From NCBI GenBank assembly GCA_903901855.1, contig CAIUSP010000058.1, positions 1 through 39,602 on the forward strand: a DNA stretch of 39,602 nucleotides. The letters run 5' to 3'. This stretch comes from an uncultured bacterium (GTDB lineage: Bacteria; Actinomycetota; Thermoleophilia; Solirubrobacterales; 70-9). Position numbers and translations under genes: made by a program. Below the pieces are notes generated by a model. It worked only from the letters and a program-made list of their open reading frames with translations, did no database searches and had not been told where the DNA came from. Below are positions 1 through 39,602 of this stretch, in pieces. Position 1 is the stretch's first letter. Each line of letters opens with the position of its first letter.

Positions 1-198
1 ATGCCGGACTCCAGACCGAACCTCGACAGAATCCTGCTCGATCTTCATCCTTCCGCCACGGCCGTGCCCGAGTTGGCGCCGTGCCATATCGCGATCTATC
101 GCCTCGCGGTCCAGCTCCAGGCCAGCAGGAAGCCCCTCGACGAGGGCGACGAGGCCGGGGCCGTGTGATTCACCTGCGGTTCGGAAGCCGAATTCCAT
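1..198 (-). CDS. aroC: Chorismate synthase, N-terminal part (cut by left edge)
   Basis: Chorismate synthase makes chorismate from 5-enolpyruvylshikimate-3-phosphate, the last step of the shikimate pathway, using reduced FMN. Reading the minus strand from the ATG at 198 gives 66 residues open to the window edge. They carry the family's N-terminal signatures: FRTAGESHG near residues 5-13, EGLPAGL near 21-27, and a [13 protein letters not shown] block near 47-59 that contributes to FMN/substrate binding. The rest of the protein lies outside the window. It is transcribed away from the gene at 285, so 199-284 must hold both promoters. In many actinobacteria aroC directly follows aroE; here a transporter operon on the other strand lies between them. 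The plus-strand frame covering 1-168 is only the antisense shadow of this gene. Confidence 0.93.
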
Positions 199-272
199 GG
201 CTCCAGCCTAGAGCGCGGCCGCCCCCTAGGCAGGGCAAGGGCTTGCGCGGGTCGGAACACCGGGGGCACGCC

Positions 273-278
273 TATCTT
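273..278 (+). promoter_or_regulatory. Candidate -10 element for a leaderless transcript
   Basis: TATCTT lies 6 nt before the ATG at 285, so a transcript from it would begin at or next to the start codon. No Shine-Dalgarno sequence precedes that ATG, which fits leaderless translation, common in actinobacteria. I see no convincing -35 hexamer. Confidence 0.3.
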
Positions 279-284
279 TACCCG

Positions 285-734
285 ATGGCGGCGAGACGAC
301 TGATGATCCTCTTGATCGCGCTGATCGCTGTCTCGATGGCCATCACGGTGATCTCACAGCCCCTTCGCAACAGCCTCCGCTCCCAGACGACTACGACTTC
401 GACCTCTCCGCCTCGGGAGGGATTGCGGCCGACCAACCGAGACCGCCCTGAGCGGGCAGTGCTAAGCAAGCCGATGAGCGCCACCTTCGGCCCTGGGGCG
501 AACGGACGGGTGTCGCTCGAGACCGGAGATCGGTTGACGCTCGTCGTCGAGGTCGACAGGCCGTCCGAGGTCTCGATCCGTGGACTGGGGCTCACGGCGT
601 TCGCGGATCCCTATGCGCCGGCCCGCTTCGACATCTTGCCCAGAGATCCAGGGCGATTTCCGGTCAACACCTACCCGGGTGGGAGAGCTGGCGTAATCGA
701 GGTGTCACGAGCAACCCGGCCGGAAAACCCGTGA
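285..734 (+). CDS. Small membrane-anchored protein of unknown function
   Basis: This 149-residue protein has a basic N-terminus (MAARR), one hydrophobic segment at about residues 6-24, a Thr/Ser/Pro-rich linker (about 34-45), and a C-terminal domain of about 85 residues that looks like beta strands. That suggests a single-pass protein with its soluble part outside the membrane. I do not recognise the family. The frame is open upstream to 81, but that stretch is Arg/Pro-rich and overlaps aroC antisense, so I start at the ATG at 285, directly before the hydrophobic segment. It is 73 nt upstream of the ABC importer and on the same strand, so it may be co-transcribed. Nothing in it identifies a role in transport. 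Confidence 0.6.
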   Translation: MAARRLMILLIALIAVSMAITVISQPLRNSLRSQTTTTSTSPPREGLRPTNRDRPERAVLSKPMSATFGPGANGRVSLETGDRLTLVVEVDRPSEVSIRGLGLTAFADPYAPARFDILPRDPGRFPVNTYPGGRAGVIEVSRATRPENP

Positions 735-807
735 GCGGGGTCTGGCGGTAGATTTCGGGTTGCTCCGATCTTGCCGGCGGAGCAGGAACGGAGAGGAGAG
801 ACCCCGC

Positions 808-1836
808 TTGACGCAAGCCGTGGAGACGCTCGGTGCCGTAGCAGCCGAGGACTTGGACGCACCAGTGATCCAAGCGCGATCCACGCGCGAGCTCTTCTGG
901 CGTAGATTCAAGGACGACAGGCTGGCCCTCGGGGCGCTCATCTATCTCGGCCTACTCGTCCTCCTCGCGATCCTCGCCCCCGTGCTGGTCGACCTGCTCG
1001 GAGTCCCCCCTCCGAACGAGCGGGACATCGAATCGCTCGATGCATTCGGCCTGCCTACCGGGCCGAGTCCCGACCACTGGTTGGGAGTGGATCAGCTCGG
1101 CCGCGATGTTTTGAGCCGGATCCTCTACGGAGCGCGAATCTCTCTGCTGGTGGCCTTCAGCGCGACCGCAATAGCCAGCCTGATCGGAGTCATCGCGGGC
1201 CTGCTCTCAGGGTACTTCCGGGGCTGGACTGACACGATCATCTCGCGCGGAGTGGATGTCCTGCTGGCGATTCCCTATCTGCTCCTGGCAACCGGACTGG
1301 CCGCAGCCTGCTCGTTCGGCAACGGTTGCCTCGGCGGACTCCTGAAACCAGGGCTCGCGGTCGTCATATTCGTGATCGCCGTGACGAGCTGGACCTATCT
1401 CGCCCGCATCGTCCGGGGGCAAACACTGTCACTGCGTGAGAAGGAGTTCGTGGATGCAGCTCGATCGGTCGGCGCGTCGAACCGACGGATCATCTTCCGC
1501 GAGATGCTCCCCAACCTGACCGCACCGATCATCGTCTACTCGACGATCCTGATCCCTTCGGTAATCCTCTACGAGGCAGCGCTCTCGTTCCTCGGCGTCG
1601 GCATCCAGCCGCCCGCAGCGAGCTGGGGACAGATGATCTCCGATGCCACCGACATCTTCGATGCGGCATGGTGGTATCTGCTCTTCCCCGGACTCGCGCT
1701 CGTCTCGACGGTCCTCGCCTTCAATCTCGTAGGTGACGCTCTGCAAGACGCGCTACAACCGAAAGCGAGACGGAATCGCTCATGGCTTCCAGGACAGTCA
1801 AAGAAGGATGAAATCGAAAAGGAGGAATCACAATGA
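808..1836 (+). CDS. Peptide/nickel-type ABC transporter permease (DppC/OppC family)
   Basis: One of two integral membrane subunits of a family-5 (peptide/nickel) ABC importer. An OppC-type N-terminal domain (WRRFKDDRLALGALIYL, first membrane helix) leads to the GVDQLGRDVLSRILYGAR segment and then the BPD_transp_1 domain with five more hydrophobic stretches. The cytoplasmic EAA-type loop that contacts the ATPase is present (EFVDAARSVGASNRRIIFRE). I start at the TTG at 808, preceded by GGAGAGGAG at 790-798. An in-frame TTG at 760 would add 16 basic residues and lacks a ribosome site. The stop overlaps the next start by 4 nt (ATGA). It is the first core transporter gene, an uncommon position for the C permease, since OppB usually precedes OppC. 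Confidence 0.93.
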   Translation: MTQAVETLGAVAAEDLDAPVIQARSTRELFWRRFKDDRLALGALIYLGLLVLLAILAPVLVDLLGVPPPNERDIESLDAFGLPTGPSPDHWLGVDQLGRDVLSRILYGARISLLVAFSATAIASLIGVIAGLLSGYFRGWTDTIISRGVDVLLAIPYLLLATGLAAACSFGNGCLGGLLKPGLAVVIFVIAVTSWTYLARIVRGQTLSLREKEFVDAARSVGASNRRIIFREMLPNLTAPIIVYSTILIPSVILYEAALSFLGVGIQPPAASWGQMISDATDIFDAAWWYLLFPGLALVSTVLAFNLVGDALQDALQPKARRNRSWLPGQSKKDEIEKEESQ

Positions 1837-3623
1837 AGAGGAATAAGGCACTCGCAGTCGGAGTGGCTTCCCTCTCGATCGTCGCGATGCTCGCGCTTGC
1901 GAGCTGCGGTGGATCGAGTGGAACGGCCACGACCGATTTCCCGCTCCCCACGGAGGCCCCGAGTGACGCCCAGAAGGGCGGAACCATCGAGGTACTTTCA
2001 GGGTCAGACATCGACTACATGGATCCGGGGGCGAGCTACTACCAGTTCACCTTCATGATCCATTACGCGATGTTCAGGCCGCTGCTGTCCTGGCCTCCCG
2101 GAGAGACCAAGACTCCCCAGCCGGACCTGGCAGCCGAACAGCCGACCATCAGCGATGACGGCAAGACGGTCACCTTCAAGATCCGGGAAGGCGTGAAGTT
2201 CGCTCCACCGGTCGATCGTGATGTGACCTCGGCGGACGTCAAGTACGCGATCGAGCGAGGGCTGATGCCGGGCGTCGCCAACGGCTACATCGGTGCGTAC
2301 ATGGACGGTCTGGACGGCTTCGACGCGGCGATCGAGTCCGTCGAAAGCGACCCTACGGTCGCACCCGATATTTCGGGAATCAAGACGCCAGACGATCAGA
2401 CGATCGTCTTCGAGTTGACCGATACGACCTCGGCGACACTCATCCAGGCACTCTCGCTTCCGGTCAGCGCACCGGTACCCGAGGAGTACGCCAAGCAGTA
2501 CGACTCAGAGAGCCCCTCGACCTACGGCGACCATGTCGCGGCAACGGGTCCGTACATGGTCGAAAACGATGCAAAGGGAGCTTTGACCGGCTACGAGCCC
2601 GGCAAGGAGATCCGCTTGGTTCGTAATCCCAATTGGGACTCCTCCAGCGACGCTCGCCCCGCCTATGCAGACCGGATAACGGTCAAGGAGGGGTATGCGG
2701 ACTCCGCCTCTGCATCGAGGCAGATCCTGACTGGCGAGGGCCAGGTCAACGGTGATTTCGGACCACCGCCCTCGGTCCTTCGCGAAGCGGCAACCAGGTA
2801 CAAGGAGCAGCTCTCACTGCCGACGAGCGGTGGCAGCAGGTACGTCTCGCTCAATACGCAGCTGGCACCGCTGGACGACCTCAATGTCCGTAAAGCAGTG
2901 CTCGCGGCGACCAACCGTGAGGCCCTGCGCCTGACGGCGGGCGGAGAAGCGGCTGGCGCGATCGCCAACCACTTCATCCCGCCTGACATCCCGGGATTCG
3001 AGGAGGCCGGTGGCTTCGACGGCACTGGAGCCGATTTCCTCGAGAAGCCTGCCGGGGATCTGGCGCTCGCTGCCGAGTACATGAAGAAGGCTGGCTACAA
3101 GTCGGGCAAGTACGACGGCAACGACGAGCTCCTGATGGTCGGAGACGACAGCGCCAGCAGCCGGCAGATCGGCGAGATCATGCTCGATACGTTCCAGAAG
3201 CTGGGATTCAAGGTCAACTACCGGCCTGTATCTCAGGAGATCATGTACACGAAGTTCTGCGGTACCCCAGCTGCCAAGGTCGCCATCTGCGCGACGACCG
3301 GTTGGCTGAAGGACTTCAATGACGCCGAGTCGCTGCTGGATCCGACGTTCAACGGGAACAACATCCTCCCGTCCAACAACGTCAACTGGCCTCAGCTCGA
3401 CGTCGAGTCGATCAACGATGCAATGGCCAAGGCAGCGTTGTTGACCGATCAGGACGAGCGCACCAAGGCCTGGGCGGATATCGACCGGCAGATCACCGCG
3501 CAGGCTCCGGCCTTGCCGTGGATCTGGGACAACTCACCGGTCATCTGGTCGGAGAACGTTGCACCGGTGATCAACCTGTTCAACGCCACGGCCGACCTCT
3601 CCTACACCTCACTGAAGAAGTAG
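1833..3623 (+). CDS. ABC transporter substrate-binding lipoprotein, family 5 (peptide/nickel type)
   Basis: This is a 596-residue extracytoplasmic receptor for the importer around it. The N-terminus has a lipoprotein signal with lipobox LASC and lipidated Cys25, then a Gly/Ser/Thr linker. The SBP_bac_5 fold is recognisable by a GGTIEVL start near residue 49, a PDLAAEQPTISDDGKTVTFKI segment near 98-118, FAPPVDRDVTSADVKYAIERG near 123-143, and the ATGPYMVE and DLNVRKAVLAATNREAL segments further on. Substrates in this family range from peptides to nickel and sugars and cannot be deduced here. A strong ribosome site (AAAGGAGG) precedes the ATG. It lies between the two permease genes, and a strong hairpin follows it, which may keep its transcript level above that of the membrane subunits. 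Confidence 0.94.
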   Translation: MKRNKALAVGVASLSIVAMLALASCGGSSGTATTDFPLPTEAPSDAQKGGTIEVLSGSDIDYMDPGASYYQFTFMIHYAMFRPLLSWPPGETKTPQPDLAAEQPTISDDGKTVTFKIREGVKFAPPVDRDVTSADVKYAIERGLMPGVANGYIGAYMDGLDGFDAAIESVESDPTVAPDISGIKTPDDQTIVFELTDTTSATLIQALSLPVSAPVPEEYAKQYDSESPSTYGDHVAATGPYMVENDAKGALTGYEPGKEIRLVRNPNWDSSSDARPAYADRITVKEGYADSASASRQILTGEGQVNGDFGPPPSVLREAATRYKEQLSLPTSGGSRYVSLNTQLAPLDDLNVRKAVLAATNREALRLTAGGEAAGAIANHFIPPDIPGFEEAGGFDGTGADFLEKPAGDLALAAEYMKKAGYKSGKYDGNDELLMVGDDSASSRQIGEIMLDTFQKLGFKVNYRPVSQEIMYTKFCGTPAAKVAICATTGWLKDFNDAESLLDPTFNGNNILPSNNVNWPQLDVESINDAMAKAALLTDQDERTKAWADIDRQITAQAPALPWIWDNSPVIWSENVAPVINLFNATADLSYTSLKK

Positions 3624-3657
3624 GGGACGACGCACCACGAGATCGAAGAAGCGGCAA

Positions 3658-3692
3658 GGAGCGTCTCGCGATGATCGATCGCGAGACGCTCC
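3658..3692 (+). terminator. Perfect 15-bp hairpin between the binding-protein and permease genes
   Basis: GGAGCGTCTCGCGAT (3658-3672) is exactly complementary to ATCGCGAGACGCTCC (3678-3692), with loop GATCG. It sits 34 nt after the binding-protein stop and 38 nt before the next start. There is no U-run, so it is probably not a full intrinsic terminator. An intercistronic stem protecting the upstream mRNA, or a partial attenuator, is more likely, as in other binding-protein-dependent operons (malE-malF type). Confidence 0.7.
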
Positions 3693-3730
3693 GGGCTGCT
3701 GCCCGCCGGGACTGAGAAGGGAGCCGGAGA

Positions 3731-4698
3731 ATGCTCGAGTACATACTGCGGCGTGTTCTCTGGGGCGTCGCGATGCTCTTCCTGGTGAGCGGGGTGATCT
3801 TCGTAATCTTCTATCTGCTGCCCTCGGCCGATCCCGCAACGCTGAGAGCAGGAAGACAGGCATCACCTGACCAGATCGAGCGAATCCGCGAGAGCCTCGG
3901 TCTGGATCGGCCTGTGTTCATCCAATACGTGGACTACATGAAGCAGATCTTCTTCCACTTCGACTTCGGCTACAGCTACCAGTACGAGACCTCGGTCTCC
4001 TCTCTGATCTTCGACAGGTTGGGACCGACCGCTTCGCTCACTTTCGGGGCTGCGATCCTCTGGCTGCTCATGGGGATACCGATCGGGATCATCTCCGCAG
4101 TGCGCGCTCGGTCCCTGCTCGACCGGTCCACCATGGTCATCTCGCTTGCGCTCATATCCGCGCCCGTGTTCTGGCTGGGCCTGATATCCCTCTACCTGTT
4201 CGCAGACGACATAGGCCTGATCCCGATCCTTCCCGGCGCCGGCAGCTACGAGCCTCTCAGCGCAGGACCGATTGCCTGGGCGGGGCCTTTGATCCTTCCT
4301 TGGACGGTGCTCGCGGCGGCCTCCGCCGCTGTCTACGCCCGGTACCTGCGCTCGGACATGATCGATGTGATGGGCGAGGACTACATCCGAACCGCCAGGG
4401 CGAAAGGCCTGCCGGAGAGGAAGGTGGTCATGAAACACGGGGTACGCAGCGCAATAACTCCGGTCATCACCCTCCTCGGTCTGGATATCGGAGTCCTTCT
4501 GGCCGGTAACGCGATCCTCACCGAGTCCGTCTTCAACATCCCGGGGGTCGGGCGCCTCGTCCTCGATGCCATCGACAAGGCCGACCTTCCACTGATCCAG
4601 GGAGTGACGCTCTTCGGGGCGTTCTTCATCGTGATCTTCAATCTGGTGGTCGACATCGCTTACGCATACCTCGACCCGAGGGTCAGGTACGACGACCT

Positions 4699-4702
<4 letters not shown>
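3731..4702 (+). CDS. Peptide/nickel-type ABC transporter permease (DppB/OppB family)
   Basis: This 323-residue integral membrane subunit pairs with the permease at 808-1836. It begins with the typical DppB helix (YILRRVLWGVAMLFLVSGVI). The conserved periplasmic segment follows (QIERIRESLGLDRPVFIQY, near residues 46-64), then five more hydrophobic stretches. The EAA loop EDYIRTARAKGLPERKVV (near 216-233) is followed by the family's SVFNIPGVGRLVLDAI segment. The start is the ATG at 3731, with GGGAGCCGGAG just upstream. The ATPase gene that follows overlaps it by 4 nt. Length and motifs are normal for the family. Confidence 0.95.
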
Positions 4703-5753
<1,051 letters not shown>

Positions 5754-5757
<4 letters not shown>

Positions 5758-6824
5758 GCTCGAGCGAAACCGCCCTGCTGGAGATCAAACACCTCGTCAA
5801 ACACTTCCCCCTGACCAAGGGGATCCTCTTCCGCAAACAGGTCGGAGCGGTACAAGCTGTCGACGACCTCAGCCTGAGCGTCGCCGAGGGTGAGACCGTC
5901 GGCCTGGTCGGAGAGACGGGCTGCGGCAAGAGCACGGTGGCGCGGATGCTGGTTCGCCTCCTGGACCCAACCTCCGGTGAGATCCGCTTCGATGGAGACG
6001 ACCTGGCAAGCGCGAAGGGCGGCGACTTGAACACGCTTCGGCGTGAGATACAGATCGTCTTCCAGGACCCCTACTCGGCGCTCAACCCTCGAAAGACGGT
6101 CGGCGCGATCATCGCTGATCCACTGGTCATCCACGGGATCGGCAAGGAAGGAGACGACCGGAAGAGGATGGTTCAGGAACTGATGGAGCAGGTCGGGTTG
6201 AGTCCCGAGCACTACAACCGTCTCCCCCATGAGTTCTCGGGTGGCCAACGCCAGAGGATCGGAATCGCCCGAGCTCTTGCCCTGCGACCGAAACTGATCG
6301 TGCTCGACGAACCGGTTTCGGCGCTGGATGTTTCGATCCAAGCACAGGTGGTGAACCTGCTCTCGGACCTGCAGAAAGAGAGAGACCTCAGCTATCTGTT
6401 CGTCGCCCACGACCTCAGCGTGGTCAGGCACGTCTCGGACCGGATAGCGGTCATGTACCTGGGCAAGATCGTCGAGGTCGCACCTGCGGAGGAGATCTTC
6501 GAGAAGCCCATCCACCCCTACACACTGGCCCTCTACTCGGCTGTGCCGAAGCCTGATCCGAGCGAACGAACGGAGAAGCCCATCCGGCTCGAAGGCGATC
6601 TTCCGAGCCCTACCGACCCACCCTCAGGTTGCCGATTCAGGACTCGATGCCCGTGGGCGACCGACATCTGCACCAAGGCCGAACCGCCACTGGTCGATTA
6701 CGGAGGAGGCCACCTCGCTGCGTGTCACCACCCGCGAAACGTCAGCCGCGTGGATCTCGAAAGCGCACAGATTGCACCGGCCAGTCCGATCACCGCCTCG
6801 GATCAGATGCCGGCGGTTGAGTGA
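5754..6824 (+). CDS. Peptide/nickel-type ABC transporter ATP-binding protein (DppF/OppF family)
   Basis: The second ATPase of the importer, 356 residues. Walker A GETGCGKST is near residues 53-61, the Q-loop VFQDPYSALNPRKTV is intact, the signature FSGGQRQRIGIARAL is near 161-175, and Walker B LIVLDEPVSALD and the HDLSVV switch follow. The C-terminal extension again has the paired-Cys segment (GCRFRTRCPWATDIC). It is the last gene of the transporter operon and ends 29 nt before the convergent aroE stop. No obvious terminator hairpin lies in that gap. Confidence 0.95.
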
Positions 6825-6853
6825 TTCCCGACGACGGACCGACGCACGCCCAC

Positions 6854-7672
6854 TCAGTCGGCTGAGGCAGCCTCACGCATAACATCGAGAGGCGGTTCGA
6901 CACCGGTCCAGAGCCTGAAAGAGTCCGCGCCCTGCCTGACCAGTGACTCGAGGCCACCGACCGCCGTCGCACCTGCCAGTGCGGCTTCGGCCACCAGTCG
7001 CGTCTCGACCCCCGAATAGACGAGGTCGAGCACGACACATCCGGAGATGGCGGCGCGCGTGATGGGGAGGACGTCGAATGGATCGTCATCGCGCCCCGGC
7101 ATGCCCACAGCCGTGCAGTTGACGATCAGGTCGAAGCCACCCAGTTCAGCTTCCTCGGACGACACGCTGACCGGAGCAGGGCCATCTACCTCCAGCGTCG
7201 CCACCAGTTCGTCCGCGCGCTCTGGGCTCCTGTTCCACACGGAAACCTCCGAACCCGCTCCCGAGAGGACCCAGACGGCGGCCCGTGAGACGCCCCCGGC
7301 CCCGAGCACCAGGGTGCGCCCGGAACGTACCGACCCAGGGGTCGCCTCCAGGACGCCGGTCGCATCTGTGTTCTCGGCCCTGATCGACCCTTGGTCGAAG
7401 ATCAGCGTATTGCTCGCGCCTATGGCGGCTGTGGCGGCCGAAACCTCATCAGCCACCTCCAGTGCCAGCGACTTGTGAGGGATCGTCACGTTGACCCCGA
7501 CGTACCCCTCCTCGGGCAGAGAGGCAATGCGCTGAGGGAACTCCGCCGCCGACACCTCGATCGCGTCGTAGATCCACTCTTCGCTCATCCCGAGCGCCTC
7601 GAGCGCGGCGTTCTGCATCGCCGGTGAACGCGAGTGCGAGACCGGCTCCCCCACTACGGCGAGACGCTTCAC
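6854..7672 (-). CDS. aroE: Shikimate dehydrogenase (NADP+)
   Basis: Reduces 3-dehydroshikimate to shikimate with NADPH, in the cytoplasm. The shikimate-binding SHSRSP motif is at residues 12-17. The catalytic pair is Lys67 in NVTIPHK and Asp103 in ENTDATG. The nucleotide loop is GAGGVSR at 124-130, with an NRSPERA segment after it, and the C-terminal helix carries LVRQGADSF with the conserved Gln. I use the GTG at 7672, which overlaps the mltG stop (GTGA) and has GGAGG 7 nt upstream; a GTG at 7687 would add five residues and lacks such a site. It is the last gene of the alaS-ruvX-mltG-aroE run. Confidence 0.95.
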   Translation of the reverse strand: MKRLAVVGEPVSHSRSPAMQNAALEALGMSEEWIYDAIEVSAAEFPQRIASLPEEGYVGVNVTIPHKSLALEVADEVSAATAAIGASNTLIFDQGSIRAENTDATGVLEATPGSVRSGRTLVLGAGGVSRAAVWVLSGAGSEVSVWNRSPERADELVATLEVDGPAPVSVSSEEAELGGFDLIVNCTAVGMPGRDDDPFDVLPITRAAISGCVVLDLVYSGVETRLVAEAALAGATAVGGLESLVRQGADSFRLWTGVEPPLDVMREAASAD

Positions 7673-8976
7673 TGGGAGCCTCCGCACTTGCTCGGAGCCT
7701 GTCCCCCTGCTGCCTCGCGGGCCGCGTTGTACTCAGCGACCAGACGATTGAACTCGTCCGCGCTCGCGGTGAATGAGTGAGTGCCACAGCCGTCCGGATC
7801 GACGACGTAGTAGAGGTAGTCGACTTTTGCCGGTTTCGCGGCCGCTTGCATCGAGGCGAGGCCGGGATTGCCGATCGGAGTGGGAGGAAGTCCGGCGTTC
7901 AGCCGCGTGTTGTAGGGCGTGTCCGTCTCGAGTTGATCAGAGGTGAGAGGGTCCGTGTAGTTGTCGTACTCGTAGCGGGTCGTTGCATCGATCCCCAGCG
8001 GTTCGCCGATACGCAGCCGGTTGTAGATGACCGCCGCCACCAGAGCGCGTTCCTTCGGCACGACGACCTCGCGGTCGATCATCGACGCGATTATCAGGAT
8101 GTCGTACGGGGTCAGATTCTTCTTCTTGGCGTAGGTCAGATCGACCTCAGCCAAGTTCTGACGGAATGCATCGAGCTGCTGGAAGACCAGATCATCGACG
8201 CTCGCACCTGGCTCCAACTCGTAGGTGGCCGGGAACAAGAACCCCTCGAGGCTCGGCGGATCCTCTGCCCCGTACTTGCCGGGATCGAAGCCCTTGAAGG
8301 ACTCAGTCGCGGCCAAGTAGTCACCTTGGATGCCGACATCGGACACGATCGGGGCAACCTGGGATCGCGGCAGCCCCTCGGGGATCGTGAGGGTGATCAG
8401 TCCGTCTGCAGACTCGCCCGTGAGCCGATCGATGGCCGTGCCGTAGCTCATCGCCGAAGCCATCAGGTACCTGCCCGGCAAGATCGACCCGCTCTCGCCA
8501 GAGAGCCGCAGCCTCAACTGGAACAGTGACCCGCTCGAGATCACTCCCTCGTCCGAGAGGATCTGGGCAACCTGAGATGCGTTTGCGCCCTCAGGCACAG
8601 TGACGACGACCCTCCCCTCCCCCTTGCCGTCGCCTGCAAACGGCTGGAAGAGCGCGACCACGAACCAGATCAGGAGGACGCCTGCGAACAGGATCAGGCC
8701 GGCCAGGACCCTCCGGCGAGCGAATGCACCACGGCTGGGCTGCGGAGGAGCGGGCCTACGACGGGGAGTACCGGGAGGACCGCCTCCGCGTGGAACTCGA
8801 TTGCCGCTGCCAGAGGCACGAGATGCTGGAGCCGGACGCGCCGACCGCTTTTGCGGCCTGGCCCCCCGGGTGCCTTCCGGCCGGGGAGGCTTCGATGGCC
8901 TCCCGCCGGAAGGACTCCGCCTGCCCGGAGGCCGGTCCCCTGGCTCGCGCGGTGGGCGCTCAGACGAGACCATCAC
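7669..8976 (-). CDS. mltG: Endolytic murein transglycosylase
   Basis: Cleaves nascent glycan strands at the membrane and limits their length. The 435-residue protein has a long basic, Pro/Arg/Gly-rich cytoplasmic N-terminus (residues 1-88), one membrane helix at about 90-113, a LysM-like region (about 122-200) and the YceG catalytic domain. The motif IASMIDREV contains the conserved catalytic-type Glu303, although the usual Glu two positions earlier is Asp. The substrate-site segments IYNRLRIGEPLGIDATTRYEY and TPYNTRLNAGLPPTPIGNP are intact. The disordered N-tail is a common actinobacterial feature. The start overlaps the ruvX stop by 4 nt (ATGA). Confidence 0.95.
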   Translation of the reverse strand: MMVSSERPPREPGDRPPGRRSPSGGRPSKPPRPEGTRGARPQKRSARPAPASRASGSGNRVPRGGGPPGTPRRRPAPPQPSRGAFARRRVLAGLILFAGVLLIWFVVALFQPFAGDGKGEGRVVVTVPEGANASQVAQILSDEGVISSGSLFQLRLRLSGESGSILPGRYLMASAMSYGTAIDRLTGESADGLITLTIPEGLPRSQVAPIVSDVGIQGDYLAATESFKGFDPGKYGAEDPPSLEGFLFPATYELEPGASVDDLVFQQLDAFRQNLAEVDLTYAKKKNLTPYDILIIASMIDREVVVPKERALVAAVIYNRLRIGEPLGIDATTRYEYDNYTDPLTSDQLETDTPYNTRLNAGLPPTPIGNPGLASMQAAAKPAKVDYLYYVVDPDGCGTHSFTASADEFNRLVAEYNAAREAAGGQAPSKCGGSQ

Positions 8977-9413
8977 CCACTACTCGCTCTCGACGCCAGC
9001 CAGCCTTCGAGCAGGTGTGCAGCGGCAAGCGAATCACGATCCGAGGTGGCGCCCTCCCGTCCACTCCGATCGGCCATGGCGGTGGTCAGACGCTCGTCGT
9101 ACACCTCGATCGGAACTTCGAGGTGTCGCTCGAGATCCTGGGAGAACGCCCGAGCAATAGCTGCCTGCTCACCCTCTTCTCCAGAGAGATTCCTCGGCAG
9201 CCCGACGACCACCAACTCCACGCCGTGCTCCGCTACGAGGCCTTCGACCATGGACACATCGGGCGAGATGGCCGCGAGGGGGGTCACCAAGACTCCGGTC
9301 GGGTCGCTGATCGCGCAGCCACACCTGATGGTGCCGTGGTCGAGGGCGAGAACTCGCACCCCTTGAGTCTTCCACCTCCCGGGGCGTGTCGCCTGCAGGT
9401 ATGGATCGGTCAT
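8973..9413 (-). CDS. ruvX: Holliday junction resolvase-like protein / pre-16S rRNA nuclease YqgF
   Basis: An RNase H-fold nuclease implicated in 16S rRNA 5'-end maturation. Expected motifs are present: VLALDHGTIRCGCAISD with catalytic Asp25, VVVGLPRNLSG near residues 68-78, YDERLTT near 105-111, and a C-terminal Asp in RDSLAAAHLLEGWL (Asp127). At 146 residues the protein is of normal size. The ATG at 9413 overlaps the alaS stop (ATGA). An internal GTG immediately before VLALDHG would give a start closer to the usual family N-terminus, so the first 17-18 residues are uncertain. Genes on both sides overlap it, so it should be translationally coupled. Confidence 0.92.
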   Translation of the reverse strand: MTDPYLQATRPGRWKTQGVRVLALDHGTIRCGCAISDPTGVLVTPLAAISPDVSMVEGLVAEHGVELVVVGLPRNLSGEEGEQAAIARAFSQDLERHLEVPIEVYDERLTTAMADRSGREGATSDRDSLAAAHLLEGWLASRASSG

Positions 9414-12040
9414 GAGAGCTTCTGCTCGATGGCCGAACGGGCTGCAGCCAGAGCATCCGGCACTCCTTCGGGGGATCTGCCTCCAGCCTGGGCAGCGTTG
9501 TCACGCCCCCCGCCGCCCCCGCCTATGAAGCCAGCGCAGTCACCGATCAACTCCTTGGCCGACAGGCCGGCCGAGATGGCCGCCTCCCCGAAGACTGCCG
9601 CAAGTGAGGCCTTCTCGCCGTCGGCTCCACCGAGGACCACCGCGGCATCTCCGGCCTTCTGGCGTATGCGATCAGCCAGATCGAGCAACTCCTTCGGATT
9701 ACCGTCCGCCTCTGCGATCACGACCGGGGTTCCGCCGATCCGCTCGGCCCCCTCTGCCAAGGAATCAGCGACCTCACCGGCTCGTTCGGAGTTCGCGCTC
9801 TCAGCCTGCTTCTCGAATTCAGCGAGACGATCGGCCGCCCTCTTTGCGGAGCCGACGAGATCGTTTCCGCTACCGCCGAGGAGATCCCTCGCGCGCTCCA
9901 TCTCCTCGCTCCGCTCTCGGTACCAGTCGACCGCAGCAGGACCGGTGAAGGCTTCGATCCTCCGCACATTCGCCGCAGAGGAAGATTCGGACGAGATCTT
10001 GAAGACCGCGATCTCTGCGGTATTGGCGACGTGAGTACCTCCGCAGAGCTCACGGGATACGCCTTCCACTTCGACCACGCGAACCCAGTCTCCGTACTTC
10101 TCACCGAACAGCGCCATCGCACCCAGTTCCTCCGCTGCCGAACGTGACATCTGGAGGGCGCGGACCGGCAGACTGTCGCTGATCCAGCCAGTGACTCGTT
10201 CTTCGATTGCGGCTACATCCTCCTCACTGAGCGCCTGGGAGTGGGTGAAGTCGAAACGCAGCTTGTCGGGTCTCACCGACGAGCCTGCCTGACGAACGTG
10301 ATCACCGAGTCGTTCCCTGAGCGCAGCATGCAGAAGGTGGGTCGCCGTGTGATTGCGCATCGTTGCGTGACGGGTCGGTCTCGCCACCTCTACCTCGACC
10401 CGCATCCCCGACTCGAGACCTGCGCCCCGACTCAGTTCGACGCTCAAGGCCTGGTCGTCGCCCAACCGGTAGACGTCGTGGACGATCGCCTCACCCCCGT
10501 TCCACCTCACTACCCCCGAGTCGGCCACCTGACCGCCTCCCTCCGCGTAGAAGGGGCTCTGTTCGAGCTTGAGGAGGTGCCGGTCATCATCCGCTTCAGC
10601 TGCGGTGATGCTGGTCTCACCCTTCAGTCGTTCGTAACCGACGAACTCGGTAGGGGCGGCTACGAGAGCGAAGTCCTGGACTCGCCCGTGATGGTCCTCG
10701 GACCCGTGGGCCGTGGCTGTACCCATCCGTGCTCGCGCCCGCTGCTCGTCCATCAACTCCTCGAATCCCTGATCATCCACCGACAACCCGTCATCGGCCA
10801 GCAGCTCCTTGGTCAGGTCGTAGGGAAACCCGTAGGTGTCGTGGAGCAGGAAGGCGTCAGAAGCATCGACCCACGAGGTGTTCGATTCTTTTGCCCGCTC
10901 GGCCATCTCCGCGAGTATCTGACTACCGCGATCCAGCGTCTTGCCGAATGCCTCCTCCTCATCCGCTGCCCATCGCGAGATCTGATCGCGCTCCGCAGCG
11001 ATCTCGGGATATGCAGGTGAGAGGATCTCCACTGACCGCTCGGTGAACTTTCCGAGGAACGGCGTCTCGAGTCCGATCGATCGCCCCTGCTGGATAGCGC
11101 GCCGCATGATGCGCCGGAGGACGTATCCACGGTCCTCGTTCGACGGAACGACTCCGTCCGCGATCAACGCCGCGGTTCCACGTGAATGGTCGGCGAGGAC
11201 CCGCATGGCGCGGGTCACCTGGAAGCTCTCATCGCGCCGCCTGCCGGAGAGATCCTCGGCCAACTCGACCAGCGGGGCCAGAGCATCGGTCTCGAAGACC
11301 GATGGCACATCCTGGAGGATTGCTGCCATGCGCTCGAGCCCCATCCCGGTGTCGATGTTGCGCATCGGCAACGGCGTGACCCTGCCGTCCTCTCCCAAGT
11401 CGTAGCTCATGAACACGTGGTTCCAGTACTCGACGAAGCGGTCGTTGTCGCCACCGGGGCGATCATCCTCGGTGCCGAACTCGGGTCCGCGATCGAGGTA
11501 CATCTCCGAGCACGGGCCGCACGGGCCGGTCGGTCCGGCCTGCCAGAAATTCTCGGATCTCGGAAGCAGGACGATCCGCTCGTCCGGGATACCGACCTTC
11601 CTCCAGATCTCGATCGCCTCCTCGTCCGGTCCGAGACCCAATTCATCGTCACCCTCGAAAACGGTCACCCAGATCAGTTCGGGGTCCAGACCGAACCCCT
11701 CCACCGAGAGATCCCACCCCCAGGGGATCGTCTCCTCCTTGAAGTAGTCGCCGAAGCTCCAGTTGCCGAGCATCTCGAAGAAGGTGCAGTGGCGAGCGGT
11801 ATTGCCCACCTCTTCTATGTCGGTCGTACGGAAGCACCGCTGCACGGAACAGATGCGGGTGCTCGGCGGCTCCTCGCGCCCGAGGAAGTAGGGCTTGAAC
11901 GGTTGCATCCCTGCGGTGGTGAGCAGTACCGAGGGGTCATAGGAGGATGGGATCAAGGACGCAGAGGGCACGAGCATGTGCTCTCGCTCACGGAAATATG
12001 AGAGGTACGTCTCCCTGATCTCTACCGAGGTCATTGCCAT
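9410..12040 (-). CDS. alaS: Alanyl-tRNA synthetase
   Basis: Charges tRNA-Ala and edits mischarged serine and glycine. The 876-residue protein is full length. It has the class II catalytic core at the N-terminus (FLGREEPP near residue 52, RCFRTTDIEEVGNTARHCTFFEMLGNWSFGDYF near 68-100, GMGLERMA near 232-239). The editing domain has zinc-site residues in HTATHLL (His564, His568) and CGGTH (Cys666, His670), and the C-Ala domain ends in a Gly-rich GGGGGGRDNAAQAGG segment. A second ATG lies two codons in. It begins 35 nt after the mnmA stop and is the first gene of a chain with 4-nt overlaps down to aroE. Confidence 0.97.
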   Translation of the reverse strand: MAMTSVEIRETYLSYFREREHMLVPSASLIPSSYDPSVLLTTAGMQPFKPYFLGREEPPSTRICSVQRCFRTTDIEEVGNTARHCTFFEMLGNWSFGDYFKEETIPWGWDLSVEGFGLDPELIWVTVFEGDDELGLGPDEEAIEIWRKVGIPDERIVLLPRSENFWQAGPTGPCGPCSEMYLDRGPEFGTEDDRPGGDNDRFVEYWNHVFMSYDLGEDGRVTPLPMRNIDTGMGLERMAAILQDVPSVFETDALAPLVELAEDLSGRRRDESFQVTRAMRVLADHSRGTAALIADGVVPSNEDRGYVLRRIMRRAIQQGRSIGLETPFLGKFTERSVEILSPAYPEIAAERDQISRWAADEEEAFGKTLDRGSQILAEMAERAKESNTSWVDASDAFLLHDTYGFPYDLTKELLADDGLSVDDQGFEELMDEQRARARMGTATAHGSEDHHGRVQDFALVAAPTEFVGYERLKGETSITAAEADDDRHLLKLEQSPFYAEGGGQVADSGVVRWNGGEAIVHDVYRLGDDQALSVELSRGAGLESGMRVEVEVARPTRHATMRNHTATHLLHAALRERLGDHVRQAGSSVRPDKLRFDFTHSQALSEEDVAAIEERVTGWISDSLPVRALQMSRSAAEELGAMALFGEKYGDWVRVVEVEGVSRELCGGTHVANTAEIAVFKISSESSSAANVRRIEAFTGPAAVDWYRERSEEMERARDLLGGSGNDLVGSAKRAADRLAEFEKQAESANSERAGEVADSLAEGAERIGGTPVVIAEADGNPKELLDLADRIRQKAGDAAVVLGGADGEKASLAAVFGEAAISAGLSAKELIGDCAGFIGGGGGGRDNAAQAGGRSPEGVPDALAAARSAIEQKLS

Positions 12041-12075
12041 GCGGACAGTCTAGGTTCGGGCCAACCGGTAAGTCG

Positions 12076-13563
12076 CTACGACGCGACGAACTCCATACCG
12101 TCCCGCTCCTGCGTGACGGCTGTCTCCTCGATCGTCCCCTGTCCCACCACGCTACCCCCCGAATAGAGGGTTGCCGACTGCCCCGGAGCGACACCCACGG
12201 CAACCCCACTGAGAGACATACGCAGCTCTCCGGGCTCGAGACCAGCCGCAGCGACGCACGGGATGGGGTTCTGGTGGCTCCTCAGGCGAATCGAGTCGAT
12301 CGAGGTCAGTTCGCGATAGAGGCGGCACTCGGACAGGAGCACCTCGGTCTGCTCCAACGATGACCTCGGTCCGACGACAACTCGGTTGGACTCGGCTTCG
12401 ACGCCAACGACGTACATCGGAGTACCGCCGCCGAGTCCGAGGCCGCGGCGCTGCCCCACCGTGTAGCGGTGGTAGCCGCGGTGGGTACCGACCACCTCCC
12501 CCTCCACGGTCACTATCTCTCCCTCTTGATCCTCCAGTCCAGCGTGTCGCCGAAGGAACTCGAGCTTTCCCTCGCCTGCGAGGAAGCAGAGGTCTTGGCT
12601 CTCGGGCTGGGTTGCAACCGGCAGGTCCTCTTCCGTAGCGATCTCCCTCACCCGGGCCTTGTCCAGATCCGCCAGCGGGAGTTCGAGGCGCTCTACGGAC
12701 CGTGGATCGAGCGCGGCGAGCATGTGGGTCTGATCCTTCTCGCGATCAGCCGGCCGAGCCAAGAGAATGCCCTCGCCATCACCGACCAGGCGCGCGTAGT
12801 GGCCGGTCACGAGACGATCGGCTCCGAGGCGGTCGGCGAGATCGAGCATGGCGTCGATCCGAACATCTCCGTTGCACCTGACGCAGGGATTGGGAGTCCG
12901 ACCGGATGCATAGCCCTCGTTGAATCCCGTCACGACCCTCGAGGCGAACTCCTCGCGGAGGTCGAGTGTGAAGTGCGGCATCCCCAGACGGTGGGCGAGA
13001 CGCCGCGCCCTCAGGACGGCTTCGGGCGAGCAACAACTCCTCTCGCCATCGTTGAGAGGGTCTTGCCAGAGCTTCAAGGTCACTGCCAGCATCTCGGCAC
13101 CACTGCGCGAAGCGAGAAGCGCCGCGACGCCCGAGTCGACCCCTCCGCTCAGCGCGACCAAGAGGCGGTCCTGACCGGCAGCGGAGCGAACCAGCTGCCT
13201 CCCAGAACCTGCTGCCAGAGAGAGTGCCCGCGATAGCGCGTCGACTGCGAGCTCAGCGGCATGCTGGTGGCTCGGCGCAAGACCTCCCAGCAGCTCGGTG
13301 ACGTCTTCTTCGCCTATCCGTGCAACATCGAGCAGATCCGCTCCCTCGATGGACTCTGCGAGTGCGGCGAGCGCTGCACGGGCTACCGCACAGCCCTCGG
13401 CTGCGGAGGTCACACGGGAGACTCCCCCTTGCTCCACCACGATCGAGATCCGCAGGAGGTCCCCACACGGCGCTCCACCGGCGACACCCGAAAATGAGCC
13501 GGGAGGAGGATCGCCTTCCCGGCTGGTGTCTGACAGATAGTGCTCGACTTGGACCCGATTCAT
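12076..13563 (-). CDS. mnmA: tRNA 2-thiouridine synthase MnmA with N-terminal IscU/NifU-like domain
   Basis: MnmA thiolates U34 of Lys, Glu and Gln tRNAs using ATP and persulfide sulfur. Residues 132-495 are a complete MnmA: PP-loop SGGVDS (139-144), RTPNPCVRCN with Cys227 and Cys230, TGHYARL (253-259), and SQDLCFL with the catalytic-type Cys326. Residues 1-118 are additional and resemble the IscU/SufU Fe-S scaffold: GAPCGDLL (Cys33), then EGCAVARAA (Cys58), then HQHAAELAVDAL, where the family's third cysteine (HC motif) is replaced by Ala102 after a conserved His101. So two of three scaffold cysteines remain. The fused domain may deliver sulfur or a cluster to MnmA; this is inferred. It lies 32 nt after the SAF-protein stop and just before alaS. 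Confidence 0.9.
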   Translation of the reverse strand: MNRVQVEHYLSDTSREGDPPPGSFSGVAGGAPCGDLLRISIVVEQGGVSRVTSAAEGCAVARAALAALAESIEGADLLDVARIGEEDVTELLGGLAPSHQHAAELAVDALSRALSLAAGSGRQLVRSAAGQDRLLVALSGGVDSGVAALLASRSGAEMLAVTLKLWQDPLNDGERSCCSPEAVLRARRLAHRLGMPHFTLDLREEFASRVVTGFNEGYASGRTPNPCVRCNGDVRIDAMLDLADRLGADRLVTGHYARLVGDGEGILLARPADREKDQTHMLAALDPRSVERLELPLADLDKARVREIATEEDLPVATQPESQDLCFLAGEGKLEFLRRHAGLEDQEGEIVTVEGEVVGTHRGYHRYTVGQRRGLGLGGGTPMYVVGVEAESNRVVVGPRSSLEQTEVLLSECRLYRELTSIDSIRLRSHQNPIPCVAAAGLEPGELRMSLSGVAVGVAPGQSATLYSGGSVVGQGTIEETAVTQERDGMEFVAS

Positions 13564-13595
13564 CCCAAGCAGGTTATTGACCCTGAGGCAGGTTC

Positions 13596-14249
13596 TCAGC
13601 CGTAGCCCATTCGCAGTGGGAGCAGTCTGATCACCCTTCCGGAGGACTCGGCCGAAATCAATCTCAGGGCCTGCCTGCCGGTCACCGCGACCGTGGCCTT
13701 CCAGCCCTCTCCGGGGGAAGCGGGCTTCGCCAATCGCACCAGAGGTACACCGCGAGCAACCACCTCTGTCCCTGCCCTACCGACGCCCGGCTGACCCGAG
13801 ACCACCACATCCACCGAAATGCCCCCGCCTGCCTCGGCTCCCAAAGTCAACGCCCCGGCGCCAGCGACGCTGACCTCGACCGGCCTACGGCCGGAGACCG
13901 ACGCCGCTGCCCCGCCCGATTCCCCCGGCTGCTCGAGGAAAGCCTGCTGGAGATAGGTCCCAACCGGCAGATCGGTGGCGGCCCTGGCCCCGAGCGCCTC
14001 ATCAGGATCGTGGAGGGTTCCCGGTGGGATGAACACCACCGGTATCCGCCTCACCGCGATCTCCCGGGCGATCGTCTCGTCCGAGAAGAGCTGTCCCTCC
14101 TCGATTCCGTCGATGACGACTACTGATCCCCGCATGGGTCCGTACCCAGCGGTCACCTTCTGTTGCAGCCGGAGTGCGATGACAACCGTGAACAGGATGC
14201 ACACCGCAGCGCCTCCGAGCAGCAGCAGACCACGGCGACGCCGATTCAC
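13596..14249 (-). CDS. SAF-domain protein, CpaB/RcpC-like (Flp pilus assembly type)
   Basis: This 217-residue protein has a basic N-terminus (MNRRRR), one membrane segment at about residues 7-27, and a SAF domain at about 42-105 (VRRIPVVFIPPGTLHDPDEALGARAATDLPVGTYL). A C-terminal beta-rich region of about 100 residues follows. The layout matches CpaB/RcpC proteins, which help assemble tight-adherence pili outside the membrane, though this one is shorter than typical CpaB. No other tad/flp gene is in the window. The frame stays open upstream to 15059, but that part is antisense-like, opposite the two-component genes' reading frames. The GTG at 14249 overlaps the kinase stop by 4 nt and begins a proper signal anchor. 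Confidence 0.75.
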   Translation of the reverse strand: MNRRRRGLLLLGGAAVCILFTVVIALRLQQKVTAGYGPMRGSVVVIDGIEEGQLFSDETIAREIAVRRIPVVFIPPGTLHDPDEALGARAATDLPVGTYLQQAFLEQPGESGGAAASVSGRRPVEVSVAGAGALTLGAEAGGGISVDVVVSGQPGVGRAGTEVVARGVPLVRLAKPASPGEGWKATVAVTGRQALRLISAESSGRVIRLLPLRMGYG

Positions 14250-14923
14250 CCCGACCCGATCCGTGGCTCCGAAAGCGGGAGCTCCACCACCGCCTCGTAT
14301 CCTCGAGAGCGCTGTCGGGACTCGAAGCGACCACCATGCTCGGCGACGAAGTCCCTGACTATCCGCAGTCCGTGGCCTCCTCCCGGGGGTGACGGCCGCG
14401 CATAGGAATTCCGGTCCGGGCGGGTGGAAGCGTTGCCGACAGAGACCCTCAACGAACGCCGGGTATCGCTCGCACTGATCCAGACCGGCGGCCTTCCATG
14501 AACGAGGGCGTTCTCGATCAAGTTGTCGAAAACGCTGCGCAGGCGATCGGGGTCCCCCACCACCCGGCTGTCGGTGGCACCCCACCGGACCAAGGGGCGC
14601 TCGGCTGCGGCGCTGTGCTCCCTCATCTCGAGACAGCCCTCCACGATCTGGCGGACGTCTACCTGCAGTCGTCGCGTAGGCGGCCTGCGGCTGTTCGCGG
14701 CCGCATCGAGCAGGTCGAGGGCCGTCAGCGCCCTTTCCAGCGCAGCTTCGACCGGAGCGACTGTGCCGGTCCCCGGAGCGGCGAGGAATGCCTGCTGAAG
14801 CGGGCGCCTCAACTCGTGGAGCCCCCGATTCACCTGCCGTTTCAGTCGCCGGAGACCGTAACCGCAGGCGACGGCCATGACGGTGGCCATAATCGAGACT
14901 GAGACTGCCGCGGCCAGAACCAC
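14246..14923 (-). CDS. Compact sensor histidine kinase
   Basis: The protein has 225 residues. One membrane segment at about residues 2-22 is followed directly by the H-box HELRRPL with phospho-acceptor His36, then an HATPase_c domain with N-box DNLIENALVHG (132-142) and a G2-like loop GGGHGLRIV (181-189). There is no extracellular sensor domain, HAMP or PAS domain, so the signal must be sensed in the membrane or through a partner. The G1 box (usually DxGxG) reads VGNAST near 162-167, so the ATP-contacting Asp is absent or replaced. Start is GTG immediately after the regulator stop (TGAGTG). It is the evident partner of the response regulator upstream. Confidence 0.85.
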   Translation of the reverse strand: MVLAAAVSVSIMATVMAVACGYGLRRLKRQVNRGLHELRRPLQQAFLAAPGTGTVAPVEAALERALTALDLLDAAANSRRPPTRRLQVDVRQIVEGCLEMREHSAAAERPLVRWGATDSRVVGDPDRLRSVFDNLIENALVHGRPPVWISASDTRRSLRVSVGNASTRPDRNSYARPSPPGGGHGLRIVRDFVAEHGGRFESRQRSRGYEAVVELPLSEPRIGSG

Positions 14924-15637
14924 TCAGCCGCCGATCAGACGGTAGCCCACGCCCCAGCAGTTGAATACGTAACGGGCACCATCGGGGTCGAGTTTCCGCC
15001 GGAGTCGAGAGGCATGCGAGTCGAGGGTGCGGGTTCGACCCATCGATTGAAAACCCCAAACGTCACGCAGGAGTTCTTCCTTGGTGAAGACCCGGTGGGG
15101 TTCCGCCGCAAGGGCCGCGAGGAGCGCAAACTCCTTATTGGCCAGATCGACATCACGTTCCCCGACCTTGACCCTTCGAGTCACCGGATCGATCGCGAGT
15201 TCCCCGACCCGAAGCGGCCCTGACCTCGCTCCGGAGCGCCGGCGCAACAGGTTCGCGACCCTGCAGGCGAGCTCGGGGTAGTGGAAGGGCTTGACAAGGT
15301 AGTCGTCCGCACCTTCCGAGAGTCCCCGAACCCGATCTGTGTCCGAGCTGCGCCCGGAAAGGACGATCACGGGCAGGTCGGGATCGAGTCTGTCGGTCGC
15401 CCCTTCCGCCGAACGGATCTGGCGCAGGACGTCCATGCCAGCGGCGTCGGGAAGCATCAAATCGAGGAGAAGCAGATCGGGTGCGTTGTAGCCACACATG
15501 CGGAGCGCATCCGAGGCACTCGGAGCCGGCAACGACTTGTAGCCATCGGCCGACAGGTGGTCACAGAGGAGTTCCCGGGTCGGATCGTCATCCTCACAGA
15601 CGACTACCGTCGCCAGATCGAGAGTCTCGGGGAGCAT
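14924..15637 (-). CDS. OmpR/PhoB-family response regulator
   Basis: This is a 237-residue transcription factor. The receiver domain (residues about 10-130) has the acidic pocket E15/D16/D17, phospho-acceptor Asp59 in LLLLDLMLP, Ser94 and Lys116 (YLVKPF). The winged-helix DNA-binding domain (about 143-237) carries the RVFTKEELLRDVWG recognition region and ends in the family's GVGYRLIGG. It is immediately followed by the histidine kinase gene. The ATG at 15637 lies inside the 3' end of the DUF192 gene, a 44-nt overlap in another frame. A G-rich AGGGGG lies about 14 nt upstream, farther than usual. Target genes are unknown; the adjacent SAF protein is the obvious candidate. Confidence 0.93.
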   Translation of the reverse strand: MLPETLDLATVVVCEDDDPTRELLCDHLSADGYKSLPAPSASDALRMCGYNAPDLLLLDLMLPDAAGMDVLRQIRSAEGATDRLDPDLPVIVLSGRSSDTDRVRGLSEGADDYLVKPFHYPELACRVANLLRRRSGARSGPLRVGELAIDPVTRRVKVGERDVDLANKEFALLAALAAEPHRVFTKEELLRDVWGFQSMGRTRTLDSHASRLRRKLDPDGARYVFNCWGVGYRLIGG

Positions 15638-15998
15638 GGCCGGTTAAGCCCCCTGCCTCGAACCCTCTCCCCCCTCGTCCCGACGGAACCTCGAGAACCG
15701 CCCAGGCCGCTGGGTGGCTGAAGAAACGCCGGGGAGCTGCTCGACGAACCACCCGCAATGGTCGAAGAGACCGGTCACAGAAAGTGATGTCGAGGTCGAA
15801 TCTCATTCCGAATGTGTGCACGGCAGAACAACGAGGAATCAACAGGCCGCTGCCTGCATCGCAGCGATCCAGAAGCGCCAGTCCCAACAGCCTGCTCGTC
15901 GCTGTGTCCGCGAGAGGGATATGCAACCCGCAGACCTCCAGGATCGGCAGGCGACTGAAGCGGCGGCATTCGGTCTCGGAAAAAGAAGGCGGGCCCAC
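15594..15998 (-). CDS. DUF192 family protein
   Basis: A small uncharacterised DUF192 protein, about 134 residues. Family features are a strand followed by IPLADTATSRLLGLALLDR near residues 27-45, GSGLLIPRCSAVHTFGMRFDLDITFCD near 49-75 (FGM replacing the usual WM), and an AVLEVPSGRG near the end of the fold. The remaining 25 or so residues run on into the start of the response-regulator gene, so the natural C-terminus could be shorter or the end altered. The GTG start at 15998 lies inside the terminator hairpin of the upstream gene; an internal TTG at 15926 would cut away a core beta strand. The start is therefore uncertain. Confidence 0.72.
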   Translation of the reverse strand: MGPPSFSETECRRFSRLPILEVCGLHIPLADTATSRLLGLALLDRCDAGSGLLIPRCSAVHTFGMRFDLDITFCDRSLRPLRVVRRAAPRRFFSHPAAWAVLEVPSGRGGRGFEAGGLTGHAPRDSRSGDGSRL

Positions 15999-16019
15999 TC
16001 CTTACCGGAGGGACCCGCC
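15981..16019 (-). terminator. Intrinsic terminator after the branched-chain amino-acid-type binding protein gene
   Basis: On the minus strand a GC-rich stem (GGCGGGTCCCTCC pairing with GGAGTGGGCCCGCC, loop about GGTAA, with one mismatch and one bulge) is followed by TTCTTTTTCC. It begins about 40 nt after the stop codon at 16059. This is a textbook rho-independent terminator, and it separates the binding-protein gene from the DUF192/two-component group. Confidence 0.85.
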
Positions 16020-16058
16020 CTGAAATCTCGCCCCGCTTCTGGGACTTCGGTCAGGCTC

Positions 16059-17240
16059 CTAGTAGGGAGCGCCGACCGCCTTCGCCCAGGCCGGACTGGT
16101 CTCGAAGTTGCCCTCAGAGGTGACCTGAGTGATCACCACGGTCGCAGGCTCCCGATTGCCAGTCTTGGCTTCGATGTTCACCGTGCCCGTCCATCCCTTC
16201 CAGCCTGAGACGGTCCCGAGATAGTCACTCAACTGTCCGTAGTCGAAGCCGCCGACCTGCTTGGCGGCATCGACCAGGATGTTCAGCGAGTCATAGGTGT
16301 ACGGCGACCACACATTCGGAGACTCGCCGAACTCATCCTGGAACTTCGAGACGTACGTGCTGGAGCCGCCGAAGTCCGAAGGGGCGGGAACACCGGCGAC
16401 GTCGCAGGTTTGAGCAGCATCCACGCCAGCATCGTCGACATAGCCTTCGTCGTAGGTCGAGTAGTCGAACAGACACTTCTTCGCGCTGGAGCCACCGAAA
16501 CCGAGAGCCTGGAGGTTCTTGGCCATGACAGCGCCTTCCGGGAAGTAAACGACTGAATAGATCACATCCGGACTCTTGGCCTGGATCGACTTGAGGGTGT
16601 CCGTGTAGTTGCTCTTCCCTGGCTTGATCGGGACGTAGTCGGTTACCTGGACGCCCTTGGCCTCGAGTTCCTGCTTGACCTTGCTGGAGGTCTCCTTGGT
16701 GTACGCCTCGGTCGAGTCATAGAGGATGCCGACCGACTTGGCTCCGTAGAAATCGGTCAGAGCCTTTGCGATGACCGGAGCGATCTGGGTGCTCATCGGC
16801 TGCAGAGTGATCCCGTAGCCCTCGGTGCCGGTATCAGTGGTCAGTCTGATCGGCATGACCTTCGCATCCGTGTACAGAGGAAGCGTCTCGAGGCCGACGC
16901 TCGAGTTGTAGGGACCGACCACACCGTCTAGACCCTCGGAAATCGCCGCGTTGGCCGCAGTCACACCGGTCTTGGGGTCTCCGGCGTCATCGATCTCGAC
17001 GATCTCGATCTGCTTGCCGAGTACGCCGCCGTCGGCGTTGATCTCATCCGCGGCGAGCTCCGCTCCGTGGAGCATGCCCTTGCCGAGGTTGGCTGTGTCG
17101 CCGGAGAGCGGAGCTTCGAGCCCGATCCTCCAGGTATCTCCATCACCGCTCGACGAGTCGCTCGAGCCACAGGCTGCGACTCCTACGGAAAGTGCGGCCG
17201 CCAGGGCGACTGCGATTACGGACTTGTGTGACTTCTTCAT
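16059..17240 (-). CDS. Branched-chain amino-acid-type ABC substrate-binding lipoprotein (LivK-like)
   Basis: The protein has 393 residues. It has a basic N-terminus, a hydrophobic segment and lipobox VAAC with lipidated Cys24, then a Ser/Gly/Asp linker. The type I periplasmic-binding (Peripla_BP_6) fold begins WRIGLEAPLSGDTANLGKGMLHGAELAADEIN, typical of LivJ/LivK receptors, and carries YNSSVGLETLPLY and KSVGILYDSTEAYTKETS segments. The ligand cannot be deduced. No LivH/M/G/F permease or ATPase lies nearby, so it must work with a transporter encoded elsewhere or act as a sensor. The frame is open upstream to 17663, but the ATG at 17240 begins a proper lipoprotein signal, with GAGAGGA about 14 nt upstream. 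It is followed by its own terminator. Confidence 0.9.
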   Translation of the reverse strand: MKKSHKSVIAVALAAALSVGVAACGSSDSSSGDGDTWRIGLEAPLSGDTANLGKGMLHGAELAADEINADGGVLGKQIEIVEIDDAGDPKTGVTAANAAISEGLDGVVGPYNSSVGLETLPLYTDAKVMPIRLTTDTGTEGYGITLQPMSTQIAPVIAKALTDFYGAKSVGILYDSTEAYTKETSSKVKQELEAKGVQVTDYVPIKPGKSNYTDTLKSIQAKSPDVIYSVVYFPEGAVMAKNLQALGFGGSSAKKCLFDYSTYDEGYVDDAGVDAAQTCDVAGVPAPSDFGGSSTYVSKFQDEFGESPNVWSPYTYDSLNILVDAAKQVGGFDYGQLSDYLGTVSGWKGWTGTVNIEAKTGNREPATVVITQVTSEGNFETSPAWAKAVGAPY

Positions 17241-17343
17241 CTGAGTTGGATTCCTCTCTTGGCGCCCGCATTGACGCCTGTTGCAGTTGGTTTGAAGCGT
17301 TTTCAGTGCGTCGACCGTATCAACAAACGATCCCTCCGCCCGA

Positions 17344-18204
17344 TCAGGCCGGAGGACCGTCCGGTCCGAAATCCCCCCATCCGTCGAGGAAGACGTCCAG
17401 CAACAACTCGCCGCCAGCTGCGCCGCGATAACCCGAGAGGTCCGTGACTCCCGCTTCGGCCAGGACCTCGTCATCGACGAAGGTGTTGCCCGTACAGGAG
17501 GCGGGGTCGCGAGCGAGCACGACCGCGGCTGCATCGGCCAGGATCTCCGGCGTGCGTGACTTGGCCATCGCCTCGTTGCCGCCGAGCAGGTTCTGGACTG
17601 CCGCCGTTGCGATGATCGTTCGCGGCCAGAGGCAGTTTGCTGCCACACCGTTGGCCCGCTCACTTGCTGCCACTCCCAACGTCAACATCGACATTCCGTA
17701 CTTCGTGAGCGTGTAAGGAGCGTGCATCTCGAGCCACTTCGGGTCAGGGTCGATCGGAGGGCTGAGCGAGAGCACATGCGCGTGATCGGACTCGCGTAGA
17801 TGTGGCAGACAGGCCTGAGTCACCGCGAAGGTGCCCCGAACATTGATGCTCAGCATCAGGTCGAATCGCTTCAGCGGCAGGTCACCCATCGGCGCGAGGT
17901 TGATCGCAGAGGCGTTGTTGATGCAGAAGTCGATACCGCCGAACTCGGCGACTGTCTTCTCGACCGCCTCGGTCACCGCCGTATCGTCCCTGATGTCTCC
18001 CAGGATCGGAAGCGCCTTGCCTCCGGCCTGTTCGATCTCCTCTGCAGCGGTGTGGATCGTGCCGGGCAGGCGCGGATCGGGCTCGTCGGTCTTGGCCACG
18101 ATCGCCACGCTGGCCCCGCCCTCGGCCAACTTCTTGGCGATGGAAAGACCGATGCCCCGGCTGCCACCTGACATGAAGACCCTGCGTCCCTCGAAATCGC
18201 CCAC
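17344..18204 (-). CDS. Short-chain dehydrogenase/reductase, HSDL2-like
   Basis: This is a 286-residue NAD(P)-dependent oxidoreductase of the classical SDR fold. The cofactor motif SGGSRGIG is at residues 12-19, the NNASAI segment at 96-101, catalytic Ser in LSLSPP (143-150), and YTLTK with Tyr164 and Lys168. The LWPRTIIATAAVQNLLGG stretch after the active site is characteristic of the HSDL2 subgroup, whose substrates include lipid-like or terpenoid alcohols in some members. The specific substrate here is unknown. The start is a GTG with GAGAGGAGAG upstream. It is divergent from the Bax-inhibitor-family gene and lies 103 nt upstream of the binding-protein gene. Confidence 0.88.
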   Translation of the reverse strand: MGDFEGRRVFMSGGSRGIGLSIAKKLAEGGASVAIVAKTDEPDPRLPGTIHTAAEEIEQAGGKALPILGDIRDDTAVTEAVEKTVAEFGGIDFCINNASAINLAPMGDLPLKRFDLMLSINVRGTFAVTQACLPHLRESDHAHVLSLSPPIDPDPKWLEMHAPYTLTKYGMSMLTLGVAASERANGVAANCLWPRTIIATAAVQNLLGGNEAMAKSRTPEILADAAAVVLARDPASCTGNTFVDDEVLAEAGVTDLSGYRGAAGGELLLDVFLDGWGDFGPDGPPA

Positions 18205-18293
18205 AACAACTCTCCTCTCGACACCCTTCGCTTGCCCAGCGCAGCCTACTCGTGCCGGGGATCAACCGTCTGCTCCTCTACCATTCACTCTTC

Positions 18294-19007
18294 ATGGAAT
18301 ACGGAATGGGACAGGGTCAGGAGGTCACCGGCAAATCTCGAGCAGGCGTCGCGGCCGACTCCAATTTCCTCAGACGGGTCTTCGCGTGGATGTTCTCCGG
18401 CCTGATCATCACTGGAGTCGTCTCGGCACTGATCAGCTCGAACGAGTCCCTGATGCAGCAGATCGAGAGCAACGGAGCGATCGTGATCGGCGTGATCGTC
18501 GCGCAACTCGCCTTGGTACTCGTCTTGATCTTCGCTCTGCCGAAGATCAGCCCGGCACTCGGAGTCTCCCTCTTCTTCCTCTACGCGGCCACCGTCGGCG
18601 TCACCTTCGCCATCATCTTCCAGCTCTACACCACCGAGTCGGTCTACACGACCTTCGGCATCACTGCGCTGATGTTCGGCTCGCTCGCTGCCTGGGGCTA
18701 CTTCACCGATATCGACCTGACCCGCCTCGGGCCGATCCTGTTCGGTGCCCTGATCGGTTTGATCCTCGCGACCATCGTGAACATCTTCTTCGCAAGTAGC
18801 ACCCTCTACTGGATCACCACCTACGCCGGCGTGATCATCTTCGCCGGCCTCACCGCTTACGACATGCAGAAGCTGAAGAGGATCTCCGAGCAAGGGGTCT
18901 CGGGTGTCGAAGGCCAGCGCCTCTCCATCTACGGAGCCCTCTCGCTGTATCTGGACTTCATCAACCTCTTCCTCTTCCTGCTTCGCATCTTCGGTCAGCA
19001 GCGCTGA
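18294..19007 (+). CDS. Bax inhibitor-1/YccA family membrane protein
   Basis: A 237-residue polytopic membrane protein with a soluble N-terminus of about 20 residues and about seven hydrophobic segments. The segment SNFLRRVFAWMFSGLIITG starts the first helix, and the family's C-terminal pattern ITTYAGVIIFAGLTAYDMQKLK is present, with the acidic Asp and following basic residues. The end YGALSLYLDFINLFLFLLRIFG is typical of the family. Family members modulate Ca2+ leak or protease activity in the membrane; the role here is not shown. The ATG at 18294 is chosen over an upstream GTG at 18252 that would add 14 unrelated residues. A second ATG lies four codons in. Confidence 0.88.
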   Translation: MEYGMGQGQEVTGKSRAGVAADSNFLRRVFAWMFSGLIITGVVSALISSNESLMQQIESNGAIVIGVIVAQLALVLVLIFALPKISPALGVSLFFLYAATVGVTFAIIFQLYTTESVYTTFGITALMFGSLAAWGYFTDIDLTRLGPILFGALIGLILATIVNIFFASSTLYWITTYAGVIIFAGLTAYDMQKLKRISEQGVSGVEGQRLSIYGALSLYLDFINLFLFLLRIFGQQR

Positions 19008-19177
19008 GCCGAGCCCCCTAGCACCCTCCCGTCGGTTTTGCGGGACAAGCCTTACCTCGTGTGCAAACCGGCGTTCAGAGACCGTCGGAAGTTGGCAATC
19101 GTCTCCTGTATTCGGCAACATGGTTCACGGTCGCCGGAAGGGAGAAGCCCGGCCAGCGGCCCGGAGCAAGACCAACA

Positions 19178-19657
19178 GTGAGAGACGACACAGCACGCAG
19201 AGGCAACTACGACTCGGGGTCGGATTACGTCCTCGAGTACGGCGAACTCCGCTTCGCATTCAACGAGCGTGACTTCGCGCAGCGCGTCGAGCAGGCCGCG
19301 GTGAAACTGGGATTCGTCGAAGCCGGTCTGGACCGCGAGGAACTCGAAGACCTGCTGGAGCTTGCCGTCAACGGTGAGATTCGTGAGCCCTCATCCCCAC
19401 TCGGTGTCCACGTGAACGAGCGCTGGGAGGATCTGGTCGGTCCTCAGCAAAAGAGCCTCGTCCACTGGCTGCGTCGTCTCGTGTTCCGCGGAGCCTGGCT
19501 CGATCAGCGGGTCAAGGAAGGTGAGCTCGACGTGATCTTCGATGAGGACACACAGACCTTCGGCTACGTGCAGCCCGAGCGAGACAACGATCTGATCGAG
19601 CTCTCGCCCGAGCCCTCCTGGGCAGACAACGCCTACGGCGCGAGTCGAAGCGCCTGA
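19178..19657 (+). CDS. Acidic protein of unknown function
   Basis: A soluble-looking protein of about 159 residues with no signal peptide or membrane segment, rich in Glu and Asp, with a probable helical region (VEQAAVKLGFVEAGLDREELEDLLELA) and a Trp-containing HWLRRLVFRGAWLDQ helix. I do not recognise it. The frame is open back to 19061, but the upstream part is Arg/Pro-rich and looks non-coding, so I prefer the GTG at 19178, which has only a weak purine stretch upstream. It is convergent with the Rho-like gene. Codon use (strong third-position G/C) is like its neighbours, which supports a real gene. Confidence 0.6.
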   Translation: MRDDTARRGNYDSGSDYVLEYGELRFAFNERDFAQRVEQAAVKLGFVEAGLDREELEDLLELAVNGEIREPSSPLGVHVNERWEDLVGPQQKSLVHWLRRLVFRGAWLDQRVKEGELDVIFDEDTQTFGYVQPERDNDLIELSPEPSWADNAYGASRSA

Positions 19658-19670
19658 GCGGAAGACCGCC

Positions 19671-19701
19671 GGGCCAACTGCGGTAGCGGTTCTACCGGCC
19701 C
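19671..19701. terminator. Weak stem-loop in the gap between convergent genes
   Basis: CGGTAG (19681-19686) and CTACCG (19692-19697) form a 6-bp stem with loop CGGTT. GGGC at 19671 can pair with GCCC at 19698 around a bulge. It lies between two convergent stop codons, where a bidirectional terminator would be expected, but there is no U-run on either strand. Confidence 0.3.
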
Positions 19702-20204
19702 TAGAGCTTCTTGCCGTTTACTTCGGTGACGCGGACCATGGCTCGATGCCTCTCGCCATCACGAGGATCGCGAGCGATTCCCTTCACCTCATCGCCCGGG
19801 CGGAGCTTGCAGCGTCGGATCTGAGACGGTGAGATGTAGCTGTCCTGATCGCTCTTGGACCCCTTCTCCAGCCGGACGAAACCGTAGCCCTTCGGCATCC
19901 GATCGAAGGTACCCGAAACCTCGAAGCCTCCCTCGTCCTCGCTGCCACTCCTTCGGGAGGCGGCCTTGGCCCCTCTCGGGGGCTTCTTCGAGCCCTTCCC
20001 GCCCCCGAACAGGGCTGCGATGCGAGCGAGGAGTCCAGGGCCCCGCCTACCCCCCTTGCTCGAGCGGCGTTCTATCTCTGCGGCAAGCTCTTCCTTGCGC
20101 ATACCTCGAAAACCCTTGATCCCCAGATCCTGTGCCTGCGCGTGCAGTTGGGAGAGGTGAGGAAGTCTCTTGCTGGCGCCGGGGCGCTGATCAGTGGCTG
20201 GCAT
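19701..20204 (-). CDS. Rho N-terminal (RNA-binding) protein lacking the ATPase domain
   Basis: The protein has 167 residues in three parts. Residues about 15-48 match the Rho_N helical domain (LSQLHAQAQDLGIKGFRGMRKEELAAEIERR). Residues 49-88 form a basic, Gly/Lys/Arg-rich linker. Residues about 92-164 match the Rho cold-shock-like RNA-binding fold: FEVSGTFDRMPKGYGFVRL, then SYISPSQIRRCKLRPGDEVKG, then PRDGERHRAMVRVTEVNG. These are nearly the motifs of true Rho (GFGF, YVSPSQIRR, LRxGD, PPxxGERYxALxKVxxVN). The RecA-type helicase is absent and the reading frame ends naturally. It is likely a cytoplasmic RNA-binding protein related to Rho. Whether it binds Rho or competes for its RNA sites is unknown. 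Confidence 0.85.
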   Translation of the reverse strand: MPATDQRPGASKRLPHLSQLHAQAQDLGIKGFRGMRKEELAAEIERRSSKGGRRGPGLLARIAALFGGGKGSKKPPRGAKAASRRSGSEDEGGFEVSGTFDRMPKGYGFVRLEKGSKSDQDSYISPSQIRRCKLRPGDEVKGIARDPRDGERHRAMVRVTEVNGKKL

Positions 20205-20276
20205 GAACTCTCACCCTACAAAGTGAGGGCGGACCCGTGCCCGCAGCCTCGCCTCGTGGGGCGGTGGATGAGGCCT

Positions 20277-20960
20277 CTACCCGTTCCCGGCTACGAGCGC
20301 GCGCAACCACTCACCGAACTCAGGGCGCGACTCCCAGTCCTTTGTGAACTGCTCTGCACCCGCGGTCGTGAGCGGGTGGTCGAGCATCTGATGGAAGATC
20401 TTCGGCGGAATGGTCGCTATCTCACAACCGAGACGAGCGCAGGTCACCACGTGCTCGGGATGGCGAATGGAAGCGGCGATGATCTCGGACTCCACCCCAC
20501 CTGCCTGGAAGCAGTCCACGATCTCGCCCAACACCGCGGCTGAATCGACTGAGATGTCGTCGAGGCGACCCAGGAAGCAGGAGACATAAGTGGCGCCAGA
20601 GGCGGCAGCAAGCAGCGCCTGGTTCGGTGAGAAGACGAGCGTCATGTTGACCGGTATGCCGTCTCCGGTCAGAGACTTGGTCGCCTCCAACCCAGCCTTA
20701 CAGAAGGGAACCTTGACCACGATGTTCTCGTGAATGGCCTTGAGGGCGTGGCCCTCGGCGATCATGCCCGCGGGATCTTCGGAGACGACCTCGGCTGACG
20801 TGGGACCTCCGACCAGGTCACAGATACGGGCGATGATCTCGCCCGGATCACCATCTTCCTTGGCCAGCAGCGAGGGGTTGGTGGTCGCGCCCGAGAGCAC
20901 TCCCCATGCGGCGATCTCCTCTACTTCGGCAGTTGCTCCGGTGTCAATGAACAGCTTCAT
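20277..20960 (-). CDS. tal: TalC-type transaldolase / fructose-6-phosphate aldolase family
   Basis: The 227-residue protein belongs to the small transaldolase subfamily, which moves a dihydroxyacetone unit between sugar phosphates. Shown by MKLFIDT, SGATTNPSLLAKE (residues 23-35), the Schiff-base Lys83 in NIVVKVPF, VNMTLVFSPNQALLAAASGATYVS, GRLDDISVD and IIAASIRHPEHV. The pattern fits TalC (transaldolase) better than E. coli FsaA. Two small oddities are FCKAGL where PMTxxGL is usual, and SCFLGRLDD where SPFxGRLDD is usual, each introducing a cysteine near the active site. It starts 12 nt after the glpD stop, so the two form an operon. Confidence 0.92.
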   Translation of the reverse strand: MKLFIDTGATAEVEEIAAWGVLSGATTNPSLLAKEDGDPGEIIARICDLVGGPTSAEVVSEDPAGMIAEGHALKAIHENIVVKVPFCKAGLEATKSLTGDGIPVNMTLVFSPNQALLAAASGATYVSCFLGRLDDISVDSAAVLGEIVDCFQAGGVESEIIAASIRHPEHVVTCARLGCEIATIPPKIFHQMLDHPLTTAGAEQFTKDWESRPEFGEWLRALVAGNG

Positions 20961-20972
20961 CGTCGCCGAACC

Positions 20973-22673
20973 CTACCTCTCCGCCCGGATGAGCGGATTG
21001 ATTCCCTCGCGGCGCGCCTCCTCGACCCAGGCCTCACGTTCCTCTGACTGGTGCTTCTTCGACCAGCCCAGTTCCCGGCCCATGAGCGCCGCAACCGGAG
21101 CAACCGACTCGGCGTCGTCGAGGTCCCGAGCGGCGATCAGCCCGAGTCGGGTCCGACGGAGGATCACATCACCGATGGTGCGGGCCTGCTCGTTCCGTGC
21201 CGCGATCACAACCTCTGCCATCAAGTCCGGGAAGCCCTCGATTATCGGCTCGGCCAGATCAGGTGTCTCGGAGCAGAGATCGAGCACCTCCCGCGCCCCG
21301 TGTCCGTATCGGAACGCCAACTGATCGACCGCCCCGTCGGGCAGGCTCAGATCGGTGTCGAGATCGCCCGGACGAGCGGGGAGCCCGAGCGGGATCTCAG
21401 CCGTCCTGCAGATTGCCGTCATGCCTTCGCGCTCGACTATCCGGTCGACGACCTGCTTGCCCATGCGACGCCAGGTCGTGTACTTGCCCCCGGTGATCGT
21501 CAGCATGCCCGACGATGTCTCGTACATCTCGGCCTTCCGCGATATATCGACGGACTTCCGGGAGTCGCCGGAGGAGATCAGGGGCCTCACCCCGGCGAAG
21601 GCACCGGTGACCCGGTCCAGTTCGATGTCGGTATCGAAGTAGGAGTTGACGGCGTTCAAGAGATACTCGACGTCGGACTCGCTCGGAGCCACCGAGTCGA
21701 TACTGCCGTCGTAGTCGTTGTCGGTGGTGCCGATCAGAGCCCTCCCGTACCAAGGCAAGGCGAAGATCCTCCGCTGCTCCCCAGCCGGAACGATGCATGC
21801 CGCCTCTCCGACGGGCAGGTCGTCGAGTGAGAGGATGATGTGCGTACCGCGGCTCGGCGAGATGACAGGCACCTCATCGAGATCGGTGGCTCCCTCGACT
21901 CCGATCCGATCCGCCCAGACGCCGGTCGCGTTGACTACGTTCCGTGCCCGTACCTCGATCCGGTCACCGGACTCTTCTTCCACGAAGGCCACACCGTCCG
22001 CTGTGCCCCGCTGCTCGAGGACCTCGACCACCCTCGCGCCATTGAGCAGTACCGCGCCGTAGCGTTCCGCTTCCTGCAATGCGGTGATGATCAGACGGGA
22101 GTCATCTGTCTGACAGTCGTAGAAGAGATAGGCGGATCTGGGCTCGAGAGGCGCAAGTGCGGGCATCATCCTGGACGCCTCTGCTCCGTCGATCGTCCGA
22201 TGCCTTTCGGGCGACCAGGATCTCGTGTGCTCGACCGCCGCTGCCAGGCTCGCGTTCTCGGCAGTGTCGACCTCCGGGTCCTCGCCGCGCGCGCGGACCG
22301 TTGCAAGGGCGTCGTAGGCATTGAGTCCGACCCCCAGGGCGAGGTCCCGGCGATCGTCGCCCAGCCGCGGTACCAGATACGGCGTCGGGTACACCTGATG
22401 CGGCGCAAGCTCGACCATCAGGCTGCGCTCCACGAGGGCCTCTCGGACCAGCCCTACATCGAAGTTCTCTAGGTACCGCAGACCGCCGTGGATCATCTTC
22501 GACGAACGCGACGAAGTGCCCTGTGAGTAGTCATCGCGCTCCAGCAGGACCACCGACATGCCCCTGGAGGCGGCATCCAGTGCCACCATCGTTCCCGTCG
22601 CCCCGCCGCCGATCACCGCGAGATCGAACTCACTCGAGTCGATGGCCGTCAACGCGTCTTTCCGAGAGATCAT
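20973..22673 (-). CDS. glpD: FAD-dependent glycerol-3-phosphate dehydrogenase
   Basis: Oxidises sn-glycerol-3-phosphate to dihydroxyacetone phosphate at the membrane and passes electrons to quinone. The 566-residue protein starts with an FAD-binding dinucleotide fold, AVIGGGATG (residues 19-27) and VVLLERDDYSQGTSSRSSKMIHGGLRYL (41-68), which is the GlpD signature. It has NATGVWADRIG in the middle and the C-terminal DAO_C helical domain. The ATG at 22673 is preceded by GGAGAGAGG. It lies 12 nt after the stop of the ECF S-component fusion gene, so it may be read from the cobalamin-regulated operon as well as from its own promoter. Confidence 0.95.
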   Translation of the reverse strand: MISRKDALTAIDSSEFDLAVIGGGATGTMVALDAASRGMSVVLLERDDYSQGTSSRSSKMIHGGLRYLENFDVGLVREALVERSLMVELAPHQVYPTPYLVPRLGDDRRDLALGVGLNAYDALATVRARGEDPEVDTAENASLAAAVEHTRSWSPERHRTIDGAEASRMMPALAPLEPRSAYLFYDCQTDDSRLIITALQEAERYGAVLLNGARVVEVLEQRGTADGVAFVEEESGDRIEVRARNVVNATGVWADRIGVEGATDLDEVPVISPSRGTHIILSLDDLPVGEAACIVPAGEQRRIFALPWYGRALIGTTDNDYDGSIDSVAPSESDVEYLLNAVNSYFDTDIELDRVTGAFAGVRPLISSGDSRKSVDISRKAEMYETSSGMLTITGGKYTTWRRMGKQVVDRIVEREGMTAICRTAEIPLGLPARPGDLDTDLSLPDGAVDQLAFRYGHGAREVLDLCSETPDLAEPIIEGFPDLMAEVVIAARNEQARTIGDVILRRTRLGLIAARDLDDAESVAPVAALMGRELGWSKKHQSEEREAWVEEARREGINPLIRAER

Positions 22674-22685
22674 CCTCTCTCCATC

Positions 22686-24572
22686 CTAGGACCTGATCGT
22701 GTCCCGAATCCTGACCCCGAGCCACGCTGAGCCGGCGACACAAATCGCTGCCAAAGCGACCGCCCACCACCAGCTACTGATCCACGAACCGGCAGTCGCG
22801 GACTGCACCGTGGCTCCTTCGGCCGGGACAGGGGTCTCGTCTGTCGCCGCAGGCCCTCCTCCGGTCGGCCCCGTGCCTGCCGCCTCTCCGCTGTTCACCG
22901 ACCGGTCCCCGGCAGCACCGCCACCTGCGCCCGCGGAACCTGCCGCCCTCCCGGACGCATCTCCAGGGGGTCCGGTGGATGACGGTGTACCGACAGCCTC
23001 GAGGGGAAACGGCTTTCCCGCCACCGCGACCAGAGCCTGCGCGGTGACCCAGACCGGTGTCTGATCAGACGAAGCCGAGTATCGGAAGTGGCCGTCACGA
23101 GCCTGCCGAGCCGCCAGATAGTCGGTGGGGGACCGCCCAGCCCGTCGCACCTGCTTCAGGGGCTGTCCTGCCGCCAGCAGTCCCTGAACGGCCCAAGCCG
23201 TGGATTGAGCGTTGGGGGCCGCTCCCGGTAGCCCCCAGCCCCCCTGTCGATGCTGGTTGCGCTTCAACCAGCTGGCCCCACGAGAGACTGCCCCCCGGCC
23301 AGCGTCCACCGCGACCAGCGCCTGGATTGCCGCACCGGTGCTGTCTGCATCGGGATTCACGCCGGTTCCGTACCCCCAACCGCCGCTGTTGGCCTGAGCA
23401 CGCCTGAGCCAGGCGATCGCCTTCGGGGACGCTTCCACATCCGCAGCGGCCAACGCGAGCAAGTAGAACGCTGTCAAGTTGACCTGACCGCCGAGGGAGC
23501 CATCCTGTCCGGCTCGAGCGCGAAGGCGCCTGATCGGCTGTACACCGCCGAACCGGCGAGGATCGAGTCCGCTTGCTGCCAATGCGAGGATCGTCCGCTC
23601 GAGGTCTCCCGTCGTCTCGATCTCGTCCGCACGAGTGCGCAGATAGTCGATGGCGCTCCTACCTGATCGGCTTCGCAGCGCGGTCGGATTGCGGCCTGCA
23701 GCAGCGATCGCCAGAGCAACCCAACCGGTGGTTGCTGTGTCTGACTCTCTTCGTGGAGCGAACCCGAACCCACCGTCCTGGTTCTGGGTGCGTCGCAGCC
23801 AATCGAGAGCCGAAGACGCACTGACACTGGCCTGGGCGCTCGGCTCGGACCGAGGTGATGGCTGTCCAGCCCGAGCCGCATCTCCGTCTGAGAGCAACCC
23901 AGCCGCAATAGCCAAAACCATGATCAGCGAGGCTGCACCGGCGCCGATCCGTGCGGCCGGTGTTTCTTCCCAGCGGTGTGTGAAGCGCCTGCGATGGCGC
24001 TCCAGCAAGCCGACGATGGCTGGACCCGCCACCAGCGCGATTGCGAAGTTACCGGCTGCATGCGCGAGGTTGAACGGGATACCCCTGACCGAGAGCGCCA
24101 GGTAGCGCTCTACCGACTGCTCGCCGCCGAACACGACCATGGCCGAGTAGTCGAGCAGCGCGCCGTAGAGCAGGCCCATCGCACCGCAAGCGAGAGCAAA
24201 CCCGAGCCTCCCCAGCCGCCGACCCGTGACGACCGCGAGACCGGCACCGAACAGTCCCGCCAGTCCCCATCCCGCCATCTGCCAAGGCGTCCATGGACCC
24301 TGACCCAACCAGAGGTTGGAGACCAGCGCCGAGAGTGCCCCGACCATGAACCCCGGTGCGCCACCGAGCGCGTAACCGGAGAAAACCGCCAGATCGGTGG
24401 TGGGTACGACGTTCGGGATCGGGGAGAAGATCACCCGTCCTGCGGCAGCGAGCGCCGCCATCGCTGCCACCAGCGCGATCACCTGCGGGCGAGGGCGTGA
24501 CCGCTCGTACCACAGCGCGCCGCCCACCAAGGCCCCCGCGAGGAGGAGCATCGAAGCTGCCTGCCAACTCAC
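22686..24572 (-). CDS. ECF transporter S-component fused to prenyltransferase-like alpha/alpha repeat domain
   Basis: The protein has 628 residues. Residues 1-200 are a polytopic S-component with about six hydrophobic segments and motifs GRVIFSPIPNVVPTTD (45-60), SGYALGGAPGFMVGALSALVSN (65-86) and QGPWTPWQMAGWGLAG (91-106), found in vitamin-type S-components. A further helix (about 208-228) leads to a repeat domain (252-525) with units such as LDWLRRTQNQDGGFGF, ATTGWVALAIAAAG, DSTGAAIQALVAVD and STAWAVQGLLAAG, which belong to the prenyltransferase/terpene-cyclase alpha/alpha-barrel superfamily. A Gly/Pro/Ala linker (527-595) and a final helix (597-620) follow. If the S-component ends in the cytoplasm, the repeats lie outside, tethered at both ends. 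No DxDD or DDxD catalytic motif is evident, so binding rather than catalysis is likely. GTG start, 4-nt overlap with ecfA. Confidence 0.88.
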   Translation of the reverse strand: MSWQAASMLLLAGALVGGALWYERSRPRPQVIALVAAMAALAAAGRVIFSPIPNVVPTTDLAVFSGYALGGAPGFMVGALSALVSNLWLGQGPWTPWQMAGWGLAGLFGAGLAVVTGRRLGRLGFALACGAMGLLYGALLDYSAMVVFGGEQSVERYLALSVRGIPFNLAHAAGNFAIALVAGPAIVGLLERHRRRFTHRWEETPAARIGAGAASLIMVLAIAAGLLSDGDAARAGQPSPRSEPSAQASVSASSALDWLRRTQNQDGGFGFAPRRESDTATTGWVALAIAAAGRNPTALRSRSGRSAIDYLRTRADEIETTGDLERTILALAASGLDPRRFGGVQPIRRLRARAGQDGSLGGQVNLTAFYLLALAAADVEASPKAIAWLRRAQANSGGWGYGTGVNPDADSTGAAIQALVAVDAGRGAVSRGASWLKRNQHRQGGWGLPGAAPNAQSTAWAVQGLLAAGQPLKQVRRAGRSPTDYLAARQARDGHFRYSASSDQTPVWVTAQALVAVAGKPFPLEAVGTPSSTGPPGDASGRAAGSAGAGGGAAGDRSVNSGEAAGTGPTGGGPAATDETPVPAEGATVQSATAGSWISSWWWAVALAAICVAGSAWLGVRIRDTIRS

Positions 24573-26263
24573 CGGAGGCCCTCCGGCGCGGTCGGGGATG
24601 ACGACCTGTCGTGCGTGGGAAGGAGATCCTCGGGCATGAGCGCTGCACCGTCTGTGAGACGGGAAACCTCGGTAGCGAAGTGAAGTCCGCTGGACAGCAC
24701 CTCCCTCACCGCACCGTCCGCGATAACGCGGCCGCGCGCCAGTAGTACTACGCGATCGGCGAAACCAGCCGCGAATTCGACGTCATGAGTCGCGATTAGT
24801 ACGGCGCAGCCCCTGCCAGAGATCTCGGTGGCCAGTCCCGCGAGATCGGCCTTCCGCCCACGGTCCATCCCGCGAGTAGGTTCATCGAGGAGGAGCGCGG
24901 ACGGCAGTGGATCGTCCGCCTCTGAGCGACCGGCAATGACCAACGCCACCGCAAGTCGCTGGCGCTCACCGCCACTGAGATCGCGAGGGTCCGCGTCCTC
25001 GAATCCCTCCAGCCCAACCGCGCGCAGCGCAGCATGCCCAGCCACGCCCGGGAGCTCGTCACCCACTCGCTCGCGCACGATCATGTCCGCAGGGCGCTGA
25101 GGGAGCATCGCGACCCCTCTTTCCCCACGCACCACGCGTCCCTCGGAGGACTCGATCAACTCCGCAGCCAGCCTCAGTAGGGTCGTCTTGCCCGCGCCGT
25201 TGGCCCCCATCAACGCCACACGCTCGCCTTGCAGCAGTTCCATGTCCAGTCCGCGGAGGGCCTCCACCTCGCCGCCTCCCTGGCCGAGTGACACCTCCAC
25301 TGCCCGTATCGACAGAGCAGTCTGGACTTGGGCTGCAGAGGGGTCGGAAGCCCCGGATGCGACCGTGGACCTGTCGGGCGAGTCCAGAGAGCACGCACCT
25401 GCAAGGGCCTGGCGGGCCTTGCGGCGAGATACGACTGCGCGTGACCCGACGGCACGAAGGGCATGTGCCCCGGGGGTCGCGAGATCCGGCTCCTCGTCCA
25501 GAGACCACTCGAGGAAATCGTCCGGATCGCCGTCGAAGGCGATGCGACCCGACCTCATCGCTATGGCCCTGTCCGCCCCCTCGAGGCATCGCTCGAGACG
25601 GTGTTCACAGCAGATAACCGCTACGCCGAACTCCTCGTTCAGCCGCCTCAACGCCCAGATCAGCCCCTCGGCAGCCACCGGATCCAACTGAGATGTGGCC
25701 TCGTCCAGCAGCAGCAAGGCTGGGCGCGTGACCATCGCCGCTGCGAGGGCGACCCGCTGCAGTTCACCGCCGGATAGGGTGCCCGTCTGACGGTCGAGCA
25801 GGTGGTCGATTCCCAATGCAAGCGCGATCTCTTCGACGGCTCGAGCGACCTCCCCCTCGCGTGCACCTCGCAGCTCCAGCGGCAGGCGCAGTTCCGCGAG
25901 GACAGTCGTACTGACCACCTGAGACTCCGGATCCTGAGCGACCAGGCCGACCTCGGTCGCGAGCTCCGCCGGGCCGTGATGCCTCACATCGTGGCCCGCG
26001 ACCTCGAGCGCCCCAGAGATATAGCCACCGTGGAAGTGCGGGACCAGACCGCAGGCAGCACGGAGAAGCGTGGTCTTGCCCGATCCCGAGAGCCCGGCGA
26101 GCACCACCATCTCCCCGCGAGCCACCTCGAGGTCGATCGACTTCAGGGCCAGTGGACCGTACTCGTCCTTGCCTGCTACCCCGGATGCGGCACCCACCCC
26201 CAACGGGTAGCGGTAATCCAGCTTGGAACACCTCAGCGCCGGAGAGTGTCCGGGGAGATTCAC
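24569..26263 (-). CDS. ecfA: ECF transporter energising ATPase, two fused ABC domains (EcfA-EcfA')
   Basis: A 564-residue fusion of the two cytoplasmic ATPases of an energy-coupling-factor importer. Domain 1 has Walker A GLSGSGKTT (57-65), Q-loop VAQDPESQ, signature LSGGE (163-167) and Walker B LLLLDE (183-188). Domain 2 has Walker A GANGAGKTT (353-361), Q-loop MLPQRP, signature LSGGE (429-433), Walker B LLLDEPTRGMD (457-467) and switch His493. About 70 residues of linker join them. The frame is open to 26458, but the GTG at 26263 overlaps the ecfT stop and has GAGGAGG upstream. With EcfT and the S-component it makes a complete dedicated (group I-like) ECF module. Confidence 0.93.
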   Translation of the reverse strand: MNLPGHSPALRCSKLDYRYPLGVGAASGVAGKDEYGPLALKSIDLEVARGEMVVLAGLSGSGKTTLLRAACGLVPHFHGGYISGALEVAGHDVRHHGPAELATEVGLVAQDPESQVVSTTVLAELRLPLELRGAREGEVARAVEEIALALGIDHLLDRQTGTLSGGELQRVALAAAMVTRPALLLLDEATSQLDPVAAEGLIWALRRLNEEFGVAVICCEHRLERCLEGADRAIAMRSGRIAFDGDPDDFLEWSLDEEPDLATPGAHALRAVGSRAVVSRRKARQALAGACSLDSPDRSTVASGASDPSAAQVQTALSIRAVEVSLGQGGGEVEALRGLDMELLQGERVALMGANGAGKTTLLRLAAELIESSEGRVVRGERGVAMLPQRPADMIVRERVGDELPGVAGHAALRAVGLEGFEDADPRDLSGGERQRLAVALVIAGRSEADDPLPSALLLDEPTRGMDRGRKADLAGLATEISGRGCAVLIATHDVEFAAGFADRVVLLARGRVIADGAVREVLSSGLHFATEVSRLTDGAALMPEDLLPTHDRSSSPTAPEGLR

Positions 26264-27183
26264 CTGTTCCACCTCCTCGCTCCGAGACCCCACGGAACGA
26301 GAGACAGAAGGGTCAGAAGAGGGATTGCGGCCGTGAGCAGGAGCGCCTGCCACGAGACCTCCATCGCCACCTCCGGATAGGACTCGAATCTGGCGAACCC
26401 CGCACCCAGCAGGAAACCGACGGCCACGGCAACTGCGCATCCCGAAACCAGAGGCCACAGACCATCCCCTGCGACGTTGCGGAGCGCCTCGCCGGTGCTG
26501 TTGCGTCGGCTCGGCCGCAGCGAGTGGCCGCGCAACTCGAGAGTCGCTGCCACCTCGACCGAGCGATCGAGCGAACCCGCTACGACACGACGTGCCAACT
26601 CGGCCTTGCCGACGGGAGCGGCGGCGGGGCCCCGGAGATCTACTCCTTCCTTCAACCGGGAGAAGTCAGCCGCTGCCACCGGCACCAGTCGCGACACCAG
26701 GGTCGCAGTGAGCGCCGAATGCCGGGCGACCGGTCGAAGCGCCGCGAGCACCCGGTCCGGATCCACACAGGCAGACCAGACCGCGAACAGGAGAGCGACC
26801 GAGATCACTCGCAGCGCGATCACGCCGCCTGCGGCCAGAGACTCGAGGGTGATCGTCCCACCGATGACAGGGATCTCAGGAGCCCGGAAGAGCACCGTCG
26901 CCCCCGCGTGGCTGATCAGACCGTTGACCACGATCATCAGGATCGCCAGCGGGATCGAGAATCGCAGAGCCTGACTCATGGCCGGCTTCGCGCCGCAAGC
27001 CCAGCCGAGTACCCACGCCGAAACCCCCGCCGAGGCGATCACCAATGGACTTCCTGCCGCCAGAGCGACCACCCCCAGCGCCACCAGAGGGGCGGCGGCT
27101 ACTGCGGGATGCGCTCGATGCAGCGGACTGGCCCCGGGGGTGAAGGCGAAGGCAGCAAGTGCCTGTTGGCGGGAATCACTCAC
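26260..27183 (-). CDS. ecfT: ECF transporter transmembrane coupling protein EcfT
   Basis: A 307-residue membrane protein linking the ATPases to the S-component. Hydrophobic segments lie at about residues 28-65, 72-92, 110-140 and near the C-terminus (240-300). The two cytoplasmic coupling motifs of the family are recognisable as DLRG (182-185) and ELRGHS (216-221), within the long amphipathic helices between LVSRLVPVAAADFSRLKEG and the last membrane part. These Arg-Gly motifs insert into the ATPase grooves. GTG start overlapping the stop of the DUF4430 lipoprotein gene (GTGA), and 4-nt overlap with ecfA. Its neighbours indicate a corrinoid transporter, not a cobalt CbiMNQO system, since no CbiM or CbiN is present. 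Confidence 0.9.
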   Translation of the reverse strand: MSDSRQQALAAFAFTPGASPLHRAHPAVAAAPLVALGVVALAAGSPLVIASAGVSAWVLGWACGAKPAMSQALRFSIPLAILMIVVNGLISHAGATVLFRAPEIPVIGGTITLESLAAGGVIALRVISVALLFAVWSACVDPDRVLAALRPVARHSALTATLVSRLVPVAAADFSRLKEGVDLRGPAAAPVGKAELARRVVAGSLDRSVEVAATLELRGHSLRPSRRNSTGEALRNVAGDGLWPLVSGCAVAVAVGFLLGAGFARFESYPEVAMEVSWQALLLTAAIPLLTLLSLVPWGLGARRWNR

Positions 27184-28097
27184 GGCCTCGGGACCCCCAC
27201 CGGCCGTGCCCCCTGATCCTCCGGATAGACCACCGCGTATCGATGCTCGAGATCAGGACCGAACAGACCGCTCGGCACGGAGTCCTCGTCCGCCCCGGTG
27301 ACGATCCAAGTGACTCGATCCGATCGGTCAGACAGCGCTGCCACCAGTCCCGCGCGGGAGGGACTACCGACCTCGCCACCCCGGGAGTCGAGCGGTTGCA
27401 GCAGCCAGCCTGTATCGGGAGCCGGGACGAAGCGCGCGTACACCCCACTCTCCGAGGGTCCCCTCGCCATGACCCGGACCTCCTCCTCATCACGCAGCCG
27501 ACTCCAGGGACCGATGAGCACGCGAAGCGAGGCGGTCTCCCCCTCGACCTTGGCGACCCGTGCCCCCGCTCGCTCCAGGTCTCGTACCACCCCGTCACAA
27601 CCGACAGGGCTCGCCATGAGGCACTCCACATCGACAGCGCCGGGGTGACCTTCGAACGGCTGCGGCCATGAGCCGACCACGGCGGGCACGTGCATCGTCA
27701 CGGACCAATCCCGTCTGTCCCACCAAATCGAATCTCCCGGCTCCACCTGGGCCTCGAGGGCCCCTACAGGCGATTCGGTGCCGTCGAGGTAGAAGAACCA
27801 GTCGACCGGCGACCCATCGGCGCTTCCCGCCGCAAACCCGTTGATCGACTCCACGAAACCTCCGCCGTAGGTGGTCTCGACCTGGTCGACAGACCGAGTC
27901 AGCAATCGCATCACGTCGTCCGAGTCGCGAACCGGCTGGGGCTCGTCGTACATCACGATCCTCCCGAAATCCCTGGTGACCGAGACCTCGGCATCTCCGC
28001 GCTCCTCGCCGGGACCGAAACCGCAACCGATGAGCAGGGCTGCCATCAGGAGCGAGCCGCCGACGCCGAGCGCAATCCGAAAACGAGAACCGCTCAC
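27180..28097 (-). CDS. DUF4430 (transcobalamin C-terminal-like) lipoprotein
   Basis: A 305-residue surface lipoprotein: lipobox LIGC with lipidated Cys25, then a DUF4430-type domain at about residues 37-130 (DDVMRLLTRSVDQVETTYGGGFVESINGF, then VDWFFYLDGTESPVGALEAQVEPGDSIWWD). DUF4430 is the small beta domain found as the C-terminal half of transcobalamin and intrinsic factor. Residues about 131-305 form a second domain I do not recognise, with Cys159 and Cys167 possibly bonded. The gene is second in the cobalamin-riboswitch operon, with GTGA overlaps on both sides. Likely role, inferred: capturing the corrinoid at the cell surface for the ECF transporter downstream. Confidence 0.82.
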   Translation of the reverse strand: MSGSRFRIALGVGGSLLMAALLIGCGFGPGEERGDAEVSVTRDFGRIVMYDEPQPVRDSDDVMRLLTRSVDQVETTYGGGFVESINGFAAGSADGSPVDWFFYLDGTESPVGALEAQVEPGDSIWWDRRDWSVTMHVPAVVGSWPQPFEGHPGAVDVECLMASPVGCDGVVRDLERAGARVAKVEGETASLRVLIGPWSRLRDEEEVRVMARGPSESGVYARFVPAPDTGWLLQPLDSRGGEVGSPSRAGLVAALSDRSDRVTWIVTGADEDSVPSGLFGPDLEHRYAVVYPEDQGARPVGVPRP

Positions 28098-28840
28098 CCC
28101 CTACGTACTTCCTCGCAGTCCTGGGCCACCGCGTCCCGCGAGTCGATGAAGGCGATGTCAGCTCCGCTCGAACAGCGCACCAGATCGCGGGCACCATCGC
28201 GTGCCAGTACACGATCGTCAGCGTTGGTACCGGTCACCGGGAACGCTCCTGGGGCACCCACCACCACTCGCCGCCCCTCCCTCGGCGCCGGCCCGGGGAT
28301 GCTCGTCGAGGGGTACTCCTCGGTCAGTTGGTAGACGACGGTCTGACCGCTCTTGACCCGGGCGTTATCGGCGCTCGTCTCGACGAAGGTGCCGCCTATC
28401 CAGACGGCCCAGTAGGCGAGCCCGGAGGCCTCCACCCCACCGATGCCACAGAGGGTGTGACCGAACGAGTAGTAGTCGCTCACCCGGAGCGGGCGCAGGA
28501 CTCCGAGTTCCGCCGCCGCGTCGGCCAGGACTCCCATTGCGTTTGGTCCGCGTACAGCGGTCGGTGCAAACCCACCGTCGCCACCGGTGCCCTCACCAAA
28601 ACAAAGTGCTTGCGGGGAGGTCCTCACTCTCATCGAGGAGGAGTGGACCACCGCGTCCACCATCTGACGACCCAGCCCGTCTACGACCCTGACCGGAACC
28701 CGAACCTGTTTGGCGAATGCGCTGGCGGGAGCGACTGCCAACGACATACAGGTCAGAGCTGCGACGATCGCCCCACCCAGGGCCAGGTACCTAAATGACG
28801 CTCTGTGGACGCAGGGCGTCCCCATCTCCGATCCATTCAT
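28094..28840 (-). CDS. Secreted DUF4430 (transcobalamin C-terminal-like) protein
   Basis: A 248-residue protein with a signal peptide (hydrophobic residues about 18-40, likely cleavage after AFA at 43). A DUF4430-type domain covers about 45-178: NAMGVLADAAAELGVLRPLRVSD, then FGHTLCGIGGVEASGLAYWAVWIGG, then ARVKSGQTVVYQLTEEYP. Cys80 and Cys131 may form a disulfide. The C-terminus (about 203-248) carries a short Asp-rich repeat (DDRVLARDGARDLVRCSSGAD, then FIDSRDAVAQDCEEV) of a kind common in secreted Thermoleophilia proteins. There is no lipobox or sorting motif, so it may be released. The ATG at 28840 has GGGGAGG 6 nt upstream; the longer open frame would run into the riboswitch. First gene of the B12 operon. 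Confidence 0.82.
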   Translation of the reverse strand: MNGSEMGTPCVHRASFRYLALGGAIVAALTCMSLAVAPASAFAKQVRVPVRVVDGLGRQMVDAVVHSSSMRVRTSPQALCFGEGTGGDGGFAPTAVRGPNAMGVLADAAAELGVLRPLRVSDYYSFGHTLCGIGGVEASGLAYWAVWIGGTFVETSADNARVKSGQTVVYQLTEEYPSTSIPGPAPREGRRVVVGAPGAFPVTGTNADDRVLARDGARDLVRCSSGADIAFIDSRDAVAQDCEEVRRG

Positions 28841-28842
28841 CT

Positions 28843-28890
28843 CTGCCTCCCCTTTCCTCGAGGGACTGATTGGCTTCTGGTCGGAGGCAG
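28843..28890 (-). promoter_or_regulatory. Possible expression-platform hairpin masking the ribosome site
   Basis: On the minus strand CTGCCTCC (28890-28883), part of the conserved 3' end of the riboswitch, is an exact reverse complement of GGAGGCAG (28850-28843), which contains the Shine-Dalgarno of the first gene. An 8-bp stem with a 32-nt loop could form only when the aptamer's 3' strand is not in use. The loop also contains CCTCGAGG. Function is inferred. Confidence 0.4.
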
Positions 28891-29072
28891 GTCTCCTGGC
28901 TCGGGATCGATCTCCATGCCTTCCCGGTCGCTCGTCGCTCCCAGTGGCTCTCATCTGGAGATCCCGGTCGAGAAACGACCGGAAAGCTTCCCTCACAGTG
29001 GCGGGACCGCGCAGGACTCACACCTGACTTCCCTAGGGCGCCCGTACCGGAAGCGACGCCGCAACCACCGAC
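28880..29072 (-). ncRNA. Cobalamin (adenosylcobalamin-type) riboswitch
   Basis: The minus strand carries the conserved blocks in order: a GTCGG closing strand at 29072-29068; AGGGAAG with GGTG and GAGTCC (29034-29012 region); GCGGTCCCGCCACTGTGA (B12 box with GCCACTG at 29002-28996); a second GCCACTGG at 28948-28941; GGGAAGGC; the invariant AGCCAGGAGACCTGCC at 28901-28886; and CCGAC at 28884-28880, pairing with GTCGG. This is an essentially complete class I cobalamin aptamer. It ends 40 nt before the ATG of the secreted DUF4430 gene. Cobalamin riboswitches normally lower expression of uptake or synthesis genes when the cofactor is plentiful. This strongly ties the downstream operon to cobalamin or a corrinoid precursor. 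I see no clear U-tract terminator, so control is probably translational. Confidence 0.96.
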
Positions 29073-29109
29073 TTATGTCGTTGGCGACTCTATCACAACG
29101 AGGAGGCGG

Positions 29110-29952
29110 TCAGACCGGAAAGCAGCGTGACCTCGCGGAGGCACCGAGGGAGCTGCCGTCCAGATAGGTGACTCGGCCATTCATGTCCAACATCCGATTG
29201 CGGTCAGCGCACCTCGCAGTGACGTAGCCACGGCCGTTGCCTCCGCCGATCTCGATCTCGAAATTGGTCAATGCCGCAAGCCCGTCGAGGAAGGTCGGGA
29301 CGGAGATGTCGAGGCGGTAGCCGAAGTCCTTGCCGCTGCGCGATGGCCGGATAGTGCCGAGAAGCGCCCCTCCGTAAGCCGCGCTCTCGACCCGCGCGAG
29401 TATGACCAGTTGCGGCCGCCCCGTTCCGGCCTCCGCGGGCCCCTTGAACGCCGTCAACTCCGTCGCGAGCTCCTCGTAGCCGTACGGGTGACTTTCATCC
29501 ACCGGCCAGGGAAAGCGAGCCACGGCGGCGCCAGTCCCGAGAACGGAATCCGGACAGCGGGCTATAGCCAACTGCGTGCTCAGGCTGTCGAGCCACTCCC
29601 GACGGCACACCTTCTGACGCGCAATCCTGCCGTTGAACACGAAGTCGTCGTCGAAATTGAAGCTGGCGAACACCGTGGGGCTGGGGATCTTGTTCGGCGC
29701 GGTCTCGTTCAGGGTCGTGGCGGTAATCGAGATGACGGCTGGCTTGCGCTTGTCGCGCTTCAACTTGGTCGGGGAGACCCCGACTCCGATCGTCTGAGTC
29801 TGAGCGGCCTGACCGGAGCCGGTCTTGACCACGAAGCAGGCAAGAGCAACCACTACCACGATCTTGACCCGCCTCTTGCGCCGCTCGCGTGGCGTGGGGG
29901 CTGCCGCAGGAGCGGCGAAGAACTCTCTGGACCTTTCGAGTAGTGCTTCCAT
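29110..29952 (-). CDS. Membrane-anchored extracellular protein, paralogue of its neighbour
   Basis: A 280-residue protein with a 28-residue N-terminus ending in RRKRRVK, a hydrophobic segment (about 29-44) that is either an anchor or a late signal peptide, and an extracellular domain. The domain resembles that of the next gene upstream: LSTQLAIARCPDSVLGTGAAV, ELTAFKG, VILARVESAAYGGALLGTI, DFGYRLDISVP and ALTNFEIEIGGGNGRGYVTARC each have counterparts there. Three or more conserved Cys suggest disulfides. I do not recognise a named family. It ends 38 nt before the riboswitch begins, so the B12 operon promoter probably overlaps its 3' end. A strong terminator separates it from the upstream paralogue. 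Confidence 0.72.
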   Translation of the reverse strand: MEALLERSREFFAAPAAAPTPRERRKRRVKIVVVVALACFVVKTGSGQAAQTQTIGVGVSPTKLKRDKRKPAVISITATTLNETAPNKIPSPTVFASFNFDDDFVFNGRIARQKVCRREWLDSLSTQLAIARCPDSVLGTGAAVARFPWPVDESHPYGYEELATELTAFKGPAEAGTGRPQLVILARVESAAYGGALLGTIRPSRSGKDFGYRLDISVPTFLDGLAALTNFEIEIGGGNGRGYVTARCADRNRMLDMNGRVTYLDGSSLGASARSRCFPV

Positions 29953-30028
29953 CAGATCAGCTTCTGAATCCTAAACACCCTGCTCGACTGGAAGTTTCAC
30001 TCTCGGACCCATTCGACCCGAGAAAGGA

Positions 30029-30056
30029 AGAGGGGCGGCCTGATGGCCGCCCCTCT
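30029..30056 (-). terminator. Intrinsic terminator between the two paralogous genes
   Basis: A perfect 12-bp stem: AGAGGGGCGGCC at 30029-30040 with GGCCGCCCCTCT at 30045-30056, tetraloop TGAT on the plus strand (ATCA on the minus). On the minus strand it is followed by TCCTTTCTC. It lies 51 nt after the stop of the 30107-31027 gene. Confidence 0.8.
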
Positions 30057-30106
30057 GTCCGGAAACTGATGCGTTTCGCTTGATTCAGACTCGACTCGAG
30101 AGAGCC

Positions 30107-31027
30107 TCAGCCGCACTTCTTGTTGTCGACTGCCCTCTTGCCTGCTGGCAGGTAGCTGTCGGCGTTCGGATCGGCTCCTCCGCCTTCCTGGTCCTTGGCC
30201 GAGAAGTAGAACTTGCTCGAGGACTTGAAGGTCGGCTTGACGCACTTGGCCTGGATGAATCCGGCCTTGTAGCCGTTTCCGACCGTCAATTCGAACTCCG
30301 TCAGCGCGGTCGTACCACTTGCGAGAAGCGGGATGAACACATCCAGCATCTTGCCGTAGTCCGCACCTGAAGCCCAGCTCGGCTTGTTCACGAGGGTGCC
30401 GATCAGCGCCGACCCGGTACCCAGCGCCTCTGCGCGGGAGAACAGGATCACCGTCGGGTTGCCCGCTGTGTCGGTCTCACCGCGGAAAGCGGTAAGTTCG
30501 ACCTGAGTCGGCCCGAACGTCTCGTAGAAGCCAGGAACGCGAATACGGGCAACACCGCCGCCAACGATCGAGTTGGGGCAAGCCGCCTTGGCGAGTGCCG
30601 TGCTGAGGCCAGCAACAGCTGACTGCGCGCAGGGCGTTGCCTTGGTGACGTTGAACTTCAGGTTGCTCGAGAACACGACCTGGGCCCGGATTGCCGGATC
30701 GGGGATTCCCGTACCGGGATAGGACCCGTTACCAGTCGCCGTACGGAAGGTCATGGCGACGTTCTTCCATGCCTTCCTGGTGAGCAGCTTGCCGCTCGGC
30801 TTGGTGAAGCCACTGACGAAGCCGACCTCACCGTTGGGGCTTCCGGCCGGCTTGAACTTCGCAGTTCCGGTCGAGATGCCGACATAGCCGGCGGTCTGGT
30901 ACTTGCCCGTTGCCAACGGCACGTTCGGCGTCGGCTCGGGCGGTGAAGGAGCAGCCATGGCAATGCCGGTGAAGGCAAACAGGCCCAAGGCCGCACCTGC
31001 GGTTGCAAGAACTTTTCTTCTACGCAT
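30107..31027 (-). CDS. Secreted protein next to the Mce cluster, paralogue of its neighbour
   Basis: This is a 306-residue exported protein with a signal peptide at residues 1-25 (MRRRK, hydrophobic core, cleavage after AMA). The mature part is beta-rich with conserved landmarks LSTALAKAACPNSIVGGGVARIRVPG, ELTAFRGETD, TVILFSRAEALGTGSALIGTL, DYGKMLDVFIP and ALTEFELTVGNGYKAGFIQAKC, all mirrored in the gene at 29110-29952. It has a few Cys that may pair. The family is not one I can name. The ATG at 31027 has GGTAGGAAT upstream. It lies 138 nt downstream of the last Mce gene on the same strand but has its own candidate promoter and terminator, so it is probably a separate unit. A cell-envelope role is a guess from location only. 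Confidence 0.75.
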   Translation of the reverse strand: MRRRKVLATAGAALGLFAFTGIAMAAPSPPEPTPNVPLATGKYQTAGYVGISTGTAKFKPAGSPNGEVGFVSGFTKPSGKLLTRKAWKNVAMTFRTATGNGSYPGTGIPDPAIRAQVVFSSNLKFNVTKATPCAQSAVAGLSTALAKAACPNSIVGGGVARIRVPGFYETFGPTQVELTAFRGETDTAGNPTVILFSRAEALGTGSALIGTLVNKPSWASGADYGKMLDVFIPLLASGTTALTEFELTVGNGYKAGFIQAKCVKPTFKSSSKFYFSAKDQEGGGADPNADSYLPAGKRAVDNKKCG

Positions 31028-31095
31028 CAGATTCCTACCTCTCCTGTCGTTTTCAGGACCCCTCTGGGATCCCTGTCTACTGCATGAAACACCAT

Positions 31096-31120
31096 TGAGT
31101 GACGGTGCGCACTCAGTATA
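31096..31120 (-). promoter_or_regulatory. Candidate -10 box with overlapping inverted repeat
   Basis: TATACT lies at 31120-31115 on the minus strand, a strong -10 match, about 90 nt upstream of the start codon at 31027. No good -35 is seen. An inverted repeat, TGAGTG (31096-31101) and CACTCA (31110-31115), lies immediately downstream and shares one base with the -10 box, so it is either an operator or a 5' hairpin of the transcript. Confidence 0.4.
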
Positions 31121-31165
31121 AACCCGCACACCTCGGATAGTTGCGGTCGCCTGCGAGGTTGGTCG

Positions 31166-32725
31166 CTACGGCAGCGGCCAGACGTGCTGGTACTGGGTGT
31201 TCTCGGAGGGGAACCCGATCGAGGCGAAGTCCCCCTGCTGGACGCAGGTGGGAGCGGGGACGGTATTGGTGCTCGGCACGCCGCCGAACGCGAACTGCTG
31301 GATCCGGCTGAACTGGAGCGGGGTGAACGGGGTGCTCCCTCCGTTGGTGATGGTGGCGCTCGCGCCGCTCGAGCACTGTCTGGTCTCGAATCCGGCGAGC
31401 GGGCCGAAGAAGAGCGGTGGGTCACCGGTGGGCACGGCCGCCACGTAGGGGTTGCCGCGGGAGGTCTCGAACCGGCCGATACTGCCACTACCGACCAGAG
31501 ACTCAGGATTCAATGCGGTCGAGGTTCGCAACACCTTGACCTTCCTGGTCGTACCAGGCGAGACGAGGATCGCATTCGTCGCCGCAGCGACGTTGCCCAG
31601 AGTAGAAGCGAACTCGCGCCGGTAGTCGCTCAAGCCGTTGAGGATCGGGGTCACCTGGCGTGTGAATGGCGTCGACTGGGCGAGCAGAGGCTTGAACCCG
31701 CCCTGCGATGCGGTCGAAGTCGGATCCACCATCGTCTGCAGCGCGGGGATACCCGCGGTCGAGTTGTCCTCGACCTGCTTCAGTCCGACGAAGAATCCCT
31801 CGGCCTGAGGTGAGAGCTTCGCTAGCTGCTCGAAGGTACCGCTGAGCTGCTTGGAGGCAGGCAGCATGCTGTTGACCACCGGCTGCGCCGTGGAGGAGAA
31901 ACTGTCGAGCTTGCGCAGTGTGAGCCGTGACTCGCGCAGGAAGGTGGGCAACGCTACGAAGAGGTCGCGAAGATCGTCGTCGCGATTCCCTGTGGTGGTG
32001 AAGACCGTGTCGGCATTCTCGATCAGACCGCGAAGCTGCCCGCGCCGCTCGCTCAGAGCCTCGAAGACCTCGCCGCCATTCCTCAACAGTCCGCTGACCG
32101 CAGCGTCCTGGGTAGCCAGAATCTGCACCAGCCGGTTGGCATCGGCGGTGAAGGGCTCGAGCGTCCCGAAGGCAGTCGATATCGCATAGCCGTTGCCATC
32201 GGTCGCCGCCGCCGAACCCTGCATCCAGACGCGGAACGCGAGACGGGTCCTCTCGTCGAGCGAGCGGAATATCTCGTCGAGCTGGACCGACTCGGCCACC
32301 TGAGCGGGCGGCAGGGTGTCGCCCTCAGCGAGATCCGGACCGCTCCGCGTACCGGGGGTCAATTCCACGTAGGTCTCACCCAGCAGAGTCTTCTGGCGCA
32401 GCATCGCGCGGCTGTCCGCGGGCAGCGGTGCGTACTGGGCATCGAGCTCGATCGTCGCGGTGGCGGTTCCGGTCTCCCCTTCACCGTCTCCTGTGTTGAG
32501 GTCGATCGCCTTCACCTTGCCGACCGAGACGTTCGAGATCCGCACATCAGATTCGACCGCGAGCTGGGTTCCCTCCTTGAACGGGATCTTGACCCGATAG
32601 CCCTCAGGCGTGAAAGGAACCGGACCACCGAACGAACTCCAGAGGAAGAGGAGCAGTCCGAAGCAGGAGAACGCGAAGAGGACCGGGATGACCACCTGTG
32701 AGAGTTTTGGTTTGCTCTTGCCCAT
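31166..32725 (-). CDS. MlaD/Mce family protein (sixth and last of the cluster)
   Basis: A 519-residue substrate-binding subunit of a Mce lipid-type ABC transporter: N-terminal membrane anchor (about residues 10-31), MlaD domain at about 42-131 (YRVKIPFKEGTQLAVESDVRISNVSVGKVKAID, then RAMLRQKTLLGETYVELTPG), and a long helical Mce region with repeated SVQLDEIFRSLDE and LNPL-like stretches. A C-terminal tail of about 100 residues has a Cys pair (Cys465 and Cys499 by approximate count). Mce proteins form hexameric tubes that carry lipids or sterols across the envelope. There is no lipobox. The ATG at 32725 is 6 nt from the previous stop. It closes the Mce operon; the next gene has its own promoter. 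Confidence 0.9.
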   Translation of the reverse strand: MGKSKPKLSQVVIPVLFAFSCFGLLLFLWSSFGGPVPFTPEGYRVKIPFKEGTQLAVESDVRISNVSVGKVKAIDLNTGDGEGETGTATATIELDAQYAPLPADSRAMLRQKTLLGETYVELTPGTRSGPDLAEGDTLPPAQVAESVQLDEIFRSLDERTRLAFRVWMQGSAAATDGNGYAISTAFGTLEPFTADANRLVQILATQDAAVSGLLRNGGEVFEALSERRGQLRGLIENADTVFTTTGNRDDDLRDLFVALPTFLRESRLTLRKLDSFSSTAQPVVNSMLPASKQLSGTFEQLAKLSPQAEGFFVGLKQVEDNSTAGIPALQTMVDPTSTASQGGFKPLLAQSTPFTRQVTPILNGLSDYRREFASTLGNVAAATNAILVSPGTTRKVKVLRTSTALNPESLVGSGSIGRFETSRGNPYVAAVPTGDPPLFFGPLAGFETRQCSSGASATITNGGSTPFTPLQFSRIQQFAFGGVPSTNTVPAPTCVQQGDFASIGFPSENTQYQHVWPLP

Positions 32726-32731
32726 GGTTTC

Positions 32732-34111
32732 CTAGGGGTAGGGGACGCACTGGTCGGGGTCGCTTGGATTCGGAATACCGAGCTGCTGAGGGGTCGGTAG
32801 CCCGGCTAGCGCGATGATCGTGCTCAGATAGGGGTCGTAGGCCTCCACCGACTGCGCGTAGTTGCGGGTGTTGCAGTCGAGCAGCGCAGTTGCTCTCCCG
32901 AGCGGGCCGTTGGCGTCCTCGAGGCTGAGCGTGGAGTTCGTGTTCCGATTCAGCCACTGCAGCCAGAAGAGGTAGGACTGCTTGGTCGCGGAGTTCTCCG
33001 GGTTGTAGGCGAGGGCATTGAAGATCGAGTTGAAGTCGGTCAACCCTGACTTCAGCGGCTCGGTCGAATAGCCGAGCCCCTGGGACGCAAGCTGGAGTGC
33101 CTTGATCGGCCCGGGCGAACCGCCTCCGTAGAGGGTCTGGGTGAACGGACGAACCTGAGTCTGGAGTGGACCCACCGTCTGGGTGAAGAACGGCTGCAGC
33201 TCGCGCAGGGCAGGTGCAAGGGCCTTCGCCCCCGGAAGTGACTTGGTGAGGGCCGGCTTGGCCTGGAGCGAGAACTCGTTGCCGTAGGTGACCGCGTTCC
33301 TCGTCGCCCTCAACGCTCCGGGCAACTCACGGATTGCCGCGCGCAGAGAGCTCTCCTGCGCCGCGAAACCAGCCAGTGCCTGGTCTGAGTAGGTGACGAA
33401 GTCGGCAACCGCATCATCGCTTTCGGCAAGCGCCGCTGAGACCAACCCGAAGTTGTGGATACCTTCGGCGATGTCCGTACGGCGAGCCGCCATGCCCTTG
33501 TTGATCAGGCCGATATCGCGCACCGCAGGCTCGAAGCGCCTCATCACATCGCCGAGCCGGCGGCCCTTCTCCACTCCACCGAAACCTTCGGCACCTCCGG
33601 CCAGGAGGAGCTTGAGGTAGTCACGAGTGTCCGTGTCGAGAACCGTGAGGAACTCGTCGGGGTTCACGTTCGGCTCGGTCTGCGACAGCGGGAGGGTCTC
33701 GCCCTCGGTGACCTTGGGCGCATCCTCGGTGCCTGGGTCCAGTGCAAGCACCATGTCGTTGAGTCCGGTCTTTGGCCGCAGCAGGATGCTCGCATCACGG
33801 TGGATCAGGTCCGAATATTCGTCCTCGACCTCGACCGTGACGACCGCGGTTCCGTCCTCTTGTTCCACGCCCGTGACCTCCCCGACGCGCACTCCGGCGA
33901 TGTCCACGGACTGGCCCTGACCCGGTGTGACCGCCTGCGCGGTACTGAACTCGGCGCTCATCTCGAAGGTCTTCTTGCCCAGGCCGGGGAACCACTCGGG
34001 GAAGTCGGCGCGCTGGTTGACCAGGATCACGAGCGTCGTCGCCACGCCAGCGATCACCAGCAAGAGGATCGCTACGAAGTCACGCAGGTGGTCGTTGATT
34101 GCTTTCTTCAT
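32732..34111 (-). CDS. MlaD/Mce family protein (fifth of the cluster)
   Basis: A 459-residue protein: N-terminal membrane helix at about residues 11-31 (FVAILLLVIAGVATTLVILV), MlaD domain at about 47-131 (FEMSAEFSTAQAVTPGQGQSVDIAGVRVGEV, then ASILLRPKTGLNDMVLALDPGTED), and a helical tail with the typical PDEFLTVLDTDTRDYLKLLL segment. The C-terminus ends in a Cys-containing PDQCVPYP. In mycobacterial operons the protein at this place (MceE) is usually a lipoprotein; here no lipobox cysteine is seen. It lies 8 nt after the preceding gene and 6 nt before the next. Confidence 0.9.
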   Translation of the reverse strand: MKKAINDHLRDFVAILLLVIAGVATTLVILVNQRADFPEWFPGLGKKTFEMSAEFSTAQAVTPGQGQSVDIAGVRVGEVTGVEQEDGTAVVTVEVEDEYSDLIHRDASILLRPKTGLNDMVLALDPGTEDAPKVTEGETLPLSQTEPNVNPDEFLTVLDTDTRDYLKLLLAGGAEGFGGVEKGRRLGDVMRRFEPAVRDIGLINKGMAARRTDIAEGIHNFGLVSAALAESDDAVADFVTYSDQALAGFAAQESSLRAAIRELPGALRATRNAVTYGNEFSLQAKPALTKSLPGAKALAPALRELQPFFTQTVGPLQTQVRPFTQTLYGGGSPGPIKALQLASQGLGYSTEPLKSGLTDFNSIFNALAYNPENSATKQSYLFWLQWLNRNTNSTLSLEDANGPLGRATALLDCNTRNYAQSVEAYDPYLSTIIALAGLPTPQQLGIPNPSDPDQCVPYP

Positions 34112-34119
34112 CTCTCAGC

Positions 34120-35658
34120 TCACGGTCCGAAGGGGAAGGGTTCAGCCTGCGGAGACGGCGCGCCCACCGCGGCCGCAGGTCCATTGAGGTTGGGGATGGA
34201 CTGGTCCTGACATAGGGCAGAGGTGCTGAAGGCAGGCTGAGTCGATCCTCCAGTCAGGTCGAGAACCGGACGGGTGCCCAGAGGCGTTGCCATCGCGTTA
34301 CCCCACAGGAGGTTCTGCGGCCCCTTCTCGGGGTTCGTGGCAGAGACCGAGGTTGGTCCGCCGCCGGGCTGGGTCCGGAAGAAGCGTCCGTTGCCGTCGA
34401 ACCCTTGCGTCGCGCCTGCGAGGTTGACCGCGCTGTAGAAGAAGTCCATGTAGCTGGGATTGCCGGTCGAGAAGGTGTCGGTGCCCGAATCCTGGATGGG
34501 CGTGTTGCCGGTGGGTATGAGCACCTCTGTGCCGCACTTCGAGAACCGCTCGGTCTGGGTGAACACGCCGGGTCCGAACACGCCGGTGCGCCCGGCAGGC
34601 TGACCGGTCTGGGCGAGCTGTGACGCCGTCCACGCCAACTCATTCGCCTGGAGCAGCTGAGAGGCCTGGGTCAACCACGGCGTGCCGGTGGTGATCGTGT
34701 CTGGCAACTCCCGCAAGCCCGGCGTGATGCCGCGAGTCCAAGCACGCAAAGCAGGCAACGTTTCGTTCAGGTGCCTCAGCGAAGGCTCGGCCTGCTTCAT
34801 GGTCGGTCCGAGTTCCGCCACTGCCGCCTTCAGGCTCTTCGACTCGGCGGCGAGCGCTCCTGTGAAGGTCGCGTAGTTGGTGATCAGGCTCTGCAGTGAC
34901 TGCTCATTGGCCGCCAGTACACCGAGCACGATCGCGTTGGACCTGAGCAGGTTCCGCAGATCGTCGGGTTCCGTTCCCTGCAGTGCCTCGTTGACGATCG
35001 CACTGTCGCGCCCTGCCTGAGCGCCGTAGTCGAGCGCTGCGTTCAAGGCCTCTCCTCCGGTAACCGGAACGACGGTGGTGTCATCGGTGGTACCCGAGGT
35101 CGCGGTGGTGGGCTCCTCGTTCAACGCCGTCCCGAGGCCGCTCAGTGTCTCAACCAGATTCTGTCGATCGTCTGACTGGAGCGCGGTGAGCACCTCGTCG
35201 ATCTGGACCGACGTCGCAGTTTGGGTGATCGGGATCGTGTCACCGCTTGCCAACTCAGGCGTGCCGGGACTCCCCGGTCGGAGATCGATGAAGAAGTTAC
35301 CTTCGAGGAAGATGCGCGGTCGGATCTGCGCGTAGGCGTCGTCATGGATGGGCTGGCCAGCCTGATCCACTGTGAAGGTGACCTGGGAGACGCCATCTAC
35401 ACGCTCCGCCGTGAGCACCTTGCCTACGTTCACTCCGGCAACTCGCACCGGAGAGTCGGTCCGGATCTTGACCGCGTTCGCGAAGACGGCCTTCAGCGTG
35501 TATGGGTTGCCGAACGGCAGCTCCTTGGTCCAGGCGAAGTAAGTCCCCACGACCAAGGCGATGATCGCGATGATCGCGATCCGTGAACGATGCGGGGGGT
35601 TCCCCTTGCGGTAGATCCGCTCGTCGTAGTCGCGTGGCTTGTTGGTCTGTTCGCTCAT
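34120..35658 (-). CDS. MlaD/Mce family protein (fourth of the cluster)
   Basis: A 512-residue protein with a hydrophilic N-terminus (MSEQTNKPRDYDERIYRKGN), a membrane helix at about residues 26-44, and an MlaD domain at about 53-133 (YTLKAVFANAVKIRTDSPVRVAGVNVGKVL, then AQIRPRIFLEGNFFIDLRPGSPG). A helical Mce region follows, with SVQIDEVLTALQSDDRQNLVETLSGLG, then a Gly/Pro-rich C-terminus. The frame is open to 35778, but that region is Arg-rich and overlaps the preceding gene's C-terminus. The ATG at 35658, 14 nt after the preceding stop, fits the operon spacing. Confidence 0.9.
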   Translation of the reverse strand: MSEQTNKPRDYDERIYRKGNPPHRSRIAIIAIIALVVGTYFAWTKELPFGNPYTLKAVFANAVKIRTDSPVRVAGVNVGKVLTAERVDGVSQVTFTVDQAGQPIHDDAYAQIRPRIFLEGNFFIDLRPGSPGTPELASGDTIPITQTATSVQIDEVLTALQSDDRQNLVETLSGLGTALNEEPTTATSGTTDDTTVVPVTGGEALNAALDYGAQAGRDSAIVNEALQGTEPDDLRNLLRSNAIVLGVLAANEQSLQSLITNYATFTGALAAESKSLKAAVAELGPTMKQAEPSLRHLNETLPALRAWTRGITPGLRELPDTITTGTPWLTQASQLLQANELAWTASQLAQTGQPAGRTGVFGPGVFTQTERFSKCGTEVLIPTGNTPIQDSGTDTFSTGNPSYMDFFYSAVNLAGATQGFDGNGRFFRTQPGGGPTSVSATNPEKGPQNLLWGNAMATPLGTRPVLDLTGGSTQPAFSTSALCQDQSIPNLNGPAAAVGAPSPQAEPFPFGP

Positions 35659-35672
35659 GGTCTTATCCGGTC

Positions 35673-37160
35673 TCACTTCTGGGAGGGGAGTTGGTCCTCG
35701 GTCACGACCCCCTGATTGCCGGCGGGATTTCCGATCACCTGTACCTGCCTCGGGTAGGGCTCGTTGCCGGCCTCGCACTCGCGCTCATCCTGACCGGGTG
35801 CGGCCGTGTTGGGGTAGGGGTTGTAATGCAGGTAGTTGTCGCCCGGACCTTCTGCGGGGATCTCAGAGGGGGTCCCGATGTTGTTGGCTCCCGACCCGAA
35901 GTTGGGGGCGCTGAAGGAGATGAATCGCAGCAGTGACCCGAGGCTGTCTCCGGTCGAAGCGAGGTCGGCGGCGTTCCTGAACAGAAGCGTCGCGTAGTTG
36001 CAGGTGCTCTGCGCGGGACCGACGAAGGTCACCAGCGACTCCAGGTAGTCGCTCGCTCCGATCAGGGAGTCGAGGCCGGCCCGAGCTGTTGCGTCGTTCG
36101 AGAGGTTCAGCACCTCTGCGCTCAGCCCGGGCAACAGAGCATTGAACGCCGGGGCTCCCTGGAGGGCCGGGATGCCCTTCACGATCGCCTGTGAGATAGA
36201 CGGGCCTGCCTTGCGCAGCGCCGCCATTCCGGGCCGGAGGTTGGCAAAGAGCCTCGCGGTGTCGGTGAGGAAGGGACGGATTCTCGGCATGGTCTCGATC
36301 GTCACGTCTTCCGTCGCGGGGCCCTCGCTGATCGACTCCTGGATGTAGGGGCGCGAGACATCGGCCAGCGCCTGGAAGGTCTTGTCCAATCCGACGAAGG
36401 CTTGAGCCTGCTGCTCCCCGACGGGTCCGGCTTCGGCCGAGGCTGCGGCGATGGCGCGTACGAACCGGTCGAGGCGGGTATCGGTAGAAGCGAGGTTGCC
36501 CATCGCTCTCGGCAGTGCCTCGGTCAGTGGGACGAGGTTGCCGATCGCCGCGTTGATGTCTCCCCCGCGCCCAGCGAGGCCGTCGCCGAAGTTCTTCAGC
36601 TGCACCTGGATCGCCTCTCGGGTCGGCTCATCGAAGGTGTTGAAAACCTGATCGATGTCGACCGGCTCTGGACGGGCCTGAGAGAGCGGGATGGTCGCCC
36701 CCTCCGGGTAACCCTCCTGGGACTCTCCCGGGGTCACCTCGACGTACTTCAGCCCCAGTGCCGACTTGGCGCGGATCAGAACGGTCGAATCGACCGGCAA
36801 CGGCGCGACCGAGCGATTGAGTTTGAGGTCGAGCCGTGCGCTGTAGGTCCCCGCCTCACCCGTGGCATAGGTAGCTCCCTCGTCGGTCTCGGTAGAGGTG
36901 GAGCCGGTCGAGGAGCCGTTCTGAACCGCCTCGACGCCCTCGACGGTTCCCACCTGCACACCGCCGATCCGGACCTCGTTGTTGGGCACGACCGTATCCG
37001 CGTTCGGCACCAGCACCGAGACGCGATAGGTCGGTACGAAGGGCAAGCCCGTGTTGGCCTGATAGGCCAGGAATACGGCGACGGTCGCGACCAGCACTGT
37101 CACCGCGCCGACCATCACCGGGCTTGCAGCCAGAGACTGGACTCGCTTCCGCCCGTTCAT
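35673..37160 (-). CDS. MlaD/Mce family protein (third of the cluster)
   Basis: A 495-residue protein with a membrane helix at about residues 16-33 and an MlaD domain at about 44-155 (YRVSVLVPNADTVVPNNEVRIGGVQVGTVEGVEAV, then STVLIRAKSALGLKYVEVTPGES). The MlaD domain has a Ser/Thr/Glu-rich insertion of about 25 residues between strands (around residues 82-105). A helical region follows, with PVDIDQVFNTFDEPTREAIQVQLKNFG, and the tail is rich in Asn, Pro and Gly. The ATG overlaps the previous stop (ATGA), so translation is coupled to the second gene. Confidence 0.9.
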   Translation of the reverse strand: MNGRKRVQSLAASPVMVGAVTVLVATVAVFLAYQANTGLPFVPTYRVSVLVPNADTVVPNNEVRIGGVQVGTVEGVEAVQNGSSTGSTSTETDEGATYATGEAGTYSARLDLKLNRSVAPLPVDSTVLIRAKSALGLKYVEVTPGESQEGYPEGATIPLSQARPEPVDIDQVFNTFDEPTREAIQVQLKNFGDGLAGRGGDINAAIGNLVPLTEALPRAMGNLASTDTRLDRFVRAIAAASAEAGPVGEQQAQAFVGLDKTFQALADVSRPYIQESISEGPATEDVTIETMPRIRPFLTDTARLFANLRPGMAALRKAGPSISQAIVKGIPALQGAPAFNALLPGLSAEVLNLSNDATARAGLDSLIGASDYLESLVTFVGPAQSTCNYATLLFRNAADLASTGDSLGSLLRFISFSAPNFGSGANNIGTPSEIPAEGPGDNYLHYNPYPNTAAPGQDERECEAGNEPYPRQVQVIGNPAGNQGVVTEDQLPSQK

Positions 37161-38800
37161 CCGCTGACCCCCAACAGATAGCGGAGCAGTATCTCTGCCC
37201 TCGCCATCGCAGCGCGGCTCCGTTTCAGCGACTCCTTCTCTCTCGGAGTGAGATCCCTCTCGCCGCTCTGGTTGCCGGAATCTCCAGGCTGACCAGTCTC
37301 CGCCCCATCCATGGGCGGATCCATGGGTGATTCGGTTCCCGGCTCGCCTCCATCTTCAGCAGGGTCGGTGGGATCGATCTCCGGCAGGCCCTCGAGATCG
37401 GTAGGCGGCTTGGTGAGCAAGCGCGCTCCAGGCGGAGGGGTCGCGATGTAGCGCGAGAGAGGTGCCTGGGCTGCGGTCGAGGTGCGACCTCCCCAGTTGG
37501 CGATGCAGCCTGAGAGCGGGGTCCCGCGGTAGTCCGGGCAACCTGTGATCAGCACGTTTCCGCGCAGGAAGTGGCCGTATTGGTCGTAGCCGTTTGTGGC
37601 TCCAGCGAGGTTGTAGACGGTGTCCATCAGGTACTCGATTCCGTTGGTCTGAGCGAAGGTCCCGAAGGTCTTCTCGATCTCTGTGGCGGTGGAGACCGAG
37701 TACTGGTTTCCGGGATCAGGAACCGTGCCTAGGTTGTCGCCGAGAGCCTGCAGGTCACCGAAGAAACCGTTCGCGTAGGTGGCCGCCATGTCGGGCCCGA
37801 CCAGGTCGCCCGCATCACCGAGCGACTCGAGGGCCGGAATGCCCGCCTGGGCGAAAGGCGCGAGTTTCTTCGTCGCGACATTCAGGTACGGAGCGACCTT
37901 CTTGAAGTTGTTCATCAGCGGGGCTCCCTGCTTGCCCACCTTGGTCAATTCGTTCATCGTCTTCCTCACCTGCACCAGAGCGGCCGGCAGCTTGCGGATC
38001 CCCTCCTCGAGCGCCGGACGCCGCTCGGCAGTGGCTTCGGCAGAGATCGACGCATTCCGCAGGAAGCCCACCAGGGATGCCCGGTCTCTGGCCAACGGAG
38101 CCATCACCTTATTCCCGTTGTCGGCAAGGGTCTCGAGAGAATCCCGCTGCTCGGCGAGGATTCGCAGTACCTGGTTGGTCGCCCGCAAACCGGGGTTCGC
38201 TCTCTTGATCACACCACGAAGATCGTCACCTCGCGCGGCGAGACCAGCGCCCAACTCGCTGAAGATGATCCTGAACCTCTCTCGATACGGGTAGCGCATC
38301 ACGTTCTGCACCAGGTCGAGATCGACCACTTTGCCGTTGTTTTCCAGAGGCAGCAGATACTGACCTTCTCCGGGCTGACCCTCGGGGACCTGCTCCAACT
38401 CCGGCGGTGGTGGGGTTCCGGCGGCGCGTGGCTGCGTGGGAAGGCAGTCGATGAAGCGCTCGCCGATCAGCGACTGCGGCCTGACTATGCAGCTCGCGTC
38501 TGCGCGGAAGTCCTTGAACCCGCCATCGGTGATGTCCATCACGATCACCGCCTTGCCGGCCATGGCCTCGTCGCCGTCGCGCAAACTCACTATCTCGCCG
38601 GGACGCGTCACATCGACCGACTCGACCAGCCCGACTGTCGCTCCGGCGACGCGCACCTCCTCGCCCTTGACCACGAAACCCGCGTTGTCGAAGATCGCAC
38701 GAACCAGATACCGGCCTCCGTCGCCGCCCTCTGCCGGCCAGGCCCAGAAAGCGAGCCCGAACGCAGTAAGTACTCCGGCTGTCGAGAGAAGCCTCCTCAT
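37157..38800 (-). CDS. MlaD/Mce family protein (second of the cluster)
   Basis: A 547-residue protein with a short signal anchor (residues about 3-21) and an MlaD domain at about 31-120 (YLVRAIFDNAGFVVKGEEVRVAGATVGLVESVD, then ASCIVRPQSLIGERFIDCLPTQ). The two Cys in this part (about 104 and 118) could pair. A long helical region (VDLDLVQNVMRYPYRERFRIIFSELGAGLAARGDDLRG onward) precedes an acidic, Pro/Gly-rich stretch near 455-500 and a basic helical C-terminus (TPREKESLKRSRAAMARAEILLRYLL). The acidic tail is not common to the neighbours. 4-nt overlaps link it to the genes on both sides. Confidence 0.9.
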   Translation of the reverse strand: MRRLLSTAGVLTAFGLAFWAWPAEGGDGGRYLVRAIFDNAGFVVKGEEVRVAGATVGLVESVDVTRPGEIVSLRDGDEAMAGKAVIVMDITDGGFKDFRADASCIVRPQSLIGERFIDCLPTQPRAAGTPPPPELEQVPEGQPGEGQYLLPLENNGKVVDLDLVQNVMRYPYRERFRIIFSELGAGLAARGDDLRGVIKRANPGLRATNQVLRILAEQRDSLETLADNGNKVMAPLARDRASLVGFLRNASISAEATAERRPALEEGIRKLPAALVQVRKTMNELTKVGKQGAPLMNNFKKVAPYLNVATKKLAPFAQAGIPALESLGDAGDLVGPDMAATYANGFFGDLQALGDNLGTVPDPGNQYSVSTATEIEKTFGTFAQTNGIEYLMDTVYNLAGATNGYDQYGHFLRGNVLITGCPDYRGTPLSGCIANWGGRTSTAAQAPLSRYIATPPPGARLLTKPPTDLEGLPEIDPTDPAEDGGEPGTESPMDPPMDGAETGQPGDSGNQSGERDLTPREKESLKRSRAAMARAEILLRYLLGVSG

Positions 38801-39602
38801 GGGGGCCCCGGCGGCATCTGCGACGAGTCACACTCGTTCGCGGTCAGTTGACCCCCGGCGAGGAAGGGATTCGAGGAGTCGGCCGCCACCTGGGTTCCCC
38901 CGCCCGGACATCTGGCGAAGATCCCGTAGGCCATCTGGTCGTACTTCTGCGAGGGCGCGTTCGGCACCAGGTTTCCGGCGAGGTAGTTGAAGGTGAGGGT
39001 GACCGGTGAGGCCCGGACGAAATGGCCGTCCGCGTCGTAGTAGCCCGCGACCTGGCTCAGGCCAGCCAGCAGGCCGGTGAGGTCGGGGGTGTAGGGACGG
39101 GCGAACTCGAAGAACGGCATGGTCGACTCGTTTCCGCACTCGGGGACGTTCTGATCGATCGCCGAGCACTGCATTCCGTCGATCGTCGCCGGGAAGGAGG
39201 TAGACGCGGCCTGCTGGAGGTCGACCAACCCGCCGGTGAAGTCGGCCAGGTCGTAACCGTTCTTGGGTCGGTTCACGGCGTAGCGGAGATTCTTGAAGAC
39301 CGGAACCCCCTGATCAGCAACCCCCTTGAGCTTCTTCAAGAAAGGAGTCAGATTCTCTGGGGTGATGTCGGCGGTCGCCTCGATGAACGGCTCGAGGTCG
39401 GTCAGGGTCGAACGCAGGTTGACGAATGTGGTGTTGGCCTGACGGAGCGTCGGGGCGAGATACCTCAACCCTTGGTCGAGGCTTGCGTTCTCGCTCGCCA
39501 CCGCCCCCAGGGCCTCGTTGGAGTTGGACACCGCGTCGGCGAGGTCGTCACGACGTGCCGCGATGGCGGCCGTTGCCTTCGATCCATTGAGGAGGAAGTT
39601 GG
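38797..39602 (-). CDS. MlaD/Mce family protein, C-terminal part (first of the visible cluster, cut by right edge)
   Basis: The minus-strand frame is open to the window edge, giving about 267 residues of a longer protein whose N-terminal MlaD domain lies outside. The visible part is the helical Mce region (KATAAIAARRDDLADAVSNSNEALGAVA, then LDQGLRYLAPTLRQANTTFVNLRSTLTDLEPFIEATADI) and the beta-like end with YDADGHFVRASP and a Cys near the C-terminus. The GTG at 39531 that could be taken as a start is simply an internal codon. By position it is likely the MceA-type protein, with YrbE/MlaE permeases expected upstream; neither can be seen. The stop overlaps the next start by 4 nt. Confidence 0.85.
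   Translation of the reverse strand, partial: NFLLNGSKATAAIAARRDDLADAVSNSNEALGAVASENASLDQGLRYLAPTLRQANTTFVNLRSTLTDLEPFIEATADITPENLTPFLKKLKGVADQGVPVFKNLRYAVNRPKNGYDLADFTGGLVDLQQAASTSFPATIDGMQCSAIDQNVPECGNESTMPFFEFARPYTPDLTGLLAGLSQVAGYYDADGHFVRASPVTLTFNYLAGNLVPNAPSQKYDQMAYGIFARCPGGGTQVAADSSNPFLAGGQLTANECDSSQMPPGPP

What the first reader, a model, noticed from the sequence alone, without database searches (positions are those of the whole stretch)
22686..29072. Cobalamin-riboswitch operon encoding a split, transcobalamin-like capture system joined to an ECF importer
Seen: a near-complete B12 riboswitch followed by five genes with 4-nt overlaps: secreted DUF4430 protein, DUF4430 lipoprotein, EcfT, double EcfA, and an S-component fused to prenyltransferase-like alpha/alpha repeats. 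Known: animal intrinsic factor and transcobalamin pair an alpha6/alpha6 barrel with a small beta domain of the DUF4430 family and clamp cobalamin between them. Inference: the operon holds both halves of such a clamp on separate surface proteins, so the barrel on the transporter and the DUF4430 proteins may close on the corrinoid and hand it to the membrane S-component. This would be a bacterial counterpart of intrinsic factor built into an importer.
Basis: partly seen in the sequence, partly recalled or inferred. Interest (0 to 1): 0.92.

Follow-up and report, generated by a model that had tools for sequence, protein, structure and literature searches.

The report
Vitamin B12 importer with fused barrel
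A bacterium that seems unable to make vitamin B12 carries a B12-controlled set of five genes for an importer whose outer parts are predicted to resemble the two halves of our own B12-carrying proteins, an arrangement already proposed for bacteria but here with one half joined to the importer itself.

Summary
A full-length cobalamin riboswitch (28869-29084, minus strand) precedes five genes, each overlapping the next by 4 nt: secreted DUF4430-like protein, DUF4430 lipoprotein, EcfT, double EcfA, and an S-component fused to an alpha/alpha toroid. The S-component is homologous to CbrT of the biochemically tested B12 transporter ECF-CbrT (6FNP, E 8e-14). The lipoprotein model hits the transcobalamin beta domain first in the PDB; the toroid model matches terpene cyclases best, transcobalamin at rank 19. 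The 92%-complete genome has one B12 riboswitch, a methylmalonyl-CoA mutase and a cobalamin adenosyltransferase but no CbiC, so B12 import is very likely. In 299 genomes of the class, 169 of 176 with a match to either half of the fused protein have DUF4430, against 19 of 123 without. The core idea is not new: Burroughs et al. 2007 proposed B12 scavenging by DUF4430-type domains and toroids in CbiO/CbiQ operons. Not found in my ten searches is the S-component-toroid fusion, present in 26 of 80 named loci. Related genomes encode the two as overlapping genes, and the fusion keeps an internal signal-peptide-like stretch, so it may be cut. Clamping and hand-off remain inference.

The parts
28869..29084 (-). 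cobalamin riboswitch (RF00174), full-length aptamer
   Evidence: 75.9 bits, E 4e-17, model 1-189/189; the only one found in the genome
28094..28840 (-). g1: secreted protein with a divergent DUF4430-like domain
   Evidence: Pfam sub-threshold E 0.096 and 0.072; hhalign 92.6% to the g2 family; same-place proteins in L036 and L042 pass Pfam
27180..28097 (-). g2: lipoprotein (lipobox LLIGC, Cys25, by eye) with DUF4430 / transcobalamin-beta-like domain and a C-terminal domain of unknown kind
   Evidence: Pfam E 1.9e-9; AF2 pLDDT 87.8; Foldseek best hit 5no0, human transcobalamin beta domain, 4.3e-5
27717..27896 (-). DUF4430 domain of g2
   Evidence: 41.4 bits
27183..27692 (-). C-terminal domain of g2, about aa 136-305, no family found
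   Evidence: well folded in the model, no Pfam or relevant PDB match of its own
26260..27183 (-). g3: EcfT (CbiQ family) transmembrane coupling protein
   Evidence: Pfam PF02361 30.7 bits, cut-off 25
24569..26263 (-). g4: two EcfA ATPases in one polypeptide
   Evidence: Pfam ABC_tran 8e-46, two stretches; best NCBIfam matches are energy-coupling factor ATPases, below their cut-offs; start by 4-nt overlap
22686..24572 (-). g5: S-component fused to alpha/alpha toroid, 628 aa
23973..24497 (-). g5 aa 26-200: CbrT-like S-component core
   Evidence: phmmer to 6fnp_A 8.2e-14; profile 1.6e-22
23865..23960 (-). g5 aa 205-236: internal transmembrane / signal-peptide-like stretch followed by A-x-A
   Evidence: suggestive only
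23013..23819 (-). g5 aa 252-520: alpha6/alpha6 toroid (12 helices)
22692..22784 (-). g5 aa 597-627: C-terminal transmembrane helix

Best explanation
This is the B12 (corrinoid) importer of an actinobacterium, by its named kin a member of or close to Solirubrobacterales, that seems unable to make the corrin ring; the riboswitch lets it be made when B12 is scarce. Well supported: EcfT, the double EcfA and the CbrT-like S-component form an ECF importer for cobalamin. Supported by fold only: the lipoprotein g2 (and probably secreted g1) offers a transcobalamin-beta-like DUF4430 domain on the outer face of the membrane, and the toroid of g5 sits on the same face, anchored by a helix on each side. 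Inferred: g2 and the toroid hold the corrinoid between them, as the two halves of transcobalamin do, and pass it to the S-component below, which topples and releases it inside under ATP. Also inferred: the toroid may be cut from the S-component at an internal signal-peptide site, so that the fusion may serve to make both in equal amounts.
For: Riboswitch. S-component homologous over its core to 6FNP chain A; 6FNP is ECF-CbrT, whose purified complex takes up Cbl and cobinamide and whose CbrT binds CN-Cbl at about 9 nM (passages of PMC5997447). g2 model: the 19 best Foldseek hits are transcobalamin, haptocorrin, intrinsic factor and both chains of 3u7z (deposited as a putative metal-binding protein); the next hit has E 0.075. 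g5 model: 12-helix toroid with pLDDT above 90, transcobalamin 7qbe E 2.2e-4. Genome: CbiC in 0 of 28 genomes of its family in the class sample, methylmalonyl-CoA mutase, adenosyltransferase, no FecCD/BtuC over cut-off. Riboswitch before the operon in 23 of 24 named Thermoleophilia-type loci with DNA upstream of g2, 9 of 9 further class loci with that DNA, and 21 of 49 other named loci. Adenosyltransferase gene divergent beside the operon in 15 of the 24, plus one weak contig-edge match. DUF4430 in 169 of 176 genomes with a g5 match vs 19 of 123 others. Toroid in one frame with S in 26 of 80 named loci and with DUF4430 in 7 of 80, which ties the three together. Charges put the toroid outside.
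Against: No binding data and no complex model. The toroid is closer in sequence and Foldseek rank to terpene cyclases. CbrT binds B12 tightly alone, so a capture clamp is not required by chemistry. 7 of 176 genomes with a g5 match lack DUF4430, and 22 of 176 have CbiC. Genome counts are not corrected for kinship. The assembly is incomplete, so an absent gene may be missed.
Confidence: 0.6

Rival explanations
1. B12 is imported by the CbrT-like ECF transporter, and DUF4430 proteins bind B12 outside, but the toroid is an enzyme or a scaffold (terpene-cyclase-like or wall-binding), not one half of a B12 clamp.
For: Profile and Foldseek put terpene cyclases first (7xr7 E 6.4e-36 by profile, 3.1e-7 by fold). 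D410 is invariant in both alignments in a D-x-D context like that of cyclase catalytic acids (motif recalled, alignment to it not tested).
Against: The window protein reads D-A-D-S at 408-411, not the full recalled D-x-D-D. The toroid travels with DUF4430 and the B12 importer, and in 7 of 80 loci is in one frame with DUF4430, the architecture for which Burroughs et al. proposed joint B12 binding.
Confidence: 0.22
2. The operon imports cobalt or another small solute; CbiQ-like and CbiO-like parts are those of cobalt importers.
For: EcfT is named CbiQ, cobalt transport protein, in Pfam.
Against: The S-component matches the B12 S-component CbrT and no CbiM match is listed for g5. No CbiC was found in the genome, so cobalt is not evidently needed there for corrin ring synthesis.
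Confidence: 0.05
3. The g5 ORF is not a working fusion: an internal signal peptide is always cut, so S-component and toroid act as separate proteins, as in related genomes, and the fusion has no mechanistic meaning beyond co-translation.
For: In L118, L119, L122 and L124 the toroid gene can start in a 4-nt overlap with the S gene (10 nt in L116 and L117) and begins with what reads as a signal peptide. In the fusions the same stretch is internal and followed by A-x-A in 35 of 36 proteins, against a mean of 29.3 (maximum 34) in 1000 shuffles.
Against: The proteins are rich in alanine: A-x-A also follows another helix in 28 of 36, so the site is only suggestive. No cleavage data.
Confidence: 0.35

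Closest known systems
SLBB (transcobalamin-like clade, DUF4430) plus alpha/alpha toroid operons with CbiO and CbiQ, Burroughs et al. 2007 (PMC1796856)
   Same: Secreted DUF4430-type proteins, often with a second paralogue, toroid domain, CbiO-like ATPase, CbiQ-like membrane protein, proposed to scavenge B12 (abstract, passages and section 7 part 1 read).
   Different: There the toroid is fused to the SLBB domain in surface proteins; here it is fused to the S-component and DUF4430 sits on separate proteins. The parts I read do not mention an S-component.
ECF-CbrT of Lactobacillus delbrueckii (6FNP, PMC5997447)
   Same: Homologous S-component core, EcfT and two EcfA; B12 substrate.
   Different: CbrT (182-aa chain) has no toroid; the passages read mention no extracellular DUF4430 partner, and the S-component itself is described as the binding protein.
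Animal intrinsic factor, transcobalamin, haptocorrin
   Same: Barrel plus DUF4430-like beta domain; g2 model matches the beta domain, g5 model matches transcobalamin at rank 19.
   Different: One chain in animals, two or three in this operon; no PF01122 match; toroid nearer to terpene cyclases.
SCO2321-type cluster (NCBIfam NF053823), over cut-off in 7 of 198 genomes of the phylum, all of one unnamed genus (presumably Streptomyces, recalled)
   Same: Toroid protein, EcfT, double EcfA and S-component related to g5 in one cluster.
   Different: Toroid and S-component separate; no DUF4430 and no B12 riboswitch at threshold in the 16 kb of L132 and L133.

Membership tests
ECF transporter for B12 (CbrT type) | S-component homologous to CbrT | tested here: met
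   6fnp_A, E 1.6e-22 (profile), 8.2e-14 (single sequence)
ECF transporter for B12 (CbrT type) | EcfT and two EcfA domains beside the S-component | tested here: met
ECF transporter for B12 (CbrT type) | cobalamin binding and ATP-driven uptake | not testable with these tools
   needs protein or uptake assays
DUF4430 / transcobalamin-like SLBB | Pfam PF14478 above cut-off | tested here: met
   g2 38.3 bits, cut-off 23.8; g1 not met (13.6 and 14.0 bits)
[quoted passage not shown]
   g2 model: strands 32-42, 47-57, helix 62-71, strands 75-78, 81-85, then 91-93, 96-104, 123-130, my reading of the hairpin; Foldseek to transcobalamin beta domain. A predicted model only.
Intrinsic factor / transcobalamin family (PF01122) | PF01122 sequence match in the barrel | tested here: not met
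   no PF01122 listed at E 0.1 or better for g5; accession recalled
Intrinsic factor / transcobalamin family (PF01122) | barrel and beta domain in one chain | tested here: not met
   barrel in g5, DUF4430 in g2 and probably g1
Intrinsic factor / transcobalamin family (PF01122) | alpha6/alpha6 barrel fold | tested here: met
   12 helices 252-518; 7qbe E 2.2e-4; predicted model
Class II terpene cyclase | full D-x-D-D motif (recalled) | tested here: not met
   D408-A-D410-S411 in the window protein; only D410 of these is invariant

The most novel reading that the evidence does not exclude
This would be the first ECF importer with dedicated extracellular capture proteins: a toroid on the S-component and a DUF4430 lipoprotein close on a corrinoid like the two halves of intrinsic factor and load it into the membrane subunit. 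The S-component and toroid would be made as one polyprotein, cut at an internal signal peptide that descends from the start of a once separate gene.
Probability: 0.35. Interest if true: 0.82.

Novelty: new variant of a known kind. Interest (0 to 1): 0.56.

Why it matters
In ECF importers the membrane S-component is described as acting as the binding protein (passage of PMC5997447). A conserved set in which that subunit is joined to what looks like half of an intrinsic-factor-like clamp makes a 2007 prediction directly testable and gives a natural model for how a two-domain B12 carrier could load an importer. It also bears on the origin of the animal B12 carriers, which Burroughs et al. [quoted passage not shown]

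Tried and rejected
Rejected: (a) a DUF4430-EcfT-EcfA fusion in L040, suggested by one 1232-aa frame: EcfT lies in another frame (2546-3316), so the long frame is open by chance in GC-rich DNA. (b) A strong claim for the internal A-x-A site: shuffles favour it, but a control helix has A-x-A in 28 of 36 proteins (others 0, 1 and 9 of 36) and 71 of 194 linker windows have it, so it is kept as suggestive. (c) Cobalt import: see rivals. (d) PF07685 (GATase_3) as a salvage-pathway marker: four matches in the own genome, ambiguous family, not used. (e) Naming g1 a full DUF4430 member: below cut-off.

Led nowhere: profile search of g2 against the PDB (3 unrelated hits at E 0.55 or worse); of g1 (best 3u7z_A, E 0.063); promoter and terminator scan (no promoter-like site; 3 terminator-like sites against 1.8 expected); paper search for SCO2321 (one paper, listing only, on peptide delivery); a six-term search for the whole set (0 papers).

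Rows dropped or unequal: of 31 named Thermoleophilia-type loci (L033-L062, L065; my sorting, by titles and tree), 7 (L034, L046, L048, L050, L051, L055, L056) end before the region upstream of g2 and were left out of the riboswitch count. Of the other 24, L033 and L035-L042 were scanned directly (L042 without a match) and 15 were mapped from whole-genome hits by coordinates and checked for the GCCACTG and GGGAA motifs. Of 10 class loci fetched, L116 starts inside EcfT; the other 9 all have a riboswitch before the DUF4430 genes. Of 49 other named loci, 40 were scanned directly and 9 only; 21 have a match upstream of the first recognised operon gene on its strand (L063, L066, L067, L068, L071, L073, L076, L079, L082, L085-L088, L090, L091, L095, L097, L099, L103, L107, L111; the weakest 36.0, 38.8 and 40.1 bits); L080 falls below threshold; L081, L092, L104 and L109 have one elsewhere; the rest, among them archaeal L070, L074 and L098, have none, some on short contigs. 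The tree left out three loci whose contigs end inside the gene (L058, L060, L061).
Full report
What is there. On the minus strand, a full-length cobalamin riboswitch (28869-29084; 75.9 bits) is followed by five genes joined by four 4-nt overlaps: g1 28094-28840, g2 27180-28097, g3 26260-27183, g4 24569-26263, g5 22686-24572. The window is contig 58 of a 1.66-Mb, 91.9%-complete assembly; this is the only B12 riboswitch and the only DUF4430 match found in it.

The importer. g3 is EcfT and g4 a double EcfA. The decisive piece is g5 aa 26-200: a single-sequence search finds 6fnp_A at 8.2e-14, a profile at 1.6e-22. The paper that deposited 6FNP says it is ECF-CbrT, a transporter for cobalamin and cobinamide (passages of PMC5997447; the prediction is credited there to Rodionov et al. 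2009, which I did not see). So the substrate rests on homology to a tested protein as well as on the riboswitch.

The outer parts. AlphaFold2 gives g5 a mean pLDDT of 81.6, with twelve helices between 252 and 518 above 90, i.e. six helix pairs. Foldseek ranks drimenyl diphosphate synthase and squalene-hopene cyclases first and transcobalamin (7qbe) at rank 19, E 2.2e-4; intrinsic factor is not among the 50 listed. The sequence profile also finds cyclases and, at E 0.01, no transcobalamin. g2 (pLDDT 87.8) hits the human transcobalamin beta domain first (5no0, 4.3e-5), then its cyanocobalamin complex, haptocorrin, whole transcobalamins, 3u7z and intrinsic factor; the next hit is at 0.075. g1 is only a likely DUF4430 relative. 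Helices on both sides of the toroid and the charge pattern (K+R of 2, 3, 5 and 2 in the loops that would be inside) place it outside the cell.

The organism's need. In the class sample its family has CbiC in 0 of 28 genomes, while 23 of those 28 have a g5 match. The own genome has a methylmalonyl-CoA mutase (PF01642 1.2e-99), a cobalamin adenosyltransferase and no FecCD-type permease over cut-off (one weak match). It looks like a B12 user that must import.

How general. In 299 genomes of the class, 176 have a match to g5 (either half counts, and outside the order the halves are often separate frames) and 188 have DUF4430; 169 of the 176 have DUF4430 against 19 of the 123 without (Fisher 4e-51, not corrected for kinship). 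CbiC is found in 22 of 176 against 37 of 123 (p 2e-4). Of 80 named loci (the best 80 of 321 confirmed), I sort 31 as Thermoleophilia-type. In 24 of these the region upstream of g2 is held, and 23 have the riboswitch there in the operon's direction (L042 has none at Rfam's threshold). Nine of nine further class loci with that DNA have it, and 21 of the 49 other named loci. A cobalamin adenosyltransferase gene stands divergently beside the operon in 15 of the 24, plus one weak match at a contig edge, though not in the window.

Fusions. S and toroid share one reading frame in 26 of 80 named loci. On a 90-row tree the 27 fused rows (window included) need 5 changes against 23.5 in shuffles, and starred branches force at least 3, so the fusion is clustered in Solirubrobacterales-type genomes but not shown to be one clean event. 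In 7 of 80 loci, all labelled Bacillota in the tree, toroid and DUF4430 share a frame, and in 26 EcfA and S do. That the toroid is joined to DUF4430 in some lineages and to S in others is the best indirect argument that the three touch.

A possible polyprotein. In L118, L119, L122 and L124 the toroid gene can start in a 4-nt overlap with the S gene (10 nt in L116 and L117) and begins with what reads as a signal peptide. The fused proteins keep a hydrophobic stretch and A-x-A in the same place (35 of 36; shuffle mean 29.3, maximum 34), but controls show that A-x-A is common in these proteins. I hold it as a lead: the fusion may be cut into S-component and toroid.

What is known. Burroughs et al. 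2007 (PMC1796856; abstract, passages and section 7 part 1 of 2 seen) described DUF4430-type SLBB domains fused to toroids, often with a second paralogue, generally in operons with CbiO and CbiQ, in bacteria that usually lack key B12 synthesis enzymes, and proposed B12 scavenging and transfer of the pair to animals. I found no description of an S-component-toroid fusion in ten searches of the open library (listings, with passages of four papers read); most subscription papers are not in it.

Verdict. B12 import: about 0.93. Clamp of toroid and DUF4430 that loads the S-component: about 0.55, by fold and context only. A new variant of a known kind, worth a bench test because the outer parts are separate soluble domains that can be assayed one by one.

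Noticed in passing
[quoted passage not shown] profile matches follow DUF4430 in Bacillota (L071, L075) and archaeal (L070, L098) loci too.
   Followed up: partly
L064, L076, L077, L079, L112 and others: In 26 of 80 named loci, mostly titled as Clostridia and kin, EcfA and the S-component share one open frame.
   Followed up: partly
L036, L040, L042-L045, L047, L052-L054, L057-L061, L122, upstream side of the operon: A cobalamin adenosyltransferase gene (PF01923 3.2e-62 for L036) lies divergently next to the operon; in the window's genome it is on another contig.
   Followed up: yes
L120:5471-5666: A second B12 riboswitch stands between the S gene and a further DUF4430-like plus toroid stretch, as if the surface part were a separate B12-controlled unit.
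   Followed up: partly
L048:2411-3955: The S-component frame ends after the signal-like stretch and the toroid continues in another frame: assembly error or real frameshift, not resolved.
   Followed up: partly
L036, L051: Contigs titled Bifidobacterium breve and Chlamydiae carry Solirubrobacterales-type S-components in the tree, so the titles are probably wrong.
   Followed up: partly
19701-20204 (-): A 167-aa protein with Rho_N and Rho RNA-binding domains; no Rho ATPase half is apparent by eye in the neighbouring frames.
   Followed up: partly
29110-29952 and 30107-31129 (-): Two neighbouring proteins, similar in plan by eye, without a Pfam match above cut-off, upstream of the operon beside an MlaD/Mce gene.
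   Followed up: no
28094-28250 (-): The C-terminal end of g1 resembles short Asp-rich repeats by eye; the equivalent protein in L033 has a sub-threshold RTX calcium-binding match.
   Followed up: no
20973-22673 (-): A glycerol-3-phosphate dehydrogenase gene starts 12 nt after the operon on the same strand and may be co-transcribed.
   Followed up: no
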